From assembly GCA_947166355.1 (NCBI GenBank), contig CAMVDX010000006.1, positions 80,383 through 144,382 on the forward strand: DNA of 64,000 bases, in the 5' to 3' direction. The notes below the pieces were generated by a model that saw nothing but the letters and a program-made list of their open reading frames with translations, searched no databases and was not told the origin of the DNA. This stretch comes from an uncultured Treponema sp. GTDB lineage: Bacteria > Spirochaetota > Spirochaetia > Treponematales > Treponemataceae. Below are positions 1 to 64,000 of the stretch, piece by piece (the stretch's first letter is position 1; each line of letters begins with the position of its first letter). The translations under genes were made by a program, and so were the position numbers.

Positions 1-1337
1 TCAAAATTCTGCATAGAAGAAACTTCAAACCATTTTAAATTACGCTTATCTTTTACAGCTTTTGAAGCCGCACACATTTCAGGACCAATCAGATAAATAA
101 AATCCGGCATAACCTCATTTATACGTTCACCTATTGTCTCATGAGATTTTTCGGATTCAGCTCCAAGTTCTTTCATATCTGCCAGTACAAAAAATTTTCT
201 GCCGATATCTTTCAGTCCGCTGCAAAAATCAATTACCTTCAGCATAGAATCAAGATTGGCATTATAACAGTCCTTTATAAGAACTGCCTTTTTTCCAGTA
301 CGCAGAACAACTTCACAAACTTCCATACGGCCCGAAATCGCACTCACACTCTCAAGCCCTCTCTTAATATCTGCCGCTGGAATTCCAATTTCTTTAGCGC
401 ACGCAATAACAGAAAGTGCATTCAGATAGTTATAGCTTCCAGAAAGCGGCAGATGAACAAAAAGCCCGTCCAGTTCAAAATCAGTTCCAAATAAACCTTT
501 GTCTTCGATAAAGCGCACTCCGCTGACTTCGGCAGGAACATTACGGCCAAATTTTACAACCTTACCGCGGACATTCTCCGTACAAAAATCTGCAAATGAA
601 TCATCAGCACCAACAACAGCAGCACCATTCTCAGGAATATATTTCAGAGACTTACGTTTTTCTTCAGCAATATTTTTTTGACTTCCAAGAATTCCTATAT
701 GTGCAGTTCCAATATTCGTAATAATTCCATAACGCGATTTTAAAACCTTTGAAATTTCACCAATCTCATTAACACGGTTCATTCCCATTTCAAAGATTCC
801 AATTTTTTCATCACCCCGAATCTTAAAAACAGAAAGAGGAAGCCCAGTTTCCGAATTAAGATTTCCGTAAGTATAAGCAACTCCATTATCTCCAAAATAA
901 GCACGGGCAACACTTACCATCATCTCTTTTGTAGTAGTTTTTCCGCTGGAGCCAGTAATGCTTACAAGAATCATATTACGGCATTTTTTTGCCACATAAG
1001 CTTCTGCTGCGTCCTGCAGAGCATGCAGAGTATTTTCTACCCTCACAAAACATACAGATGGATTTTCCACTGCCAGAGAATTATAATACGCAGTATCAGC
1101 CTTATATTCCGCTTCATTCAGCAAAATTACAGAAGCCTTTTTGTCAGAGGACAGAACATCAGGAATATATTTGTGTCCATTTTGAAACTCACCCATAAGA
1201 GGCACAAACATACACGGCTTTTCAGCAGACACATTGCGGCTGTCTGTCTGAACATCGTTAAATAAACATTCAGCACTGCCAATCTGAGTGCCATTTACAG
1301 CGGATAAAAGTTCATCTTTACTAAGCAAACTTTCCAT
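1..1337 (-). CDS. murF: UDP-N-acetylmuramoyl-tripeptide--D-alanyl-D-alanine ligase MurF (3' end outside window)
   Basis: Translating the minus strand from the ATG at 1337 gives about 445 residues without a stop before the window edge, so the C-terminus is missing. MurF adds D-Ala-D-Ala to the UDP-MurNAc-tripeptide in the cytoplasm, the last soluble step of peptidoglycan precursor synthesis. The ATP-binding P-loop GSSGKTTT lies at residues 129-136, followed by the Mur-ligase stretch EMGMNRVNEIG and a NIGTAHIG segment; the N-terminal part with TDSRNV is the Mur ligase catalytic N-domain. The start codon overlaps the ftsL stop by one base (TAATG), so translation is probably coupled. The order mraZ-rsmH-ftsL-murF matches the treponemal division cluster. 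MurE would be the alternative, but the sequence around residues 30-60 and the neighbours favour MurF. Confidence 0.93.
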   Translation of the reverse strand, partial: MESLLSKDELLSAVNGTQIGSAECLFNDVQTDSRNVSAEKPCMFVPLMGEFQNGHKYIPDVLSSDKKASVILLNEAEYKADTAYYNSLAVENPSVCFVRVENTLHALQDAAEAYVAKKCRNMILVSITGSSGKTTTKEMMVSVARAYFGDNGVAYTYGNLNSETGLPLSVFKIRGDEKIGIFEMGMNRVNEIGEISKVLKSRYGIITNIGTAHIGILGSQKNIAEEKRKSLKYIPENGAAVVGADDSFADFCTENVRGKVVKFGRNVPAEVSGVRFIEDKGLFGTDFELDGLFVHLPLSGSYNYLNALSVIACAKEIGIPAADIKRGLESVSAISGRMEVCEVVLRTGKKAVLIKDCYNANLDSMLKVIDFCSGLKDIGRKFFVLADMKELGAESEKSHETIGERINEVMPDFIYLIGPEMCAASKAVKDKRNLKWFEVSSMQNF

Positions 1338-1639
1338 TATTTTTTCTCTCCAGTCATTTCAACTCTAACTATGTCTTCGGTTTCAGCCTTGTGCATTCCA
1401 AGCTCCTCAACCGCTATTTTTTCAATTCTATCTGCGCTCGAAAGCACAGCAATATCACTCACAAGCTTCTTGTTCTCTTCAATAAGCCGTTCTTGTTTAC
1501 GTTCAAGCTCCCTGATTTCAGAAGTCAACTCCGTATAACGCCTTGCCTGAGCCGCGTAAAGACACAAAACCGCAGGAATGGCGAGCACAAACACACAGAA
1601 GAAAAATTTAACTATAAAATCCTTAAAACCGCGTTTCAT
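1337..1639 (-). CDS. ftsL: FtsL-like cell division protein
   Basis: This is a 100-residue bitopic membrane protein. A short basic N-terminus (MKRGFKDF) precedes one membrane segment at about residues 8-30, then a charged coiled-coil stretch at about 33-65 rich in E, K and R, and a short periplasmic tail. That layout, the small size and the position between rsmH and murF identify FtsL, which with FtsB and FtsQ activates septal peptidoglycan synthesis. Sequence conservation in FtsL is low, so the call rests on topology and context. The start lies three bases after the rsmH stop, and the stop overlaps the murF start. A DivIC/FtsB-type protein is the only serious alternative. Confidence 0.82.
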   Translation of the reverse strand: MKRGFKDFIVKFFFCVFVLAIPAVLCLYAAQARRYTELTSEIRELERKQERLIEENKKLVSDIAVLSSADRIEKIAVEELGMHKAETEDIVRVEMTGEKK

Positions 1640-1642
1640 ATA

Positions 1643-2629
1643 CTAAAAGCCTACCACCCCATCAAGATGATATTCAGTATCATCCTTAATTTTCCTGATA
1701 ACTCTGAGCTTTGCACTACGCGACGGAGAGTTAGCCTTTACTTCATTCTCCGTCGGGGCTACAGGTTTACGAGTTATAAGCTCAGCACAGGCAGAACCAC
1801 CGCAACGGCAAACAGCTACTTCAGGAGGACATACGCACTGTTTGCCAAGGTTGCGGAAATAGTTCTTTACAATTCTATCTTCAAGAGAATGGAAGGTTAT
1901 AACGCCCATTTTTCCACCATTCTTAAGACAGCCAAAAGCATCATGAAGGGCACGCGGCAATCTCTTAAGCTCACCGTTTACTGCAATTCTAATAGCCTGA
2001 AATGTTCTTGTTGCAGGATGAATCGATCCGTAGCGGTAGTTTGCAGGAACGGCATTCCATATAATCTCTGCAAGCGCCTTAGAAGACTCAATGCGGCCGC
2101 CAGATCTCGCCTCAACAATTGCACGGGCAATACGGCGGCTAAGCTTTTCTTCACCATACAGATAAATTAAATCCGCAAGTTTTTCTTCAGGCAGATTATT
2201 TACTAAATCTGCAGCTGATTCTCCTTCAGAAGAATTCAACCTCATATCCAGTTTTTCATCATAACGGAAAGAAAACCCCCGTTCAGATTTTTCATAATGA
2301 AAAACAGAAATACCGAGATCAAAAAGAATAATATCAGGACGATTATATTCAGACGGATAATTAGCGTAGAAATCCTGGAACCAGCCGTTATAAAAATGAA
2401 CACGTTCTCCAAACTCAGCAAGCCTTTCGCGAGCACGAGACTGAATCACTTTATCAGCATCCAGACCGATTACAGAAAGAGACGGATATTTTTTCAAAAA
2501 GTTATAAGTATGGCCGCCCTCTCCGAGCGTAGAGTCAATCATTAAAGCATCAGCTTCAAATGGCTCTCCAACAGGAGAAAGATATTCCAGACACTCATTT
2601 AATAAAACCGGAGTGTGTACGATTTCCAC
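1643..2629 (-). CDS. rsmH: 16S rRNA (cytosine-1402-N4)-methyltransferase RsmH (MraW)
   Basis: RsmH methylates the N4 position of C1402 in the decoding centre of 16S rRNA using S-adenosylmethionine. The 328-residue protein opens with the family signature VHTPVLLNECL. It has the SAM-binding motif DSTLGEGGHT at residues 32-41, FDLGISVFH near 105-113, and the conserved late motif TFHSLEDRIVK. The start is GTG at 2629, preceded by GGTGGGA at a suitable distance. It follows mraZ by about 30 bases and is three bases from ftsL, forming one transcription unit. Length and motifs are ordinary for the family. A single AAAGTGG word, the core of the MraZ box, overlaps this start codon and may be chance. 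Confidence 0.96.
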   Translation of the reverse strand: MEIVHTPVLLNECLEYLSPVGEPFEADALMIDSTLGEGGHTYNFLKKYPSLSVIGLDADKVIQSRARERLAEFGERVHFYNGWFQDFYANYPSEYNRPDIILFDLGISVFHYEKSERGFSFRYDEKLDMRLNSSEGESAADLVNNLPEEKLADLIYLYGEEKLSRRIARAIVEARSGGRIESSKALAEIIWNAVPANYRYGSIHPATRTFQAIRIAVNGELKRLPRALHDAFGCLKNGGKMGVITFHSLEDRIVKNYFRNLGKQCVCPPEVAVCRCGGSACAELITRKPVAPTENEVKANSPSRSAKLRVIRKIKDDTEYHLDGVVGF

Positions 2630-2659
2630 TTTTTAATCCCACCTAATTTTAAAAAGTTT

Positions 2660-3103
2660 TTAGAAATTAATGTCGTTAAAGGCCTCAGCTGCACTGCGGA
2701 AGTCAGATTCTGATTCAGTAATATAACCCTTATACGTATCAGAATCCCAGAGCTCCATATACTTAGCAATTCCAAGAACAACGCAGTCCTTAGAAAGCTT
2801 AGCATATTCACGCAGACTCTGAGGAATGGAAAGCCTGCCGTTTTTGTCGAATTCCACCTGTTGTGCAGGTGCAATAAAATGACGTACAACAGCCAGACTG
2901 CTTCCTTTCATCATAGAAGCATTACTCATCAGCTTAGACTGAAAAGCTTCCCATTCATCCATAGTAAAAAGCCATAAGCAGGTATCTAAACCTTTGGTAA
3001 CCATAACTACGTTTTGATTCACAGCCGTTCTCAATTTTACGGGAAATGAGACACGACCTTTATCATCAATCGTATTATTGTATTCACCAGTTAACAGATT
3101 CAT
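2660..3103 (-). CDS. mraZ: MraZ transcriptional regulator of the division cluster
   Basis: MraZ is a ring-forming DNA-binding protein with two SpoVT/AbrB-type beta folds that represses its own division/cell-wall cluster. Both half-domains are visible: the N-terminal GEYNNTIDDKGRVSFP near the start and the second NGRLSIPQSLREYA near residues 90-105. I chose the ATG at 3103, giving 147 residues and the usual MNLLTGEY beginning. An in-frame GTG two codons earlier lies inside an operator box and is less likely. It heads the rsmH-ftsL-murF operon. Four exact-period boxes cover the region just upstream and overlap the start, so autoregulation is strongly suggested. Confidence 0.95.
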   Translation of the reverse strand: MNLLTGEYNNTIDDKGRVSFPVKLRTAVNQNVVMVTKGLDTCLWLFTMDEWEAFQSKLMSNASMMKGSSLAVVRHFIAPAQQVEFDKNGRLSIPQSLREYAKLSKDCVVLGIAKYMELWDSDTYKGYITESESDFRSAAEAFNDINF

Positions 3104-3141
3104 ACCCACTTACATCCACTTTTTACCACTTTTTCCCACTT
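3102..3141 (-). promoter_or_regulatory. MraZ operator: four AAGTGG boxes in tandem
   Basis: Reading the minus strand there are four consecutive 10-base units, AAGTGGGAAA, AAGTGGTAAA, AAGTGGATGT and AAGTGGGTAT, at 3132-3141, 3122-3131, 3112-3121 and 3102-3111. The invariant six bases recur at exactly one helical turn. Known MraZ boxes have this kind of G-rich core repeated about every ten bases. The last box overlaps the mraZ start codon, so bound MraZ would cover the ribosome-binding region and the space just after the promoter. Confidence 0.88.
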
Positions 3142-3148
3142 ATGCACC

Positions 3149-3176
3149 ATTTTATACCAAAAATCGCTAAAGTCAA
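3149..3176 (-). promoter_or_regulatory. Promoter of the mraZ operon
   Basis: On the minus strand TTGACT (3171-3176) and TAAAAT (3149-3154) are separated by 16 bases, a good vegetative-type promoter. An overlapping TATAAA could also serve as the -10. The MraZ boxes start eight bases downstream, where a bound repressor would block initiation or clearance. Confidence 0.65.
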
Positions 3177-3265
3177 TGTATTTTTTAGCCGATAATATAA
3201 AATATTTTTACATTTTTTTCATTTTATACATACGGGTTAATACTATACTTTTTAGTACGCTATAT

Positions 3266-4009
3266 ATGAGCTTTTCCACGTTAAATGAAAGCAAACTACA
3301 CAATTCTCTAAAAATTCTTTATCAGGAAATTTATGAAGGCCAGACAGAAGTTGAACAGGATGGTCATATTTATGATATCGTTACAAAAAACGGAAATATA
3401 ATTGAAATTCAAACAAAGAATCTGGCAAAGCTGCTGCCAAAAATACTAGATACAATTGAAAAAGGTCATAATGTAAAACTTGTACATCCGGTTCCGATTG
3501 TAAACCGCATAGAATTAAAGGATGAAGAAGATAAAATTATATCAAAAAGAAAAAGCCCCAAAAAAGGCTCCATCTACGACATTTTTCGTGAACTTATAGG
3601 CATTTACCCCCTGATAACAAACCCGCATTTTTCACTAGAAATTGTCGAAATAGAAATGACAGAAGAAAGAGTTCGCACCTCCCAACCCGTCCAGTCTAAA
3701 AACGGCCGCCGCCGCTTTCGCCGCAACTGGCTAAAAACAGGCAAGAGACTCGACACAATTATAAATACCAGGCGCTTTTCCAAACCAGAAGATTATTTAG
3801 CGTTACTTCCAACACTTCCCAAGACTTTTTGTGCAAAAGATTTAAAAACTGCTTTAGAAAAAAATCCGAACATACAAAAACGCAGCATCAACGCAAACCT
3901 TATTCTCTGGGTTCTGTCACATGCTAATCTAATTGAATTCAAAGAAACAAAGGGTAAATCTAAATACTATTCTTTCCTCACAGAATACACAGAGTCTATA
4001 TTAAATTAA
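3266..4009 (+). CDS. Conserved hypothetical protein, nuclease-like N-terminus
   Basis: I do not have a firm name for this 247-residue protein. The first third contains a YD residue pair followed by NIIEIQTKN, a D...ExQ/K spacing reminiscent of restriction-endonuclease-like folds. The middle has a basic patch (KRKSPKKG and NGRRRFRRNW) and the C-terminus could form a winged helix. Similar proteins of this length occur in many phyla without assigned function. The start was set at ATG 3266 because the 30 upstream codons are AT-rich promoter-like sequence; TATACT at 3244-3249 sits too close for a long leader, and no Shine-Dalgarno is present. It diverges from mraZ and ends at a shared terminator. 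A DNA-repair or DNA-binding role is a guess. Confidence 0.7.
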   Translation: MSFSTLNESKLHNSLKILYQEIYEGQTEVEQDGHIYDIVTKNGNIIEIQTKNLAKLLPKILDTIEKGHNVKLVHPVPIVNRIELKDEEDKIISKRKSPKKGSIYDIFRELIGIYPLITNPHFSLEIVEIEMTEERVRTSQPVQSKNGRRRFRRNWLKTGKRLDTIINTRRFSKPEDYLALLPTLPKTFCAKDLKTALEKNPNIQKRSINANLILWVLSHANLIEFKETKGKSKYYSFLTEYTESILN

Positions 4010-4044
4010 TAAACACATTCGAGCCGCCCCCACCCCTCAAAATC

Positions 4045-4160
4045 TCTGAGCCTCCGAACCTACCAGTCTCCAAATCTCCGTACCTCCAAGTCCCCGATTT
4101 TCCGAGTTTCCAAGTCTTCAAGTCTCTGAGCTTCCAAACCTCCAAGTCTCCATACCTCCG
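4045..4160. repeat. Degenerate short-period tandem repeat
   Basis: About 115 bases are built from degenerate 8-9-base words of the form CTCCAAGT, CTCCGAAC, CTTCAAGT and CTCCATAC. They lie between the stop of the 3266-4009 gene and the terminator. On the minus strand they would read as GGAGACTTG-type units and keep an open frame of repeated W, L, G, D residues, but there is no start signal, so this looks non-coding. Confidence 0.7.
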
Positions 4161-4164
4161 TAAG

Positions 4165-4205
4165 GGACAAAAAAAAAGACCGTCCCATTTGGAACGGTCT
4201 TTTCT
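4165..4205. terminator. Bidirectional intrinsic terminator
   Basis: AAAGACCGT and ACGGTCTTT form a perfect stem around a short loop, flanked by A-runs on the left and T-runs on the right. It lies between two convergent genes, so it can stop transcription from both directions. Confidence 0.88.
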
Positions 4206-4220
4206 TTGCATGATTAAAGA

Positions 4221-4943
4221 CTACCAGTTATCAGCCATATCGTCTTCGTCGTGGTTTTCCATATCGTAAAGGTCTGTAACGGCACGAAGATCATCCATGT
4301 ACATATAATATGTACCGCGAGCCTGTACCGGGTTACAATCTACACGGAAACCAAGTACTTTAAGACCTGGCTTATCACCATAATAAGCACTGCTCTGAAC
4401 AATACCATGTTCTCCATCTGGACTTGGAGGAATTACACAAATAAGCTTTTTCCAGCCGGAAAATCCAAGACTTCCCATGTAAAGTTCAAAATTACGTCCA
4501 AAATAATCCTGTACCAGAGCATACAACTCATGATTCTGATTTCGTCCACAAACCCAAACAGACAGAGTCTTTGTAGTTCCTTCAATAGCAAGTGGACGAC
4601 CAGACTTAATTGTAAACGAATTCTTACCACGGCGGAAGAAGTCAACTCTTACACCAAGAACCTGAGTATCTTCAGCTTCTTTCCCTTCATCTTCAGGCAA
4701 AGGCTCTTTCAACGAAGGATTACCTTCAAAAAGACGTGCAGTAATAATACCGTCATCAGCAGACATATGAACGTTCCATGAACCTTCACGCTCAAACTTA
4801 TCTACAGAAACTTCACGCAAAGATGAATCTGAAGAGTCAGCACCTATAGTTTCAGGATTCGGATCCTGAAGGCTTGAGTTCTGTGCAAAAACAAAACCTG
4901 CGGCAAGCACAGTAAGAATACTAAAAGTTACAAGCTTTTTCAT
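4221..4943 (-). CDS. flaA: Flagellar filament outer layer protein, FlaA family (second of pair)
   Basis: A 240-residue exported protein with a signal peptide (cleavage probably after VFA at residue 20) and the beta-rich FlaA pattern of lysine- and tryptophan-containing strands such as GFSGWKKLICVIPPS and VLGFRVDCNP. In spirochaetes FlaA proteins sheath the periplasmic flagellar core. The C-terminus is acidic (MENHDEDDMADNW). Its start overlaps the stop of the paralogous gene upstream by four bases (ATGA), so the two are co-translated. The pair beside an aldolase gene on the opposite strand resembles the FlaA2/fba neighbourhood known from Treponema pallidum. Which FlaA subtype this is cannot be settled by eye. 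Confidence 0.82.
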   Translation of the reverse strand: MKKLVTFSILTVLAAGFVFAQNSSLQDPNPETIGADSSDSSLREVSVDKFEREGSWNVHMSADDGIITARLFEGNPSLKEPLPEDEGKEAEDTQVLGVRVDFFRRGKNSFTIKSGRPLAIEGTTKTLSVWVCGRNQNHELYALVQDYFGRNFELYMGSLGFSGWKKLICVIPPSPDGEHGIVQSSAYYGDKPGLKVLGFRVDCNPVQARGTYYMYMDDLRAVTDLYDMENHDEDDMADNW

Positions 4944-5692
4944 TTTACATCACCCTCCGAATCTGAACTATCACCAAAATCAACATCATTCAACTCATAA
5001 CCGTCATAAATCAGAGACATAGAGTTTGCAGTATACTTAATCTGATCAAAGTAAATTACAAAGTTATCAACATACTCTTCTGCATCAGAACGGATTCTGA
5101 AACCTACAAAAGTAAGGTTTTCAGGACCTGAACGCAGGTGAGAACTCTGCTGAATCCAGCCAGGAATAGAAATTACAAAGTTTTTCCAACCGTGGAAGGC
5201 AAGACTGCCAGCCTGAAGAACCTTTACAGTTCCAAGAGCATCTCTTACCATTACTTCAAGATAATAGTTATAACCTGAACCCCAGATCCAGAAATCAAGA
5301 TTTGAAACAACTCCTACAAAAGGAATTTCAAAAGGTTTACCATCTGCAACAGGATAAACCTCAAACCAGTTATCACCCTTGCGCTTATAGGAAGTCTTTA
5401 CACCGTAGGTCTTAAACTCCTTGTCAATACCCTTGTAAAGCTGTTTTATGGAATTAGGAACGCCCTCAAAATACCCTGTTTTCGGATAACCGTCTGTAAT
5501 AAAACGGCTTGCAGAAACATCCCAATCCCAACTGTAGGCTTTTCCATTGTACATATAATTCTGCGAACCTGCAGAATCAAAATCATCCAATACAAATGTC
5601 TCAACGCTGCGTGTATTAGGTTGTGCAAAGACCGGCAACCCGATTACAAACAGACATGCAAGACCAACAAGAACTTTAAGTTCCCTTTTCAT
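4940..5692 (-). CDS. flaA: Flagellar filament outer layer protein, FlaA family (first of pair)
   Basis: A 250-residue periplasmic protein with a signal peptide ending near VFAQ (residues 21-24). It contains ETFVLDDFDSAG near the mature N-terminus, a jelly-roll-like succession of strands, and GSLAFHGWKNFVISIPGW, the counterpart of the GW motif in the downstream paralog. The same segment recurs at equal position in both proteins, supporting tandem duplication. It belongs to the FlaA sheath family of periplasmic flagella. AAGGAG precedes the ATG, and a consensus sigma28-type promoter lies about 50 bases upstream, so expression should follow the late flagellar programme. The C-terminus is acidic, like its partner. 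Confidence 0.83.
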   Translation of the reverse strand: MKRELKVLVGLACLFVIGLPVFAQPNTRSVETFVLDDFDSAGSQNYMYNGKAYSWDWDVSASRFITDGYPKTGYFEGVPNSIKQLYKGIDKEFKTYGVKTSYKRKGDNWFEVYPVADGKPFEIPFVGVVSNLDFWIWGSGYNYYLEVMVRDALGTVKVLQAGSLAFHGWKNFVISIPGWIQQSSHLRSGPENLTFVGFRIRSDAEEYVDNFVIYFDQIKYTANSMSLIYDGYELNDVDFGDSSDSEGDVK

Positions 5693-5745
5693 GCAAAACT
5701 CCTTGAAACTTTTATCAAACCGATAAAAAGATTTTTACCTTTTTA

Positions 5746-5770
5746 TTATCGGCAATACAAGTCTTATTTA
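5746..5770 (-). promoter_or_regulatory. Sigma28 (FliA)-type promoter for the FlaA pair
   Basis: On the minus strand GCCGATAA occupies 5746-5753, an exact match to the FliA -10 element. TAAA lies at 5767-5770 with 13 bases between, slightly short of the usual 15; an AT-rich stretch just beside it could compensate. The FlaA genes it serves are classic flagellar class III-type targets. Confidence 0.75.
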
Positions 5771-5824
5771 TAACTCATTCAATTATATTTCCTATATTAT
5801 TCTTTGTCAAACGATTTTAGTCAT

Positions 5825-6045
5825 TAGGGAATAGGAAATAGTTAATAGAGAACAGTAAGAAGGGGCGTCTGCCCCTCGCTCCAACCCGCTTCGCGGTTTT
5901 CCGCTACCCCCTCTCCTAAGGGGGCTCGCCCCCTTAAAATCCCCCGGTAAATTACCCCGCGAGTTTGCTTGCAAACTCGTTAGTGAGCGACAGCGAACGT
6001 CTAACGCCCCCGTCATTGCGAGCGTAGCGAAGCAATCTAGAATCT
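5825..6045. repeat. Gene-free stretch with palindromic repeats (family F6 and one F1 copy)
   Basis: The 434 bases between the FlaA promoter gene and fba hold no convincing gene. Positions 5862-5945 are an inverted relative of 42284-42372, sharing hairpins of the type GGGGGC-GAGC-CCCC and AAAACCGC-GGGTT (family F6). A further hairpin, CGAGTTTGC / GCAAACTCG, follows near 5960-5980. A copy of the GTCATTGCGAG...GCAATCT repeat (family F1) ends the block at 6011-6039. The 70-residue minus-strand open frame here is made of repeat sequence. Confidence 0.75.
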
Positions 6046-6126
6046 TATTGAATAAATGATAATTTTAATTTAATATAGTAGACAAAGAAATCTCAGGCAT
6101 TGTTTGTCTGAAAAAGGATGTTAATT

Positions 6127-7134
6127 ATGGCTAACATTATTAGTTACAAAGATCTCGGCCTCGTAAACACACGCGATATGTTTGCAAAGGCTATGAAAGG
6201 CGGATATGCCATCCCGGCATATAACTTCAATAATATGGAACAGATGCAGGCTATCATTATGGCTTGTGTTGAGACAAAATCTCCTGTTGTTCTCCAGGTA
6301 TCAAAGGGAGCACGCGCTTACGCAAACGCAAATATCCTCCGCAACATGGCTCGTGGTGCTGTTGAATATGCTCACGAACTCGGATGTGATATTCCTATCG
6401 CTCTTCACCTTGACCACGGTCCAAACTTCGAAGTAGCAAAAGACTGTATCGACAACGGATTCTCATCTGTAATGATCGACGGTTCTTCACTTCCTTACGA
6501 CGAGAACGTAGCCCTCACAAAGAAGGTTGTAGAGTATGCTCACCAGTTCGACGTAACTGTAGAAGCTGAGCTCGGAGTTCTCGGTGGTGTAGAAGAGGAT
6601 GTTTCTGCAGAAGAATCTAAGTACACAAAACCAGAAGAAGTAATCGACTTCACATCAAAGACTGGTTGTGACTCACTTGCAATTTCTATCGGAACTTCAC
6701 ACGGACGCTGTAAGTTCACTCCAGAACAGTGTACACGCCGCGAAGATGGTACTCTTGTTCCACCTCCACTGGCATTCGACGTTCTTGAAGCAATCGAAAA
6801 GCAGCTCCCAGGTTTCCCAATCGTACTCCACGGATCTTCTTCAGTTCCACAGATTTACGTTAAAGAAATCGAAAAATACGGCGGAAAGATTCCTAACTCT
6901 GTAGGTATTCCAGAAGAACAGCTCCGCAAGGCTGCTAAGTCTGCAGTTTGCAAAATCAACGTAGACTCAGACGGACGTCTTGCTATGACAGCTGCTATCC
7001 GTAAGCACCTTGTTGAGCATCCAGAGGACTTCGACCCACGTCAGTACCTCACAGACGCTCGTGCAGAACTCGTAAAGATGTATGCAGACAAGAACAAGAA
7101 CGTATTCGGTTCAGCAGGACACGCACTGGATTAG
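6127..7134 (+). CDS. fba: Fructose-bisphosphate aldolase, class II
   Basis: Class II aldolases reversibly cleave fructose 1,6-bisphosphate into glyceraldehyde 3-phosphate and dihydroxyacetone phosphate with a zinc ion. The 335-residue protein has GGYAIPAYNFNNMEQ near residues 25-39, the metal/catalytic HLDHG at 94-98, VEAELGVLGGVEE, and ISIGTSHG followed later by LHGSSS. I start at ATG 6127 because AAGGA is eight bases upstream; an ATG three codons earlier is too close to it. The strong bias to codons such as CTC, CGC and GTA, unlike the neighbours, fits a highly expressed glycolytic gene. It diverges from the FlaA pair as in other treponemes. Confidence 0.96.
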   Translation: MANIISYKDLGLVNTRDMFAKAMKGGYAIPAYNFNNMEQMQAIIMACVETKSPVVLQVSKGARAYANANILRNMARGAVEYAHELGCDIPIALHLDHGPNFEVAKDCIDNGFSSVMIDGSSLPYDENVALTKKVVEYAHQFDVTVEAELGVLGGVEEDVSAEESKYTKPEEVIDFTSKTGCDSLAISIGTSHGRCKFTPEQCTRREDGTLVPPPLAFDVLEAIEKQLPGFPIVLHGSSSVPQIYVKEIEKYGGKIPNSVGIPEEQLRKAAKSAVCKINVDSDGRLAMTAAIRKHLVEHPEDFDPRQYLTDARAELVKMYADKNKNVFGSAGHALD

Positions 7135-7139
7135 AAAGA

Positions 7140-7294
7140 GTAGATGCTAGTTTTGCGCAGCAAAACTAGTGAAGCAGCCGCAAGGCTGCGACACACACAC
7201 GCTTTAGACTAGCCTATAACAAGTGGATTGCCACGTCGCCCTGTCGGGCTCCTCGCAATGACGTGTCATTGCGAGCCGCAGGCGAAGCAATCCA
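7140..7294. repeat. Hairpins and an inverted pair of family F1 repeats after fba
   Basis: Directly after fba comes a hairpin CTAGTTTTGC / GCAAAACTAG and a second, GCAGCC / GGCTGC. At 7223-7294 two F1 copies face each other: GGATTGCC...CTCGCAATGAC and GTCATTGCGAGC...GAAGCAATCC. No gene is visible. Confidence 0.8.
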
Positions 7295-7295
7295 T

Positions 7296-7333
7296 AAAAA
7301 AAGACTTCGTTTTTCAACGAAGTCTTTTTTTTT
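7296..7333 (+). terminator. Intrinsic terminator downstream of fba
   Basis: AAGACTTCGTT pairs with AACGAAGTCTT around a short TTTC loop and is followed by a run of nine T. It closes the fba transcript after the palindromic block and can also work toward the minus-strand gene that ends at 7405. Confidence 0.9.
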
Positions 7334-7344
7334 GCCATAATATA

Positions 7345-7407
7345 GTCATTACGAGGCTGCAAGCCAGAACACCCACGTCATTGCGAGGCTGTAGCCGAAG
7401 CAATCTA
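7345..7407. repeat. Two direct family F1 repeat copies
   Basis: A degenerate copy (GTCATTACGAGGCTGCAAGCC) is followed by a complete one (GTCATTGCGAGGCTGTAGCCGAAGCAATCT). The second ends right at the stop codon of the minus-strand membrane protein gene at 7405. Confidence 0.8.
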
Positions 7408-8046
7408 TTTTACCGTCAGCACGCCAAATCGGCTCAGAAGGTAAAGCACCGGCAGAGCCGCACTGTATACCGCGCTCAAAAGCAGAATCAAAATATAACT
7501 CATATCAAGAATATACATTCCCTCAATAAGAGAAGGAACAATCACACTCACAATACTGATTAAAATCCAGATTGCAGTAAAAACAATTTTTTTATTGATA
7601 ACAGTCTGCTCAATATGCTTTGCACTGAGTGCGAGAGAAAAAATCATCACTACAAAAAGTACAGGTTTAACTAAAAGCGAAAAAGTAGTATAAATACCTT
7701 CCGAAGTAGAAATGATTGTATACGGCAGATAGAGCATATAAAACGAAATCAAAAGCGGAAAAAATGCTTCAACCTTATAAGAAACCTTATCTTTAGACCA
7801 TACAAAAAAAAGTCCATAAACGAGAATTACAGGCAGCAGAGTCTGGCGTATCAGAAGATACATTACATTACTCTGAAATGAATATGGAATAATTCTGTGT
7901 GAATACAAAAAGAATGCCTTAAAACCGCATACAAGCACAGCAACAACTGCACCAATAAATATTACAGGAATAAGATGAGAGTCTTTCTTATAAAAACACC
8001 AGACTGCAAGAACAAGAGGAAGCAGTAAAAACATAAAAAGATACAT
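7405..8046 (-). CDS. Hypothetical polytopic membrane protein
   Basis: The 213-residue product is almost entirely hydrophobic, with about seven predicted membrane segments and short charged loops (YKKDSH, WSKDKVSYKVE, KHIEQTVINKK). I recognise no family motif. It lies 27 bases downstream of manA on the same strand, but a promoter-like TTGATT-17-TATTTT ends six bases before its ATG, inside the intergenic space and manA 3' end, so it may have its own leaderless transcript. No function is proposed. Confidence 0.72.
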   Translation of the reverse strand: MYLFMFLLLPLVLAVWCFYKKDSHLIPVIFIGAVVAVLVCGFKAFFLYSHRIIPYSFQSNVMYLLIRQTLLPVILVYGLFFVWSKDKVSYKVEAFFPLLISFYMLYLPYTIISTSEGIYTTFSLLVKPVLFVVMIFSLALSAKHIEQTVINKKIVFTAIWILISIVSVIVPSLIEGMYILDMSYILILLLSAVYSAALPVLYLLSRFGVLTVK

Positions 8047-8073
8047 GATAAAAAAATACAGTTTAGAGCAGTT

Positions 8074-8895
8074 TTAATCAACCTTCTTTGCACGTATGCG
8101 CAAAATGCTCGCCCTGCCCTCCACAGTAATTTTTTCGCCGGGTTTTACGGCATAAATTTCTTCAGCAAGAATTTTTTTGCCAATCTGCTCGCCACTTTCA
8201 CGGATTACAGCTTTATCTTCACTAAGAATATACAAAAGCTGAACATCTGCTGCGCCGTTATCATCATCTGAGCAGAACATACTCCAGCCGCCCTTTACAT
8301 CAACTCTTTCAATAGAAAAATACTTGCATTCAAAGCTGCCGGGAAAAGGTGCAACAGGCTGCATTTCCTCACGTTTGATTACAGCAAGACCTTTTTCGAT
8401 ATGAACTTCACGGCCGCGTCCCCAGTCATAAAGACGATATGTAAGGTCACAAGACTGCTGAACTTCCATAAGACGAAGTCCACCACCAATTGCATGCACT
8501 GTACCGGCCGGAATATAAATAAAGTCACCTTGCTTTACATTTACAAACTCAAGGTACTGTTCAAGATTATTGTCTGTAATTGCTTTTGCAAGAACTTCAT
8601 TTAAATAGCCCTCTTTAATTCCATAAACAATTTTTGCGTCAGGAGCTGCATCAAGAACATACCAGCATTCGGTTTTACCGCGGTTACCATTACCTTCAAG
8701 CTTTACAGCCCATTCATCATCCGGATGAACCTGAATAGAAAGAGTATCATCTGCCTGAATAACCTTAACAAGAAGCGGATATTCACCTCCGCAGAACGTC
8801 TTAAAGTCATCCTGACAGCCGTTTGGATGAGTCGAAGCAATCCAGAGCTCATAGCCCCAGATTTTGTCGGATTTGATAGGATTAAGTTTTAACAT
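8074..8895 (-). CDS. manA: Mannose-6-phosphate isomerase, class I
   Basis: ManA interconverts mannose 6-phosphate and fructose 6-phosphate using a zinc ion. The 273-residue short-form protein has IKSDKIWGYELW at the start, the zinc ligands in QVHPDDEW (residues 55-62) and the Glu of TECWYVLDA near 76, then IPAGTVHAIGGG and a downstream RLYDWGR. I start at ATG 8895; longer readings would translate the F1 repeat that lies directly upstream (its sequence CFAALAM is typical of that repeat). It follows a sugar nucleotidyltransferase gene, which suggests activated-sugar supply for glycan synthesis, though repeats separate the two. Confidence 0.93.
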   Translation of the reverse strand: MLKLNPIKSDKIWGYELWIASTHPNGCQDDFKTFCGGEYPLLVKVIQADDTLSIQVHPDDEWAVKLEGNGNRGKTECWYVLDAAPDAKIVYGIKEGYLNEVLAKAITDNNLEQYLEFVNVKQGDFIYIPAGTVHAIGGGLRLMEVQQSCDLTYRLYDWGRGREVHIEKGLAVIKREEMQPVAPFPGSFECKYFSIERVDVKGGWSMFCSDDDNGAADVQLLYILSEDKAVIRESGEQIGKKILAEEIYAVKPGEKITVEGRASILRIRAKKVD

Positions 8896-8906
8896 ATTTA
8901 CATCCA

Positions 8907-8974
8907 TCGTCATTGCGAGCGCAGCGAAGCAATCCACATTGTTGATTGCCACGTTGCTTCGCTCCTCGCAATGA
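8907..8974. repeat. Inverted pair of family F1 repeats
   Basis: GTCATTGCGAGCGCAGCGAAGCAATCC and GATTGCCACG...CTCCTCGCAATGAC face each other around a short ATTGTT spacer, able to form a long imperfect hairpin. The element begins about three bases after the stop codon at 8979 (minus strand) and runs almost to the manA start. Confidence 0.88.
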
Positions 8975-8978
8975 CGGC

Positions 8979-9893
8979 TTATTTATCCCAGAGTTTTTCA
9001 GGATAATAACCGTCTTTAATTTTCTTTGCAATTTCGTCTTTTACAAGCTGGCGGTCTTCAGGATAAGTCATACCAAACCAGGTTTCAGAAGAATTAAAGA
9101 ATTTAATAATTCCTTTACCATGAGCAATGATATCGCTTGCCGCAACAGGAAGCAGAGCCTCTGCCTTTGGAGCCTTAGAATTAGCGGCAATAAAGTTTTC
9201 CCAGTAAACGTGGAATTCTTCAAAAGCCTTAGGGCTAAAGCCAAACAGGTTCATACTTACCCATTCTTTTCCGGTAAAGAGCTTTTTCTCTCCGTCCGGC
9301 ATCTCACTTATAATCTGGTCTTTTTCATCGTAGTAGATTTTAAGATTTTCAACGATAGACTCAAGCTTTTCGTCTTTTACAGAACATACACCACGGCTTA
9401 CAGAACCAGAACGGCTCATTGTATTTCCCAGAATATAACCTACCATTGCATGTTCAGTGCAGTCATTATTTATTGAAGAAAGATATTTTCCGAGCACTTC
9501 AAAAGCCTGACGGCCATAATAATCATCAGAATTGATTACAGCGAACGGAGCATTAATAGCCTTTTCTGCACACAAAACTGCATGAGTTGTACCCCATGGC
9601 TTTTCGCGGCCTTCGCTGTCTTTAAGCTGCTGAGGAGTCAAAAGACTTTCATGCTGCTGGAATACATATTCAGCATCAAAATTACGTGCAATGCGGTCAA
9701 AAAGTCTCTCGCGGAAAGCCTGTTCAATATCCTTACGAATAATAAACACAACCTTTCCAAAACCGCTTTTCATTGCATCATAGGTTGCAAAATCAAGAAG
9801 ACATTCATCATGAAGGCCTACTCCGTCTATCTGTTTTACTCCGCCGTAGCGGCTTCCCATTCCGGCAGCTAACACCAATAATGTTGGTTTCAT
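8979..9893 (-). CDS. Sugar nucleotidyltransferase family protein
   Basis: The 304-residue protein begins with the nucleotidyltransferase signature LAAGMGSRYGG at residues 8-18, followed by the family lysine (VKQID). NSDDYYG near residue 120 is the metal/nucleotide aspartate region, and GTTHAVLCAE comes before it. Such enzymes transfer a nucleotidyl group from an NTP to a sugar phosphate. The ending is not typical of RfbA or GalU, so the substrate is unknown. It is upstream of manA on the same strand; GDP-mannose or another hexose nucleotide is possible but not shown. The start ATG is clear and a short AAAAAGAGGT-type purine run lies upstream. Confidence 0.83.
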   Translation of the reverse strand: MKPTLLVLAAGMGSRYGGVKQIDGVGLHDECLLDFATYDAMKSGFGKVVFIIRKDIEQAFRERLFDRIARNFDAEYVFQQHESLLTPQQLKDSEGREKPWGTTHAVLCAEKAINAPFAVINSDDYYGRQAFEVLGKYLSSINNDCTEHAMVGYILGNTMSRSGSVSRGVCSVKDEKLESIVENLKIYYDEKDQIISEMPDGEKKLFTGKEWVSMNLFGFSPKAFEEFHVYWENFIAANSKAPKAEALLPVAASDIIAHGKGIIKFFNSSETWFGMTYPEDRQLVKDEIAKKIKDGYYPEKLWDK

Positions 9894-9975
9894 TTTTTTA
9901 CCTCTTTATGAATTAAAATCCGGTGCAAGCCCGATAATGACAACAATATCAATATCCAGCCTGATCAGAAATTCT

Positions 9976-10677
9976 TTATTGTATTATTGTTTCTAAAGCA
10001 AGCTTCATCATGTCTTTAAAGGTTGTCTGACGTTCTTCGGCTGTAGTTGCCGTACCTTTTACGATATGATCGCTTACAGTAAGAATTGCAAGAGCTTTTC
10101 GCTTGAACTCTGCCGCAAGAGTATACAATTCTGCGGCTTCCATTTCAATTCCTACAACTCCAAACTTTTTCCAGAGCTTCCAGTTTTCATTATCATCATA
10201 AAAACGGTCGCTTGAAGCACAAGGCCCTACAACTGCTTTAATTCCGAGTTCTTTAGATTTATTGTAAGCTGTATTTAAAAGTTCAAAATCTGCAACAGGT
10301 GCATAGTGCATCAGTCCGAATCTCTGACTCTGCAATGACGAATCAGTACAGGCTCCGTTTGCAAGAATTACATCACGAAGCTCAACATCATCACCTACCG
10401 CGCCACAAGTTCCGACTCTAATTGCTTTCTGAACTCCATAGCAGTCAAAAAGCTCGTGAACATAAATTGAAAGAGACGGCTGGCCCATTCCGGTTCCCTG
10501 AACGGAAACTTTTACACCTTTATAAGTTCCGGTAAAGCCATACATACCGCGAACTTCATTATAACAAACCGGATTTTCCAGAAATGTTTCTGCAATAAAT
10601 TTTGCTCTGAGAGGGTCTCCCGGAAGCAAAACTTTGTCAGCGATTGCTCCTTCTGGAGCGTTAATATGTGTACTCAT
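9976..10677 (-). CDS. deoD: Purine nucleoside phosphorylase, DeoD type
   Basis: DeoD cleaves purine nucleosides with phosphate to the base and ribose 1-phosphate. The 233-residue protein has the expected [14 protein letters not shown] near residues 17-30, [21 protein letters not shown] with the phosphate-contact arginine, the base-contact segment [13 protein letters not shown], and the catalytic Asp in TVSDHI. Length and order match the hexameric bacterial family. The ATG at 10677 has no Shine-Dalgarno; a TATAAT ends six bases upstream, implying a leaderless transcript. No operon partner lies close by, so it appears to be a salvage gene on its own. Confidence 0.95.
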
Positions 10678-10683
10678 ATCTTT

Positions 10684-10711
10684 ATTATAATTGAAAAATA
10701 AAATAAATCAA
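10684..10711 (-). promoter_or_regulatory. deoD promoter, leaderless geometry
   Basis: On the minus strand TTGATT (10706-10711), a 16-base spacer and TATAAT (10684-10689) are followed after six bases by the deoD ATG. Transcription would start at or next to the A of ATG. Confidence 0.75.
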
Positions 10712-10776
10712 ATACAGAATACTAAAGATTTATCGACATCTTCGGCCTGTTATTTTTCAATCATAATAACTCCCCC

Positions 10777-11349
10777 CTATAAAAAAATCATGCCGAAGAC
10801 CGCGCCAAGAATAATTACCAGAATCGGGTGTGCTTTCAGCTTGAAAAGTAAGAATGCAAACACCGCGTAACCGGCAATAGGAATCCAGTTAAAAAGGTCT
10901 TTCCAGGCTTCTGCGGATGCCAGAGAACTCAGAGATTCCGGCGGATTTATCAGGGTAAACATGATTACCTGAATTACAGGCACTAAAATCAAACCCGTTG
11001 TTACCGGACGTAAAAAAGCGAGTGCTCCTTTTACATAAGTATTATCACTAAAGCTGCGTAAAAATCTTGCAATAATCAAAATGACAATTATAGAAGGAAG
11101 AACCTCCGCGCCGGTTACCGCAAGAGCTCCCGGTACACCATAAAGCTCATAACCTATATAAGTTGCCATATTGATTCCGATAGGCCCCGGCGTACTTTCA
11201 GAAATTGCAACCATATTATAAAACTGAGCCTGAGAAATAAGACCGGAAGAAACAATGGACTGCTGCATGAGGGTAATTGCAACCTGGCCTCCGCCGATTG
11301 TAAAAAGTCCTATATAAAAAAAGGTAAAAGCAAGCTGAAGCAAAGACAT
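10777..11349 (-). CDS. Chromate transporter family (CHR) subunit, second half
   Basis: This 190-residue membrane protein carries the CHR-domain pattern: FFYIGLFTIGGGQVAI near residues 10-25, then SESTPGPIGINMATYIGYELYG, and about five to six membrane segments. Short CHR proteins are encoded in pairs and are thought to assemble into the equivalent of the fused ChrA antiporter. The start is at 11349, where the ATG overlaps the stop of its partner by one base (TAATG), so the two are translated together. Despite the family name, substrate specificity of these paired short forms is mostly untested. Confidence 0.9.
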   Translation of the reverse strand: MSLLQLAFTFFYIGLFTIGGGQVAITLMQQSIVSSGLISQAQFYNMVAISESTPGPIGINMATYIGYELYGVPGALAVTGAEVLPSIIVILIIARFLRSFSDNTYVKGALAFLRPVTTGLILVPVIQVIMFTLINPPESLSSLASAEAWKDLFNWIPIAGYAVFAFLLFKLKAHPILVIILGAVFGMIFL

Positions 11350-11969
11350 TATTTTTCCTCCCCGTCAGAAGAAGCAGACTTTGAAACATCATCTGCTTTT
11401 TCTTCAACAGAAGCTGTGGCCTTCTTCTGCTTATAAAGGGTAAGCAGACTTCCACTCAAAAGTGCCGCAAGAATTATCCAGACAGACTGAACCTTGAAAA
11501 AATAAATAAGAACAAACGCAAGAAGCATAAACAAGGCATTCCATATGTTTTTAATATTTTTCTTTGAAAACTTCACAATTACACTTGTAAGCAAAGCTGC
11601 TACCGCAACATTAATTCCTTTAAGTGCTTTTTGCGCCAGAGGATATTTATCTATAGAACTGATTGCACCAGCCAGAATCATAATGATTACCCAGGACGGA
11701 GTTACAACTCCAAGAGTTCCGATAATACCACCTGTCCATCCAAGTCTTTTATAACCTACAAAGGTTGCAACATTTACGGCAATAATTCCCGGAGTGCTCT
11801 GCCCTATGGCAAAATAATCAATCAGCTCATCATCTGTTATCCAGCCGCGTTTTTCTATGAGTTCACGCTGCATAATCGGCATCATCGCAAGCCCGCCGCC
11901 AAAAGTAAATGCGCCGATTTTCACAAATGCAAAATACAGCTCAAAGAAATCCTTCAATTTATTTTTCAT
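11349..11969 (-). CDS. Chromate transporter family (CHR) subunit, first half
   Basis: A 206-residue partner of the preceding gene. It contains FVKIGAFTFGGGLAMMPIMQREL near residues 15-37 and AIGQSTPGIIAVNVATFVGYKRLG, the same two motifs as its neighbour, so the two halves are homologous. The C-terminus ends in a hydrophilic Lys/Glu/Ser-rich tail (ASVEEKADDVSKSASSDGEEK region). It overlaps the 3' end of the sensor kinase gene by eleven bases, so it may be part of that transcript, which would make its expression depend on the kinase promoter. Chromate or another oxyanion are the family substrates. Confidence 0.9.
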   Translation of the reverse strand: MKNKLKDFFELYFAFVKIGAFTFGGGLAMMPIMQRELIEKRGWITDDELIDYFAIGQSTPGIIAVNVATFVGYKRLGWTGGIIGTLGVVTPSWVIIMILAGAISSIDKYPLAQKALKGINVAVAALLTSVIVKFSKKNIKNIWNALFMLLAFVLIYFFKVQSVWIILAALLSGSLLTLYKQKKATASVEEKADDVSKSASSDGEEK

Positions 11970-14052
11970 TCTTATCCCCTAAGAATTTATTGTTTATAGA
12001 TAGCTGAACACAAGTTCCCCGAGGTTTATTACTCTTAATCACAAAGCTTGCTCCAATCTGATTTGCCCTGTATTCCATGGAATTTAATCCGAGCCCTTTT
12101 TCCTTGCCGCCTTTATCATTTACAAAGCCAACACCATCATCTATCACGCGCACCACAGTTTTACGGCCTTCAGTAAATACACTGACCTCAACATTATGTG
12201 CCTTGGAATGCTTAAGTACGTTATGAAGTGCTTCCTGTATAATTCTGAAGATATTAAGCTTCTGAGTTTTATCGAATTTTACATCATCACGCACACCCCA
12301 CTCATAATCACATTTAATACCGGATTGAGCCATAAATGAATCACAGAGATTACTTAAACTATGATTCATACCAAGGCTTTCCAGTTCAACAGGATAAGAG
12401 TTATGAGCATACTGTCGAGTAGTCTGAAGGGTCTCTCCTATAAGCTGTGCAAGTTCTACCATCTGCGATTTTTCTACAGGCTCTTCCTGATTTGAATAAC
12501 TGCGGCAAAGCATAGAGATTCCCGCAAGACGCTGACAGATATCATCATGAAGATCATTACTAAATCTCTGACGCTCAAGCTCACTTATTTTCAGGATTTC
12601 AGCTTCAACTTCCATTCGCCGGTTATTTGCTTCCACAAGTTCTTTTGTACGTTCGTTTACTTCACGCTCCAGATATTCAGAATGTTTGCGTCTTTCTTCT
12701 GCAATTGTAATTCGGTTTAAGCCATGCGCAATATTTATAGCAATTGAACTCAGATACGGAAGAACATTTTCATCAGCTTCATAAAAAATACAGCCGATTG
12801 ATTCATTTCCTGCGTAAAGAAATTTCAAAATCATTGAAGGTTTTGTCAATGGATCAATCTCATAAAATCTGCGGTAAAACTGACCAAGCGGCATTTTCAT
12901 CTCACGATCAAACTCATAACACTCATTTCCGCTACGTCGCACAAAAAGAGGATCCACCGGAATATTTTTTGCATGAGCTCCCTTTGACTTTTCGCTTGAA
13001 AAACGGCAGATACAAAAATTATTAAGACCAAGCTGATTCAAATTCTGCCGAACAACATATTTTAAAGCACCAAAAGTTTCGCCATAATTTAAATCCTGTC
13101 CTATATGACTCACCATACGTAGCAGAGTTTCAGACTGAACATAATTTGCCTGCATTGCACGAAATTGTGCCTCATCAGAAGCAAAATCATCCTTACTGCC
13201 CTTACATCCGCACGATTTTCTATAAACAACACGAGATTCAATAAAAACTTCTTCTGGAACCGATTTTCCACCCACTAAATCCTTCATTAATTCGAGTGAT
13301 TTAGCCCCTATTTCATTAAGCGGCTGATGAACCGTAGTTAGAGAAGGAATTTCAAACCTTGCCTGCGGAATATCATCAAACCCAGTAACAGCACATTCCT
13401 TTATATCCGAATCATTACAGTTTATCTTAAAATATTTATAAACACCTATTGCCATATTGTCATTCGCACAGACTACAACATCAGGAACCTTTTTTGTCTC
13501 ATTCATATATTCAGTCATTGCACGGATTGCGGCAACTTCAGTAAAATAACCACGTTTAAGTGAATATTCCAGATCAGAAAACCACGGACGGTAGGCTTCC
13601 ATCGTTTTTGTAAAAATATGCTCACGGACCTCTGCATCAGGATGATCTTCGGCACCACTAATAAAAAGAAATTTTCGATATTTATGATTAAGAATTAGAT
13701 GTTCAACGAGCTGCTTCATAGAATCTTCAGTTTCAATTAAAACTGAAGGAACTCCTTGAATTTTCTGACCGACAGAAATTACGGGAAGTTTTCCCCATAC
13801 TCTTTCTACATCTTCTTTTGAAATGAACTCGGCATTGCCGGTAATTACAGAAGTAATAAGGATAATACCGTCTAAATCAAAGTAATCCTTATGCGGAAAA
13901 CGGGCTATAGGTTCATCTTCTGTAATATGAGAATTTTCCTGCTGAAAACATACAAGTTCTACACCGAGTTCTTTAGCCTTCTGAACGATTCCCTTGTATA
14001 CCGAAATCTGATATTCCTCATCCAGAATATTTAAAACAACACCAATTCTCAT
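11959..14052 (-). CDS. Soluble histidine kinase with LacI-type sugar-binding sensor domain
   Basis: The protein has 697 residues from ATG 14052. Residues 1-280 resemble the ligand-binding part of LacI/GalR repressors (VVCANDNMAIGVYKYFKIN, AVTGFDDIPQARFEIPSLTTVHQP), but the HTH that normally precedes it is absent and there is no signal peptide or membrane segment. A CGCKG pair follows. After a GAF-like middle part and a coiled coil comes a HisKA_3 kinase: ERQRFSNDLHDDICQRL with the phosphorylated His near 502, then an HATPase with NVLKHSKA and DDGVGF. It should sense a cytoplasmic ligand and phosphorylate a NarL-type regulator, most simply the divergent 14098 gene. I chose 14052 because TATAAT ends six bases upstream. 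Domain boundaries are by eye. Confidence 0.85.
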   Translation of the reverse strand: MRIGVVLNILDEEYQISVYKGIVQKAKELGVELVCFQQENSHITEDEPIARFPHKDYFDLDGIILITSVITGNAEFISKEDVERVWGKLPVISVGQKIQGVPSVLIETEDSMKQLVEHLILNHKYRKFLFISGAEDHPDAEVREHIFTKTMEAYRPWFSDLEYSLKRGYFTEVAAIRAMTEYMNETKKVPDVVVCANDNMAIGVYKYFKINCNDSDIKECAVTGFDDIPQARFEIPSLTTVHQPLNEIGAKSLELMKDLVGGKSVPEEVFIESRVVYRKSCGCKGSKDDFASDEAQFRAMQANYVQSETLLRMVSHIGQDLNYGETFGALKYVVRQNLNQLGLNNFCICRFSSEKSKGAHAKNIPVDPLFVRRSGNECYEFDREMKMPLGQFYRRFYEIDPLTKPSMILKFLYAGNESIGCIFYEADENVLPYLSSIAINIAHGLNRITIAEERRKHSEYLEREVNERTKELVEANNRRMEVEAEILKISELERQRFSNDLHDDICQRLAGISMLCRSYSNQEEPVEKSQMVELAQLIGETLQTTRQYAHNSYPVELESLGMNHSLSNLCDSFMAQSGIKCDYEWGVRDDVKFDKTQKLNIFRIIQEALHNVLKHSKAHNVEVSVFTEGRKTVVRVIDDGVGFVNDKGGKEKGLGLNSMEYRANQIGASFVIKSNKPRGTCVQLSINNKFLGDKNEK

Positions 14053-14097
14053 AAGAATATTATACATTTATTTTAAAAAATATGATATGATATATAT
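14053..14097. promoter_or_regulatory. Divergent leaderless promoters between kinase and regulator
   Basis: Only 45 bases separate the two starts. On the minus strand TATAAT (14059-14064) ends six bases before the kinase ATG. On the plus strand TATGAT (14086-14091) ends six bases before the regulator ATG. Neither gene has a Shine-Dalgarno. The two promoters overlap face to face, so use of one should interfere with the other. Confidence 0.7.
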
Positions 14098-14748
14098 ATG
14101 AATTGCAATGTAATTATTATTGACGATCATCCTCTTTTCAGCCGCGGACTTTCTCAGCTGATTGAAACCCAAAAGGATTACAAAGTTATTGGTATGGCAA
14201 AAGACAGAAACGAAGCTTTAAGCCTGTTAGATACGACAACTCCAGACCTGGCTATTGTAGATCTTAACCTTGGACAGGAAGATGGACTTGAACTGATTAA
14301 AGACATCATTGTAATACATCCTCAGACAAAAATTCTCGTTCTTTCAATGCATGATGAACGCTTTTATGCAGAACGTGCCATCAAGGCCGGCGCAAAAGGT
14401 TACATCATGAAAGAGGAAGCTGAATCTCAGGTTATAAATGCCATAAAAACAGTTACAAACGGCGAAATCTATTTGAGCGAAAATGAGAAAAACCGCATTA
14501 AAGAGCTTTCTCAGGGAACTACTTCAGAAAGCGGAAACTTTGATTCCATCAGTACACTTTCAGACCGCCAGCTTCAGATTTTTACGCTTGTAGGAAAAGG
14601 ACTTGGCACTGTCGAAATTGCAAAAAAACTAAATCTCAGCATAAAGACAATAGATACACACAAGGAAAACATCAAGGCAAAACTTCACTGTGCTTCTTCG
14701 GCAGAACTCCGACAGATGGCAATTGAGTGGACAAACAGGGCAGTATAA
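14098..14748 (+). CDS. NarL/FixJ-family response regulator
   Basis: The 216-residue protein has an N-terminal receiver (acidic DD at 9-10, phospho-acceptor D55 in IVDLNLG, a serine in VLSMHD and the lysine in YIMKEE). Its C-terminal LuxR-type HTH covers about residues 150-210 (LSDRQLQIFTLVGKGLGTVEIAKKLNLSIKTIDTHKENIKAKL). It is the natural partner of the divergent HisKA_3 kinase, since NarL-type regulators and HisKA_3 kinases pair. It is followed nine bases later by a second regulator. Expression probably starts at a leaderless promoter. Confidence 0.93.
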   Translation: MNCNVIIIDDHPLFSRGLSQLIETQKDYKVIGMAKDRNEALSLLDTTTPDLAIVDLNLGQEDGLELIKDIIVIHPQTKILVLSMHDERFYAERAIKAGAKGYIMKEEAESQVINAIKTVTNGEIYLSENEKNRIKELSQGTTSESGNFDSISTLSDRQLQIFTLVGKGLGTVEIAKKLNLSIKTIDTHKENIKAKLHCASSAELRQMAIEWTNRAV

Positions 14749-14757
14749 AGCTGGAAC

Positions 14758-15504
14758 ATGAAAATATTTATTTATTCCCCACAAAGGGAAATAAGTCAAA
14801 TAATTTCAGATCATCTCACAGAAAAAGGAAACCGTTGCATAATCCAGTACACCATTGAAGAGCTTGTCAGCGATGTCTCAAACCTCAAGAAACTGCCGGA
14901 TTTACTTATTCTCGATTATCTTTCGTATAATCACGACATTTTTAATATCTATGAAAATTTTGAAAAACAGAATCTGAACCTTCCCGTAATCTTTTTTAAT
15001 GACCCTTGTCTCACCCGTTCAACAAGAACAAGCCACTGGCTTTCTCAGCTTGAAATGCTGATGTGTAAGACAATTTACCGTGACTTTTCTATATATAAAC
15101 CCGTATTTCAAACTCTTGAAGAACTTATAGAATCAGAAGAAATGCAGCCGTACATTCCCCTTTTACAAAAAGCAAAACCAATTCCAGAAAAATATATTAA
15201 AGAACAGTTTACCCTTCAATACCTGAAAGAACAGTCTGATGACTGTATTCATAGTTTCTGCGAACGCAATAAGCTGTCGGCAAACCTGTTTTATCTGCTT
15301 GATATATTTCAGAAAAACCGAAATCTCTTTTTATCATATTCAGATATAAAGCAAATTTACGAAGAAGACGGTAAAGTCATAACAGAAAAGTCACTCAGCG
15401 TATTAATATCAAAACTCAGAAAATTTATAAGAGAAGATAACCAGAGCTGTTTTTTAATTTATCAGGAAAAGAACAAATTTAAATTTGTCAGATATAAAGC
15501 TTAA
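14758..15504 (+). CDS. Atypical response regulator with OmpR-like winged helix
   Basis: The 248-residue product has a receiver-like N-terminus with D53 in LLILDYLS at the phospho-acceptor position, but the usual DD pair near residue 10 is missing (YSPQREIS), so phosphorylation is doubtful. The middle is an uncharacterised helical region. Residues about 170-245 look like an OmpR/PhoB winged helix: SLSVLISKLRKFI corresponds to the recognition helix, and the final KNKFKFVRY to the C-terminal hairpin. It is cotranscribed with the LuxR-type regulator. It might act as a phosphorylation-independent DNA-binding output. The call is moderate. Confidence 0.65.
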   Translation: MKIFIYSPQREISQIISDHLTEKGNRCIIQYTIEELVSDVSNLKKLPDLLILDYLSYNHDIFNIYENFEKQNLNLPVIFFNDPCLTRSTRTSHWLSQLEMLMCKTIYRDFSIYKPVFQTLEELIESEEMQPYIPLLQKAKPIPEKYIKEQFTLQYLKEQSDDCIHSFCERNKLSANLFYLLDIFQKNRNLFLSYSDIKQIYEEDGKVITEKSLSVLISKLRKFIREDNQSCFLIYQEKNKFKFVRYKA

Positions 15505-15534
15505 AAAGATACACTACAGATTAAGGCTTTTATA

Positions 15535-15578
15535 AAAAAGGGGCTGTCCAAAAGCTCTGGACACCCCCTTTCCTTATA
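15535..15578. terminator. Bidirectional terminator between convergent operons
   Basis: AAGGGGCTGTCCA and TGGACACCCCCTT pair with one mismatch around a short loop, with A-runs to the left and a T-rich right side. It separates the plus-strand regulators from the end of the chemotaxis operon. Confidence 0.85.
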
Positions 15579-15590
15579 TCATCTTAAAGA

Positions 15591-16025
15591 CTACTGTAAT
15601 ACCTTAGCAATGCGCTCCAAAACCTTTTTGCGGTCAAGAGGCTTAATGATATAGCTCTTTGCACCAGTCATAAGAGACTTCTTTACAAGCTCTTCCTTTC
15701 CAAGAGCAGAAACCATTACAACCTTTGCATTCTTATCAAAAGCCATAATCTGTTCAAGAGCTGTAATACCATCCATCTTAGGCATAGTAATATCCATAGT
15801 AACAAGGTCTACATTCGGACAGAGTTCCTTGTATTTATCTACACCTTCTTTTCCATCAGCAGCAGTTGCAACAATTTCATATCCTTCGCTTGAAAGGATC
15901 TGTCCAAGCTGCTTAGCAACGAACATTGAGTCGTCAACGACCAATACTCTGAAAGAAGTACCGTCGTCCTTTCTACCCTCTGGTGGACGGTCATTTATTG
16001 TTGGAAAATCGTTAGTTGTTTTCAT
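15591..16025 (-). CDS. cheY: Chemotaxis response regulator CheY
   Basis: CheY carries the phosphoryl signal from CheA to the flagellar switch. The 144-residue protein has a 24-residue N-terminal extension (Asp/Arg/Lys-rich) before the receiver, then D31-D32, the acceptor D78 in TMDITMPKMDG, the VSALG threonine/serine position, and K in YIIKPLD. AAGGAG-type purines precede the ATG. It is the last gene of the cheA-cheW/R-cheX-cheY operon, 22 bases after cheX, the arrangement described in Treponema. The N-terminal extension is longer than in E. coli CheY but occurs in spirochaetes. Confidence 0.95.
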   Translation of the reverse strand: MKTTNDFPTINDRPPEGRKDDGTSFRVLVVDDSMFVAKQLGQILSSEGYEIVATAADGKEGVDKYKELCPNVDLVTMDITMPKMDGITALEQIMAFDKNAKVVMVSALGKEELVKKSLMTGAKSYIIKPLDRKKVLERIAKVLQ

Positions 16026-16047
16026 TTTCTTACTCCTTTAGAATATT

Positions 16048-16530
16048 TTATGCACGTTCCCTGATAGAAACGTTTACTTCAATCTTACCACAATCAGAAA
16101 TAAGAGGAACAATGAGTGCCTCTACACTATCTGTAGTTCCACCCAAAGCCGCAATCTCCATCTTCTGACCAACAAAGAGAGCTGGTGGTGTAAGGTCGAA
16201 TCTGAAGCCAAGCTCATGGAGCTTTGTTACAGCCTGTGCTGTTATAAGATTTGCAAGCTCACTGATTGTAGCTTTTGCCAAATCATCAAATTCTGGCAGA
16301 GTCTCACCGTTCATGGCAGATGCAATATTCAGTGCAGTTTCCATAGTCATATCGAAAAGAACACGACCTTCTACATCTCCAGCAAGACCAACCAATGCAG
16401 CAACACCCATAACAGGCATAGCAGTTGATTTCAAATACAAATCACCGCGTTTTACTTCCGCACCTCCCAGAACCTCCTGAAGAACACGGAATGAAGTTTC
16501 AACGAACGGGTTAATATACTCTACTCGCAT
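16048..16530 (-). CDS. cheX: CheY-P phosphatase CheX
   Basis: CheX removes the phosphoryl group from CheY-P in spirochaetes, replacing CheZ. The 160-residue protein opens with INPFVETSFRVLQEVLG and carries the catalytic ExxN pattern in SELANLITAQA (E91, N94). The surrounding MGVAALVGLAGDVEGRVLFDM also fits the CheX/CheC fold. It sits between the cheW-cheR fusion and cheY with a GGAGAT-type ribosome site. No odd features. Confidence 0.95.
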   Translation of the reverse strand: MRVEYINPFVETSFRVLQEVLGGAEVKRGDLYLKSTAMPVMGVAALVGLAGDVEGRVLFDMTMETALNIASAMNGETLPEFDDLAKATISELANLITAQAVTKLHELGFRFDLTPPALFVGQKMEIAALGGTTDSVEALIVPLISDCGKIEVNVSIRERA

Positions 16531-16554
16531 CTTAATCTCCTATTTATTTCAATT

Positions 16555-17985
16555 TTAATCTTTGCTATATGCTACAATCGTACCAACAGCACTCTCACCA
16601 AAATTAAAGGATTCCGGCATCTCTTCGTTTTCACCAAGTATTGCAACGGCATTTCCTTTCATCTTCTCAAGGAAGTCAGAAACCACTGTATCCTGAGACT
16701 TTTCATCCAGCAATGAAAGAATGTCACGTGCAAAAACAATATCTACCATAGGCAGTGCATTAGTATTCTTGCAGTCATGATACTCAAACATGATGCTGTC
16801 CTTTATTTCCTGACTAAAAGTATACTCCCCGTTTGCTTTTTTTGTCAAACAAGAACCATACCAATCAGAAGCAAGATTTGCAGGAACAGACATAAGCCCC
16901 GCATTTGATACATTCAAAAGATCAATATCCTGTGCATAAATTCTGATTTTTGCATCTGGATATCGCTTCTTAAGAATACATGCCAGAGAATATGTTTCCG
17001 TGCCTTTTCCACAACCCGGATTCCATACAACAATCTGCTTAGCTGTATTATCAGGAAGAATCTTAGACACAGCATCTGCATATTCTTTAGACCACCAGGT
17101 GTTTGTAAACGGTGACCAGAAAGTCTTGAGGAAATCATCTGCATCTTCAGAATTCTGAATCTGATTCTTTTTTGTTTCCTTAGACCATTCCAAATATCTA
17201 TGCTGAACCCAAGATGAATTAACCGATGTAACGTAAAAATTTTTGTAAGTAAGCAGACTCTCACTGATAAACTTAATATCAACTGAAACAGGAGACTCTT
17301 CTGCAGCGCCGCCTGCAATACTCTTTGCAATGTCAGACGGAGACTTTACCATTCCCCCTGCAGAAGATGCCTTAGGAGCATTATTAACGGCGGCTGGTCT
17401 TGCTGTACCAGGCTGCTGAACAATACGCTGAGGCTTTTCATACTGAGGTAAACGGCCAGCTCCAGGCTCAAGAGAATCTTTCGAAGAAAAGATTCTTGTT
17501 ATGTCAAGGAGAACGTAAAGGCGGTTATTACTTTCAACTACGCCGTCAATATATTTAATATTGATATCTCCGAATAACGGATGTGGCGGCTGAATAGTAC
17601 TGCGTCTTACACCAACTACCTTGTCAATTTTATCTACGACAACACCAAATTTTTGATCTTCCACCTGAAGAATAAGCATATTTTCAAGCTTATTTTCATC
17701 ACGTGGCGGAACTTCAATATTAAAGAAGATTCTCAAATCAAGAATTGGTATGATTTCACCGCGCAAATTGTAAACGCCAAGCACAAAAGGAAGTGTATTT
17801 GGAACGTAAGTAAAGCGTCCTGCCTTAGCAATTTCCTTTACATGCATGATATCGATTGAATAATCCTTATCAGCAAGTGAGAAGGTTACCATCTTAAAGT
17901 CAACAAGAGCGGCATTTTCATTTTTATCTTCTGCCTGTGCGGCAGCAACTTCTGTTGCAACTAAAACTTCGTTCTCTGCATCCAT
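16555..17985 (-). CDS. cheW: CheW-CheR-like fusion adaptor
   Basis: The 476-residue protein starts with a CheW domain (about residues 25-175, with the RGEIIPILDLR and VVDKIDKVVGV motifs) that links CheA to receptors. A Pro/Ala/Ser-rich linker follows, then a CheR-like methyltransferase domain from about 240 to the end. Its SAM-loop counterpart is NPGCGKGTETYSL near residue 320. The CheR receptor-binding N-terminal subdomain looks shortened. Treponema denticola has such a fusion, which was reported to take part in arrays adapted to strongly curved membranes. Whether this C-terminal domain still methylates receptors cannot be told from sequence. It is 16 bases from cheA and part of the operon. 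Confidence 0.92.
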   Translation of the reverse strand: MDAENEVLVATEVAAAQAEDKNENAALVDFKMVTFSLADKDYSIDIMHVKEIAKAGRFTYVPNTLPFVLGVYNLRGEIIPILDLRIFFNIEVPPRDENKLENMLILQVEDQKFGVVVDKIDKVVGVRRSTIQPPHPLFGDINIKYIDGVVESNNRLYVLLDITRIFSSKDSLEPGAGRLPQYEKPQRIVQQPGTARPAAVNNAPKASSAGGMVKSPSDIAKSIAGGAAEESPVSVDIKFISESLLTYKNFYVTSVNSSWVQHRYLEWSKETKKNQIQNSEDADDFLKTFWSPFTNTWWSKEYADAVSKILPDNTAKQIVVWNPGCGKGTETYSLACILKKRYPDAKIRIYAQDIDLLNVSNAGLMSVPANLASDWYGSCLTKKANGEYTFSQEIKDSIMFEYHDCKNTNALPMVDIVFARDILSLLDEKSQDTVVSDFLEKMKGNAVAILGENEEMPESFNFGESAVGTIVAYSKD

Positions 17986-18000
17986 ATAAAAACACCTCTA

Positions 18001-20463
18001 TTACTGAGCGTACTGCTCTTGTTCCTGAGCTAAAAGCTCCTGCTTAACGCCAAGTTCCAGAAGCTGACCAACATCAATAATAAGTGAAACAGAACCATCA
18101 CCAAGGATTGATGCACCAGCAATTCCAGGAGAATTAGTGAACTGATCTTTCAGAGGCTTAATTACTACATCCTCTTCGCCAATCAGGGCATCTACCATAA
18201 CACCAATCTTCTTTTCCTGTGAACCGACTATTACAATATAACACTCATCAGAATGAACAGATTCTGGAATACCGAACAGACGTGACAAACGGAGCACGCT
18301 TATAACTTCATTACGAACATTCATAATTTCGTAGTTATCAATATGATTGATTTCCGAAATATTAATGCACTGGCTTTCAATAACGTTTGCAATTGGGATT
18401 GAGTAAACCTCTTTTCCAACACGAACCAAAAGTCCCTGAATAATAGCAAGAGTAAGCGGCAGTTTGATGATAAACGAGGTTCCCTTACCTTTTGCAGAAT
18501 TAATAGATATGGTACCCTTAAGATTATTTATCATAGTCTTAACTACATCAAGACCAACACCGCGTCCTGAAATATTCGAAATCTTATCTGCTGTAGAGAA
18601 ACCTGGCTGCATAATAAGATTGAATGCATCCTGTTCAGTAACAGCCTTATCAGGATGAATAAGTCCACGTTCTACAGCCTTCTTGCGAACCTTTTCAACA
18701 TCAATTCCTGCACCATCATCTTTTACTTCAATTACAATCTGGTTACCTTCGTTAGAAGCTTTAAGAAGGATTGTACCGGTTTCAGGCTTGCCGTTAGCTA
18801 CACGAACCTCTGGAGTTTCAATTCCATGGTCTACAGAGTTACGGACACAGTGCATAATCGGATCAAGAAGATCTTCTACTACTGACTTATCAAGCTCTGT
18901 ATCCTCACCTTCAATTACCAGATCAATCTTTTTATTAAGATCACGCTGGAGGTCACGAACTACACGTGGGAAACGGCTGAAAATCTGATTGATAGGAACC
19001 ATTCGGATTTTCATTACACCTTCCTGGAGGTCGCTTGCAATTGTACCATAATTCTGAGTATATGAACGGAACTTACCAGAAATTCCCTTTGCCTCAGATT
19101 CATATTCATCAAAAATATTGCTGAGTGAACCGTATTCCTTAAGAATATTCTTTCTGATTTCAACAGAAGGAACACCCTCTTTAATCTGTTCCATATAATC
19201 AGGAAGTCTATCAAAAAGATTATGCAGTCTTTCTTTATATTCTGCTTCGATTGACTGGAAGCGTGAAAGCTCGGCCGCATTCTGCGTTGCAAGCTGGTTG
19301 AAGGAAGCCTTGTTGATAACAGCCTCTGATACAAGGTTCAAAAGGTTATCAATACGTCGTGAATCTACGCGCAAGATTGAACCCTGCTGTGCATGTGCAG
19401 AATTTTCTTTCTTAGGCTCTGCCTTCTTTTCTTCTTTTTTAGGTTCAGGCTTGAGCACATTGTCATTAAGAATATCTCCAAGAAGTTCTTCCTGTGCAGC
19501 AGACATATTGCCGGCTGGTTCAGAAGCCTTTGGAGTTACAGGAACAGAAGCAGCAGGTGCTGGTTTTGCGGCCACAGCACTCTGAGCAGCAACTGTCTTT
19601 GCAACAGAAGGATCTGCTTCGGTTCCTGTAGTATAATCCTCAAGAAGATGAGCATCTGTAATAAGCGTAACATCACTTAAGAATGCGCAGTCTTCAATTT
19701 CAGAACCTTCGGCTTCGGTTGCAACATAATAGAATACATTCTCGTAGAACTGATCTTCATAAAGTGCATCGAAGTCTGGAACTGTTTTAAGTACATTTCC
19801 AACATTCTTGAGGGCTGCAAAAACCTGAATACCACCAACAGTATTCATAGGATTATTTTCATCAAATTTAACGGCAATACACCAGAGCTTCTGATTGCCT
19901 TCGCAAGTCTGTTTAAGCTCAGCAAAATCTTCTTCTGTAATTGAAGGCAGAATAAGAGCCGGTGATGAAGCGGCAGGAGCTGGAGCTTCAGCAGGCTTAG
20001 GAGCCGGAGCTGGTTTTGGAGCGGCAGCCGGCTTCGCTGCAGTCTTGGCAGATGCCTTTCCTCCACTCTGAGGAATATAACCATGAAGTTTTTCTACAAT
20101 AGAATCAATATTTTCTTCATAGACACTTCCATTCTGACGAGCTTCAAGCATTGCCTTAATAACATCTATAGAAGTAAGGAGAAGATCGACTACATCTTCG
20201 TCAACCTTAAGTCTGTCGGAGCGAATCTCATCAAGCACATCTTCAACGATGTGTGTAAAGTGAGAAAGTTCCATCATTTCAACAGTTGCAGAACCGCCTT
20301 TAAGAGTATGCGCTGCACGGAATATCTCATCAATCGCTTCGTGATTTGAAGGATCATTTTCAATAACGAGAATATTACTCTCCAGCTGTTCTACCTGCTG
20401 TTCTGCTTCCGCGAAGAAGTCTTTCAACAGTTCTTCGTTATTCGGGTCAAGATAATCACTCAT
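18001..20463 (-). CDS. cheA: Chemotaxis histidine kinase CheA
   Basis: The 820-residue kinase shows the full CheA order: P1 with phospho-His 52 in AAHTLKGGSA; Ala/Pro-rich linkers; a P2-like CheY-binding region around 170-270; P3 dimerisation starting near SILRVDSRRID; the P4 ATPase with HCVRNSVDHGIE, DDGAGID and GRGVGLDVV; and a C-terminal P5 CheW-like domain. It phosphorylates CheY in response to receptors. It heads the operon. The ATG at 20463 has no Shine-Dalgarno; TTGAAA-16-TATAAT ends eight bases upstream, so the mRNA would have almost no leader. The linkers are longer than in E. coli, in line with its greater length. Confidence 0.97.
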   Translation of the reverse strand: MSDYLDPNNEELLKDFFAEAEQQVEQLESNILVIENDPSNHEAIDEIFRAAHTLKGGSATVEMMELSHFTHIVEDVLDEIRSDRLKVDEDVVDLLLTSIDVIKAMLEARQNGSVYEENIDSIVEKLHGYIPQSGGKASAKTAAKPAAAPKPAPAPKPAEAPAPAASSPALILPSITEEDFAELKQTCEGNQKLWCIAVKFDENNPMNTVGGIQVFAALKNVGNVLKTVPDFDALYEDQFYENVFYYVATEAEGSEIEDCAFLSDVTLITDAHLLEDYTTGTEADPSVAKTVAAQSAVAAKPAPAASVPVTPKASEPAGNMSAAQEELLGDILNDNVLKPEPKKEEKKAEPKKENSAHAQQGSILRVDSRRIDNLLNLVSEAVINKASFNQLATQNAAELSRFQSIEAEYKERLHNLFDRLPDYMEQIKEGVPSVEIRKNILKEYGSLSNIFDEYESEAKGISGKFRSYTQNYGTIASDLQEGVMKIRMVPINQIFSRFPRVVRDLQRDLNKKIDLVIEGEDTELDKSVVEDLLDPIMHCVRNSVDHGIETPEVRVANGKPETGTILLKASNEGNQIVIEVKDDGAGIDVEKVRKKAVERGLIHPDKAVTEQDAFNLIMQPGFSTADKISNISGRGVGLDVVKTMINNLKGTISINSAKGKGTSFIIKLPLTLAIIQGLLVRVGKEVYSIPIANVIESQCINISEINHIDNYEIMNVRNEVISVLRLSRLFGIPESVHSDECYIVIVGSQEKKIGVMVDALIGEEDVVIKPLKDQFTNSPGIAGASILGDGSVSLIIDVGQLLELGVKQELLAQEQEQYAQ

Positions 20464-20471
20464 ATAGAACT

Positions 20472-20499
20472 ATTATAACCCGAAAATCACATATTTCAA
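20472..20499 (-). promoter_or_regulatory. cheA operon promoter
   Basis: TTGAAA (20494-20499) and TATAAT (20472-20477) are 16 bases apart on the minus strand. Only eight bases remain to the cheA ATG. This is a vegetative promoter, not the sigma28 type seen for the FlaA pair and for the outer-membrane gene just across the intergenic space. Confidence 0.78.
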
Positions 20500-20566
20500 G
20501 CGAAAACTTACTTGAAAGATAAAATTATTTTCAAACCGTTTTAAGGCCTCTTTTTCTGATTTTTAT

Positions 20567-20593
20567 AAAGAATTCCCCAAAAACTGCCGATAA
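20567..20593 (+). promoter_or_regulatory. Sigma28 (FliA)-type promoter of the outer-membrane barrel gene
   Basis: TAAA at 20567-20570, exactly 15 bases, then GCCGATAA at 20586-20593. Both elements and the spacing match the FliA consensus. The start codon of the barrel gene is 19 bases downstream, with GGGG as ribosome site between. Confidence 0.82.
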
Positions 20594-20612
20594 AGAATCA
20601 GGGGTATTGTAT

Positions 20613-21824
20613 ATGACCAGAAAGCACATTTTATGTTTTACGGCAGCACTTTTTATTACTACAGGACTGTTTGCCACAACCTCCTTCTCAGGTTATGCGG
20701 GCGGAAAGCTTAATTATTCAGCTAATCCAGAAGCAGAAGAATACGACCCGGATCTCAAGCTTCAGGCTTTTTTTGCCGGCCAGTTTAATTTTTCACAAAA
20801 TCTGTGGAGCCACATGGAGTTTTCTATTGATACAGGAGATTTACTGGGAGAATCTCTCTTTCATGAAACTGATTCAAAATTCCAGATTGACGAGATTTCA
20901 CTCATCACACGTATGAATTTAAGCACCTGTTCGAATTATATCAGTGCCTTTATGGGAACTTACGAACCGATTGGTTCAGATGTCTTTCTTCAGAGATATT
21001 TTAATATAAAACCTATAGACTCAAAGCTTACTGAAAGTTACCTCGGTCTTGCAGGTTCCATACTCTACCCTCATTTTGGAATCGGTATTTCAGATGTTCT
21101 AAAACTTTACACAGCTCCATTTGCCTTAGGCGGTTACGTATATGTAAATCACGAAGACAAGGATTATTATGTATTGAATACAGACTTGAGAACTGCAACG
21201 GTAATGAATTATTTTACCTGTGATTTTGCATTTGGACTTGGAATTCCACTTGCAAATAAATACCGTGGAGAAGATGTAATTATTGCCGTTGAAAAACTTT
21301 ACTGGCATGCCGGAACAACAATTCTTCTGGGAAATAATTATACTAATTCGCTTTTTGTTCAGGCTGGAATCTACAATGCAAGTTTTACAAAACAAAAGGA
21401 CAATTCAGTTGTAGCGCCGGAAGACATATATCTTCTTATAGAGCCTCGACTTTTATTTAAAAATACACATTTAAATTTGAGTTTATACAGTCTTCCTCCA
21501 GACACTGTAAAAAAACTTCTTCTTTTAGAAGATACTCTGGGAATGAACTTAAATTTTTATTCAGAGGCCTCTCTTAATGGTTCTAACACACTTACCTATG
21601 GTTCGCACTTGAACTTTTCTGTAATTGATAAGAACTTTATGGATTTAAAGGATTTTTCTAATATCAGCGAGAATGGTTATAATCTGAATCTGACTCCATA
21701 CATAACCTCCTCTTTCCTTTCTGGAGAACTTCATCTTCAGGCAACATTCCGTCTAATGGAATTTGTAAGGGGAAAAGGAGAAAGAGCCGTTTCTGTAGAT
21801 TTGGGATATAGAACAAAGTTCTAG
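20613..21824 (+). CDS. Putative outer-membrane beta-barrel protein
   Basis: The 403-residue protein begins with a signal peptide (MTRKHILCFTAALFITTGLFA, cut near residue 22) and continues as alternating-polarity strands rich in Tyr, Asn, Gly and Ser, ending in aromatic F after YRTKF. This is what an outer-membrane barrel looks like. I recognise no named family. I start at ATG 20613, eight bases after GGGG; the in-frame TTG two codons earlier is less likely. A consensus sigma28 promoter drives it and it diverges from the chemotaxis operon, so it may be co-expressed with motility. A surface adhesin or porin are both possible. Confidence 0.78.
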   Translation: MTRKHILCFTAALFITTGLFATTSFSGYAGGKLNYSANPEAEEYDPDLKLQAFFAGQFNFSQNLWSHMEFSIDTGDLLGESLFHETDSKFQIDEISLITRMNLSTCSNYISAFMGTYEPIGSDVFLQRYFNIKPIDSKLTESYLGLAGSILYPHFGIGISDVLKLYTAPFALGGYVYVNHEDKDYYVLNTDLRTATVMNYFTCDFAFGLGIPLANKYRGEDVIIAVEKLYWHAGTTILLGNNYTNSLFVQAGIYNASFTKQKDNSVVAPEDIYLLIEPRLLFKNTHLNLSLYSLPPDTVKKLLLLEDTLGMNLNFYSEASLNGSNTLTYGSHLNFSVIDKNFMDLKDFSNISENGYNLNLTPYITSSFLSGELHLQATFRLMEFVRGKGERAVSVDLGYRTKF

Positions 21825-21926
21825 TTCTCATAAATTGCCGTTTTACACAAAGTTCTAGTTTGTACTTGTGTTACAGCCCTTAGATTGATAAAATAGTATA
21901 AAATTTCATTCTAAGGAACATAAAAA

Positions 21927-23225
21927 ATGAAAAACATTCAGAACAAGTGGATTCGTGGTGCGATTCCGGCACTTCTTCTTCACTGCAGTATTGGTACCGT
22001 ATACTGCTGGTCAATTTTCAGTCAGGAAATTGCAGACTACATCGGCTTTTCAAAAGGCGCAGTAGAATGGGCATTCAGCTTTGCAATCTTCTTTCTTGGC
22101 ATGTCAGCAGCTTTCCTTGGCGGTCTTGTAGAAAAAAACATCCATAAGTCATCTTTGATTGCTTCTATTACATTTGCACTTGGTATGGCCGGAACAGGCT
22201 TCTTTATCTGGTATGGTGGAAATAACCCTCACAGTGTTCTTTCCCTCATCGGAATTTATGTAAGCTATGGTTTTATTATGGGTATTGGACTTGGTACCGG
22301 TTACCTTTCTCCTGTAAAGACACTCATGCTCTGGTTCAAAGACAAAAAAGGTCTTGCGACAGGTCTTGCTGTAGCAGGCTTTGGTGCAGCAAAGGCTATT
22401 GCTTCTCCTATCATGACCCGCATGCTTGCAGGTCTTGGTGAAGGCGGAGTTTTCAAGATGTTCTACATTCTTGCTGCCGTATATTTTGTAATGATGTTTG
22501 TTGGTCACCTTATTCTTGCAAAACCAGAAGGATGGGTTGAACCTCAGACTAAATCTAAAGAAGAAGGAATTATTGCAACCCTTAAGACAGAACCGATCGC
22601 TTCATATATCGGAATCTGGCTTATGTTCTACATCAACATTACTTGTGGTCTTGCAATCATTTCTCAGGAAAAGATGATTGTAAAATGCGTAGGTCTTGGT
22701 GCTTTCGCAGGAATCATCTCTACAATCTCTGCCCTCTTTAATGCCGGCGGTCGTCTTGGTTTCTCTGCATGGGCAGACAAGCTTAAGGACCGCAACACAA
22801 TTTATAAGTTGATTTTTACACTTTCTATTGTATCAACTTTAATTGTTCTTCTTACAAAGGGAATTGCAAACGGAGCTGGAAACACACTTCTTATTATCTT
22901 CGTTCTGGCTTTGATTTTCATTGTAAACGCTGGTTACGGCGGAGGATTCTCTAACGTTCCTACCCTGCTTTCTGACCACTATGGAATGGGCAATATTTCT
23001 GCTATTCACGGAATTACACTTTCTGCATGGGCTTTTGCAGGACTTACAGGAAACCAGATGGCTTCTTTCATTGTAAACCATGTCGGTGAATTTACTGAAA
23101 TCTCAGGAGTAAAGGCAAACCCAACAGGTTACCAGACAGTTCTTATCGTAACAACTGTTTTGTATGCCGTTGCTATGTGTTTGAGCTGCTTCCTTGTTAG
23201 ACCAATGAGCAAAAAGAACGCTTAA
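21927..23225 (+). CDS. OFA-family major facilitator transporter
   Basis: A 432-residue polytopic protein with about twelve membrane segments. The start IRGAIPALLLHCSIGTVYCWSIF is characteristic of the oxalate/formate antiporter (OFA) family, and GYGGGFSNVPTLLSDHYGMGN in the C-terminal half is a family landmark. These transporters exchange small carboxylates such as oxalate, formate or lactate; the substrate here is unknown. AAGGAAC precedes the ATG and a TTGTGT-17-TAAAAT promoter is near 21868-21896. It is monocistronic and followed by F1 repeats. Optimised codons suggest good expression. Confidence 0.88.
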   Translation: MKNIQNKWIRGAIPALLLHCSIGTVYCWSIFSQEIADYIGFSKGAVEWAFSFAIFFLGMSAAFLGGLVEKNIHKSSLIASITFALGMAGTGFFIWYGGNNPHSVLSLIGIYVSYGFIMGIGLGTGYLSPVKTLMLWFKDKKGLATGLAVAGFGAAKAIASPIMTRMLAGLGEGGVFKMFYILAAVYFVMMFVGHLILAKPEGWVEPQTKSKEEGIIATLKTEPIASYIGIWLMFYINITCGLAIISQEKMIVKCVGLGAFAGIISTISALFNAGGRLGFSAWADKLKDRNTIYKLIFTLSIVSTLIVLLTKGIANGAGNTLLIIFVLALIFIVNAGYGGGFSNVPTLLSDHYGMGNISAIHGITLSAWAFAGLTGNQMASFIVNHVGEFTEISGVKANPTGYQTVLIVTTVLYAVAMCLSCFLVRPMSKKNA

Positions 23226-23398
23226 ATGGATTGCGGCTTGATAATCTATCATCAAGCCGCAAAACGAATGAGTCAAGGCTATAAGCGACAGCGTGCCTTG
23301 ATCATTCGTATTGCCGCGTCGCTGCGCTCCTCGCAATGACGTGGGGCGCTGTGATTTTTGCAATGACGCGGGGCGCTGCGCTTTTCGCAATGATGAAA
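23226..23398. repeat. Hairpin and family F1 repeat cluster
   Basis: After the transporter stop there is an inverted repeat GCGGCTTGATAAT / ATCATCAAGCCGC near 23232-23262, able to act as terminator. It is followed by one good and two partial copies of the CTCGCAATGACG...GGGGCGCTG repeat up to the stop codon of the 23400 gene. No gene seen. Confidence 0.7.
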
Positions 23399-23399
23399 A

Positions 23400-26300
23400 C
23401 TATTCGAGTAAAATATAATTGGTAATCAGCATAAAGGACTTGTCTGGCTGCTGAATACCATTTATAAGTATTCTGACTTTTGTATAAGAGCCGTCTTTCT
23501 TTATGGCACGATAGTCATAAGAAAACGGCTTTTTAAATTTTCCAAGAAAAGCCTTTACAATAGCTGTCTTAAAGCCGGCTCTATCTTGTGGATGTATAAC
23601 ATCAAATGCTTCTTTTTCAGTCCAGTTCAGAATTTCTTCTTCTGTAAAACCAGAAAGCTCTAAAAAAGTCTGGTTTACTCGCATAACCCGCACATGCAAT
23701 ACAGAAGAAAAAAGACGTCGCATCTCAAGCTCAACATGCATCAAACATAAACCAACCTGCGAATTATCCATCATCATTCCAAGCTGATTATTTGAAAGAG
23801 CTAAAGTGTTCTCTGTTATCTTTTCATTAGTAACATCTTCTGCAAGTATGTAAAATGAATGTTTTTGACCATTACGACTTATTTCCCAAAGATGTGTTTT
23901 AACCCAAAGCGGACGCTGCTTTATATATGTGCGGACCTCGACATTAAAGGTAACTTCCTTATTATCTGCCAGAGATTCCCTAAACTTTTCCAGAAGTTCA
24001 ATATACGCAGCCTTTTTTATAAGATTTTTAAGACTCTTTCTTGCATCTGCAAAAGACAGTTCTTCAATTTCAAATAAACTTAGGAACTTTAAATTTGCCC
24101 TTATGAGCACAAGCGCCTGAGTTTTTTCATCAAATTCAAAGATGGCAGCAGGCCCCGTAAACTCTTCAAACATAAGACTTTCAGAGGAATCTGGTGTAAG
24201 GAATTTACGAACATCAATCTGCCCAAAAGTTCTGGGTCTGCTTACCGTTCCATGTTTTGAAGATTTTTTCAGGAGTTCAAGAAAATCCTGTTCCGGCATA
24301 GGCTTTGCATATAAAAATCCCTGAATTACATTTACACCGATACTCCTTAGAAAATCAGCCTGTTCCTGAGTTTCTACACCTTCTGCAACGGTTATGTATT
24401 CAAGTCCCTGAGCCATGCGTACAACATAATTTATGATTGTACCCCCGCGGTTCTGATTGTTGTCACCGCGCATAAATCCCATGTCGAGCTTCAGAATGTC
24501 AATCGGCATATCTTTAAGGGAATTCAGCGAAGAATAACCTATTCCAAAATCATCCATTGCAATACTAAAGCCAAGACTGCGTAGCTTTTCTATACGAGAA
24601 GTCAGATAATTCTGTGCTTTTATTGCAGCACTTTCTGTAATTTCAAAGTGAATATATTTTTCGGGAACCGCATACTTTTCTTTTAGCCGCTTAATAGTAT
24701 AATAAAGCTTATCAGATTCAAGGCTGACACGAGAAATATTTATAGAAATCGGAACCAGATCTATACCCTGCTTTAACCAGGAACTCACACTTTCAAAAAC
24801 CTTAGTCCAGATTGCTTCATCCAGTAATCTTATAAAGCCATTTTTTTCTGCTACAGGAATAAAAAGTGAAGGAGAAATTATGGTGCCGTCTTTTTTTATC
24901 CAGCGGCAGAGTGCCTCAGCTCCAACGAGCTCTCCTGTAGAAGATGAATATTGCGGCTGATACCAGATTTTGAATTCAGCATTATTCATTGCAGGCTGCA
25001 TTTTTGCCGTTATATCTGCTTCAACATGAGTCTGTTCAAGATTCTTTTCTGTAAATGCAGTATAGGTATTCTGAATTGATGAAATATAATCTGCCATTCC
25101 AAGCGATGCCTGAGTCATTGCCTGTCCCAAACCGATAGATGCATTTGTAATTCTTATTCCAAAGTGCATGGTAACAGGAAAGGTAATATTCAGAGAGCTG
25201 CAGTCAAAAATCTTGCAGGACTGAAGCCGCTGTAAATTATCTACCGAGTTCTCCATACAAAGCGCAAAATTGCCACCACCAAGTCTCGCAACAAGACCTT
25301 CATCTCCGGCAATCTGACGCAGAGTTGCCGCAACCAGCTTTAATATTGCAGTTCCAGTTTCAAAGCCATACAAATCGTTTATAATTCTAAGTTTATTAAC
25401 ATCACCAACTGCAACAATGAAGTTTTTATCAGGATTTTTCTTAAGCAGCGCATCTCCTTCTTTTTTGAATGCAACCGGCGTAAGCACACCTGTATCTACA
25501 TCTGTAAAAAGCCGTTTAAGCATAAGGTCATTCATATAATGAATGCAGTTTTCCTTTCTTGCATAACCGTAAGCAATAGCCCTTACCATATCCTGGCAGG
25601 AATTATAACCGCATGAACCGCAGTTCATATTTTGCTTCTGAGGAGTATCCTTAAGCATATCATTATAGATTTCATCAACAGCACTCTGTGGAATCTTAAA
25701 CTGCTGTCTCGAAAAATCTGTATATGTGCGCTCAAAATCTTCTGGCCGCAGATATTTAAAATGACTTGAAAAATGTTTCCAGAGTTTTTCAGGATTTTCA
25801 ATATCTTTATAATGCTGATAGAATTTATTTCTTATGGCAATTGTTGAAGAATAAACATTCTCTTTGTTAAAAGACAAAAAATCTACGCCAGGCCCTGCAA
25901 CACAGCCGTTTTTACATGCAGAAATCTCTACCAGAAGCGGTAGAGTTTCTTTATATTTTTCGTTAAAGGACATATAAAGAGAGTCCATATTGTCTTTATT
26001 AAAGCCTATAAGCGAAATAATTGTTTCTGTACGTGAGAAAAAATAAGAAATAATTTCTGCAAACTCACTGTTTTTTGAAATAAGAGAACCTATTCCTTCA
26101 GATTTTAAATCAGCTTCGCCGCTATAATCAGAAAAATTATATTCAGAAAGCTTTGGCATAAGATGTCCGAAGGTCAGATTATAACTGATACTTCCGTCCG
26201 TATTCTGACTTTCTGTTTCATCCTTATGTGCAATACAGGTTCCAAGGCAGGCGATTTTATTGTTATCTCCCAGATATTTTTTTGCATAAATTGCCGTACA

Positions 26301-26828
26301 TATTAGAGACGGCTGAACAGGAATAAGTTTTTTGAGCAGGAAAGGATGATATTTTTGAATTACAGTTACAAGAGCCGGGCACGCATTGCTTATAAAGGCG
26401 CGATTGTTGTCGGAATTCTGCTGATGTTCCTTAATATATTTTACTGTAAGATAAGCAGAAATCTCACGGCCAAAAGCTCCGTCATAAATCTTTTCCACAC
26501 CAAGAGCCTTTAGACATCCAATAATTTGAGAAGCCTGTTCTCCATAAATTGCATAAAAAGATGGAGCAAGAATCAGAGAGATTTTTTCACCGGCTTTTAA
26601 ATCCTGCAAAAAGGAATCAGTATCATCACGATAGCTTCTTGCATGGTGAATGCACACACTAATACATTTTCCGCAATCATTACACTTTCGAGAATCAATT
26701 GCCATGCGGGTAATGCCGTTTTTTACGACAGAAACATTTGCCCCCATCAGAGAACAGTTGCTGATGCATTTATTACAGCCAATGCAGTTATCATTTGTAT
26801 AAATAATACCTTTATTGTATCTGTCCAT
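23400..26828 (-). CDS. Sensory [FeFe]-hydrogenase-like / GGDEF-EAL c-di-GMP protein
   Basis: The protein has 1142 residues, starting at ATG 26828 (GAGG six bases upstream). Residues 15-60 bind two [4Fe-4S] clusters (CIGCNKCISNC, CNDCGKCISVC). Residues 80-320 match the [FeFe]-hydrogenase H-cluster domain with all four ligand cysteines: C150 in SNACPA, C198 in GTCIAHKDE, and C305 and C309 in ACKNGCVAGPG. The proton-relay Cys before C150 is Ala, as in HydS-type sensory hydrogenases. A CGSCGYNSC iron-sulfur domain follows near 403-428. GGDEF is degenerate (GGGNF, 517-521), but EAL is intact (E638-A-L, DDFGIGYSSL, EGVET). The C-terminus is PAS-like. Likely a redox- or H2-responsive c-di-GMP phosphodiesterase; last gene of a three-gene operon. 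Confidence 0.88.
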   Translation of the reverse strand: MDRYNKGIIYTNDNCIGCNKCISNCSLMGANVSVVKNGITRMAIDSRKCNDCGKCISVCIHHARSYRDDTDSFLQDLKAGEKISLILAPSFYAIYGEQASQIIGCLKALGVEKIYDGAFGREISAYLTVKYIKEHQQNSDNNRAFISNACPALVTVIQKYHPFLLKKLIPVQPSLICTAIYAKKYLGDNNKIACLGTCIAHKDETESQNTDGSISYNLTFGHLMPKLSEYNFSDYSGEADLKSEGIGSLISKNSEFAEIISYFFSRTETIISLIGFNKDNMDSLYMSFNEKYKETLPLLVEISACKNGCVAGPGVDFLSFNKENVYSSTIAIRNKFYQHYKDIENPEKLWKHFSSHFKYLRPEDFERTYTDFSRQQFKIPQSAVDEIYNDMLKDTPQKQNMNCGSCGYNSCQDMVRAIAYGYARKENCIHYMNDLMLKRLFTDVDTGVLTPVAFKKEGDALLKKNPDKNFIVAVGDVNKLRIINDLYGFETGTAILKLVAATLRQIAGDEGLVARLGGGNFALCMENSVDNLQRLQSCKIFDCSSLNITFPVTMHFGIRITNASIGLGQAMTQASLGMADYISSIQNTYTAFTEKNLEQTHVEADITAKMQPAMNNAEFKIWYQPQYSSSTGELVGAEALCRWIKKDGTIISPSLFIPVAEKNGFIRLLDEAIWTKVFESVSSWLKQGIDLVPISINISRVSLESDKLYYTIKRLKEKYAVPEKYIHFEITESAAIKAQNYLTSRIEKLRSLGFSIAMDDFGIGYSSLNSLKDMPIDILKLDMGFMRGDNNQNRGGTIINYVVRMAQGLEYITVAEGVETQEQADFLRSIGVNVIQGFLYAKPMPEQDFLELLKKSSKHGTVSRPRTFGQIDVRKFLTPDSSESLMFEEFTGPAAIFEFDEKTQALVLIRANLKFLSLFEIEELSFADARKSLKNLIKKAAYIELLEKFRESLADNKEVTFNVEVRTYIKQRPLWVKTHLWEISRNGQKHSFYILAEDVTNEKITENTLALSNNQLGMMMDNSQVGLCLMHVELEMRRLFSSVLHVRVMRVNQTFLELSGFTEEEILNWTEKEAFDVIHPQDRAGFKTAIVKAFLGKFKKPFSYDYRAIKKDGSYTKVRILINGIQQPDKSFMLITNYILLE

Positions 26829-26835
26829 TTTTGCC

Positions 26836-27948
26836 TCACTCAAAAACAAGAAGAACCATAGACTGATTCAAATGAATAAAATCCATCTGCTCTCCGTATC
26901 CTGAAACGCCTATGAATTTTCCATAACTGCGAAGTGCATTTACAAATTCTCCGAAACACCCCTGATTTTCAAAATATTTTGAACGAGCCAGACAATTTAC
27001 CGAAATCGTAAACGACGGCTGTTTTATATTTTCAAGAACACGATTTTCAGTTTCTTTCCACACACGCCTAACATCATCTACTTCAAGAAGAAGTATTTTT
27101 GTCTGATTGTAGATTCTCGAAAAATAGGAAATAGATCCATCTTCATATATCTTTTCGGCCTCGGTTATATAAATCTCATTGCCGGCAATACGCCCCATAG
27201 GATGAATATAAAGGACCTCAGAAAGTTCGCTTACAGAAATTCCAAGAGCCTCAGCAAGGACAACAGCAGCAGGACGCTCGTTATATTCAAAAACAATACG
27301 TTCCTCACAATCTGCATAGGTAGCAACAAGCTTATGAGAGGTCGGCTTGAACATATTTTCACGAAAAATTCCAACTTTTCCGTTCAGATTATGAATAAAA
27401 ACAAAAGCACAGGTATTTTTAAAAATATCGCCATTAAGTGCAACAAAGGTATCTGTACAGTCAGCAGCAGCGCCGGAAGAACTACCCGCAACCTTTATTC
27501 CAGTTCCTTCAAGAACTTCTTCAAAGGTATCTAAAACAAGCTCTTCTCCCTTTCCAAAGGCAGTCATAAATTCAAGACAACAGGTATTTTCATACGAAGA
27601 CAGTTTAGAAAGAGCCTCCTGTATATGAACCTTATACATGGCAGGATGTCTGTCTATATCAAAAAGAAGGCCGGCAGAAACTTCAACGCCATCATTAATT
27701 GCCATAACACAGGCACCACTGTGACTATAACCTTCACAAGAATAATTTACATAAGTAGAAGAACCAATTACAGTTGCATCAGGATAATTTTCTTTAAGCC
27801 GAGCAGAAAAGAACCAAAGCATATCCAGCTCAGAAAAGAATATAATCAACTTTGGACATACTGAATTCGCATCTAACTGTGCTTTAATTTCAGAGTAGGC
27901 TTCCTCATTTACGGAACTTGATGTAAGGGCTACGACACATCTTTCCAC
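26836..27948 (-). CDS. FIST-domain sensory protein
   Basis: The 370-residue soluble protein has the FIST N layout (VVALTSSSVNEEAYSEIKAQL start, ATVIGSSTYVNYSCEGYS, and GTGIKVAGSSSGAAADC) and a FIST C half with IHPMGRIAGNEIYI. FIST domains are proposed small-ligand sensors, and the nitric-oxide sensor NosP is a haem-binding member usually encoded with kinases or c-di-GMP enzymes. It starts at GTG 27948 with GGGAG upstream, 11 bases after the hybrid kinase stop. It ends seven bases before the hydrogenase-EAL gene. The three are very likely one operon. The ligand is unknown. Confidence 0.86.
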   Translation of the reverse strand: MERCVVALTSSSVNEEAYSEIKAQLDANSVCPKLIIFFSELDMLWFFSARLKENYPDATVIGSSTYVNYSCEGYSHSGACVMAINDGVEVSAGLLFDIDRHPAMYKVHIQEALSKLSSYENTCCLEFMTAFGKGEELVLDTFEEVLEGTGIKVAGSSSGAAADCTDTFVALNGDIFKNTCAFVFIHNLNGKVGIFRENMFKPTSHKLVATYADCEERIVFEYNERPAAVVLAEALGISVSELSEVLYIHPMGRIAGNEIYITEAEKIYEDGSISYFSRIYNQTKILLLEVDDVRRVWKETENRVLENIKQPSFTISVNCLARSKYFENQGCFGEFVNALRSYGKFIGVSGYGEQMDFIHLNQSMVLLVFE

Positions 27949-27959
27949 TACGCTGCTCC

Positions 27960-29720
27960 CTAAGAACGTTTATTATCACGGAAGAAAAGCATGAGCACTT
28001 TAAGTAAAGACGCCATATCAACCGGCTTTACAAGATAAGCGTTCATACCCGCATTAAAGGCACGAGATTTTTCTTCTGCAAAGGCATCTGCTGTAAGAGC
28101 AATAATTGGGATTTCAGCAATCTGTTTATCTGTAAATTTCCTGATAATCTTTGTAGTTTCATAACCATCCATAACCGGCATCTGTAAATCCATAATAACA
28201 AGATCATAATAACCCGGCTCAGAATCACGCAGCTTTTCAATTGCAAAGGAACCATCGATTGCCTCTTCAATTATAAAGCCCTCATCAAGCAGCGAATCCA
28301 CAAGAATTTCACGATTAAGATCATTATCATCAACAACAAGAATACGCCGGCCTTTAAAATCGTAATGAACAAAATCCTGATCTTCCTCAATTTCTGTAAG
28401 AGACGGAATTGAAAGCGGCAGAATAACCGTAAACTCAGAACCTTTTCCAAGTTCGCTGGTTACTTCTATCGTTCCACCCATAATCTCTGCATGCGATTTT
28501 GCAATAGTTAAGCCAAGACCTGTTCCCGCCACCGAGAATGCAGTTTCTTTATCACGTTCAAATGGCAAAAATACTCTTTCCAAAAATTCAGGTGACATAC
28601 CGCGCCCTTCATCGCGAATATGAAATTCATTTATAATCTTTGTTTCATCATCACTCGAAAGCTGAATTATTGAAATATAAATTTTTCCACCATCATAAGA
28701 ATACTTTACCGCATTACTTAAAATATTCAGAAGAATCTGATTCAAGCGGATTTTATCACAGGAAAGCACATCATCATCAAGCATGCTGTAGTCAGTTTCT
28801 ACGGTGAGATTTTTAGCCTCCATCTCGCCCTGCATAATCTGACAGATATTATCAATTATCGAATGTAAACTGCAAAGTTCCTCTTCTATTTGAGTTTTTC
28901 CATTTTCAATTTTAGAAATATCGAGAACTTCATTTACAAGACTCATAAGATGATTTGAAGCAACAGAAATTTTTGAAAGACTGTCTGCAAGCTTTTCAGG
29001 ATTATCCATATTCTTTTTTGCAATCTCTGTAAATCCAATTATTGCATCCATAGGAGTACGAATATCATGCGAAACATTTGAAAGGAAGTCGCGTTTCGCT
29101 TTGATTGCCTGATTTGCACCAATAATGGAAGCAGTAATGGTCTTCTGCTGTTTTTCGTAAATAAAGGTTTGATATTTAAAAATTGAACCGATTACAAGTA
29201 CACTTGCCAGCATTGCACAAACAACATCAACATAAACCTGATGAACACTTGCCATACGGTGAATAATTTCAGGATGATAATAGGTATAAATTACAAGTGC
29301 AATAAACTCCAGACTATTAATTATAAACAGTACAATTGTCTTTTTACCACGCATCAGCAGAAACGGACTGATAAGTCCCAGCAGATACCACTGAGGCATA
29401 CCACTTTCGATTCCACCAGAATATACATATAGAAGCGGCAAAAGAATATTATTGAACATAATTGAAGCCATTACCACTGCAAGCTGAGGACGATTCAGTT
29501 TATTTGCAAGCAGATATGTGATTATGAATACTGCAAGGCAGACAAAAGAAGTAATCTGAGCATAAACATTCTGGTGCGATACGGTAGTTACGACACAGGC
29601 AACTGTAATTCCTGCAAGTCCTGCAAGCAGAATAACATTGAGAAGCCGATGTTTAATGTCGTACTGTTCTGTGAATATTCTTCTGAAAACAGATTTTGCC
29701 GTATTCTTAACTGACTGCAT
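27960..29720 (-). CDS. Membrane hybrid sensor histidine kinase
   Basis: The 586-residue protein has about six N-terminal membrane segments (residues 28-185), a HisKA domain with phospho-His 218 in NVSHDIRTPMDAIIGFTEI, an HATPase (NILSNAVKYS, DEGRGMSP, GTGLGLTIAKS), and a C-terminal receiver (VVDDNDLNREI, acceptor Asp in IMDLQMPVMDGYE, K in YLVKPVD). It lacks a separate extracytoplasmic domain, so input may come through the membrane part or a partner. It is first in the operon with the FIST and hydrogenase-EAL genes. TATAAT ends eight bases before the ATG with no Shine-Dalgarno. Confidence 0.92.
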   Translation of the reverse strand: MQSVKNTAKSVFRRIFTEQYDIKHRLLNVILLAGLAGITVACVVTTVSHQNVYAQITSFVCLAVFIITYLLANKLNRPQLAVVMASIMFNNILLPLLYVYSGGIESGMPQWYLLGLISPFLLMRGKKTIVLFIINSLEFIALVIYTYYHPEIIHRMASVHQVYVDVVCAMLASVLVIGSIFKYQTFIYEKQQKTITASIIGANQAIKAKRDFLSNVSHDIRTPMDAIIGFTEIAKKNMDNPEKLADSLSKISVASNHLMSLVNEVLDISKIENGKTQIEEELCSLHSIIDNICQIMQGEMEAKNLTVETDYSMLDDDVLSCDKIRLNQILLNILSNAVKYSYDGGKIYISIIQLSSDDETKIINEFHIRDEGRGMSPEFLERVFLPFERDKETAFSVAGTGLGLTIAKSHAEIMGGTIEVTSELGKGSEFTVILPLSIPSLTEIEEDQDFVHYDFKGRRILVVDDNDLNREILVDSLLDEGFIIEEAIDGSFAIEKLRDSEPGYYDLVIMDLQMPVMDGYETTKIIRKFTDKQIAEIPIIALTADAFAEEKSRAFNAGMNAYLVKPVDMASLLKVLMLFFRDNKRS

Positions 29721-29728
29721 AATTTTTA

Positions 29729-29757
29729 ATTATATCACTACTCCATTAGATTATCAA
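29729..29757 (-). promoter_or_regulatory. Promoter of the kinase-FIST-hydrogenase operon
   Basis: TTGATA (29752-29757), a 17-base spacer and TATAAT (29729-29734) on the minus strand form a near-perfect vegetative promoter. Eight bases remain to the start codon, so the transcript should be leaderless or nearly so. Confidence 0.8.
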
Positions 29758-29809
29758 AACAAAAACAGATATTATTAAAAAAATCTGTCTCCAAAACAAG
29801 CTGAAAAAC

Positions 29810-29838
29810 TTGTCGACGCCCCCACTTTGTCCTATACT
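29810..29838 (+). promoter_or_regulatory. dgt promoter
   Basis: TTGTCG (29810-29815), 17 bases, TATACT (29833-29838). Transcription from about 29845 gives a 30-base leader containing AGGAGAA, in contrast to the leaderless promoters nearby. Confidence 0.7.
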
Positions 29839-29877
29839 TATAGTATACAAACACAAAAAACAGGAGAAATTCAACAG

Positions 29878-31164
29878 ATGCAGAATGCTTTTTACGACGA
29901 AAGAATGTGCCCCGAAAACCCAAAATGGGAACTGGCAAACAAACGTGAAGTTCCAATTTATGGAAGAAATAATGAAATTCGCTCTGATTTTGAACGTGAT
30001 TACACTCGAATTCTGCATTCTCAAGCCTACCGACGTCTTAAACATAAAACCCAGGTCTTTTTTGCGCCACATAACGACCATATCTGCACACGCATGGAAC
30101 ATGTTATGCATGTTGCCTCTGTAGCCACAACAATTGCAAAATTTCTCGGATTAAATGAACAGCTTGCGGGTGCCATTGCAATGGGACATGATATAGGACA
30201 TGCGCCATTTGGCCATCACGGAGAAGACTGTCTGAATAAACTGCTTGAACAAAAGGAAGGTCTTAATGCTCCTAAAAAATTCTGGCATGAACGGAACAGT
30301 CTGTTTTTTGCTGACTATATAGAAACGCTTCCAGACCCGAATGGAATTGAACAACCCTTAAATCTGACTTATGCAGTACGAGACGGTTTAATCTGTCACT
30401 GCGGAGAAATTGACCAGCAGGGAATTAAGCCGCGAGAAGAAGCAATTGACCTCTACTCTATAAAACGTCCCGGCTTTATTCAGCCGTATACCTGGGAAGG
30501 CTGCATTGTAAAAATTGCAGATAAAATCGCGTATCTGGGAAGAGACATCGAGGATGCCCGCGCCTATCATATAATTGATATGGCAGCGTACAGGGAACTC
30601 CGCGAAATAGTCGGTTCTACGCTCGGTTTTGAGAGGAAGGGGGCGCGGGCATTACGGAGCGGCAAAGCCGTAAACACGACAACCCTCATAAATGACCTGA
30701 TAGTTGACCTGTGCGAGCAGAGCAGCCCGGAAAAAGGACTATGCTTTTCTGACGAATACTTCAACTTTATTCTGGAACTCAAAAAGTTTAACTTTGCACG
30801 AATCTACAAACACTGGAGACTTGGAGAATTTGCCATTTATGCCGAAAACATTATCGGAACTCTTTTCAGAACCTTACAAAAGACAAAAATATATGCAGAA
30901 ACAGGCCGTGTAGCACTGGCTTTACGCTTTTATCCTAAACTCTGTGCAACTTTTGAAGACTGGCTTATAAAGCACACCGCTTACAAACCGTTTGATGCCA
31001 GCCGCCATTGTTATGTAGACCGCAAAGCAATTTTAAAATATAACACACAGCCGGTTTTTGACTTACATGATAATGAATCTTTCACCAAATGTGTAATTGA
31101 ATTTATTTCCGGAATGACAGACCAGTTTGCAATTCAGGTTTATGAAGAAGTAATTACATTCTAA
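29878..31164 (+). CDS. dgt: dGTP triphosphohydrolase-like protein (HD superfamily)
   Basis: The 428-residue HD-domain enzyme hydrolyses dNTPs, typically dGTP, to the nucleoside and triphosphate. The first part has RNNEIRSDFERDYTRILHSQAYRRLKHKTQVF, a Dgt landmark, then the metal-binding TRMEHVMHV and GHDIGHAPFGHHGE and a later D in KIADKIAYLGRDIEDA. The start at ATG 29878 follows AGGAGAA; longer readings reach into the promoter. The spirochaete form is close to the YpdC/dGTPase type of moderate length. It is monocistronic and ends before a GTCACCCCGAA hairpin. Confidence 0.92.
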   Translation: MQNAFYDERMCPENPKWELANKREVPIYGRNNEIRSDFERDYTRILHSQAYRRLKHKTQVFFAPHNDHICTRMEHVMHVASVATTIAKFLGLNEQLAGAIAMGHDIGHAPFGHHGEDCLNKLLEQKEGLNAPKKFWHERNSLFFADYIETLPDPNGIEQPLNLTYAVRDGLICHCGEIDQQGIKPREEAIDLYSIKRPGFIQPYTWEGCIVKIADKIAYLGRDIEDARAYHIIDMAAYRELREIVGSTLGFERKGARALRSGKAVNTTTLINDLIVDLCEQSSPEKGLCFSDEYFNFILELKKFNFARIYKHWRLGEFAIYAENIIGTLFRTLQKTKIYAETGRVALALRFYPKLCATFEDWLIKHTAYKPFDASRHCYVDRKAILKYNTQPVFDLHDNESFTKCVIEFISGMTDQFAIQVYEEVITF

Positions 31165-31177
31165 AACTAGAAAACCG

Positions 31178-31203
31178 TCACCCCGAACTTGTTTCGGGGT
31201 CTA
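31178..31203. repeat. Short perfect palindrome after dgt
   Basis: ACCCCGAA and TTCGGGGT pair around CTTG at 31180-31200. Elements with this sequence occur widely as intergenic repeats. It could also act as a weak terminator of dgt because TCTAATT follows. Confidence 0.6.
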
Positions 31204-31257
31204 ATTAATAGATGTACCCCACCACCACGGAACCTATTACAGCCCCAGCATTACATA

Positions 31258-33195
31258 CTACGACTCAACCGCTGGAACTCCGGCTCTCTTTAAAAGTTCA
31301 ACACACTCTTGCGGAGGCAGCGGACGACTGTAAAGAAAGCCTTGAATATAATCTACTCCTGCTCGTTCCACAAGATAATTCTGATTATTTGTTTCTACTC
31401 CTTCCACAAGAATCTTAAAACCAACTTCTTTAAACGTACTTACAAGATCAAAGAAAAGGCTTACCCCCTTCTGACCATCTTCCATTGCAAGTACAAGAGA
31501 GCGGTCCATTTTTATTGTAGAAAACGGAAGTGAAATCACATTTGTCAAATTAGAATATCCCGTTCCAAAATCATCAAGATAAAATTTTACACCAGCCTTT
31601 GCAAGCTCAAGCATATGTTTCATTACAAGTTCATAATTATCAATAAAAATACTTTCTGTAATTTCCATAATAATATTTGAAGGTGAAAGTGAAAAACGTT
31701 CTATTGTATTAAGTACATTCTGCACAACATTCGGATTCATCATCTGATAAACCGAAAAGTTTATAGAAACTGCATTTACCGTATTGCGGTTATCTGAAAT
31801 GAATTTACAAACCTTTTCAAAAGCAACAAAACCGAGCATTTCTATAAGACCGCGACTTTCTGCAACCTGAACAAATTCCTGCGGAGGAATATCTCCAAGC
31901 TCTGTTTTCATTAGACGCGAAAGAGCTTCCATATATTCAAATCTGTTATTCTTGATAGAATAAATCGGCTGATACCAGACCTGAAACTGTTCTGATTCAA
32001 GAGTAAGTTCACGGCGAAGAATTCTGTAAATATAACGCTTACGTTCACGGTCTACAAAGACAGACTCATCACAAATCTGTAGACTTTTAAGCTGCGCAGC
32101 CTTTGCCCTCACGAGCATACTGTTTACAAGGTCAATCATAGAATCATAATCATTTTCTTCTCTTGAAAACTCCAATGCAGCCGAATAAGATTCAATAGGA
32201 ATCGGAATTAAAGAATTAATATCAGAACTGAGTTTTTTAATATCCTCAAAAATAAGGGCACTTTTTACCTTCACATCATCAACCGATTTTCCTATAGCGG
32301 CAAATCGGTTTATTGAGATGATATAAGCATTACGCGGAAAATGCGTCATAAATATTTTACCGAGCTGCAAAAAAAGCTGATTTAATTCTGACGCATCAAG
32401 GCTTGATTGAATCATATTAATATTATCAATCGTCATTACAAAAAGAACACCACCACGTCTCTGAGTAGAAATGCGCTTTCTTAAACGGCTGTCCATCATA
32501 AGACCGGTTTTCATATTAATTTCCATTGTATATGACTGAATCGTAACATAAGCAAAAAGCACAGAAGTAAAAGATGCAACACCGGTAAGTATTAATTTAG
32601 GAAAGAAGAATTGAATTCCAACAAAAAATAATGAAATAAACGGATATGCTATAAATACGCAAAAAATACGGCGCGCAAGAAATCGTCTTTGTATCACAGC
32701 CGTAATAACAATAGCAAGTCCATAACCAAAGGAAAGAAAATATGTCAGATTTTTTAAGGGACCACGAACATATCCTTTAACTTCATCATAAGTAAAAATC
32801 CACCCTGTTGTAATATTCAAAATAACCAGAAAAACATAGACTAAAAGAACCATTCCTGCTGCCATTGTCAGATTATTCAGTTTCTTTTTACTCTGAATTG
32901 CCATATCAAAAACGTAGCAGGTCATTATGCATGGACATATTAAAAGAACAAGAAAGTAAAGAGTCGTTATTATTGTGCAGGAATAAAGAGGCTTATCTGA
33001 AAAGTTTGTAATAAAATGAACAGAAATTATATTAAAAAACGACGCAAGCAAAGTTGAAGCGGCCGCTCCTAAAAAGAACCTCTGATGTTTATCATACAGA
33101 GCATAAGAGAGCAGCGTATTAATACAGATTAAAACTGAGCCCCAGCATGTTATAAGTTCACCAATAATGTAGTAATCTGATATTCCGAATTCCAT
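31258..33195 (-). CDS. Membrane-bound EAL-domain c-di-GMP phosphodiesterase
   Basis: The 645-residue protein has about seven N-terminal membrane helices (residues 10-225), a degenerate GGDEF-like domain (about 245-390, no GGDEF signature: FAAIG in its place), and an EAL domain from about 400 to the end. Its catalytic landmarks are intact: YMEALSRL, ITESIF, DDFGTGYSNL, KMDRSLV, EGVET and QGFLYSRPLP. It should hydrolyse c-di-GMP to pGpG in response to a membrane or extracytoplasmic cue. TATCAT lies seven bases before the ATG and no Shine-Dalgarno is visible. It is monocistronic. Confidence 0.9.
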   Translation of the reverse strand: MEFGISDYYIIGELITCWGSVLICINTLLSYALYDKHQRFFLGAAASTLLASFFNIISVHFITNFSDKPLYSCTIITTLYFLVLLICPCIMTCYVFDMAIQSKKKLNNLTMAAGMVLLVYVFLVILNITTGWIFTYDEVKGYVRGPLKNLTYFLSFGYGLAIVITAVIQRRFLARRIFCVFIAYPFISLFFVGIQFFFPKLILTGVASFTSVLFAYVTIQSYTMEINMKTGLMMDSRLRKRISTQRRGGVLFVMTIDNINMIQSSLDASELNQLFLQLGKIFMTHFPRNAYIISINRFAAIGKSVDDVKVKSALIFEDIKKLSSDINSLIPIPIESYSAALEFSREENDYDSMIDLVNSMLVRAKAAQLKSLQICDESVFVDRERKRYIYRILRRELTLESEQFQVWYQPIYSIKNNRFEYMEALSRLMKTELGDIPPQEFVQVAESRGLIEMLGFVAFEKVCKFISDNRNTVNAVSINFSVYQMMNPNVVQNVLNTIERFSLSPSNIIMEITESIFIDNYELVMKHMLELAKAGVKFYLDDFGTGYSNLTNVISLPFSTIKMDRSLVLAMEDGQKGVSLFFDLVSTFKEVGFKILVEGVETNNQNYLVERAGVDYIQGFLYSRPLPPQECVELLKRAGVPAVES

Positions 33196-33235
33196 TACTT
33201 ATATGATAACACAAAAATTCGAGGGATGCAAAATT

Positions 33236-33502
33236 ATTTAACGAATTGTTATTATACGCGGCAGGGCTTCCGCATTATAAAACGAATTTGTGAAAACATG
33301 GCTTCCGGTCGCGGCTTCGTGGTACAAAACCGCGCAATAATGCGCTACACGCTTTTTGTGGTATAGAAACTATTACACCTGCCGCTTCCGCGGCAGCCAC
33401 AAAAAGAGTGTTTTTGTACCACGCCCCGCTCCCTCGCGCCAAGATTACGTAAATCTTTTATGATGCGGAAGCCCTGATTTAACGGATTGTTATTATACGC
33501 GG
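33236..33502. repeat. Large branched inverted repeat flanked by 26-base direct repeats
   Basis: Two 26-base direct repeats (33236-33261 and 33477-33502, one mismatch; core TTGTTATTATACGCGG) bracket a nested palindrome. Outer arms 33262-33282 and 33456-33476 match in 20 of 21 positions (CAGGGCTTCCGC / GCGGAAGCCCTG). Inside, CGTGGTACAAAA (33318-33329) pairs perfectly with 33412-33423, CACGCTTTTTGTGG (33348-33361) pairs with 33397-33410 bar one base, and CTGCCGC-TTCC-GCGGCAG at 33379-33396 forms the tip. This fills most of a 391-base gap with no gene. Confidence 0.85.
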
Positions 33503-33586
33503 TGCATTGGTTGCGGTTGCAATTTTTCCGTTCACATTTTAAATCTCGTACCGCAACCGACAGTTTTGCATAGCAAAACTGTCACT
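33503..33586. repeat. Two perfect-arm hairpins
   Basis: GGTTGCGGT pairs with ACCGCAACC (about 33508-33558), and GACAGTTTTGC pairs with GCAAAACTGTC (33559-33583) just after the stop codon of the ACT-domain gene on the minus strand. There is no U-tract strong enough to call a terminator. Confidence 0.65.
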
Positions 33587-33856
33587 TTAAACCCTGTGCA
33601 TAGCAGAGAAGACTTTTTCGTTCATGATGTTGATTTCTACGCCCATTTCTTCGGCGAGAGAATTCATGCTTGAACGGAGAGTTTCAATGTCGATATCGGC
33701 AGCAGACAGGTCTACCATCATCATCATTACAAAGTTACCGGAAAGAATTGTCTGAGTGATGTCGGCAATGTTGATTTTATGATCTGAAAGGTATTGAGAA
33801 ACCTTTGCGATGATTCCGACTTTATCTGAGCCTACTACGGTGATTATTGCGTTCAT
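33587..33856 (-). CDS. ACT-domain protein (UPF0237 type)
   Basis: This 89-residue single ACT domain begins MNAIITVVGSDKVGIIAKVSQYLSDHKINIADITQTI and continues with a second beta-alpha unit. Small stand-alone ACT proteins of this type are thought to bind amino acids or other small ligands and act as regulators. It lies beside argF but is separated from it by a palindromic repeat pair, so an operon is uncertain. GGAGATC precedes the ATG. Confidence 0.9.
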   Translation of the reverse strand: MNAIITVVGSDKVGIIAKVSQYLSDHKINIADITQTILSGNFVMMMMVDLSAADIDIETLRSSMNSLAEEMGVEINIMNEKVFSAMHRV

Positions 33857-33871
33857 TGTGATCTCCTATAA

Positions 33872-33946
33872 GATAGATTGCTTCGTCGCTTCGCTCCTCG
33901 CAATGACGAACCCCCCGTCATTGCGAGCGCAGCGAAGCAATCCATA
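33872..33946. repeat. Inverted pair of family F1 repeats
   Basis: GATTGCTTCGTCGC...CTCGCAATGACG and GTCATTGCGAGCGCAGCGAAGCAATCC face each other between the argF stop and the ACT gene start. Confidence 0.88.
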
Positions 33947-33950
33947 TATA

Positions 33951-34943
33951 TTAAAAGTTATTGCCTAATGTAGCAGCAATTACTGCTTTTATAGTGTGCA
34001 TGCGGTTTTCGGCTTCGTCAAAAACTACCGACTGTTTAGACTCGAAAACTTCGTCTGTAACTTCCATGGCTGTAAGGCCGAACTTCTCGCCTACTTCCTT
34101 ACCGATTTTTGTATTCAGGTCGTGGAAAGATGGCAGGTCGTGCATAAAGATTGCAGTTGTTTTTGCCTTTTTCATAACTTCTGCATTTACCTGATATGGT
34201 TTAAGGTCTGCAATGCGCTCTGCCCATACTTCATCCGGTTCACCCATGCTTACCCATACGTCGGTATAAATAATGTCGGCTCCGGCTGCGGCCTTATCAA
34301 CATCACTTTCCAGAGTGATTGAACCACCGCTTTCCTGGCACCACTTCTGGCATTCATCAACAAGTGCCTTATTAGGGAAATATTTTTCCGGAGCGCAGAG
34401 AGTGAGATTTAGACCAAGCTTTGAACATACAATGCAAAGTGAGTTTCCTATGTTGTAGCGGGCATCTCCAAAGTATACCAGCTTGAGTCCCTTGAGTTTT
34501 CCATAGTGCTCCCGAATTGTGAGCATATCGGCTAACATCTGTGTCGGGTGATATTCATTAGTAAGTCCGTTCCAGACAACGACGCCTGAGTATTTTGCGA
34601 GGTCTTCTACAATTGTCTGCTCGAATCCGCGGTATTCAATTCCGTCGAACATGCGGCCGAGAACGCGGGCTGTATCTGCAATGCTTTCTTTTTTACCAAT
34701 CTGACTTCCTTCTGCAAGATAGGTTGTACAGATACCAAGATCGTGTGCGGCAACTTCGAAAGCACAACGAGTGCGGGTACTTGTTTTTTCAAAAATGAGG
34801 GCAATGTTTTTTCCACGGTGAATGTCTACCGGAATCCCCTTCTTCTTTTTTTCCTTGAGGTCAGCAGCGAGATCAAGAAGACCTGTAATTTCTGCCGGAG
34901 AAAAATCTTTTAACGTAAGAAAATTGCGTCCTTTTAAGTCCAT
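33951..34943 (-). CDS. argF: Ornithine carbamoyltransferase-like protein
   Basis: The 330-residue protein joins carbamoyl phosphate to ornithine, giving citrulline, if it is a true OTCase. The carbamoyl-phosphate motif STRTR is at 55-59, [12 protein letters not shown] and the ornithine-side DVWVSMGE are present, and length is typical. One key position differs: the usual HCLP motif reads HDLP at 268-271, so the cysteine that contacts ornithine is Asp. The rest ([10 protein letters not shown]) is ordinary. GAGG lies upstream of the ATG. With argH elsewhere in the window an arginine route is plausible; a different amine acceptor is the alternative. Confidence 0.9.
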
Positions 34944-34995
34944 AAAGTACCTCGAACAATTTATAATGAAAATAAAATTATAACATATAAATTAT

Positions 34996-35295
34996 TTTTA
35001 GACTAGATTCATTTTTTCAGTATTCTTTAAGTTGAGTTTTTGAATAGATTGCCACGTCGCCCTGCGGTCTCCTCGCAATGACGTGCAACACCAGCCGCCA
35101 TTTGCGGGCTCCTCGCAATGACGTGTAATGCCAGCCGCCATTTGCGGACTCCTCGTAATGACGTGTAATGCCAGCCGCCCTTAAGCTCGTCATTGCGAGC
35201 ACGTAGTGCGTGGCAATCCATTGTAAAAAATTATACATACGCCGCTTCACGTCGTTTGCATTTTAGGAAATTATTATCTAGTGCGCACACGCGCA
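34996..35295. repeat. Gene-free stretch with tandem family F1 repeats
   Basis: Between the argF promoter and the topoisomerase stop lie an F1 copy (35046-35080) and three direct units of exactly 40 bases starting at 35081, 35121 and 35161 (ACGTGTAATGCCAGCCGCC). The last runs into a reversed F1 copy ending at 35220. The minus-strand frames here are repeat sequence, not genes. Confidence 0.82.
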
Positions 35296-37626
35296 CTATG
35301 CATCAATTTCCTGAGCTAAGTTATGAACAATAAAGTCGCGGCGTTCCGGAGTATTGTTACCCATATAGAACTTGAGAACTTGAGGAACATTTTTAAGAGA
35401 CTGTATTGTAACCTGAGTAAGGTGCATTCCCTTATCTTCACTCTCTCCTTCTTTACGAGGGAAAATGAACTGACCAAACTCGCTCGGGTTGATTTCTCCA
35501 AGTCCCTTGAATCGGGTTACCTCTGCAGATTTTCCCATTTTAGCAACTTCTTTATCGCGGCTTTCTTCACTGTAGCAGTAAACGGTTTTTGTCTTATTGC
35601 GCACACGGAAAAGCGGAGTTTCGAGAATATAAACATGACCTGTTAAAACCAACTCTTCGAAGAAAAGAAGGAGATAAGTCATTACAAGATTTCGGATATG
35701 AAAACCATCGTTATCGGCATCAGTTGCGATAATGATTTTATCATAACGCAGACCTTCAATATCTTTCTGAACACCAAGACTGAAGGTAAGATTTTTTAAT
35801 TCTTCGTTTTCAAAAAGAGCCGACTTTTTGCGGCCGTACATATTTTCCGGTTTACCACGTAGAGAGAAAATTGCCTGATAAGAAACATCGCGGCTTCCAA
35901 CCATAGAACCAGTCGCAGAATCTCCCTCGGTAATAAAAATCATAGAGTTTGCGCCCTTCTCCCCATCCTGTAAATGATAGCGGCAATCCTTAAGCTTCTG
36001 AATTTTAAGCATTACAGATTTTTCTGCTTCACGAATCTGCTTTTCGGTTACACTGTTGATTTCGTTTCGGGCCTTCTGATTTTTGATGATTTTATCTTCG
36101 AGGGCACCTGCAACATCAGGATTGTGGCGAAGCCAGTCATCAATTGCTGTCTGAACTTCCTTAATGATTGGAGCACGGATTTCTACATTACCAAGCTTGT
36201 TTTTTGTCTGGCTGGTAAACATAGGATTATCAAGGCCAATTTTGAGAGCACAGATTAATCCGCCGCATACATCCTTTTCATCGTACTCTTTTTTAAAGAA
36301 AGAATTTACGCCCTTTGTAACACCGTCGAGGAAGGAAGTTACGTGAGTACCGCCATCTTCTGTGCTCTGGCCATTTACAAAAGAATAAACATATTTATCA
36401 AGACTGTTAGTGTGAGTTAACACGAACTCAAGATTTTCACCCTTGTAACTGAAGATTTTGTATAGAGACTTTCCGTCCATCTCATGCTCAAGCAAATCCT
36501 GAATACCATTCTGGCTGATATATTCCTGACCGTTACATTTGAGCATAAGCCCCGGATTAAGATATGCATAATTCCAGAGTCTCTTTTCAACATACTCCAT
36601 ATTAAAGCTGTATTTTCCAAAAAGCTCTGTATCTGGCTCGAACTCAAGGTAAGTTCCGTTTGGAACCCCAGGCTTTGCATTACCGGTTTTACCGCTGAGT
36701 TTTTCTCCCTTTGCAAATTCTACTACGGCCATTTTTCCATCTCGGATTGAAGCGGCACGGAAGTAAGAAGAAAGAGCATTAGTTGCTTTGATACCTACAC
36801 CGTTCATACCGATTGCCTGCTTGAACACATTGTTGTTGTACTTGGCACCGGTATTTACATTACTTACACAGTCTTCGAGTTTTCCAAGAGGAATACCACG
36901 TCCATAGTCGCGGATTTTTACACGGCCATCTTTGATTTCAATATCAATTTTTTTACCGAAGCCCTGAGAGAACTCGTCGACAGAGTTATCGATTCCTTCC
37001 TTAAGAAGGATGTAGATACCATCATTTTCATTTGAACCGTCGCCGAGAGAACCAATATACATACCTGGGCGCAGACGGATATGCTCAAGACCTTCGAGGT
37101 GCTGGATGGAATCTTCGTCATAAACACCAGGTTTTGCGGCAGCTGCAGAAGCAGTTTTTGCTGATTTTGCAGAAGCTTTAGAAGGAGTTTTTTCTGGAAC
37201 TTTTGCAGAAACTGATTTTTCAGGTGTTTTTGAAGCAGCCGAAATCTTTGCTGGTGCAGAGGCTTTTGCCGGAGTTTTTGCGGTGGCAGAGTTCTTTGCA
37301 GTTGCAGCTTTAGCGGTAACGGCAGAAGTCTTTGTTACAGCGGATGTTTTCGCTGCTGTTGATTTTACAGGTGTCTTTTCTGCTGAAGCCTTTACAGTTT
37401 TTGCAGCAGGTTTTACAGCCTTTGTGGCCGTTTTAGCAGGAGCTTTGGCCTCTGTTTTTGTGGCAGTTTTAGTCGCAGGTTTAGCGGCAGTTTTAGCAGC
37501 TGATTTTGCAGTAGTTGTTTTTTTTGCCGGAGTCGTTTTAGAAGCAGTTGATTTTGACGCAGCAGCCTTTTCTGCTGCCTGCATAGCGGCAATACGGGCC
37601 GAAAGCCCAGTTTTTTTCTCTGACAT
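35296..37626 (-). CDS. parE: Type IIA topoisomerase subunit B (ParE/GyrB-like) with histone-like tail
   Basis: The protein has 776 residues from ATG 37626. Residues 170-776 are a GHKL/Toprim type IIA topoisomerase B subunit: HIRLRPGMYIG, KEGIDNSVDE with the catalytic Glu, GRGIPLG, GMNGVGIKATNALS, the Toprim EGDSA and DADNDG, and RFKGLGEI near the end. It supplies ATP-driven strand passage with a ParC/GyrA partner not in this window. Residues 1-166 are a low-complexity tail of Lys, Ala, Thr, Ser and Pro (repeats like AAKTAAKPATKTATK) resembling histone H1 C-terminal domains. ParE rather than GyrB is favoured by the DADNDG form; this is not certain. GGTGGGA precedes the ATG. Confidence 0.9.
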   Translation of the reverse strand: MSEKKTGLSARIAAMQAAEKAAASKSTASKTTPAKKTTTAKSAAKTAAKPATKTATKTEAKAPAKTATKAVKPAAKTVKASAEKTPVKSTAAKTSAVTKTSAVTAKAATAKNSATAKTPAKASAPAKISAASKTPEKSVSAKVPEKTPSKASAKSAKTASAAAAKPGVYDEDSIQHLEGLEHIRLRPGMYIGSLGDGSNENDGIYILLKEGIDNSVDEFSQGFGKKIDIEIKDGRVKIRDYGRGIPLGKLEDCVSNVNTGAKYNNNVFKQAIGMNGVGIKATNALSSYFRAASIRDGKMAVVEFAKGEKLSGKTGNAKPGVPNGTYLEFEPDTELFGKYSFNMEYVEKRLWNYAYLNPGLMLKCNGQEYISQNGIQDLLEHEMDGKSLYKIFSYKGENLEFVLTHTNSLDKYVYSFVNGQSTEDGGTHVTSFLDGVTKGVNSFFKKEYDEKDVCGGLICALKIGLDNPMFTSQTKNKLGNVEIRAPIIKEVQTAIDDWLRHNPDVAGALEDKIIKNQKARNEINSVTEKQIREAEKSVMLKIQKLKDCRYHLQDGEKGANSMIFITEGDSATGSMVGSRDVSYQAIFSLRGKPENMYGRKKSALFENEELKNLTFSLGVQKDIEGLRYDKIIIATDADNDGFHIRNLVMTYLLLFFEELVLTGHVYILETPLFRVRNKTKTVYCYSEESRDKEVAKMGKSAEVTRFKGLGEINPSEFGQFIFPRKEGESEDKGMHLTQVTIQSLKNVPQVLKFYMGNNTPERRDFIVHNLAQEIDA

Positions 37627-37650
37627 TTTGATCCCACCCAAAAATGTTTA

Positions 37651-38706
37651 TTATAATAGTAGAATTTTATTATGAGATTTGAGTAAAGTCAAGAGGTCAT
37701 TCAGTACTCTTTTTTTATCTGTAGTCCAGTCTGGTGCAAGCAACTGGCTTTTCGGCGGGTCACCGGTGAGGCGGTGGACTACGCTGTTTTGAGGGAGGAG
37801 CGGCAGGGCTTTTTGCAAAAGGGCAAAATAACGCTCTTTTGTGAGGGGCTCGTATTCGCCGGCTTCGTAGAGTTGCGCGAGACGTGTGTTTTTAATGATA
37901 TAGAGGCTGGTGATTTTCAAGCCCCACTTGTCATACAGGCGAAGGTCGGGATCTATATCATCAGATCCTGAAACATAGGGAGCGACGGCTGAAGGCTGGG
38001 AAACTGCTCCAGTAGAGCAGTTTGAGCGAGTCTCCGAGCAGCTATGCTGCGAAGGGGAAGCATGATACAGATTCTGTTCCACTACAAATTTTACAGAGTT
38101 CAGCATATCTTCTTCACTCTCGCCTGGCAAGCCGAAAATCAGATGGGTGACTATGTGGATGGATGGCGCTGCCTCGCGGATACGGTGGACAGTGTCTATG
38201 TAATCTTGATTTGTGTAGCAGCGGTTGATCAGATGGCCGGTTGTTTCGTTACTAGTCTGAAGGCCGAGTTCTATCTGGACAAAGTGTGACCGGGAGATTT
38301 CGGCGAGACCTCGTAAAATCGCCGGACTCAGGCAATCAGGGCGGGTGGCTACAGCAAGACCTGCGACTCCCGCGCAGGAAAGGGCTTCGTGATATTTTGC
38401 AAGCAATTCCCGGGGGTCGCCATAAGTCGAAGTAAAACTTTGAAAATAAGCAATGTACTTTCCCTGACGCTCCCCGCTGCGCCCGCGTAATTTGTTTTCA
38501 ACAAACTTTTTCCCCTGCTCCAGCTGCTCTGTAATTGTCAGACTCCTGCCCGCGGTAAAATCTCCGCTACCAGCTTGAGAGCAGAAAATACAGCCGCCAG
38601 TCCCTTTAGTCCCGTCGCGGTTTGGACAGGTGCAGCCGGCATCCAGAGAAATCTTATAAGTTTTGCAACCGAAAATGGATTGGTAGAACTGAGAAAGTGT
38701 TAGCAT
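37651..38706 (-). CDS. Radical SAM protein (TIGR01212/YhcC type) with inserted repeat
   Basis: The 351-residue protein starts like the YhcC family: FGCKTYKISLDAGCTCPNRDGTKGTGGCIFC, with cluster cysteines C27, C39 and C42. It continues with FQSFTSTYGD, RPDCLS, LGLQTSNE and LIFGLPGESEEDML, and ends VVHRLTGDPPKSQLLAPDW. Function in the family is not firmly known. Between FVVEQ and WGLKITSLYI, where homologs have only a few residues, about 40 extra residues appear (near 205-250). They are encoded by a palindromic repeat whose second copy is intergenic at 38744-38846. The frame stays open. TATAAT ends seven bases before the ATG. Confidence 0.88.
   Translation of the reverse strand: MLTLSQFYQSIFGCKTYKISLDAGCTCPNRDGTKGTGGCIFCSQAGSGDFTAGRSLTITEQLEQGKKFVENKLRGRSGERQGKYIAYFQSFTSTYGDPRELLAKYHEALSCAGVAGLAVATRPDCLSPAILRGLAEISRSHFVQIELGLQTSNETTGHLINRCYTNQDYIDTVHRIREAAPSIHIVTHLIFGLPGESEEDMLNSVKFVVEQNLYHASPSQHSCSETRSNCSTGAVSQPSAVAPYVSGSDDIDPDLRLYDKWGLKITSLYIIKNTRLAQLYEAGEYEPLTKERYFALLQKALPLLPQNSVVHRLTGDPPKSQLLAPDWTTDKKRVLNDLLTLLKSHNKILLL
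37968..38065. repeat. Family F2 palindromic repeat inside a coding region
   Basis: Shares CTGAAACATAGGGAGCGAC at its left end and GAGCGAGTCTCCGAGC plus CTATGC..CGAAGG..AGCATGA at its right end with 38744-38846. The central hairpin differs (AACTGCTC / GAGCAGTT here) but keeps pairing. It encodes roughly residues 214-246 of the radical SAM protein. Confidence 0.88.
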
Positions 38707-38743
38707 AAATCATATTATATTGAAAGAACATTGTAATAAATAG

Positions 38744-38846
38744 ATGCTGAAACATAGGGAGCGACACTGCGAAGCAGTGTAAAAATAGTCCTGTGGACTA
38801 TTTTTAGCGAGTCTCCGAGCGGCTATGCCACGAAGGTTCAGCATGA
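38744..38846. repeat. Family F2 palindromic repeat, intergenic copy
   Basis: Ends ATGCTGAA and TTCAGCAT are complementary. Inside are ACACTGC-GAA-GCAGTGT and AAAAATAGTCC-TGT-GGACTATTTTT, both perfect. It begins about 38 bases upstream of the radical SAM start, so two copies flank the first two thirds of that gene. Confidence 0.88.
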
Positions 38847-38979
38847 CTGTAATTTATTGTTCTGCATGACCATAATTTATGGCAGGAATCCGGCAACTTA
38901 AGGGCCGAAACCGGCAGGTCGCGAAAAAGCCCGTTCCTTTCTGTATTTTTCTATTATATATTTTGCGGCGGAGGTTGTT
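38847..38979. other. Intergenic region with a structured GC-rich block
   Basis: About 38880-38935 is much more GC-rich than its surroundings and self-complementary (CCGGC twice, GGGCCG, GGAA/TTCC). Then comes an AT-rich promoter-like stretch and GGCGGAGG before the ATG at 38980. The block is not a riboswitch class I recognise and may be another repeat copy. Confidence 0.5.
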
Positions 38980-39831
38980 ATGAAAAGCAACAAAACTTTT
39001 AAATATGTAATGTATGTCACATTGGTTCACTGCCTGACTTATTTTCTCTGCGGTGTAATTTTCTCAAATCTTCTGCGCTACGACTATTGGTGGCAGCAGC
39101 CCGGAGTTTGCGATTACTTCAGAGAATATGGCGGAACAGCAAATGCACTTGGTCCTTTTGCTCAGATTATAAGAGGGCTTTTATTTGCCTTTATTCTTCT
39201 TCCATTCAGGGAATTTTTCAAAGCTAAAAAATACAGCTGGCTTTTTCTCTGGCTTTTGTTTGTAGGAATTGGAATTATCGGCCCAATGTCTTCAGCACCT
39301 TCTTCAATCGAAGGCGTAATCTATTCTAAGCTGCCGCTTGCCTTTCATTTTATAGGCTTACCGGAAGTAATGACTCAGACTTTGCTTTTCAGCGTTTTGG
39401 TTTGCAAATACATCAATCAGCCTGAAGACAAGAAATCGATTTTGCAAAACACAGTTCTAATGGCGATAATTCTTGCTGTCGGATTGTTTTTTGTCTACAC
39501 AATTGTTTCAATCATTTTTGCATTAATTCAAAAGGTTGAAATAAAAACAGAGCACACAGACATAAAAAATATGCTGCAATTTTATCTGCCGATGCTTCTT
39601 ACTTTTGTGCTGGCTTTGATTTCAAAGCCAAAGCTGATTTTCAGAACACTTATTCTTTATGCCGGCTCTGTACTTATTTTTACTCTTTATCAGGGGCTTG
39701 TGCTGAAAGACATGAATCTGATTTATGATTTTGCAGCGCCGATACTGCCGACAATGCTCTTTTATTGGGTTGGTTTGATGCGGGAAAAATCTTACCAGAA
39801 ATCTGAAAAGTCTGATACAATAGAAGAATGA
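38980..39831 (+). CDS. Hypothetical polytopic membrane protein linked to a LytTR regulator
   Basis: The 283-residue protein has about seven to eight membrane segments, with two long charged loops around residues 85-90 and 180-195. No family is recognised. GGCGGAGG is a strong ribosome site. Its stop overlaps the LytTR gene start by four bases (ATGA), so they are made together. LytTR regulators are often encoded with a membrane partner that controls them, so this protein may be a membrane sensor, an anti-activator or the regulated target. The final 15 residues are Lys/Glu/Ser-rich and cytoplasmic in type. Confidence 0.72.
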   Translation: MKSNKTFKYVMYVTLVHCLTYFLCGVIFSNLLRYDYWWQQPGVCDYFREYGGTANALGPFAQIIRGLLFAFILLPFREFFKAKKYSWLFLWLLFVGIGIIGPMSSAPSSIEGVIYSKLPLAFHFIGLPEVMTQTLLFSVLVCKYINQPEDKKSILQNTVLMAIILAVGLFFVYTIVSIIFALIQKVEIKTEHTDIKNMLQFYLPMLLTFVLALISKPKLIFRTLILYAGSVLIFTLYQGLVLKDMNLIYDFAAPILPTMLFYWVGLMREKSYQKSEKSDTIEE

Positions 39832-40265
39832 AAATAACAATTCAGACAGATGCTTCTGTTCAGGAGACAACGCTGAGCATTACCTGTCGGGAAATAACTC
39901 CTGAACTTGAACGTCTTATAGAAGCCCTGAGACTTTCTGACAAAAAACTTTCTGTTCGGGTAAACGGTGAGATTCGTCTGATTGACTTGAAATCAATTTT
40001 GTATGTAGAAACTGTTGAACGAAATTCCTTCATTTATACAGAGGATGGAGTTTTTGAAAGTCAGCTTCGTTTATATGAGCTTGAAGCAATGCTGACAGAA
40101 CACAACTTTATCCGCGTAAATAAATCTACCCTTGTAAATCTGAATATGATTGAAAGCCTTAAATCTGATATAGACAGACGAATCCGCGTTACGCTGAAAA
40201 ACGGCTATCAGCTGATTATTTCACGCGCCTATGCGGAAGATTTTAAGTCCAAGCTTGGAGTGTAA
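39828..40265 (+). CDS. LytTR-family DNA-binding regulator
   Basis: The 145-residue protein has a short N-terminal part (about 45 residues) and a LytTR DNA-binding domain: KSILYVETVERNSFIYTEDGVFESQLRLYELEAML, then FIRVNKSTLVNLNMIESL and a basic C-terminal strand. There is no receiver domain, so it does not take phosphorylation and is probably controlled by its membrane partners. It overlaps the upstream membrane gene and is followed after hairpins by a DUF3021-like membrane protein, a common LytTR arrangement. Confidence 0.92.
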   Translation: MKITIQTDASVQETTLSITCREITPELERLIEALRLSDKKLSVRVNGEIRLIDLKSILYVETVERNSFIYTEDGVFESQLRLYELEAMLTEHNFIRVNKSTLVNLNMIESLKSDIDRRIRVTLKNGYQLIISRAYAEDFKSKLGV

Positions 40266-40380
40266 GGAGATATGAAAAAAATTACATCCATGTAATTTTT
40301 TTCATAGCAGATTTTGCCGTTGGCAAAACTGCGATATCGTGCATCCTGCACGACCGCTAACGCGGAGTTTTAAGGAGAAG
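40266..40380. repeat. Run of hairpins between LytTR and DUF3021-like genes
   Basis: In order: AAAATTACAT-CC-ATGTAATTTTTTT (40278-40304), a terminator-like palindrome; GCAGATTTTGCC / GGCAAAACTGC (about 40308-40333); TCGTGCA-TCC-TGCACGA; and CGCTAACGCG. GGAG before ATG 40384 follows. The first hairpin could attenuate read-through into the membrane gene. Confidence 0.7.
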
Positions 40381-40383
40381 AAT

Positions 40384-40845
40384 ATGAAAGAGAAATTAAA
40401 ACAATTTATAGAGAGCCTTTTAATTATATTTGCAGTTATCATTTTGATTTTTATAATTCCAACAAAATTTCTCGGAGAAAAAACCAGAGAATTTTCCAAT
40501 CTCTTTCTACTTGGAAATCAGGGGCTTGCAATAAAAACAATTCTTCAATTTTTCGCCTTTTCATTTTTAATCAATATATTCAGATTTATATTTCTGACAG
40601 ATATGATTTTCAAAAAAGCACGACCGGTTTTCAGATACCTTCTTTTCTTTCTTTCGACAACTATTGTTTTTGCCTTATTCGCTTTGATTTTCCAATGGAT
40701 TCCAAATAAGATGATTTTCTGGCTGCTGGTTCTGCTTTCTTATTCAGTAAGTACAATTCTAAGCATTCTGGTCACAAGGTTCTTTGCAAAAAAAGAAGAT
40801 GCCAGAATGAATGATGCACTTGCGAAAATGCAGGAGAGATGCTGA
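40384..40845 (+). CDS. DUF3021-like membrane protein
   Basis: The 153-residue protein has four membrane helices separated by short loops, and a charged C-terminal tail (RFFAKKEDARMNDALAKMQ). Size, topology and position right after a LytTR gene fit DUF3021, whose members modulate LytTR partners. Start at ATG 40384, with AAGGAG seven bases upstream; the longer open frame would include hairpin DNA. The regulatory role is inferred from the arrangement only. Confidence 0.72.
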   Translation: MKEKLKQFIESLLIIFAVIILIFIIPTKFLGEKTREFSNLFLLGNQGLAIKTILQFFAFSFLINIFRFIFLTDMIFKKARPVFRYLLFFLSTTIVFALFALIFQWIPNKMIFWLLVLLSYSVSTILSILVTRFFAKKEDARMNDALAKMQERC

Positions 40846-40863
40846 ACCTTTTGCCCATGTTTA

Positions 40864-41187
40864 TCAGAAGCCACAAATCTCTTTACATAAGGAATCATAA
40901 ATTTTTACATTCTGATTTCCCCGGTAACTATAAACAGCATTGACCTTTTCATCTTTTATATAAGTCAATTCATAATTATTTCCAAACCTTCTTTGCAGAT
41001 AATAAAAGTTTACCGCTTCGGCAAAATCATCCATCCAGTTTGTTGCAGCATAAAGTGTACAGAAAGGAGTTTTTGCAAGATAATCAATAATCTCTTTTCC
41101 ATTCTTAATCGGAATTTTTGTACCGTATTCATAAAAGGCAGTCTTTTCAAATTTTTTATTCTGATATTTTTTCAGAGGCTCATTCAT
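40864..41187 (-). CDS. Small hypothetical protein coupled to the M28 peptidase
   Basis: This gene codes 107 residues. Its ATG at 41187 lies inside the 3' end of the peptidase gene (ATGAATGA overlap of eight bases), so translation should be coupled. The product is soluble, with TNWMDDFAEAVNFYYLQRRF at its centre, a pattern seen in C-terminal segments of some larger putative metalloproteins. It could therefore be a remnant, but no adjoining fragment supplies the missing part. I know no function. Confidence 0.55.
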   Translation of the reverse strand: MNEPLKKYQNKKFEKTAFYEYGTKIPIKNGKEIIDYLAKTPFCTLYAATNWMDDFAEAVNFYYLQRRFGNNYELTYIKDEKVNAVYSYRGNQNVKIYDSLCKEICGF

Positions 41188-41998
41188 ATTCTGCCAGACT
41201 TTTGAGGGCAGCAAGATTATTCAAAATGTTATGAAAGATTTCGAAGCTTTGCGGATTGAGCGAGGCAAGGTTGTCGCCTGCGGTGTGCAGGAGCTGCCAG
41301 GTTTCGGGGATCTGACCGCGTGTGGCCGCAGTAACTTCTGCTGAGGGCAGCATTGTGATTGCCACGGCGGGAATACCATTTGCTATGAAGCTTGCGTTGT
41401 CGGAATAGTTACAGGGCAGACAAAACCAGCGGCCATTGGCAGAGGACTGCAGGAGAGCGGCGGCGCGCTGTTCGAGGACGGTGAAAGACTTTACGAAGCC
41501 GGCCGGAGTTTTAGGTGGCAGGATTGTTTGTGTTAAAACCGGAACGTCGCCGCGTCCCATACAGTCGAATACGAAGATGTCATCGTTCGTGATGCCGAGG
41601 CGGCGGAAAACCTGAGCCAGTGGAAAGGCTCCCTGCTCTGCGACACCACCCGCCGCGCCGAGTTCTTCGCCGTCGGTGAAAATAAGGCGGATGTTGTGAA
41701 ATTGGCCGCCTGCCAGCTTCGCGAGTTTTGCCGCCCACTCCAGAAGACAGAATACAGCCGCCGAATTGTCATTGGCTCCCGGACTGCCGGGAAATCTGTC
41801 ATAGTGCGCTATAACTGTTTTTATGCGGAAAGTCGGATCATATTGATTTTGCGGAAACTTTACATAGATATGATTTTTTCCTTCCATCTGTAAAATCGGA
41901 GCTTCGAGTCCGGCGTCATTCAGGTAATTTTGAATAAAGGCGGCCCGGTCGCAGTCTGGCGCGATGAAGTCTTTGAAGCTGGAAGGTATTGTGTACAT
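41180..41998 (-). CDS. M28-family zinc peptidase
   Basis: The 272-residue protein has the M28 ligand order: His in IAHYDRF, Asp in GANDNSA, the catalytic/zinc Glu pair in FTDGEELGAAGG, Asp in VFDCMGRGD and His near the end in LLHTAGD. M28 enzymes are aminopeptidases or glutaminyl cyclases. No signal peptide is seen, so it is probably cytoplasmic. Start at ATG 41998: TTGACG-18-TATAAT ends six bases upstream, which fits a leaderless mRNA; twelve more codons to the in-frame start at 42034 would cover the promoter. Confidence 0.87.
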   Translation of the reverse strand: MYTIPSSFKDFIAPDCDRAAFIQNYLNDAGLEAPILQMEGKNHIYVKFPQNQYDPTFRIKTVIAHYDRFPGSPGANDNSAAVFCLLEWAAKLAKLAGGQFHNIRLIFTDGEELGAAGGVAEQGAFPLAQVFRRLGITNDDIFVFDCMGRGDVPVLTQTILPPKTPAGFVKSFTVLEQRAAALLQSSANGRWFCLPCNYSDNASFIANGIPAVAITMLPSAEVTAATRGQIPETWQLLHTAGDNLASLNPQSFEIFHNILNNLAALKSLAEYE

Positions 41999-42004
41999 GT
42001 GTCT

Positions 42005-42034
42005 ATTATAGAAGAAAAAGAATGTTTTCGTCAA
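42005..42034 (-). promoter_or_regulatory. Leaderless promoter of the M28 peptidase gene
   Basis: TTGACG (42029-42034), 18 bases and TATAAT (42005-42010) on the minus strand, with six bases to the ATG. Confidence 0.78.
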
Positions 42035-42069
42035 AATGAAAAGTAATATAGACTGTATTTTTAGTCTTG

Positions 42070-42278
42070 TTACGGCTAAGTGTTAATTTTTTTAGATTTT
42101 TAGCCGTAGTTTTCCGCGTTTGCAATCCTTATTTAGTCAATATCCATTTACTTTTTCTTATGAATTACGGCTTATTGCCTTCTTTTTAGAGTTTTTAGCC
42201 GTAATTATTCCTGAAAATCAAGATTCAATCTTTCATATTTACGGCTAAAAAACGATTGTTTTAATTTCTTAGCCGTAA
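42070..42278. repeat. Three inverted repeats with identical 20-base spacers (family F5)
   Basis: Arms TTACGGCTAA / TTAGCCGTAA or one-base variants occur at 42070-42079 with 42100-42109, 42165-42174 with 42195-42204, and 42239-42248 with 42269-42278. In all three the arms are 10 bases and the gap exactly 20, while the gap sequences differ and are AT-rich. The elements start 95 and 74 bases apart. They lie in a 486-base gene-free stretch between divergent genes. Confidence 0.88.
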
Positions 42279-42283
42279 AAGCA

Positions 42284-42420
42284 GGGGTTTTAGGGGGCGG
42301 AGCCCCCTAGGAGAAGGGGGTGTGGCGAAAACCGTTTACGGGTTGAGCCCAGGGGGAAGGCTTTCCCCCTCATCCCTAAAACCTAGCACCTAAAACCTGG
42401 CACCTATTCAACCCTATTCC
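42284..42420. repeat. Family F6 hairpin repeat, second copy
   Basis: GGGGGC-GGA-GCCCCC, AAAACCGT / ACGGGTT and GGGGGAAGG / CTTTCCCCC are arranged as in the inverted copy at 5862-5945, and both copies are flanked by AGGGAATAGG in matching orientation. The tail CCTAAAACCTAGCACC / CCTAAAACCTGGCACC is a direct 16-base duplication. Confidence 0.75.
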
Positions 42421-42484
42421 CTATAATCTTAAAATCCGCTAAAATACTTCAATATAATTAAAATCAATAACACGAGGTTATAAT

Positions 42485-43987
42485 ATGTCAACACCTTTGG
42501 AAAACTATCTTGCTGCCACAAACGGTAAGCCAAATGCCGCTATGTGTGCCTATGTTGCAAATCTTCAGCAGGTTGCTGCGGTTGGTCCGGATATCGCCGC
42601 AAGCATTGTAAACGAACTTGAAAATCAGAGAAGCCACCTTAAGCTTGTTGCCAGCGAAAACTATTGTTCGCTAAACGTTCAGGCTGCTATGGGAAACCTT
42701 CTTACTGATAAATACGCTGAAGGATATCCTGAGCACCGCTACTATGGCGGCTGTGTAAATATTGACGCTGTTGAAAATGTTGCCGCTCACGAAGCTGAGG
42801 CTCTTTTTGGTGCTGACTACGCTTACGTTCAGCCTCACTCTGGTGCAGATACAAACCTCGTTGCTTACTGGGCAATCCTCAGCGCAAAGGTTGAAACTCC
42901 TACTCTCGAAGAGCTTGGTGTAAAATCTTTGAATGACCTTACAGACGAGCAGTTCGACGCTCTTCGCAAGAAGTTCGGAAACCAGAAGCTTATGGGGCTC
43001 GACTACTCTTGTGGTGGTCACCTTACTCACGGCTATAAAATGAACGTTTCTGCCCGCATGTTCGAAAGCCACCCATATGGTGTAGACAAGGAAACAGGCC
43101 TCCTCGACTACGACGCAATCGAAAAGCAGGCTATGGAAGTTAAGCCTCTCATTCTTTTAACAGGTTTCTCTGCTTACCCACGCAAAATCAACTTCAAGCG
43201 CTTCCGCGAAATTGCAGACAAGTGCGGAGCAGTTCTCATGGTAGATATGGCTCACTTCGCTGGTCTTGTTGCAGGTAAAGTTTTCACAGGCGACTACGAT
43301 CCTGTAAAATGGGCAGACATTGTTACTACTACAACTCATAAAACTCTCCGCGGTCCTCGTGGTGCTATGATTCTCTGCAAGAAAGAATTTGCTGATTACG
43401 TAAACAAGGGATGTCCTATGGTACTCGGTGGTCCACTCGGACACATCATGGCTGCAAAGGCCATTGCTTTCAAAGAGGCTCGCACTCCAGCTTATCAGGC
43501 TTGGGCTCAGCAGGTTGTAAAAAACGCACAGGCTCTTGCTGAAGGCTGTAAGTCTCACAATATTCCACTCCAGACTGGCGGAACAGACAACCACCTTATG
43601 CTTTGCGATGTAACTGTTTACGGTCTTACTGGAAAGCAGGCAGAAGCAGCCCTCTTTAAGTGCGGTGTAACTGCTAACGCAAACGCTCTTCCATACGACA
43701 AGAATGGTGCATGGTGGACATCTGGTATCCGTATCGGAACTCCGGGTCTTACAACTCTCGGTATGAATGAAGCTGACATGAAGGAAGTTGCAGACATTAT
43801 CGACTTCGTTCTCAAGAACACAAAGCCAGGCGTAACTAAAGAAGGAAAGCCTGCTAAGGGTAAGATTGAGATTTCTGATGATACAGTAAATGCAGCCCGC
43901 GCTCGCGTAAACAAGCTGCTTGGTGCTCACGTACTTTATCCAGAACTCGACCTAGACTTCTTGAAAAAGGAATTTGTGAAAGCCTAA
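42485..43987 (+). CDS. glyA: Serine hydroxymethyltransferase
   Basis: GlyA interconverts serine and glycine, moving a one-carbon unit to tetrahydrofolate, with PLP. The 500-residue protein has SENYCSLNVQAAMGNLLTDKYAEGYPEHRYYGG, QPHSGADTNLVAY, the PLP lysine in TTTTHKTLRGPRG, and a CGVTANANALPYD segment. It is about 80 residues longer than E. coli GlyA because of an internal insertion after residue 120 and a C-terminal extension, as in other treponemes. GAGG precedes the ATG. Codon use is biased, suggesting high expression. The stop is inside the first bases of a repeat (GCCTAAAAT). Confidence 0.95.
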   Translation: MSTPLENYLAATNGKPNAAMCAYVANLQQVAAVGPDIAASIVNELENQRSHLKLVASENYCSLNVQAAMGNLLTDKYAEGYPEHRYYGGCVNIDAVENVAAHEAEALFGADYAYVQPHSGADTNLVAYWAILSAKVETPTLEELGVKSLNDLTDEQFDALRKKFGNQKLMGLDYSCGGHLTHGYKMNVSARMFESHPYGVDKETGLLDYDAIEKQAMEVKPLILLTGFSAYPRKINFKRFREIADKCGAVLMVDMAHFAGLVAGKVFTGDYDPVKWADIVTTTTHKTLRGPRGAMILCKKEFADYVNKGCPMVLGGPLGHIMAAKAIAFKEARTPAYQAWAQQVVKNAQALAEGCKSHNIPLQTGGTDNHLMLCDVTVYGLTGKQAEAALFKCGVTANANALPYDKNGAWWTSGIRIGTPGLTTLGMNEADMKEVADIIDFVLKNTKPGVTKEGKPAKGKIEISDDTVNAARARVNKLLGAHVLYPELDLDFLKKEFVKA

Positions 43988-44124
43988 AATATAACGGCTC
44001 AAGCTGCGAGACTTGCGAGCAGCCTAAAATCGAAAATCCGTTAAAAATCGGGCTGCGACAGCGGGCCGATTTAGGATTATCGAATAAATGGCTCAAGCTG
44101 CGAGACTTGCGAGCAGCCTAAAAT
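43983..44124. repeat. Family F3 repeat abutting the glyA stop
   Basis: AGCCTAAAAT overlaps the glyA stop. Two direct 35-base units (43996 and 44090 onward, core AAGCTGCGAGACTTGCGAGC) flank a core with GCCTAAAATCGAAAATCCG, GGGCTGCGACAGCGGGCC and TTAGGATTATCGAA. The core is the reverse complement of parts of 47690-47789 and 52041-52117. Confidence 0.85.
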
Positions 44125-44265
44125 AGATTGCTTCGTCGCTGCGCTCCTCGCAATGACGGAGTCTATGGATTGCTATGTTGCCCTTCGGGCGACTCGCAAT
44201 GACGGAGTCTATGGATTGCCATGTTGCCCTTCGGGCGACTCGCAATGACGGAGCAATCTACAAAT
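44125..44265. repeat. Family F1 repeats with a 46-base tandem duplication
   Basis: One F1 copy (GATTGCTTCGTCGCTGCG...) is followed by two direct units of 46 bases at 44161 and 44207 containing GCCCTTCGGGC and CTCGCAATGACGGA. Together with F3 this fills the 351-base gap after glyA, apart from a hairpin CCCGA...TCGGG near 44266-44292 with a T-run that may terminate glyA. Confidence 0.82.
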
Positions 44266-44338
44266 CCCGAACCTTCCCGATCGGGATTTTTTTATTCCTA
44301 TTCTACAAATACTAAAAAATTGTTATAATCTGATAACC

Positions 44339-45376
44339 ATGAAAAAAAAGGTTTTATGGGCATGTTTATCTTTTTGTCTGTCCATTCTTACCATCTATGC
44401 ACTTTTCTATAACAGCGGACTTTCTCTTTCAGAACTGATTCAGGATATAAACGAAGCAACTCCCGAATGGCTGATTCCTGCAGCCTTATGCATGTTCGGT
44501 TTTATCTTTTTTGAAGGCCGATCCCTTGTTTTAATTTTACATTCGCTTGGTTATAAAACCAAAAAGCGTCACGGCTTTATTTATGCCTCCGCTGATATTT
44601 ATTTTTCTTCAATCACACCTTCTGCAACAGGCGGACAGCCTGCAAGCGCCTTTTTTATGCACAAGGACGGAATTTCGGGAGTGGATGTAACTGTTTCATT
44701 GATTTTAAATCTTACAATGTATACGCTCGCCATTATTACCCTCGGACTTTTTTCTTTGATTGCATTTCCCCGAGTCTTTCTGGAATTCACACTTCCCTGC
44801 AAGGTATTAATTCTTATTGGTATTATGATGATGATTCTTTTAACAGTTTTCTTCATCATCCTTTTAAAAAAGCAAAGACTTTTACAAAAGCTTTGTTATA
44901 TAATCATATCGATTCTTAAACATTTACACTTTAAGGCTGCAGCCGAAAAGCTCAGAAAACGCTTTGATACAATAATTCAGGATTATAATGAATGTGTAGT
45001 TACACTTGCAGGAAAAAAAAGACTGCTCGCTAAAACTTACTTTATGAATCTTTTACAAAGGATTTCACAGATTCTGGTAACAACCTTTTGCTATTTTGCA
45101 ATACACGGAAATCTCTCAGACGGACTGAAGGTTTTTGCAATTCAGACTTATGTCATTATGGGCTCAAATTTTATTCCGATTCCGGGCGCAGTTGGAATCT
45201 CCGAGTTCTTAATGTTCTTCGGCTACACCATGCTGCTAGACGAAGAGACCGCTTACACTCTTGCCATTCTGGGGCGCGGAATTTCTTATTATACCTGTTG
45301 TATCATCAGCATTATTACTGTTATATTAGGATATATAGCATTACGTTATAAACAAAAAAAAGAGGCAAAACAATGA
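44339..45376 (+). CDS. Lysylphosphatidylglycerol synthase TM-region / UPF0104 membrane protein
   Basis: The 345-residue protein has about eight membrane segments with the family hallmarks SSITPSATGGQPASAFFMHKDG and GSNFIPIPGAVGISEFLMFFGY, seen in the flippase part of MprF and in stand-alone UPF0104 proteins. Stand-alone members are thought to translocate or handle lipids. Its stop overlaps the phosphatidylserine synthase gene (ATGA), supporting a lipid role. TATAAT ends nine bases before the ATG, again with almost no leader. Confidence 0.85.
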   Translation: MKKKVLWACLSFCLSILTIYALFYNSGLSLSELIQDINEATPEWLIPAALCMFGFIFFEGRSLVLILHSLGYKTKKRHGFIYASADIYFSSITPSATGGQPASAFFMHKDGISGVDVTVSLILNLTMYTLAIITLGLFSLIAFPRVFLEFTLPCKVLILIGIMMMILLTVFFIILLKKQRLLQKLCYIIISILKHLHFKAAAEKLRKRFDTIIQDYNECVVTLAGKKRLLAKTYFMNLLQRISQILVTTFCYFAIHGNLSDGLKVFAIQTYVIMGSNFIPIPGAVGISEFLMFFGYTMLLDEETAYTLAILGRGISYYTCCIISIITVILGYIALRYKQKKEAKQ

Positions 45377-46080
45377 TTGGATACTATGACTATACGGTAA
45401 TTCTTACTTACCTTTCTATGCTTTCTGCAACCACAGGAATCATGCTTTGTCTGAATGACATAGGGCATCCGTATCTTGGAATGTTCTTTTTGATGTTCTG
45501 CGGACTGTGCGATGCCTTTGATGGAAAGGTTGCAAGAACAAAAAAGAACCGTACAGACTCTATGAAACAATTTGGAATCCAGATTGATTCTCTTTCTGAC
45601 CTCGCTGCTTTTGGAGTTCTGCCGGCCTGTATAGGAATTGCAATGCTTCGAAGTAGTATTGAATTTTCAATTTTTCCGGATTTCAAATTCCTTCACCTTG
45701 CAGATAAATCTACAATCATAAAAATCGTCCTAACAATAATCGCAGTTTTCTATACTCTTGCCGCAATGATTCGTCTTGCATATTTTAATGTACTGGAAGA
45801 AGAACGTCAGAAAACAGAAGGCGGCGCTAACAAAACCTATATTGGACTTCCGGTAACAAGCTCTGCACTCATATTTCCGACAATCCTGCTTATTCATATT
45901 TTCTGCAGCGCAGATTTAACTCTTTTATATTTTATTTTTCTTGCAATTGTCGGCTTTCTCTTTATTTCTGAAATCCAGATAAAAAAGCCTACCACAAAGC
46001 ATATATTAGTAATGATAGCAATTGGACTGATAGAAGCAGCCGCTCTTGCATTCGTATTTATCGTAATGAAAAAGCAGTAA
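45373..46080 (+). CDS. pssA: CDP-diacylglycerol--serine O-phosphatidyltransferase
   Basis: The 235-residue integral membrane enzyme of the CDP-alcohol phosphatidyltransferase family has CDAFDGKVARTKKN...FGIQIDSLSD, i.e. the DG..AR...G...D...D catalytic motif. The AR-to-G spacing is larger than in the minimal consensus, as in PssA proteins of anaerobes. It makes phosphatidylserine for phosphatidylethanolamine synthesis. It is translated with the upstream UPF0104 gene and ends at a strong terminator. Another CDP-alcohol transferase activity remains possible. Confidence 0.85.
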   Translation: MIGYYDYTVILTYLSMLSATTGIMLCLNDIGHPYLGMFFLMFCGLCDAFDGKVARTKKNRTDSMKQFGIQIDSLSDLAAFGVLPACIGIAMLRSSIEFSIFPDFKFLHLADKSTIIKIVLTIIAVFYTLAAMIRLAYFNVLEEERQKTEGGANKTYIGLPVTSSALIFPTILLIHIFCSADLTLLYFIFLAIVGFLFISEIQIKKPTTKHILVMIAIGLIEAAALAFVFIVMKKQ

Positions 46081-46087
46081 AATCAAT

Positions 46088-46116
46088 AGCGCCTGCGGAA
46101 TGCAGACGCCTTTTTA
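46088..46116 (+). terminator. Intrinsic terminator after pssA
   Basis: GCGCCTGC and GCAGACGC pair around GGAAT, followed by CTTTTT. It also faces the minus-strand ABC operon ending at 46118. Confidence 0.85.
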
Positions 46117-46117
46117 A

Positions 46118-46870
46118 TTATGCGTTAAAACGTGAAAGGAAAAGTTTTGTTCTTTCCTGAGTCGGATTATTGATTACAGCTTCAGGACTTCCCTCTTCTA
46201 CAATTACTCCGCCATCCATAAAAATAATGTGGCTTGAAATATCACGTGCAAAAGCCATTTCGTGAGTAACAACTACCATCGTCATTTTTTCTGCGGCGAG
46301 TTCTTTTATTACTGCAAGAATTTCACCTGTGAGCTCCGGGTCTAGGGCAGATGTCGGCTCGTCAAACAAAAGCACCTCCGGCTTGAGCGCAAGAGCACGT
46401 GCAATAGAAACCCGCTGCTGCTGTCCGCCGCTAAGCTCGCACGGATAATTATTTGCCTTAGATTCCAGTCCCATTCGTTTAAGAAGTTCCATAGCAGTTT
46501 CTTCGGCATCCTGCTTTGTTTTTTTCAGGACACGAATTTGTGCAGACGTTACATTTTTTAAAACTGAATAATGTGGAAAGAGATTAAAGTTCTGAAAAAC
46601 AAGACCGCTCTTTAGGATGATTTCATGACGAGTTTTCTTATCTGTATAAACTCCGTTTTCTACAAGAGTCTGTCCGCAGATTTTTATAGTTCCGTCGGTT
46701 ACAGTCTCCAGCTGTGAAATACAACGAAGCATTGTAGATTTTCCAGAACCGCTTGGACCGATAATACTTAAAACTTCGCCGCGTTCCACAGAAAATGAAA
46801 TGCCTTTTAAAATTTCGACATTATCGCGAAAAGTTTTTTTTATATTTTTTACAGTTATAATTTCTTCCAT
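46118..46870 (-). CDS. Polar amino-acid ABC transporter, ATP-binding protein
   Basis: The 250-residue ATPase has Walker [10 protein letters not shown] at 38-46, the Q-loop, the signature LSGGQQQR, Walker [13 protein letters not shown] and a switch His in VVTHEMAFA. The set with the neighbouring permease and binding protein is a GlnQ/HisP-type importer for polar amino acids. Start at ATG 46870 rather than 46912, because the earlier codons come from an F1 repeat. The transcript order is binding protein, permease, ATPase, although palindromic repeats sit between each pair and could adjust relative levels. Confidence 0.94.
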
Positions 46871-46879
46871 AATTTTCCA

Positions 46880-46918
46880 TTCGTCATCGCGAGGAGCATA
46901 GCGACGAAGCAATCTAAT
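46880..46918. repeat. Family F1 repeat between permease and ATPase genes
   Basis: GTCATCGCGAGGAGCATAGCGACGAAGCAATC, one complete copy directly after the permease stop. Confidence 0.8.
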
Positions 46919-46924
46919 AATTCA

Positions 46925-47605
46925 TCAGCTATAATAACTCAACCGTTTTTCCAACCGCTGAAATGCAATTGAAACAATCCAGTTCATAATAAAATAAAAA
47001 ACGCCGGCTATAAAAAGCGGAACAAACGAGAACAAGGCTCCCTGTCGTTCCTTTGCTACCATAAGGAGCTCACTAACTCCGATTACAGATACAAGCGCCG
47101 TATCCTTAACAAGTGTAATTACTTCGTTTCCCATAGCAGGCACAATTCTTTTAATTACCTGCGGCAAAACAATTCTGAAAAAAGTCTGAGAACCTGTATA
47201 GCCCAATACCTTTGCAGCTTCATACTGCCCTTTTGGAATTGATTCTATGCCGCCACGGTATATTTCTGCAAAATATGCAGCATAGTTTATTGAAAGGGCA
47301 ACTATCGCTGCCACAAAACGATTCCACTTAAAAGTCACCTCATATCCGTGCATTACAAGCCAGCGGATAAAAAGACCGGGCCCGAAATATACTACAAGAA
47401 GCTGGAGCATTAACGGAGTTCCGCGGATTATCAGCAGAAAAACATTTGTCGTACCGGAAAGCATTTTCTGCCTAGACATTCTGCCCATCGCAATAGGAAG
47501 TGCAAGAGGAATTGAAAATAGAATTGTAAGAAAAAAAACTTCGAGCGATGTAACCGAACCGTTAAGCATCGCCCGTAACATTTTTATATAACGCTCTGAA
47601 AGCAA
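46925..47605 (-). CDS. Polar amino-acid ABC transporter, permease
   Basis: The 226-residue permease has about five membrane helices and the conserved cytoplasmic loop with the EAA-type motif YEAAKVLGYTGSQTFFRIVLPQ. The N-terminal part GSVTSLEVFFLTILFSIPLALPI is typical of HisM/GlnP. The start is TTG at 47605, supported by GGAG six bases upstream; an ATG eight codons later has no ribosome site. It pairs with the ATPase and the binding protein. Confidence 0.92.
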   Translation of the reverse strand: MLSERYIKMLRAMLNGSVTSLEVFFLTILFSIPLALPIAMGRMSRQKMLSGTTNVFLLIIRGTPLMLQLLVVYFGPGLFIRWLVMHGYEVTFKWNRFVAAIVALSINYAAYFAEIYRGGIESIPKGQYEAAKVLGYTGSQTFFRIVLPQVIKRIVPAMGNEVITLVKDTALVSVIGVSELLMVAKERQGALFSFVPLFIAGVFYFIMNWIVSIAFQRLEKRLSYYS

Positions 47606-47611
47606 TTTTTA

Positions 47612-47789
47612 CTCCAAGTCGGCAAGCATAGCTTGCCTCTGAGCCATTCTTTCGATGAACCTAAATGTGTAAGGCCGCTGGCGGCCGGTATTCTATAGCA
47701 AGGCGTTAAAAAAATTGCACTGCAATTTTTAGCCTTACCATCACCCCCGCTGTCGCAGCCCAGTTTTTAGCGGTTCTTCGATTTTAGGC
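47612..47789. repeat. Family F3 repeat after the binding-protein gene
   Basis: The block begins (minus-strand sense) with GCCTAAAATCGAA directly behind the binding-protein stop. It contains GGGCTGCGACAGCGGG, an AAAAATTGCA / TGCAATTTTT hairpin, GCCGCTGGCGGC, TTCGAT and a terminal GGCAAGC-ATA-GCTTGCC hairpin. It matches 52018-52117 at both ends with a variable middle. Confidence 0.85.
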
Positions 47790-48596
47790 TTATTTAATTG
47801 TAGAAATATCGCGACCAAACCATTTCTGACTGATTGCAGTAACAGTTCCATCATTCTGCATTTCTTTAAGAATATTCCATACAGCATCGCGTAATTCTGG
47901 TTCGTTCTTTCTAAAGCCGATTCCATAACCTTCGTTTGCAAGAGATTCATCAATTACCTTAAACGGCTTTTTAGTCTGAGCGATAGAATAGTTAGCAACA
48001 ACGCTATCCATTACAACACCATCAACACCACCAATGTCAAGGTCATTCAAAGCAGTAATGTTATCCTTAAACATAATAAGCTTTGAAATAGAAGAAGAAA
48101 AATCAGAGTTATCATCAACAGCTTCCTGAGCACTTGAACCACTCTGAATTCCCACAATTCTTCCCTTCATATCAGCAAGCGAATTGATTCCGCTGTCAGC
48201 ACGAACAACAAGAACCTGATCATTATTCAAATATGCTTCTGTGAACGAAAGCGCATTTTTTCTTTCTTCAGTAATAGTAAAGCCATTCCATACACAGTCA
48301 ATTTTACCAGTTTCAAGCTCCATTTCCTTTGCATCCCAGTCAATAGGCTGAGCACGGAATTCTACTCCTAAACGCTTTGCAACTTCCTTTGCAAGGTCAA
48401 TATCATAACCTACAATTTCATTATTGTCGCTGCGGAAGCCGAGTGGTGGAAATGAATCATCAAGACCAAGAACGAATACTCCACGATTTTTAAGATCTGA
48501 AACTGCATCTTCTGCAACTTTCTTGTTTGCTTTTTTACAGCCTGTTACTGCAAAAAGAGATACTACCATAAGTGTAGCCAAAATGATTTTTTTCAT
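47790..48596 (-). CDS. Polar amino-acid ABC transporter, substrate-binding lipoprotein
   Basis: The 268-residue protein has a lipoprotein signal with lipobox FAVTGC (lipidated Cys 20), then a family-3 solute-binding domain: LGLDDSFPPLGFRSDNNEIVGYDIDLAKEVAKRLG and later TEERKNALSFTEAYL. It is anchored at the outer face of the inner membrane and delivers an amino acid to the permease. Start at ATG 48596 with GGAGATT upstream; the 17 extra codons of the open frame are an F1-type repeat. Substrate is probably a polar or basic amino acid. Location next to argH makes arginine, ornithine or citrulline worth considering. Confidence 0.92.
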   Translation of the reverse strand: MKKIILATLMVVSLFAVTGCKKANKKVAEDAVSDLKNRGVFVLGLDDSFPPLGFRSDNNEIVGYDIDLAKEVAKRLGVEFRAQPIDWDAKEMELETGKIDCVWNGFTITEERKNALSFTEAYLNNDQVLVVRADSGINSLADMKGRIVGIQSGSSAQEAVDDNSDFSSSISKLIMFKDNITALNDLDIGGVDGVVMDSVVANYSIAQTKKPFKVIDESLANEGYGIGFRKNEPELRDAVWNILKEMQNDGTVTAISQKWFGRDISTIK

Positions 48597-48599
48597 AAA

Positions 48600-48754
48600 A
48601 ATTAATCTCCTATAAGCGTCATTTCTAAGAGCGTAGCAATGTGGCAATCTATATTGAGAGCTTGTTACAACCCCTCAAAACGGCAAAGTCAAGGCTTTAG
48701 CGTGAGCGTGCCTTACATCGCCGTATTGCTTCGCTATGCTCGCAATGACAATTT
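48600..48754. repeat. Degenerate family F1 repeats between argH and the transporter
   Basis: GTCATTTCTAAGAGCGTAGCAATGTGGCAATCT (48618-48650) and ATTGCTTCGCTATGCTCGCAATGAC (48725-48750) face each other around a 75-base spacer with AGGCT / GCCTTGAC-type palindromic words. It begins about five bases after the argH stop. Confidence 0.72.
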
Positions 48755-50197
48755 TTATTCATCAATCAGATTTTCATCCAACGATGTATTTTCCTTTACA
48801 AATGCAGAAAGCTTTTCAATCTGCTTCTGAACCTCTGACGGAGCAGGTCCGCCGGTCGTTTTTCTGATTTCAACACATTTAGCAGGTGTAATCAGTTCAT
48901 AAATATCCTTTTCAAAAAGAGGACTTGCAGCCTGATACTCACTGAAATCAAGCTCTTCCAGACGGCAGTTCTTTTCAATTGCAATACGAACAAGCCCCGC
49001 AGAAACTCCATGTGCCGTACGGAATGGAAGCCCTTTACGTACAAGGTAGTCTGCAATATCAGTTGCATTAAGATAGCCGCCGTCGCAGCCCGCTGTCATT
49101 TTATTCTTATTCCAGCTGGCAGTTCTTACCATCTCTGTAAAAATGCGCACACTGGAAATTACAGTATCATAAGCTTCAAAGAAGCTTGATTTATCTTCCT
49201 GCATGTCGCGATCGTAAGCAAGAGGAAGTCCCTTCATCATTGTGAAAAGGGCAATCATATCGCCGTACACACGGCCAGTTTTTCCGCGGATAAGTTCTGC
49301 AAAATCAGGATTTTTTTTCTGCGGCATAATTGAACTTCCGGTTGACCATTTTTCGCTCAAATCTACAAAATTGAATTCAGTAGTTGCCCAATAAACGATT
49401 TCTTCGCAGGCACGCGAAAGATGCATCTGCAAAATTGAAAGGTCAGAAGAAACCTCAAGATAATAATCTCTGTCAGAAACTGAATCAAGAGAATTATCTG
49501 TTACACCACCAAAGCCTAGAAGCTCAGCCTCGTATTCGCGGTTAAGAGGAAGTCCACTTCCCGCAAGTGCACAGGAACCGATTGGTGAGAAGTCTGCACG
49601 TTTTCCCGCATCCTGTAAACGAGTAAAATCGCGGCTGAACATCCAGGCCCAGGCACAAACATGATGTGCAAGAGTTACCGGTTGTGCATGCTGCATATGG
49701 GTAAAGCCCGGAATTAAAGTTTCTTTATTTTCTGAAGCAATTTTTACAAGAACATCAATCAGCTTGAGAAGCTCAGCTCCTAGCTTTTTTATCTGATATC
49801 GGAGATAAAGCTTTTCATCAAGTGCAATCTGATCGTTACGGCTACGGCCTGTATGAACTTTTTTACCCGCCTCACCTATTCTGTCTGTAAGAGTTGCTTC
49901 GATAAAAGAATGAATATCTTCTGCAGAAAGATCTACCGTGAGTTTTTCATTTTTTAAATCATCTTTTATAGACTCAAGACCTTCTACTATCTGATTTTTT
50001 TCATTCTCAGAAATCAAGCCTTGTTTACAGAGCATTTTTGCATGAGCCTGACTTCCCAAAATATCAACAAAGGCCATGCGCATATCATCATTAATTGAAG
50101 TTTCAAATTTAACCGCATCTGCATCCGGGCCTTCCTTAAAACGGCCGTGCCAGAGTGCTGCGTGATTATCGTTAGTGATTGTACCGTGATTAGACAT
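48755..50197 (-). CDS. argH: Argininosuccinate lyase
   Basis: ArgH splits argininosuccinate to arginine and fumarate. The 480-residue protein has the superfamily motif GSSIMPQKKNPD, THMQHAQPVTLAHH with a catalytic His, HTGRSRNDQ and a normal length. The ATG at 50197 lacks a Shine-Dalgarno; TTGAAA-17-TATAAT ends six bases upstream, so the mRNA is probably leaderless. A hairpin terminator for the upstream operon lies just behind the -35. argG and the early arginine genes are not in this window; argF is 15 kb away on the same strand. Confidence 0.96.
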   Translation of the reverse strand: MSNHGTITNDNHAALWHGRFKEGPDADAVKFETSINDDMRMAFVDILGSQAHAKMLCKQGLISENEKNQIVEGLESIKDDLKNEKLTVDLSAEDIHSFIEATLTDRIGEAGKKVHTGRSRNDQIALDEKLYLRYQIKKLGAELLKLIDVLVKIASENKETLIPGFTHMQHAQPVTLAHHVCAWAWMFSRDFTRLQDAGKRADFSPIGSCALAGSGLPLNREYEAELLGFGGVTDNSLDSVSDRDYYLEVSSDLSILQMHLSRACEEIVYWATTEFNFVDLSEKWSTGSSIMPQKKNPDFAELIRGKTGRVYGDMIALFTMMKGLPLAYDRDMQEDKSSFFEAYDTVISSVRIFTEMVRTASWNKNKMTAGCDGGYLNATDIADYLVRKGLPFRTAHGVSAGLVRIAIEKNCRLEELDFSEYQAASPLFEKDIYELITPAKCVEIRKTTGGPAPSEVQKQIEKLSAFVKENTSLDENLIDE

Positions 50198-50203
50198 GAT
50201 TTT

Positions 50204-50232
50204 ATTATATAAAAAATACAGTGCCGTTTCAA
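50204..50232 (-). promoter_or_regulatory. argH promoter, leaderless geometry
   Basis: TTGAAA (50227-50232), 17 bases, TATAAT (50204-50209) on the minus strand, with six bases to the argH ATG. Confidence 0.82.
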
Positions 50233-50266
50233 TGAAAAAAAGATTGCCCGGACAAGCCGGGCAATA
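50232..50266 (-). terminator. Intrinsic terminator of the carbohydrate operon
   Basis: On the minus strand ATTGCCCGG-CTTGT-CCGGGCAAT is followed by CTTTTTTT. It lies after the repeat block behind the 50487 gene and immediately before the argH promoter. Confidence 0.88.
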
Positions 50267-50284
50267 ATACTATGTAAAAAAAAT

Positions 50285-50480
50285 GCCCGTCATTGCAAAC
50301 AGGATGTGAAGCAATCCATAATTGTAGATTGCTTCGCTGCGCTCGCAATGACAGAGCTTTATGTTCGCTACACCGGAGCTTTACGCTCGCAATGACAGGA
50401 CTTCGTCATTGCGAGGAGCCCGTTAGGGCGACGTGGCAATCTATATTTGTAGATTGCTTCGCTGCGCTCGCAATGACAGA
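50285..50480. repeat. Cluster of about five family F1 repeats
   Basis: Alternating orientations of GTCATTGC...GAAGCAATC and GATTGCTTCGCTGCGCTCGCAATGAC; the latter 33-base word recurs identically near 50327 and 50452. The block lies between the binding-protein stop and the terminator. Confidence 0.88.
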
Positions 50481-50486
50481 GCTTTT

Positions 50487-51872
50487 TTATTTGTTCATAG
50501 CCTCGTCGATTGTAGCCTGAAGCTCGTTCTTCATAGACTCATAAGTTTCCTGTGGATCTGCACCACCACAGATATTCCATGAAAGTGGAGCATAGTTCAA
50601 GCCAGGAATAAGCCATGCATTCCAAGACTTAGAGTTATCCATCATATACTGCATTGTTTCATCAACAGCGCGTGTATCGCGGAATGAACCATAATAGTAT
50701 TCCTTCCATGCATCTGGATCATCATAGCCAGGAACTGTATCAGACCAGAAGTCATAAATCTTCATAATCTTGTTAACCTTGTCCTGTGAGTAGCAGCCAG
50801 GAATGATAAGCATATTATCCTGGTTCAAAGTAAAGAGTTTTCCATCTCCCTTTGGTCCAACAGGAAGACATACCATACCCCAGTCGTCTTTCATATCAGC
50901 GAGCATACCGTTTGCCTGAGCATCGTATTCCTGATTGTTATAGAATGCTGTAGCACCACTCAAGAAGTCAGCCTTGAAGTAGTCCCAGTTAGCACCTTCG
51001 CCCTGTGGCTTGTTGTAGTTTACGAAAATGCGGCGGATATAATCCCAAGCTTCCATTACATTGTCGCTCATATCAAGATAGTAGCGTCCATTTGAATCAA
51101 CGTTTACAACCTTACCACCGTTAGAGTAGATTGTTGGCCAAGCAAATTCTCCGTTGAATCCAGAGAGAGCATACTGGTCAATGATACCATCGTTATCTGT
51201 ATCTTTTGTAAGAGCCTTACACATTTCTTCGAAAGTTTCCCAAGTCCATTTTCCTTCCTTCTGGAGGTTGTATGGTTCCTCTGGGTCAAAACCATTTTCC
51301 TGAAGAACGCGCTTATTGAAGAAGAGACAATGGCGTGGTTCTGGCTTACCAACAGCGAATGATTTTCCTGGCATTACGCTGAGAACAGCCTTGTTCCACT
51401 TTTCTTTTGTCCAGTCGATATCTGGAGTCTTAGAAACATCTGCCCAAAGGTTTGCAGCAAGTCCTGAGAATGCAGAACGTCCGTCGATGATAAAGATGCG
51501 GGCATCATCACCACCAGTAATACAATAGTTAGCAACTTCTGCAGGATGTCCATCCCAACCAGCATTCAAGTTATCCTGAATGAGAGTGAAGTTATAAGTC
51601 TCTTCAAGATACTTGCGGTAAGCAAGCTGATCCTCTTCTGCTTTTGAAGAAGGTGTTGCATCTGGATTTGACCACCAGTCATAAATAACTACTGACATTC
51701 CGCCAAAATCATATCCCTTCTTAGTAGCAGGATCTTTTGCAACAGGAAGCTTTGAATAATCTCCATTTTCAGCTGCCTTAAGAGCTGCTTCTGATGGACC
51801 TTTAGATTTTTCACAACCTGCAAGTGCAAGAACACACATAGCAGACATTGCTAAAAGTGCAATTTTCTTCAT
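50487..51872 (-). CDS. Extracellular solute-binding lipoprotein (carbohydrate ABC family)
   Basis: The 461-residue protein has a lipoprotein signal with lipobox LALAGC (Cys 20). It continues as a family-1 solute-binding fold: a DWTKEKWNKAVLSV and PRHCLFFNKRVLQENGFDPEEPYNL region near the hinge, KEGKWTWETFEEMCKALTKDTDNDG, and PLSWN near the C-terminus. It would bind a sugar or glycan outside the inner membrane. It has its own TATAAT and AAGGAG-type ribosome site after a terminator, and codon use suggests high expression. It is the last gene of the carbohydrate locus. Confidence 0.92.
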   Translation of the reverse strand: MKKIALLAMSAMCVLALAGCEKSKGPSEAALKAAENGDYSKLPVAKDPATKKGYDFGGMSVVIYDWWSNPDATPSSKAEEDQLAYRKYLEETYNFTLIQDNLNAGWDGHPAEVANYCITGGDDARIFIIDGRSAFSGLAANLWADVSKTPDIDWTKEKWNKAVLSVMPGKSFAVGKPEPRHCLFFNKRVLQENGFDPEEPYNLQKEGKWTWETFEEMCKALTKDTDNDGIIDQYALSGFNGEFAWPTIYSNGGKVVNVDSNGRYYLDMSDNVMEAWDYIRRIFVNYNKPQGEGANWDYFKADFLSGATAFYNNQEYDAQANGMLADMKDDWGMVCLPVGPKGDGKLFTLNQDNMLIIPGCYSQDKVNKIMKIYDFWSDTVPGYDDPDAWKEYYYGSFRDTRAVDETMQYMMDNSKSWNAWLIPGLNYAPLSWNICGGADPQETYESMKNELQATIDEAMNK

Positions 51873-51930
51873 AAAATATACTCCTTTTTTATAAATTTAC
51901 GCCGAAATCGGCAAATTGCCTAATAAAATA

Positions 51931-51974
51931 ATTATAACACCACTTAGGGGAATTTACATACGAAAATTCCCCTA
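51931..51974 (-). promoter_or_regulatory. Promoter of the 50487-51872 gene with a palindromic operator
   Basis: TATAAT lies at 51931-51936 on the minus strand. Immediately upstream is a perfect inverted repeat, TAGGGGAATT (51945-51954) and AATTCCCCTA (51965-51974), with a ten-base gap, covering the -35 region. This is the size and place of a repressor site. No clear -35 hexamer exists, so an activator is equally possible. Confidence 0.65.
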
Positions 51975-51982
51975 GAATTAAA

Positions 51983-52014
51983 AAAAAATCCTCGGGTCAA
52001 GCCCAGGGATTTTA
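51983..52014 (-). terminator. Intrinsic terminator between permease and binding-protein genes
   Basis: On the minus strand AAAATCCCTGGGC and CCCGAGGATTTT pair with one mismatch around TTGA, followed by nine T. It should end most transcripts coming from the permease genes. Confidence 0.83.
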
Positions 52015-52017
52015 CGT

Positions 52018-52117
52018 AGGGTCGGCAGGCACAGCCTGCCTCTGAGGCGTTCTTTCGATAATCCTAAACTGGCCCGCTACCGCAGCCCAGTTTTTAACGG
52101 ATTTTCGATTGTAGCCT
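52018..52117. repeat. Family F3 repeat overlapping the permease stop
   Basis: On the minus strand it begins at the TAG stop of the 52116 gene (TAGGCTACAATCGAAAATCCG start), continues with GGGCTGCGGTAGCGGGCC and TTTAGGATTATCGAA, and ends with GGCAGGC-TGT-GCCTGCC. It has the same ends as 47612-47789 and the same core as 43983-44124. Confidence 0.87.
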
Positions 52118-53147
52118 ACATCTTAACACCGGTGCTGGCAAGGCTTTCTACGAATAATCTCTGGCAGAAAATGTAAAGAATAATCAAAGGAAGAACTGCA
52201 ACCAGCATACCTGTAGAAACAATGGCATTTGTATAACCAATTGGCGCAATTACAGAACCGCCGTTAAGCTTTGAAAGATAAATACCAAACTTATCTGCAA
52301 TTGAAGACAATTGAATAGAAAGCAGCTGAATCTTACCCAGGAAGAGGTTTGAATAGAAACTGTCTGTCCACTGCCATACAAAAGAGAACAGGAAGCAGGA
52401 AGTTAAAATAGGCTTAGCTCCAGGAACCATAATCTGGAAGAAGGTTCTAAGCGGACCACAGCCATCAACATAAGCCGCTTCTTCAAGCTCAAACGGGAAT
52501 CCCATAAAGAACTGACGAATCATAAATATGTAAAGTCCGTTTTTCAACCCCATACAACCCAGACACATCAGAACATATGGAATCATAGAACCACGAAGAT
52601 TAATAGTATGACCAAAAAGATTAAAATATCTGAAGTGCAGGAACAGTGAAGTCGAAATTGTCTGCGGTGGAATTACGATTACAAGAATTACGCAGAAAAA
52701 CCAGAAACGTTTAAGCGGAAAATTAAAACGTGAAAAACCATAACCTACAAGACCACACATACATACTTCAATTATAGAAACAAATACCGAAACCCAGAGA
52801 GTATTAAGCATTGTCGTTTTATAATTCAAGATTGTAAAAGCAATTTTCCAGTTGCTTACAGAAAAGTGCTTTGGCACAAGGATGATTGTAGTATCATATA
52901 AATCCTTTTCTGCCATAAAACTCAGAGCTAATTTATTCAAAAGCGGCTGAATAATCATAAAGCACATTCCAAACAAAAGGATTCCGCGGAAAATAGAAAT
53001 TGCATACTTCTTAATGGTCTCTGTAAGAAGAATACCATTCGAAGCCTCATTTCGTTCCCAGAAAGAACGTGTATCTGTACTTACTGTTACAGTTTTTGAA
53101 ACAGAAGTCTTTTTATCTTTCTTGATTTTAGTTTCTTTCTTAGTCAT
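52116..53147 (-). CDS. Carbohydrate ABC transporter permease, MalG type
   Basis: The 343-residue protein has an unusual charged N-terminal extension of about 40 residues (KKETKIKKDKK, Ser/Thr-rich) before six membrane helices. The EAA loop ELEEAAYVDGCGPLRTFFQIMVPGAKP couples it to an ATPase. It forms a pair with the 53140-54051 gene, whose stop overlaps its start by eight bases. It serves the two binding proteins of the locus. The family suggests di- or oligosaccharide uptake; the ATPase must be encoded elsewhere. Confidence 0.92.
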   Translation of the reverse strand: MTKKETKIKKDKKTSVSKTVTVSTDTRSFWERNEASNGILLTETIKKYAISIFRGILLFGMCFMIIQPLLNKLALSFMAEKDLYDTTIILVPKHFSVSNWKIAFTILNYKTTMLNTLWVSVFVSIIEVCMCGLVGYGFSRFNFPLKRFWFFCVILVIVIPPQTISTSLFLHFRYFNLFGHTINLRGSMIPYVLMCLGCMGLKNGLYIFMIRQFFMGFPFELEEAAYVDGCGPLRTFFQIMVPGAKPILTSCFLFSFVWQWTDSFYSNLFLGKIQLLSIQLSSIADKFGIYLSKLNGGSVIAPIGYTNAIVSTGMLVAVLPLIILYIFCQRLFVESLASTGVKM

Positions 53148-54051
53148 AGTTGTATACCACCTTAGAAATAATCAATGAACTCAAGCCAATGAGAGCCATA
53201 CAGACAACAAAGTAAATCCAGGCCATAGCAGAGCTAAAGCCGTAGTTCAAAAGCTCAGTCATCTGAGTGTTGATTTTATCCATAATCTGATTATCACTCT
53301 TCATAAAGAAGTCTACGATTGTATAAATCCAGCATACGAGCATGAGAGGACTAACCATTGGAACTGTAATCTTCCATAAAGTTTCCCAGGCAGTACAACC
53401 TTCCATATGAGCAGCCTCATACATACCAGGAGAGATAGTCTGCAAGCCCGAAAGGAAGATGATAATCTGAATTCCAGAAGCCATAGCTACATCATAAATA
53501 GAATCAATAATCTCAAAAACCTTTTCGAAAACTCTTGAACTTATTCCCCCTACTCCAGTTGAACCGGAAAGAAGGATTTCTTCGAGAACCTCGGTAATTG
53601 AGTTTACATTTCCAGATTCTTCAATCAATTCCTTGATTTCTGCCATAAGCGCGTTGCTTGATTCAAGACCAACAAGAACGCCCGAAGAAAGAATAACTGC
53701 AAGGAAGAATATAGAACGCGCAAGCGTTCTTCCCTTGAACTTCTGATTCAAAAGCAAAGCTACAAAGAAACTGAAAACTATTGTTGCAAGAGAACGGAAG
53801 AACATCTGGCTTATAGATTCAACCAGCATTCTGTTGAATTCAGCATCAACAAGAAAGGCTTTTTTAAAGTTTGCAAAATTATTCCAGTTCAGTTCAAAGC
53901 CCTGATTAGAAATTACAACATCAGAAAGAGCCATTCGCAGAGACTGTCCCAGCGGCTTAATCATAAAAAATACAAAACCAAGAACGAAAGGCAAAATAAA
54001 CAGATATCCGTAAAGTGCCCTTCTTCCCATTAATCCGACTTTTTTCTTCAT
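53140..54051 (-). CDS. Carbohydrate ABC transporter permease, MalF type
   Basis: The 303-residue permease has six membrane helices and the EAA loop MYEAAHMEGCTAWETLWKITVPMVSP near residue 215. Between helices three and four there is an acidic loop of about 55 residues (IKELIEESGN, TEVLEEILL) longer than in MalF-type relatives of simple sugar systems. It starts one base after the DUF5696-like gene ends and is co-translated with the MalG-type partner. AAAATG with GGAGG nearby gives the start. Confidence 0.9.
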   Translation of the reverse strand: MKKKVGLMGRRALYGYLFILPFVLGFVFFMIKPLGQSLRMALSDVVISNQGFELNWNNFANFKKAFLVDAEFNRMLVESISQMFFRSLATIVFSFFVALLLNQKFKGRTLARSIFFLAVILSSGVLVGLESSNALMAEIKELIEESGNVNSITEVLEEILLSGSTGVGGISSRVFEKVFEIIDSIYDVAMASGIQIIIFLSGLQTISPGMYEAAHMEGCTAWETLWKITVPMVSPLMLVCWIYTIVDFFMKSDNQIMDKINTQMTELLNYGFSSAMAWIYFVVCMALIGLSSLIISKVVYNYD

Positions 54052-54052
54052 T

Positions 54053-56749
54053 TTAGTCCTCCACCTTCATAATGCGATAATCTCTTCCAGGAATAAATTT
54101 TCCCGAAGGTGTAATGAAATTTCCATAACCGTAATTTACATAAACTTCATAGCCGTTTTCAAATGTGGTCTTTGTAACATTCTCGCCCACATACTCATGA
54201 CCAGAAATCGGGCTGTTAATTACAGGACTCATTTTTGAATTATACTCATCATAAATTTCTGTAAACTTATCTTTCCAGCCTGCAAATTCGCTTGCATAAT
54301 ATTCTGTATAATAAGTTTCCTGAAGCTTTTTAGAATCAGCATTCATAAAAGAGAACTGAAGTCCGGCCGCTACCTCTGCCGATTCAAGAATCAGCTGATC
54401 CTGTTCATAAGCAAGATTGATTGGAGTTCCGGCATAGTTTACAAAACCATGCAGCGCAATTTCATAGAATGGAACAAAGGCATCGATAATTGCATACTGA
54501 TTTCCGTGAAGCGCAATATTTGTAATAAAATCAGCACTGCGAACGGCATAATCGTTTCCACCGTTTATCATTACTCCAAGACCGTTTTCTCTGGCTTTTT
54601 CAAACTGAGCAATCTGTTTTTCAGTTTCTTTTGCACGTGAAGAATGTCTTCTCTCGTTGAAATCAGAAGAAAGAAGATTTCCGTTATCGCGATAAGAAAT
54701 ACCATTCAACTGGAGTTTAGAAGCAGTCTTAATGAATTTTTCAGAACCCTGCTCACGAAGCTTTGAATTCAAAAGATAATATGAGTCGCGGTCAGGATCA
54801 CGTCCGTACCAGAGCGGAGAATATTCATAAAGCTTACAAAGCTCATCACTTACAAATCGCGCAGAATCGCGGTACATAAAGAAGCCGTCTGTCATACCTG
54901 AACGGTAAGCAGTCTGAACTGAACCATCAAGATAAAGCTTTGCAGAAGTATTTTCTGTATTCTTAAGCATTTTCTTAAAGTCAGACTTTCCACCAAGAAC
55001 CGAAATGAACTTTATCTTGTTCATAAACTCCTGGCGAACACCACCATTTATAAAGCCAGAAAGCTTGTAGCTTACATCTTTTACACCAAGCTGCTCTATC
55101 TGATTAATGATGTCGGCAGCCTCTTTATAACTTGTAAGACGGAACGGCTTAACTTTAGGCATACCGGCAACCTGCTGAATCTTTTCGATAGCACCAATAA
55201 TTTCTACCGCAACAGGAACACCAGAAGCATTAGTTTTTTTAGCATTGCCAAGCAGTTTTGTTCGGTAAGCCTTAGCCATATCTACATAAGAACTGCTGTC
55301 TACAAAAGTAAAGGCCTGTTCAATATATTCGTCCTGAGGCAGTCCTGATTCATAAACATACTGAGAGCTCTGACTTCGGGCAGTTACCTCGTACTGTTCA
55401 CGATGGAGCATCTTGTAGTCTGCACGAACATAATTATAGCTTCCGAGCTTTCCTGCAATTTCTGCTGTAATGCCTGCATATTCAGCGCCCTTGTTAATTA
55501 CAGAAAGAACACTGCTGTTGCCATCTGTATGTGAAATTCCAAAGGCAGGAAAAGCTGCACGGGTTTCTGTAATTACAGCCTTACGCTCAGTAGCATAATC
55601 CCAGCCGTAAACATCTGCATAATAACCGTTCTGCTTTGTTTTTCCGTTATTAAAGTTGATAATACTACCGCTTCCTTCAGGAATAAGCAGATAGCCTTCA
55701 TCTTCAGGACCGCCCGCACCAAAGTACGGCAGAACAGAAACCTGAGTAATAGGATATTTTAATCTGTAAGAAATCTCACTGAAAGGAACTGTAACGGTAA
55801 GAGTATTTCCGTCAAGCTTATAAATCATAGAGATATTGAAAGCCGGAACTTCCTTAATATTCGATTCTTTATAAAGCTCCTTGTTTTTCTGATAGTCCTC
55901 ATAAGTAAAGCCCTGCTTTCCAAAGATTTCTTCCATCTGAACCTTTACATGATTCTGAATATTTTCAAAAACAAGATAAAGATTTTCTTCTTCCATGCCA
56001 GGATATTTCTCAAGCATTTCAGAAAGCTCTGAACCTTTGAAAGAACTCTTGTTGTATTTATGATAAGCACGGCCAACCGCATTTACCTGAGATTTAGAAA
56101 GTCCTTCTGTCCACTTATCAAGCTCAGACTGATATAAAACCAGAGGGAAAATATACTCGCGGTCCATCTGACCTACAGTATAATTTACTGTGATTTCATT
56201 TCCTTTTCTTACAATGTTATAAAACTTTCGCTTTACACTGTTTGTATAAGTATCGTAAGTGTCATCAGAACCGTTTTCTGTAGAATACTTAATGAGTACA
56301 GCAGACATCATGTTGTTCTTTTCTTTTGTAAGAGCGATTTTATCTGTTGCAGCACCTTCCGGACTTGAATGCCATACCTTTCCGGTATTTTTCTGCAAGA
56401 CTGTAAAGTTTGTAGTTTCCGGATCAATTTCAAATTTGATTAAATCATTCTCAAGCACATAATCAGAAGCCTTCTTAGATTCTGAATATTCATAATAATC
56501 AAACTGAGGCTGTACAACCTTTCCAACATTTACAAGGCGGATTACGATATATGTGAGAAAGCCAATTATTGCAAGCACAAAAGCAAATTCAATCCAGAAC
56601 TTTTTTGTCGGCTTGTGGAACTCATAAGTCTTCATCTTCATTGGCTTTGGGCGGCCAATATATCCTTCAGGATATTTTGACTTTTTTACCTTTGGAGCTT
56701 TAGGCTCTTTAGGAGCTTTGGGTTCTTTTATCTTCTTTTCTTTTTCCAT
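54053..56749 (-). CDS. Large membrane-anchored protein, DUF5696-like
   Basis: The 898-residue protein has a cytoplasmic Lys/Pro-rich tail (residues 1-50, repeats of KEPKAPK), one membrane helix at about 51-73, and a large extracytoplasmic part. That part starts with a beta-sandwich-like region and continues from about 520 with FRLTSYKEAADIINQIEQLGVKDVSYKLSGF, suggestive of a TIM barrel similar to glycoside hydrolases. I cannot point to a catalytic acid pair with confidence. Proteins of this DUF occur with YIP1 and sugar-permease genes in gut anaerobes. A glycan-processing or scaffold role is the best guess. GAGTAAG lies before the ATG. Confidence 0.75.
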   Translation of the reverse strand: MEKEKKIKEPKAPKEPKAPKVKKSKYPEGYIGRPKPMKMKTYEFHKPTKKFWIEFAFVLAIIGFLTYIVIRLVNVGKVVQPQFDYYEYSESKKASDYVLENDLIKFEIDPETTNFTVLQKNTGKVWHSSPEGAATDKIALTKEKNNMMSAVLIKYSTENGSDDTYDTYTNSVKRKFYNIVRKGNEITVNYTVGQMDREYIFPLVLYQSELDKWTEGLSKSQVNAVGRAYHKYNKSSFKGSELSEMLEKYPGMEEENLYLVFENIQNHVKVQMEEIFGKQGFTYEDYQKNKELYKESNIKEVPAFNISMIYKLDGNTLTVTVPFSEISYRLKYPITQVSVLPYFGAGGPEDEGYLLIPEGSGSIINFNNGKTKQNGYYADVYGWDYATERKAVITETRAAFPAFGISHTDGNSSVLSVINKGAEYAGITAEIAGKLGSYNYVRADYKMLHREQYEVTARSQSSQYVYESGLPQDEYIEQAFTFVDSSSYVDMAKAYRTKLLGNAKKTNASGVPVAVEIIGAIEKIQQVAGMPKVKPFRLTSYKEAADIINQIEQLGVKDVSYKLSGFINGGVRQEFMNKIKFISVLGGKSDFKKMLKNTENTSAKLYLDGSVQTAYRSGMTDGFFMYRDSARFVSDELCKLYEYSPLWYGRDPDRDSYYLLNSKLREQGSEKFIKTASKLQLNGISYRDNGNLLSSDFNERRHSSRAKETEKQIAQFEKARENGLGVMINGGNDYAVRSADFITNIALHGNQYAIIDAFVPFYEIALHGFVNYAGTPINLAYEQDQLILESAEVAAGLQFSFMNADSKKLQETYYTEYYASEFAGWKDKFTEIYDEYNSKMSPVINSPISGHEYVGENVTKTTFENGYEVYVNYGYGNFITPSGKFIPGRDYRIMKVED

Positions 56750-56768
56750 TTTTCTTACTCCTCCCCCG

Positions 56769-57446
56769 TCAGTTCAATCTGAAGATTACTTCTCTTCCGA
56801 GAGATATAAAATATGCAACACCCTGTGAAATCATACTGAAGAACAGGAGCATAATGAAAATAAAAACAAGCATTCCGAATGCAGTGAAAACTGTAAACAA
56901 AAGAGTCTTACCAAATCCATAAGCATGAATCATCATCATTGCCATAAACAGCAGAATTCCAATCCACACGAACGAAAGGGTATCGAATACAAAATAGAAC
57001 GAAGCTTCTTCTCTTGTTACAAAATTACTTGCAATAATAAGCGGCAGCTGAATTAACGGATAAGGCGTCATTGCATAAGCAGTACCCATATAAACGTCAC
57101 CAAGATGTCCTTTTCCATCAAAAAGTGTAGTTACACCCCAGTTACAGATACAGAAAATTGCAAGAGGAAGAATGATTGTTGCCATTTCCAGAAGGATATT
57201 AACTCTGTTCCAGTTTACATTCATAATTACAAAATTTGTAAACTGAAGCTTCCATACATGGGTAAGCAGAGACAGAATTACTATAAAATTTGCAGCTGCA
57301 TAAGAGCCGCGCTTTGCATGAATCAAATCCCAGAAGCCGTCTGCCGGATGCCAGATTACATAGAAAGCATATTTGAGTGTCTGCCAGAAATGTACATAAG
57401 TTTCTTTCTGAAGCAGTTTGTTTAATTTTCTCGTTATATAACTCAT
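56769..57446 (-). CDS. YIP1-family integral membrane protein
   Basis: The 225-residue protein has about five membrane helices. The opening YVHFWQTLKYAFYVIWHPADGFWDLIHAKRGSYAAANFIV and VYMGTAYAMTPYPLIQLPLIIASN are recognisable YIP1 features. Bacterial YIP1 proteins have no settled role. Its start overlaps the NHL-protein stop by four bases (ATGA), so it is made with its neighbours in the carbohydrate locus. It may assist membrane assembly of the large proteins here. Confidence 0.82.
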   Translation of the reverse strand: MSYITRKLNKLLQKETYVHFWQTLKYAFYVIWHPADGFWDLIHAKRGSYAAANFIVILSLLTHVWKLQFTNFVIMNVNWNRVNILLEMATIILPLAIFCICNWGVTTLFDGKGHLGDVYMGTAYAMTPYPLIQLPLIIASNFVTREEASFYFVFDTLSFVWIGILLFMAMMMIHAYGFGKTLLFTVFTAFGMLVFIFIMLLFFSMISQGVAYFISLGREVIFRLN

Positions 57447-58909
57447 AATGTCTCAAGCTCCCATTTAATTTTCTTTACAACTTTTATCACCAGAGAGATG
57501 ACAATAAGTGCAATAATAATACCGGTTATCCAGCCGATGTTTTTTTCAATCCATTCCTTGCGGTAATACTTGAAAGCCTTTGAATAATTGCGGCGGTCTC
57601 GTTTAACCTTTGCATAATCCATAGCTTCCTTGTATTTGTGCTGACGCAGGAAAGCTTTTGAAAGACCTACATAAGCAAGATCGTAGTTTCCATTATATTC
57701 CAGAACCTTAGCCCAGCTCTCTGCAGATTCATCATATTCACCGCAGGCAAACTGTTCGGTAGCTCTATAAATCAAATTTCCGTATTCTGTAGGAGTAAAC
57801 ACTGTAATAGAAGCATTAAGACTGTCTACTACAAAAAGGTCTTTTCCAATGTGTTCAATGGCAGCCGGCTTACGGAAAAATCCGTCGATGTTTCCACGTC
57901 CACCAAAGGCAAACAAAAGTCTTCCCTGATTGTCATAAGCAAAAATACGGCCGCGGCTTTCGTCAACAGCAAGATAGACATCATTATCAAGTACAGTAAT
58001 ATCTGCAAACTTTGAAGGATCGCTGATACCTGCTGCATTACCCCACTGAAGGTCACCAATCGGTGGATCCCAGTTTTTTACAAGAATGTCTTTTCCAAGA
58101 GCATTCAAACGGCGAATTGGTTTAGCCTTGTCAGAAAGAAGATCATAATCTTCAAAGGTCTTTGTTACTGCATAAATAAAACCTTCACGGTCCATATAAC
58201 AGTTAGAATATTCAACAGGAACAAACAGAACCATTTTTTCTTTCTGTGCCTGAGTAGCAAGCTTTTTCCAGATTAAATCTGTAACATTATAAACTACTTC
58301 ATTTGCACCAAAAAAGCCCTGAAATTCTCCGTTATATTCATATTTTAAGAAACCTTTGTTTATGTTTTTTGCCGCAATATAAGCACGACCTTTAGAATCA
58401 GCTACAACTTTTTCAGGCAAGAAGGCTTTACCCTTTTCGTAGGTCGGATCATCAGGCTCAGTAAGGCTGAAAATTTCGTTCAAATCCTTATCAATCTTGA
58501 GAACGCGGCCGTTATTTGTGTCGGCAATGAACATTGAACCATCCTGATTCACAAAAATGTCCTTAGGCCCGCTGAAAGTGCCCTCTGAACCGTCTTTCAT
58601 TTTTACACGGTCTATAACTCTTTTGAATTCAAGAGTTTTCTTTTCTGTATAGTTAAGTTCAATAATGCGGTTATTATCTGTATCTACAACATAAAGAATA
58701 TTACCGTTAGCAAACAAAGAAGAAGGACTCTTCAACGCTGTCTCCAGCTTCAAGTCATCTGCATATACAACATGAGAAACTCGGTAAGCATCAGGAGACT
58801 TTTCGTATTCGCTCCAGTAATCATAAATGTAAGTATCGCCCTTTGCAAAAAGTCCCGCACTAAAGGTGACAAGACCTGCAATTAATAAAAATATTTTTCG
58901 TCTCATCAT
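57443..58909 (-). CDS. NHL-repeat/TPR membrane-anchored protein
   Basis: The 488-residue protein has a signal peptide (residues 1-22), then six or so NHL-type beta-propeller units (LYVVDTDNNRIIEL, MFIADTNNGRVLKI, VYLAVDESRGRIFAYD, LFVVDSLNASITVF), two TPR-like helical pairs (ATEQFACGEYDESAESWAKVLEYNGNYDLAYVGLSKAFLRQHKYKEAM) and a C-terminal membrane helix at about 455-478. It should sit on the periplasmic face and may organise a protein complex or bind glycan. I begin at ATG 58909, eight bases after AAGGA; the longer open frame reads through the upstream permease gene. Confidence 0.8.
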   Translation of the reverse strand: MMRRKIFLLIAGLVTFSAGLFAKGDTYIYDYWSEYEKSPDAYRVSHVVYADDLKLETALKSPSSLFANGNILYVVDTDNNRIIELNYTEKKTLEFKRVIDRVKMKDGSEGTFSGPKDIFVNQDGSMFIADTNNGRVLKIDKDLNEIFSLTEPDDPTYEKGKAFLPEKVVADSKGRAYIAAKNINKGFLKYEYNGEFQGFFGANEVVYNVTDLIWKKLATQAQKEKMVLFVPVEYSNCYMDREGFIYAVTKTFEDYDLLSDKAKPIRRLNALGKDILVKNWDPPIGDLQWGNAAGISDPSKFADITVLDNDVYLAVDESRGRIFAYDNQGRLLFAFGGRGNIDGFFRKPAAIEHIGKDLFVVDSLNASITVFTPTEYGNLIYRATEQFACGEYDESAESWAKVLEYNGNYDLAYVGLSKAFLRQHKYKEAMDYAKVKRDRRNYSKAFKYYRKEWIEKNIGWITGIIIALIVISLVIKVVKKIKWELETL

Positions 58910-58913
58910 AGCG

Positions 58914-59807
58914 CTAGTCCTTAAGTCCTGAAGTAGCCATTGTTTCCATAATCTGACTCTGAGAGAAGAGGAAGAAAACAATCGGCACGGACATTGTGAA
59001 TACGATAATGGCATTCTGCTGTCCGGTACGGGCAATTCCACCAAGCGCAACCTGATCCAAAGCATAACGGATCATTTTTTTACTTTCGGTGTAAATATAC
59101 TGAACCTGAGCGTTATTCCAGAGTCCCTGAATAGAGAAGATGGAAATTGTGAGCCAGGCAGGTTTTACGTTAGGCATTACAAGCTTCCAGAAAATGAGCA
59201 TTTCATGAGCGCCGTCAATTTTTGCCGCCTCAATCAGAGACATCGGAAAGCCGTCCATAAACTGCTTCATAAGGAAGAGTCCGAGAGAACCTCCGATTGC
59301 AGGCAGAATCAGCGACCAGTAAGTATCTACCATGTGCAGCTTACACATAATCAGATAGTTAGGAATACCGGTTACCATACCTGTAAACATAATTGCAACT
59401 ACGGCAACACGGAAGAAAAGCTGAGCTCCCGGAAAGCGGTATTTTGCAAGTACATAAGCAGCCATAGAAGCAAACACAACATGTGCTACTGTACCAACAA
59501 CTGTAATAAATACAGTATTCCAGATATAGCGCGAAAGCGGAACCCAGCCCTGACTCATTGTTACAAAGAGGTCGGTAAAGTTGCGGAAGGTCGGGTTACG
59601 AGGGAACAAAGATGGAGGATTTTTAAGTGCCTCATCGAGCGGCTTGAGAGCATTACAAACTGCAAACACAAGCGGGAACATCATCAAAACCGAGCAGAAA
59701 GCGAGGAAGATGTAAATTCCGATATCACCACCAACAGAGCGGTTTGGCTTACGGCGGAATTTGTAATGATGAATTGTCTGATCTTTATACATATTCTTAG
59801 ATTTCAT
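58914..59807 (-). CDS. Carbohydrate ABC transporter permease, MalG type (second pair)
   Basis: A 297-residue protein with a cytoplasmic N-terminus, six membrane helices and the EAA loop LIEAAKIDGAHEMLIFWKLVMPNVKPA. It forms a pair with the 59823 gene, 15 bases away. It ends SGLKD, like the other MalG-type permease. Compared with the 52116 gene the N-terminal charged extension is shorter. The existence of two full permease pairs in one operon suggests two uptake routes or a duplicated system. Confidence 0.93.
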   Translation of the reverse strand: MKSKNMYKDQTIHHYKFRRKPNRSVGGDIGIYIFLAFCSVLMMFPLVFAVCNALKPLDEALKNPPSLFPRNPTFRNFTDLFVTMSQGWVPLSRYIWNTVFITVVGTVAHVVFASMAAYVLAKYRFPGAQLFFRVAVVAIMFTGMVTGIPNYLIMCKLHMVDTYWSLILPAIGGSLGLFLMKQFMDGFPMSLIEAAKIDGAHEMLIFWKLVMPNVKPAWLTISIFSIQGLWNNAQVQYIYTESKKMIRYALDQVALGGIARTGQQNAIIVFTMSVPIVFFLFSQSQIMETMATSGLKD

Positions 59808-59822
59808 TTTCAGCCTCCCCTA

Positions 59823-60761
59823 TTAGTGTCCTACTCTGTTCAGAAGCTTCTGAACAAGCTTATTACAGAGAATCATTGTAAGGAACAAAACCGTTGCAAT
59901 TGCAGATGCATAACCCATTTCGAAGCGGGTAAAACCATAATCGTAAAGGTGGGTTACAATTGTATGTGCACAGTAATCTGTAGAAGGGAATCCGGCAAGC
60001 TGGAAGGTCTGGTCAAACACGTTGAAAGACTGTGTAATAGACATTACGGCACCAAACATCAACATAGGCTTCATGTTAGGAAGTGTAATAAACCAGAGCT
60101 CCTGCCAGCGGTTCTGAATTCCATCAATATAACCTGCTTCGTACTGAGCCTTATCAATTCCCTTAAGACCTGCAACAAATGAAAGGAAGCCGGTTCCCAG
60201 AGACATCCAGAGAATTACCGGAATAATAACCTTCATAACATTATGAGGATTTGTAAGGAAGAGAATCGGCGCATCAATAAGACCGAGGTTTCTCAGGAAG
60301 CGGTTAATCCATCCGTTCTGGTCATCACTAAAGAGCTGTTTGAAAACAACATAAGCATTTGACGCAATCGATGGAGCATAAAAGAAGAATACAACAAGTG
60401 TACGAACCCATTTTGGAAGCTCATTGATAAGCCAGGCAAAAAGGAAGGCCATAATGTAGCCTACAGGTCCTGTTATAATGGCAATAAGGAAGGTGTTCTT
60501 TACAGCTGTAGTAAATACTTCATCCTCAAGGAAAAGGTTCAGATAGTTTGTAGCCCCGATAAAATCAGGTTTTTCCAGAATATTATAGTTTGTAAAACTA
60601 AAATATATGGAAGTAATCATAGGAAGTACATAAAAAGTAATGAACAAAACTGCATAAGGCAAAAGGAAAAGATAACAAATTCTGTTCATTTTTATGCTGC
60701 GTCCTAAATCAGAAAGAGCCAGCTTCTTTTTGGCTATATATTTATCTAATTTCTCGCTCAT
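59823..60761 (-). CDS. Carbohydrate ABC transporter permease, MalF type (second pair)
   Basis: A 312-residue permease with six membrane helices and the EAA loop YEAGYIDGIQNRWQELWFITLPNMKP. The cytoplasmic N-terminus (LDKYIAKKKLALSDLGRSIKMNR) precedes the first helix. It lies nine bases after the large binding protein. Together with the 58914 gene it makes the channel for the substrate bound by the 60771 protein. Confidence 0.93.
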   Translation of the reverse strand: MSEKLDKYIAKKKLALSDLGRSIKMNRICYLFLLPYAVLFITFYVLPMITSIYFSFTNYNILEKPDFIGATNYLNLFLEDEVFTTAVKNTFLIAIITGPVGYIMAFLFAWLINELPKWVRTLVVFFFYAPSIASNAYVVFKQLFSDDQNGWINRFLRNLGLIDAPILFLTNPHNVMKVIIPVILWMSLGTGFLSFVAGLKGIDKAQYEAGYIDGIQNRWQELWFITLPNMKPMLMFGAVMSITQSFNVFDQTFQLAGFPSTDYCAHTIVTHLYDYGFTRFEMGYASAIATVLFLTMILCNKLVQKLLNRVGH

Positions 60762-60770
60762 ACTTTACTC

Positions 60771-63700
60771 CTAAAAATCCTCAGACACAGGAAGATTAAA
60801 CTCCTTGCGCTTTCGTGTAAGCTCTTCATTAATCTTACGTGTATAATCAATAAGGGTTTCACGAGCATCATCCTTATCGTTGATTACACGACGTGCACTG
60901 TTTGCAATATGACGAGGTGTATAATAAGAACCCGGAACCTCAGGAACTCCAACTGTCTGCTCCATAGACTCCTCAAGAATCTTAATCTGCTTTGAATTCC
61001 ATGAAAGCTGACGAAGTGCTGCTCTGTTTGCAGTTGCATAACGAGCCGAAGCACCAAGCAGAGCTTCCATCTCACGTCCAAAGCGAACCTGAACATCAGA
61101 AGAAACCCACCACTTCATAAATTCCCAGGAATTATTAAGGCGTGCTTCATTCTTCATAATCTGATTCCAGGTCTTTTCATCGATTCCAGGAATGACACCT
61201 TCTTCAAACTGATTTCCACTCAAATTGCTGTAAGAAAGCTCAGGCAAATCTACATGTACATAATCATCAAGATTCTTTCCGTTCTTAATCATCATAGTAC
61301 ATACACCACCTGCTGCATTTGAACGGTTGATATTACCCTTTCCATCATCAACTCCAGGAAGATATGTAAAATCCCAGAGACCGCGGATTTCAGGCGCACC
61401 GACTACGATTGTGTTATAAGTAGTATAGTTAGCAATTCCAATAGGCATATTACCTGTACGGAAGTTACTCATAAAGTCATAAATGATAGGAAGACCATAA
61501 CTGTTATAAAGACTTGTATAGGTCTTAAAGGCTGCAATTCCAGCCTCGCTGTCTATAACAGACTTTGAACCGTCTTTGCTGTAGAGCTGTCCACCGTTCT
61601 GATAAACCATAGAATAGAAAGCAGACATATCTGGAGCAACAGTTCCAACATTCGGATACGGAACACCGATTGTAAGGTTGTTGCCCTGAAGTGTTGGAAG
61701 AATTTCAATAAGTTCTTCCCAGGTATTCGGAACCTTAAGATCAAGCTGTTCAAGAATATCTTTTCGATAGAACATAAGGTTAAAGGTCTGCTGCTCAGGA
61801 AGCGCAAAAACACCGCCATCATATTCATAAGGCTTGTAAGCACTAGGCATGAACCATGAAAGAACTTCATCGCAATCCTTAAAACGGCGAAGGTTTACGT
61901 TTGCATTACGCATAGCATAATCAACAGGCTGCGACTGATAGGTAGAAATTACAACATCAGGTCCGTTACCTGCAACTACTGCATTAAGAAGAGATTCCGG
62001 TTTAATAAGTTTTACGTTTACATTAATTCCAGACTGAGGAGTAAAGCTGTCATCAATCATGTTCTTAAGAACCTGACTCTGATCACGACCTGTTACAATC
62101 CATACTTCAATAAGATTATCAGAACCCTTCTTATAAACACTTCCAAGAGATGAAGAATCATACATGTATGAGTTTATAAATGAAGTAATTTCATGAGCTG
62201 CATTCTTAAAGAAGTTTGAACGGTCAGGCTTAATTTTATCGCCTGCGGCCTGAACAATAAAGTAATCTACATCAAGCTTAGTTTCTGTCATTGTAAGCAT
62301 AGAAGAAGCAAGCGTTGTGATATTATCCTTAAAGTTTACAAAACCTCGGGTAATCTTATCAGGATGCTTGTAGAACTGTTCAAGCTGAAGAGCAAGGGTT
62401 TCTGCAGGAGAAATCTGATTTGATTTTTCACCAGTTACTGCCACAAAGTCATCAATAAGCTTGTAAAGACGACGACTTTCGAGCAGCATTGCCTCTACTT
62501 CTTCAGGGTAAACCTTTTGAATTTCATAATCGCGGTTTAAGTCAGGATTTGTTCCTGTAAGAACAAGGATTGTACGATAAATAAGATTCAAACGATAAAC
62601 AGAATCCTGAAGTCCCTGAATTACCTTACCGATATCTCCAAGCGTAGCTTCAAGCTTAAAAGTATGAGTTCCTTTTTTAAGATAGAACTGATACGGTTTT
62701 TTATCACTGTCTGAAAGAGTAACAAACTGCCAGTCAGGATCATAATTAAAGCCGATAGACTTAAGGCTATCAATAGGAATCTGACCGTCAATGTATACAG
62801 AACGGCAGGCAACATAACCACGCTGAAAGAACTGTCTTGCCTTGAGCGAAATTGTATACCAGCCGTCTTCTGGAATTTCAAAATCCCACTCAATCCACTG
62901 GCCAGGAATCTTCCATGAATCTCCACCAGTATAGTTTAAGATAGTCTGCTTTGTACTGTATGGTTCAGTAATAGCAGAAGAACGGTCATAGCGAGCAAAT
63001 AAAGAAGGATCTGAACGTATTACAGAATTTTCTCCCTGAACCTTTACAGAAATATTCTTTTTTTCAAATGAATCAGGGCGGCGAGGCTGTTTTGCAAGAT
63101 ACTGCTCATAACTATTATAAACAGCAACCGGAGTGAGTGTGAGAGCACTGATTGCCATAGGCTCACTTGTAGACTCAATTGTGATTTCGTTCTCACCCTT
63201 GTTAAAATAAAATTTATATGGATCAACTTCATAACCGAGGTCACTCTTAAAGGCAACAGTCTGATATTCAAAAACCTCTGTCTGGGTTGGACGAATACTG
63301 TTACCGCGGTTATCATATTTTATAGGACCGCCGTCTTTCCAGAGTCTGTAAAAAGCGAGAGTATCAGCACCAGTAAACGGCATTTCACCGTTTATATACA
63401 AAATGCGTTCCATATTAACGTTTCTCGACGGAACTGCAATATATTCAATACTGATATTGTAAAAGCCCGCTTCGGGAACATCCACTTTCCAGGTTACAGA
63501 AGAATCTTCTTCTGTAAAGACAACATCTTTTCCCTTATAGTTCTTTTCGATGCGTACACCATTTGAATCTGATTCAACATAATCAAGAACATCAACAGCA
63601 ACTTCTTTATTCGGATTTTTTGAAGACGAATGAATTCTCTGATACTCATCATAAGTCTTTACTGAAGAAGAAGCTCCAATGTTTGTGGATAAATCATAAT

Positions 63701-63821
63701 TCTCGTACTTTGCACGAAAATCTTTTTCAGGAAAAAAGCTCGGGATTGCAAAAATGAGGATGATAACCGCAAGGACTATCAGCACATTCCGCAACTTTTT
63801 ATTAATTTTTATTCCTACCAT
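60771..63821 (-). CDS. Giant membrane-anchored solute-binding protein with carbohydrate-binding-like modules
   Basis: The 1016-residue protein is about twice the family's normal length. A hydrophobic anchor at residues 10-29 has no lipobox. Two beta-sandwich modules follow (about 75-235 and 260-400), each with the W-V-pattern seen in WKVDVPEAGFYNISIEY and WIEWDFEIPEDGWYTISLKA, similar to carbohydrate-binding domains. A helical stretch spans 400-550. The solute-binding domain is at about 565-960 (AVVAGNGPDVVIS, FALPEQQTFNLMFYRKDILEQL, VPNTWEELIEILP). It is first in the operon and probably captures a polysaccharide fragment. The ATG at 63821 lacks a ribosome site; TAGAAT lies just upstream. Confidence 0.88.
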   Translation of the reverse strand: MVGIKINKKLRNVLIVLAVIILIFAIPSFFPEKDFRAKYENYDLSTNIGASSSVKTYDEYQRIHSSSKNPNKEVAVDVLDYVESDSNGVRIEKNYKGKDVVFTEEDSSVTWKVDVPEAGFYNISIEYIAVPSRNVNMERILYINGEMPFTGADTLAFYRLWKDGGPIKYDNRGNSIRPTQTEVFEYQTVAFKSDLGYEVDPYKFYFNKGENEITIESTSEPMAISALTLTPVAVYNSYEQYLAKQPRRPDSFEKKNISVKVQGENSVIRSDPSLFARYDRSSAITEPYSTKQTILNYTGGDSWKIPGQWIEWDFEIPEDGWYTISLKARQFFQRGYVACRSVYIDGQIPIDSLKSIGFNYDPDWQFVTLSDSDKKPYQFYLKKGTHTFKLEATLGDIGKVIQGLQDSVYRLNLIYRTILVLTGTNPDLNRDYEIQKVYPEEVEAMLLESRRLYKLIDDFVAVTGEKSNQISPAETLALQLEQFYKHPDKITRGFVNFKDNITTLASSMLTMTETKLDVDYFIVQAAGDKIKPDRSNFFKNAAHEITSFINSYMYDSSSLGSVYKKGSDNLIEVWIVTGRDQSQVLKNMIDDSFTPQSGINVNVKLIKPESLLNAVVAGNGPDVVISTYQSQPVDYAMRNANVNLRRFKDCDEVLSWFMPSAYKPYEYDGGVFALPEQQTFNLMFYRKDILEQLDLKVPNTWEELIEILPTLQGNNLTIGVPYPNVGTVAPDMSAFYSMVYQNGGQLYSKDGSKSVIDSEAGIAAFKTYTSLYNSYGLPIIYDFMSNFRTGNMPIGIANYTTYNTIVVGAPEIRGLWDFTYLPGVDDGKGNINRSNAAGGVCTMMIKNGKNLDDYVHVDLPELSYSNLSGNQFEEGVIPGIDEKTWNQIMKNEARLNNSWEFMKWWVSSDVQVRFGREMEALLGASARYATANRAALRQLSWNSKQIKILEESMEQTVGVPEVPGSYYTPRHIANSARRVINDKDDARETLIDYTRKINEELTRKRKEFNLPVSEDF

Positions 63822-63877
63822 AATAGAAACATTCTATCATATGTAGAGATTTATACCATAGGAAAAAATTCTTAGTA

Positions 63878-64000
63878 TTAGTCACACGGATTAGTCACAC
63901 GGATTAGTCACACGGATTAGTCACACGGATTAGTCACACGGATGGGTCACACGGATGGGTCACACGGATGGGTCACACGGATGGGTCACACGGATGGGTC
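63878..64000. repeat. 13-base tandem repeat running off the window
   Basis: Five copies of TTAGTCACACGGA (63878-63942) are followed by four complete and one partial copy of TGGGTCACACGGA (63943-64000). The unit length is not a multiple of three and copies within each block are identical. The repeat lies upstream of the operon that starts at 63821 and continues beyond the right edge. Confidence 0.95.

Follow-up and report, generated by a model that had tools for sequence, protein, structure and literature searches.

The window analysed here is a stretch of 64,000 nucleotides from an uncultured Treponema sp. related to Treponema bryantii; a Treponema-like host is supported, in agreement with the spirochaete proposed in an initial annotation of the same sequence. 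Three genes lie on the minus strand between positions 23400 and 29720. They encode a hybrid histidine kinase (27960..29720) with five hydrophobic segments by hydropathy and HisKA, HATPase and receiver domains by Pfam, a protein with FIST and FIST_C domains (26836..27948, by Pfam), and a protein of 1142 amino acids with an ATG start (23400..26828) in which, by translation and Pfam, a hydrogenase-like iron-sulfur module is fused to GGDEF, EAL and PAS domains. The kinase and FIST genes are separated by 11 bases (GGAGCAGCGTA) and the FIST and fusion genes by 7 bases (GGCAAAA); the three-gene unit as first annotated is borne out, and the cluster looks like one transcription unit. Directly upstream of the kinase start codon, on the same strand, is a promoter-like TTGATA-17-TATAAT site with an extended -10 (TG) (29729..29757). 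The claim of one strong promoter holds in that this site matches the consensus at 11 of 12 positions and is the best of the 15 hits of a consensus scan, but the scan as a whole yields no more hits than shuffled sequences do (mean 20.8). With this site so close to the start codon, the kinase transcript would be nearly leaderless. Five relatives carry the fusion at full length and 65-70% identity, in the identical three-gene order; the fusion thus recurs in other genomes, and its gene is no chance open frame.

The fusion protein begins with two ferredoxin-type [4Fe-4S] motifs (26640..26795, residues 12-63; C15, C18, C21, C25 and C49, C52, C55, C59; Pfam Fer4), followed by an H-domain (25890..26582, residues 83-313; Fe_hyd_lg_C, 84 bits against a cut-off of 22) and a Cx2Cx4Cx16C cluster motif (25542..25631, residues 400-429; C403, C406, C411, C428; Pfam FeS, PF04060). 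The output half comprises a degenerate GGDEF domain (25176..25505, residues 442-551, by Pfam), with RLGGGNF at its motif, and an EAL phosphodiesterase domain (24300..25001, residues 610-843; 216 bits) with intact catalytic residues; all features as on the minus strand. Translation and Pfam confirm each of these domains as initially described, and also the alanine at the position of the proton-transfer cysteine (Ala149, just before C150). Absent from the earlier description was a PAS domain at the C-terminus, after EAL (23448..23684, residues 1049-1127, minus strand; Pfam PAS_3, 43 bits); for relatives of about 860 amino acids no PAS domain is listed. The fusion had been contrasted with sensory hydrogenases (HydS) that end in PAS or kinase domains. 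This contrast is weakened because the fusion itself has a C-terminal PAS domain.

An AlphaFold2 model of residues 1-440 has a pLDDT of 87 and a pTM of 0.85, and all 50 matches listed for it by Foldseek are [FeFe]-hydrogenases. The full-length model has a pTM of only 0.42, with pLDDT below 50 at residues 422-431, so that neither the placing of the domains nor the point where the linker helix begins can be read from it. In the AlphaFold2 model, residues ~880-998 form a second alpha/beta stretch that is PAS-like in look and has no Pfam match.

The four H-cluster cysteines of [FeFe]-hydrogenases bind the [4Fe-4S] half of the cofactor. In the fusion they are C150, C198, C305 and C309, at the positions first reported, and they are present in all 35 fusions from the genomes and all 120 from the database. 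Among 20 aligned fusions all 16 cluster cysteines are invariant, including the eight of the ferredoxin motifs; the ferredoxin set is kept in 34 of the 35 genome fusions (the exception, G011, is truncated where its contig stops), and each cysteine of the third motif, Cx2Cx4Cx16C, in 155 of 155 fusions. The cluster cysteines persist in fusions down to ~30% identity. The GGDEF motif is degenerate in most relatives, and E638, N697, E729, D759, D760, K780, E816 and Q836, which make up the catalytic set of EAL structures (E, N, E, DD, K, E, Q), are each shared by no fewer than 153 of the 155. With this set complete, the fusion is predicted to be a c-di-GMP phosphodiesterase.

We then compared the pocket of the diiron subcluster, using ten sites of our own choosing among those that are invariant in group A/B/C2 hydrogenases and close to the H-cluster motifs. 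Some presumably correspond to CpI A230, P231, S323, P324, P354 and K358, by alignment and the CpI numbering rather than from a structure. Of 44 sequences from groups A, B and C2, no more than one departs from the consensus at any of the ten sites, yet these drift across the fusions (counts omit FUS_G060 and FUS_G109, which are HydS without EAL, and the truncated B_G178; L083, L131, L134 and L144 were not recognised in the sorting behind this comparison). Lysine at position 201, the CpI Lys358 equivalent, occurs in 12 of the 35 genome fusions and 47 of the 120 database fusions, as against 43 of the 44 group A/B/C2 sequences. Among the best 80 of 477 confirmed loci, which are our named loci, it is kept in 18 of 34 EAL fusions and 43 of 44 aligned others; two of the 46 non-EAL loci, longer than 1300 amino acids, fall outside this alignment, and L173 is counted as non-EAL here and in the FIST comparison below although its frame enters GGDEF at the contig end. 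The Treponema sp. fusion keeps three of the ten pocket residues, tied lowest among 60 fusions (a set without G011, G060, G109 and eight identical rows): Arg121, Pro173, Ser174, Thr197, His201, Ser254 and Glu255 replace A, S, P, P, K, G and G, respectively. Lys202, adjoining position 201, is retained.

These results need to be read against the background of divergence in the same domain. Over all fusions, pocket sites are kept at 66% and other HydS-invariant non-cysteine sites also at 66%; pocket decay above background in the fusions as a whole is therefore rejected, and it survives only for the Treponema sp. protein (3 of 10 pocket sites against 71 of 108 other HydS-invariant sites; P = 0.038 by Fisher's exact test, uncorrected and one of 35 rows). 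The fusions of its clade-mates gave P values of 0.09-0.31. Outside the chosen pocket, K14, G62, E204, D215 and I232, near-invariant in group A/B/C2, drift as well. Gly110 is present in 35 of the 35 genome fusions and Gly312 in 34.

Neither HydE, HydF nor HydG was found over cut-off in the Treponema sp. genome (89% complete) or in five close relatives (94-99% complete; searched with E limits of 1e-40 for HydF and 1e-10 for HydE), that is, in none of six genomes of the clade. The HydF search of the Treponema sp. genome yielded 13 weak GTPase matches, the best scoring 82 bits where the cut-off is 326, and HydG had no match in any of three named T. bryantii isolates. The initial annotation proposed H2 sensing and named a lack of hydEFG genes as what would speak against it; as far as these searches extend, that is the situation in all six genomes. 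Group B hydrogenase and MCP-fused HydS nonetheless have full pockets in HydEFG-less genomes of the clade (five of six looked at; G145 is not included in the MCP and group B sets), and the group B enzyme is 90-93% identical between the Treponema sp. genome and four T. bryantii-like relatives. These intact pockets suggest that the clade may make the diiron cofactor by a route that the models miss. Some other EAL fusions retain 9-10 of the ten pocket residues, in genomes with HydG (those of L178 and L181, for example, keep all ten), and the pocket score is higher with HydG (median 9, n = 21) than without (median 6, n = 39; P = 0.0003 by Mann-Whitney test). Under phylogenetic pairing this relation is lost (seven supported pairs, median P = 1), and we report it as a correlation only because the tree offers too few informative pairs. 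As a single-site marker of maturase loss, absence of Lys201 was rejected (P = 0.17 by Fisher's exact test).

A FIST gene lies directly upstream of 15 of the 35 genome fusions (two of which have no upstream sequence). Among the best 80 of 477 loci, it is upstream of 18 of the 31 EAL-fusion loci with room for it and of one of 39 non-EAL loci, a GGDEF fusion that runs off its contig. The pairing spans Spirochaetota and Lachnospiraceae. The kinase, by contrast, is at the locus only in the Treponema sp. genome and five T. bryantii-like ones (37 loci, some cut by contig ends), so that a conserved three-gene system was rejected; of the FIST and kinase coupling first proposed, FIST stands as a recurrent partner and the kinase falls outside the conserved pairing. 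The FIST protein is related to NosP and its context is NosP-like, in that the FIST gene adjoins genes for a kinase and a c-di-GMP enzyme, but assignment of the two proteins as NosP and NahK was rejected, as both score below the curated cut-offs (FIST against NCBIfam NosP, 134.6 bits, cut-off 450; kinase against near_NosP_CTERM, NahK/ErcS, 147.2 bits, cut-off 400). FIST presence as an explanation of pocket loss was also dropped (Lys201, P = 0.07 by Fisher's exact test, with no support on the tree).

The fusion phosphodiesterase is best read as a descendant of a sensory hydrogenase. On balance we favour the view that it is a predicted EAL phosphodiesterase whose hydrogenase-derived N-terminal module has four [4Fe-4S] cysteine sets and probably lacks the diiron half, making it a redox rather than an H2 switch; the changed pocket and the failure to find any of the three maturase genes make redox state its likely input. 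Of the original proposal that H2 or redox state tunes c-di-GMP, the redox half is accordingly plausible, and the H2 half is disfavoured by a pocket at 3 of 10 and the missing HydE, HydF and HydG. A true H2 sensor, in which diiron is inserted, the H-cluster oxidises H2 and the relay clusters, reduced in turn, set EAL activity, seems unlikely to us. The invariance of the four H-cluster cysteines would suit it, as would the intact pockets of group B (90-93% identical) and C2 hydrogenases in the same genomes and of other EAL fusions (9-10 of 10) where HydG is present. Further, Ala149, Gly196 and Ser303 match A131, G177 and S267 of TmHydS, a working enzyme that is active after artificial maturation (PMC10055695). 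The same source describes sensory enzymes as keeping the residues that stabilise [2Fe] by hydrogen bonds (PMC10055695), and against this the low pocket score, Lys201 replaced by His, and the lack of maturases over cut-off in any of the six clade genomes weigh on an H2 sensor.

Slightly less probable again is that the FIST protein, through heme/NO or thiol chemistry, is the real sensor and the hydrogenase-like part a docking or structural body for EAL. Its gene is the only FIST match found in the Treponema sp. genome, it recurs upstream of fusions (15 of 35; 18 of 31 among the best 80 of 477 loci), and NosP and CdpA are precedents (PMC8846402). About half of the fusions, however, have no adjoining FIST gene, and three searched EAL-fusion genomes (G131, G106, G082) have no FIST match; 16 invariant cluster cysteines would be needless in a passive body; and the 28 fusion-adjacent FIST proteins share no invariant histidine, their invariant cysteines being Cys124 and Cys319. 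That the H-domain is a decaying relic, with an EAL phosphodiesterase that is unregulated or regulated by PAS, we consider very improbable: pocket decay, the degenerate GGDEF and the C-terminal PAS are in keeping with it, but the cysteine sets are maintained to ~30% identity (ferredoxin 34/35, H-domain 35/35, third motif 155/155), as are Gly110 and Gly312 in nearly all genome fusions.

Under the favoured redox reading, electrons from a ferredoxin-like donor would enter at the pair of N-terminal clusters and travel on to what was once the H-cluster cubane and to the Cx2Cx4Cx16C cluster. Depending on whether these last are oxidised or reduced, they may then shift a helix at about residues 428-441 that leads into the non-catalytic GGDEF domain, which would gate the EAL dimer. 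The FIST protein of the upstream gene could provide a second input, by binding or inhibiting the fusion enzyme, and the PAS domain a third; the membrane kinase would be a lineage-specific addition to the operon. Our guess, with the chances about even, is that EAL activity goes up on oxidation, so that c-di-GMP falls and cells tend to swim. More tentatively, and a little short of even, we suggest that c-di-GMP phosphodiesterases of this type form a class that is widespread in gut bacteria and often wired to FIST, and in which an H-cluster reduced to the [4Fe-4S] subcluster alone serves as a pure redox switch in lineages that lost the diiron-building pathway.

If so, an iron-sulfur redox input would be added to c-di-GMP signalling. 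In the openly licensed literature, a scope that leaves older termite-gut Treponema hydrogenase surveys outside, we found no paper on an [FeFe]-hydrogenase fused to EAL or GGDEF or tied to c-di-GMP, with HydDB [NiFe] group 2c as the one exception; the terms 'hydrogenase', 'iron-sulfur', 'Fe-S' and '4Fe-4S' do not occur in the available text of a 2022 review of c-di-GMP stimuli (PMC8846402). How sensory hydrogenases relay their signal is an open question, as in TamHydS, whose C-terminal cluster is described as unresponsive to H2 (PMC13104023). With invariant cubane and relay cysteines and a drifting diiron pocket, the fusion family sets redox and H2 functions apart, and offers natural variants (intact pockets in HydG genomes against neither) joined to an assayable output.

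Among known systems, group C HydS share the two ferredoxin motifs, the four cubane cysteines, Cx2Cx4Cx16C, a signalling output and PAS; the GGDEF-EAL output of the fusion lies outside those of HydDB C1 (kinase-linked), C2 (chemotaxis-linked) and C3 (phosphatase-linked) (PMC5037454). The fusion differs further in its degenerate pocket (3/10, Lys201 to His), and its clade in that HydEFG were not found in six genomes. The [NiFe] hydrogenase fold is unrelated to the [FeFe] fold. For putative [NiFe] group 2c, too, signalling from a hydrogenase-type sensor by way of c-di-GMP has been proposed (PMC5037454), but the group is linked to a diguanylate cyclase, whereas the fusion is a phosphodiesterase in a single polypeptide. 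In CdpA of Vibrio cholerae and in NosP-NahK-NarR, FIST-FIST_C controls an EAL enzyme, with a kinase adjoining in the NosP systems (PMC8846402, PMC12570481). At the Treponema sp. locus, FIST is a separate protein and its EAL partner carries a hydrogenase-like module; the FIST protein and kinase fall below the NosP and NahK family cut-offs (134.6 against 450 and 147 against 400 bits). Eukaryotic Nar1 is a hydrogenase homologue with the cluster cysteines and without the diiron site. The likeness is limited to that pattern, and we claim no descent; Nar1 is a hydrogenase-related protein of Fe-S biogenesis (PMC4967309). Working in Fe-S assembly, it has no signalling output, unlike the fusion. The O2-sensing phosphodiesterase DosP of E. 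coli has GGDEF-EAL and a gas or redox input in common with the fusion, and the EAL regions align; its sensor is a heme PAS domain, where the fusion has iron-sulfur clusters.

The 1142-residue fusion (window 26828-23400, minus strand) carries, in order, two ferredoxin motifs, Fe_hyd_lg_C, an FeS domain (Cx2Cx4Cx16C), a degenerate GGDEF, EAL and PAS_3. The domains and residue numbers reported in the initial annotation hold, but the C-terminal PAS was overlooked there. An AF2 model of residues 1-440, built from 20 sequences, has pLDDT 87 and pTM 0.85, and all 50 Foldseek matches listed for it are [FeFe]-hydrogenases (best E 7e-18, query TM 0.67); for these reasons the predicted fold of the N-terminal module is that of a hydrogenase H-domain. 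In the full-length model most domains are confident internally but their relative placement is not (pTM 0.42); a helix at about 428-441, low-confidence at its start, runs from the cluster motif into GGDEF.

The protein was matched in 193 of 195 same-family genomes, many of the listed matches being through GGDEF-EAL alone; matches spanning H-domain and EAL occur in at least 35 genomes, its own included. Among some 5.8 billion proteins, residues 1-440 have 1303 relatives inside the search's length limits, and all 120 of those listed contain EAL and GGDEF; the few names given by the sources are EAL or GGDEF/PAS proteins, never hydrogenase. The best loci from named genomes are in Treponema (T. bryantii XBD1002, B25 and NK4A124; rumen and horse MAGs), with Lachnospiraceae and other Clostridia next, and the best 80 of 477 comprise 34 EAL fusions and 46 loci without an EAL match. 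Five EAL fusions (L198, G004, G191, L193, L225) fall inside non-EAL HydS (group C sensory [FeFe]-hydrogenases) on a quick tree, a pattern that makes repeated acquisition of the EAL output probable. As far as PMC5037454 is excerpted, HydDB group C comprises kinase-, chemotaxis- and phosphatase-linked enzymes, in contrast to the EAL output here; a putative diguanylate-cyclase-linked class is [NiFe] group 2c, and no EAL-linked [FeFe] class appears in that excerpt.

We found that the cysteines and the diiron pocket have fared differently. Sixteen cysteines are invariant across 20 fusions. For the pocket we took ten positions (numbered as in this protein: A88, P89, A121, S173, P174, P197, A200, K201, G254 and G255) that are each conserved in at least 43 of 44 hydrogenases of groups A, B and C2, the set coming from this genome and related ones; these positions drift in the fusions, Lys201 being kept in 12/35 genome and 47/120 database fusions and, in the named set, in 18/34 EAL fusions against 43/44 aligned others. 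As a control, retention was compared over positions that do not vary among non-EAL HydS: in this protein and the 34 named fusions together, cysteines were kept at 99.8%, pocket sites at 66% and other sites also at 66%. Relaxation at the pocket thus equals the background and does not single the pocket out, with this protein a nominal exception (pocket 3/10 vs other sites 71/108, P = 0.038, uncorrected and one of 35 rows); its score of 3/10 is the joint lowest among 60 fusions. Ala149, Gly196 and Ser303 are the residues at the equivalent positions of TmHydS, for which artificial maturation is possible according to the part of PMC10055695 available; that text also describes [2Fe]-stabilising residues as conserved in sensory enzymes, unlike in the fusion.

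The initial annotation had tied its hydrogen-sensing proposal to HydE, HydF and HydG, the maturases that build the diiron subsite, and the searches did not bear this out: none scored above cut-off in the fusion's own genome, whereas the Thermotoga maritima positive control did, and the HydF search returned 13 weak GTPase matches (best 82 bits vs cut-off 326). Among 39 genomes with a fusion or HydS, HydG was above cut-off in 15, HydF in 14 and HydE in 16, in largely overlapping sets; all three were absent above cut-off in, for example, G000, G003, G141, G015, G151, G145, G081, G155, G034, G019, G178, G176 and G193. HydG was above cut-off in 16/48 genomes underlying the named loci, with no match in three T. 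bryantii isolates. Pocket score tracks HydG (median 9 with vs 6 without; n = 21 and 39, P = 0.0003), a correlation for which phylogenetic pairing gives too few contrasts to argue cause. Contrary to it, several MAGs (G137, G191, L193, L209, L225) combine a 10/10 pocket with no HydG, perhaps through MAG incompleteness.

Because two tested features were lacking, we would not class the fusion as an H2-sensing HydS; its sequence suggests that it works like a redox-gated EAL enzyme on a HydS chassis. That it is a true H2 sensor seems unlikely, and we retain this rival because intact hydrogenase motifs occur without HydEFG. At L012 (contig C42) the own genome has an MCP-fused HydS, group C2 by motif (8385-10469, minus), oriented divergently to a group B1 hydrogenase (10585-12036, plus; TIGR04105 512 bits vs cut-off 450) that is 90-93% identical to those of four relatives; both have intact motifs in 5/6 HydEFG-less genomes examined in the clade. 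Either these enzymes acquire the diiron site by an unrecognised route or they function without it. A B12-binding radical SAM gene (12167-13858, plus) lies 3' of the B1 gene, and four T. bryantii-like relatives have it there too, at 68-73% identity. Intact-motif group A hydrogenases likewise occur without HydE, HydF or HydG above cut-off at L078 (G081), L067 (G034), L068 (G019), L069 (G097) and L074 (G104), some of these genomes being 94-99% complete. Precedents, from partial accounts, are Archamoebae, all with a HydB homologue, including a species in which neither HydA nor its maturases were detected (PMC10711303), and Rhodospirillum rubrum, whose maturase-less hydrogenase was regarded by earlier authors as inactive or otherwise employed (PMC4967309).

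The fusion is transcribed last, after a hybrid histidine kinase (29720-27960) and a FIST/FIST_C protein (27948-26836), both on the minus strand, with gaps of 11 (GGAGCAGCGTA) and 7 (GGCAAAA) bases; five close relatives share this order (fusions 65-70% identical over full length). FIST lies directly upstream in 15/35 genome fusions (two lack upstream sequence) and in 18/31 named EAL fusions whose upstream sequence exceeds 1.3 kb, but in 1/39 non-EAL loci, the lone case being a GGDEF fusion cut by a contig end. In a search of 22 genomes, FIST is next to the fusion in 14, only elsewhere in three and without a match in five (two of these five, G060 and G109, contain no EAL fusion); the own genome's sole match is the operon copy. 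Cys124 and Cys319, and no His, are invariant in 28 fusion-adjacent FIST proteins; of five located elsewhere, Cys124 is present in the two that belong to the same subfamily and missing from two distant ones, and the fifth did not align. FIST control of EAL enzymes has precedents in CdpA and NosP-NahK-NarR, in the portion of PMC8846402 available. FIST genes paired with H-domain-EAL fusions also occur in MAGs of Candidatus Colinaster, Lachnospiraceae and Ruminiclostridium (L165, L166, L169, L170, L172). These fall together with Treponema fusions in a single supported clade, suggesting that the pair has moved between Spirochaetota and Clostridia.

A promoter-like extended -10 site precedes the kinase, its hexamer 8 bases from the ATG; if this site were used, the mRNA would be nearly leaderless (29720-29757). 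A second EAL protein lies nearby (31258-33195, minus), and T. bryantii-like relatives carry a similar EAL gene on that flank of the operon, 29-30% identical to the EAL part of the fusion. The dispersed repeat CGCTGCGCTCCTCGCAATGACG has six copies with at most 3 mismatches (chance expectation none), at 8955, 33887, 44137 and 46882 and, just 3' of the fusion gene, at 23320-23341 and 23374-23395.
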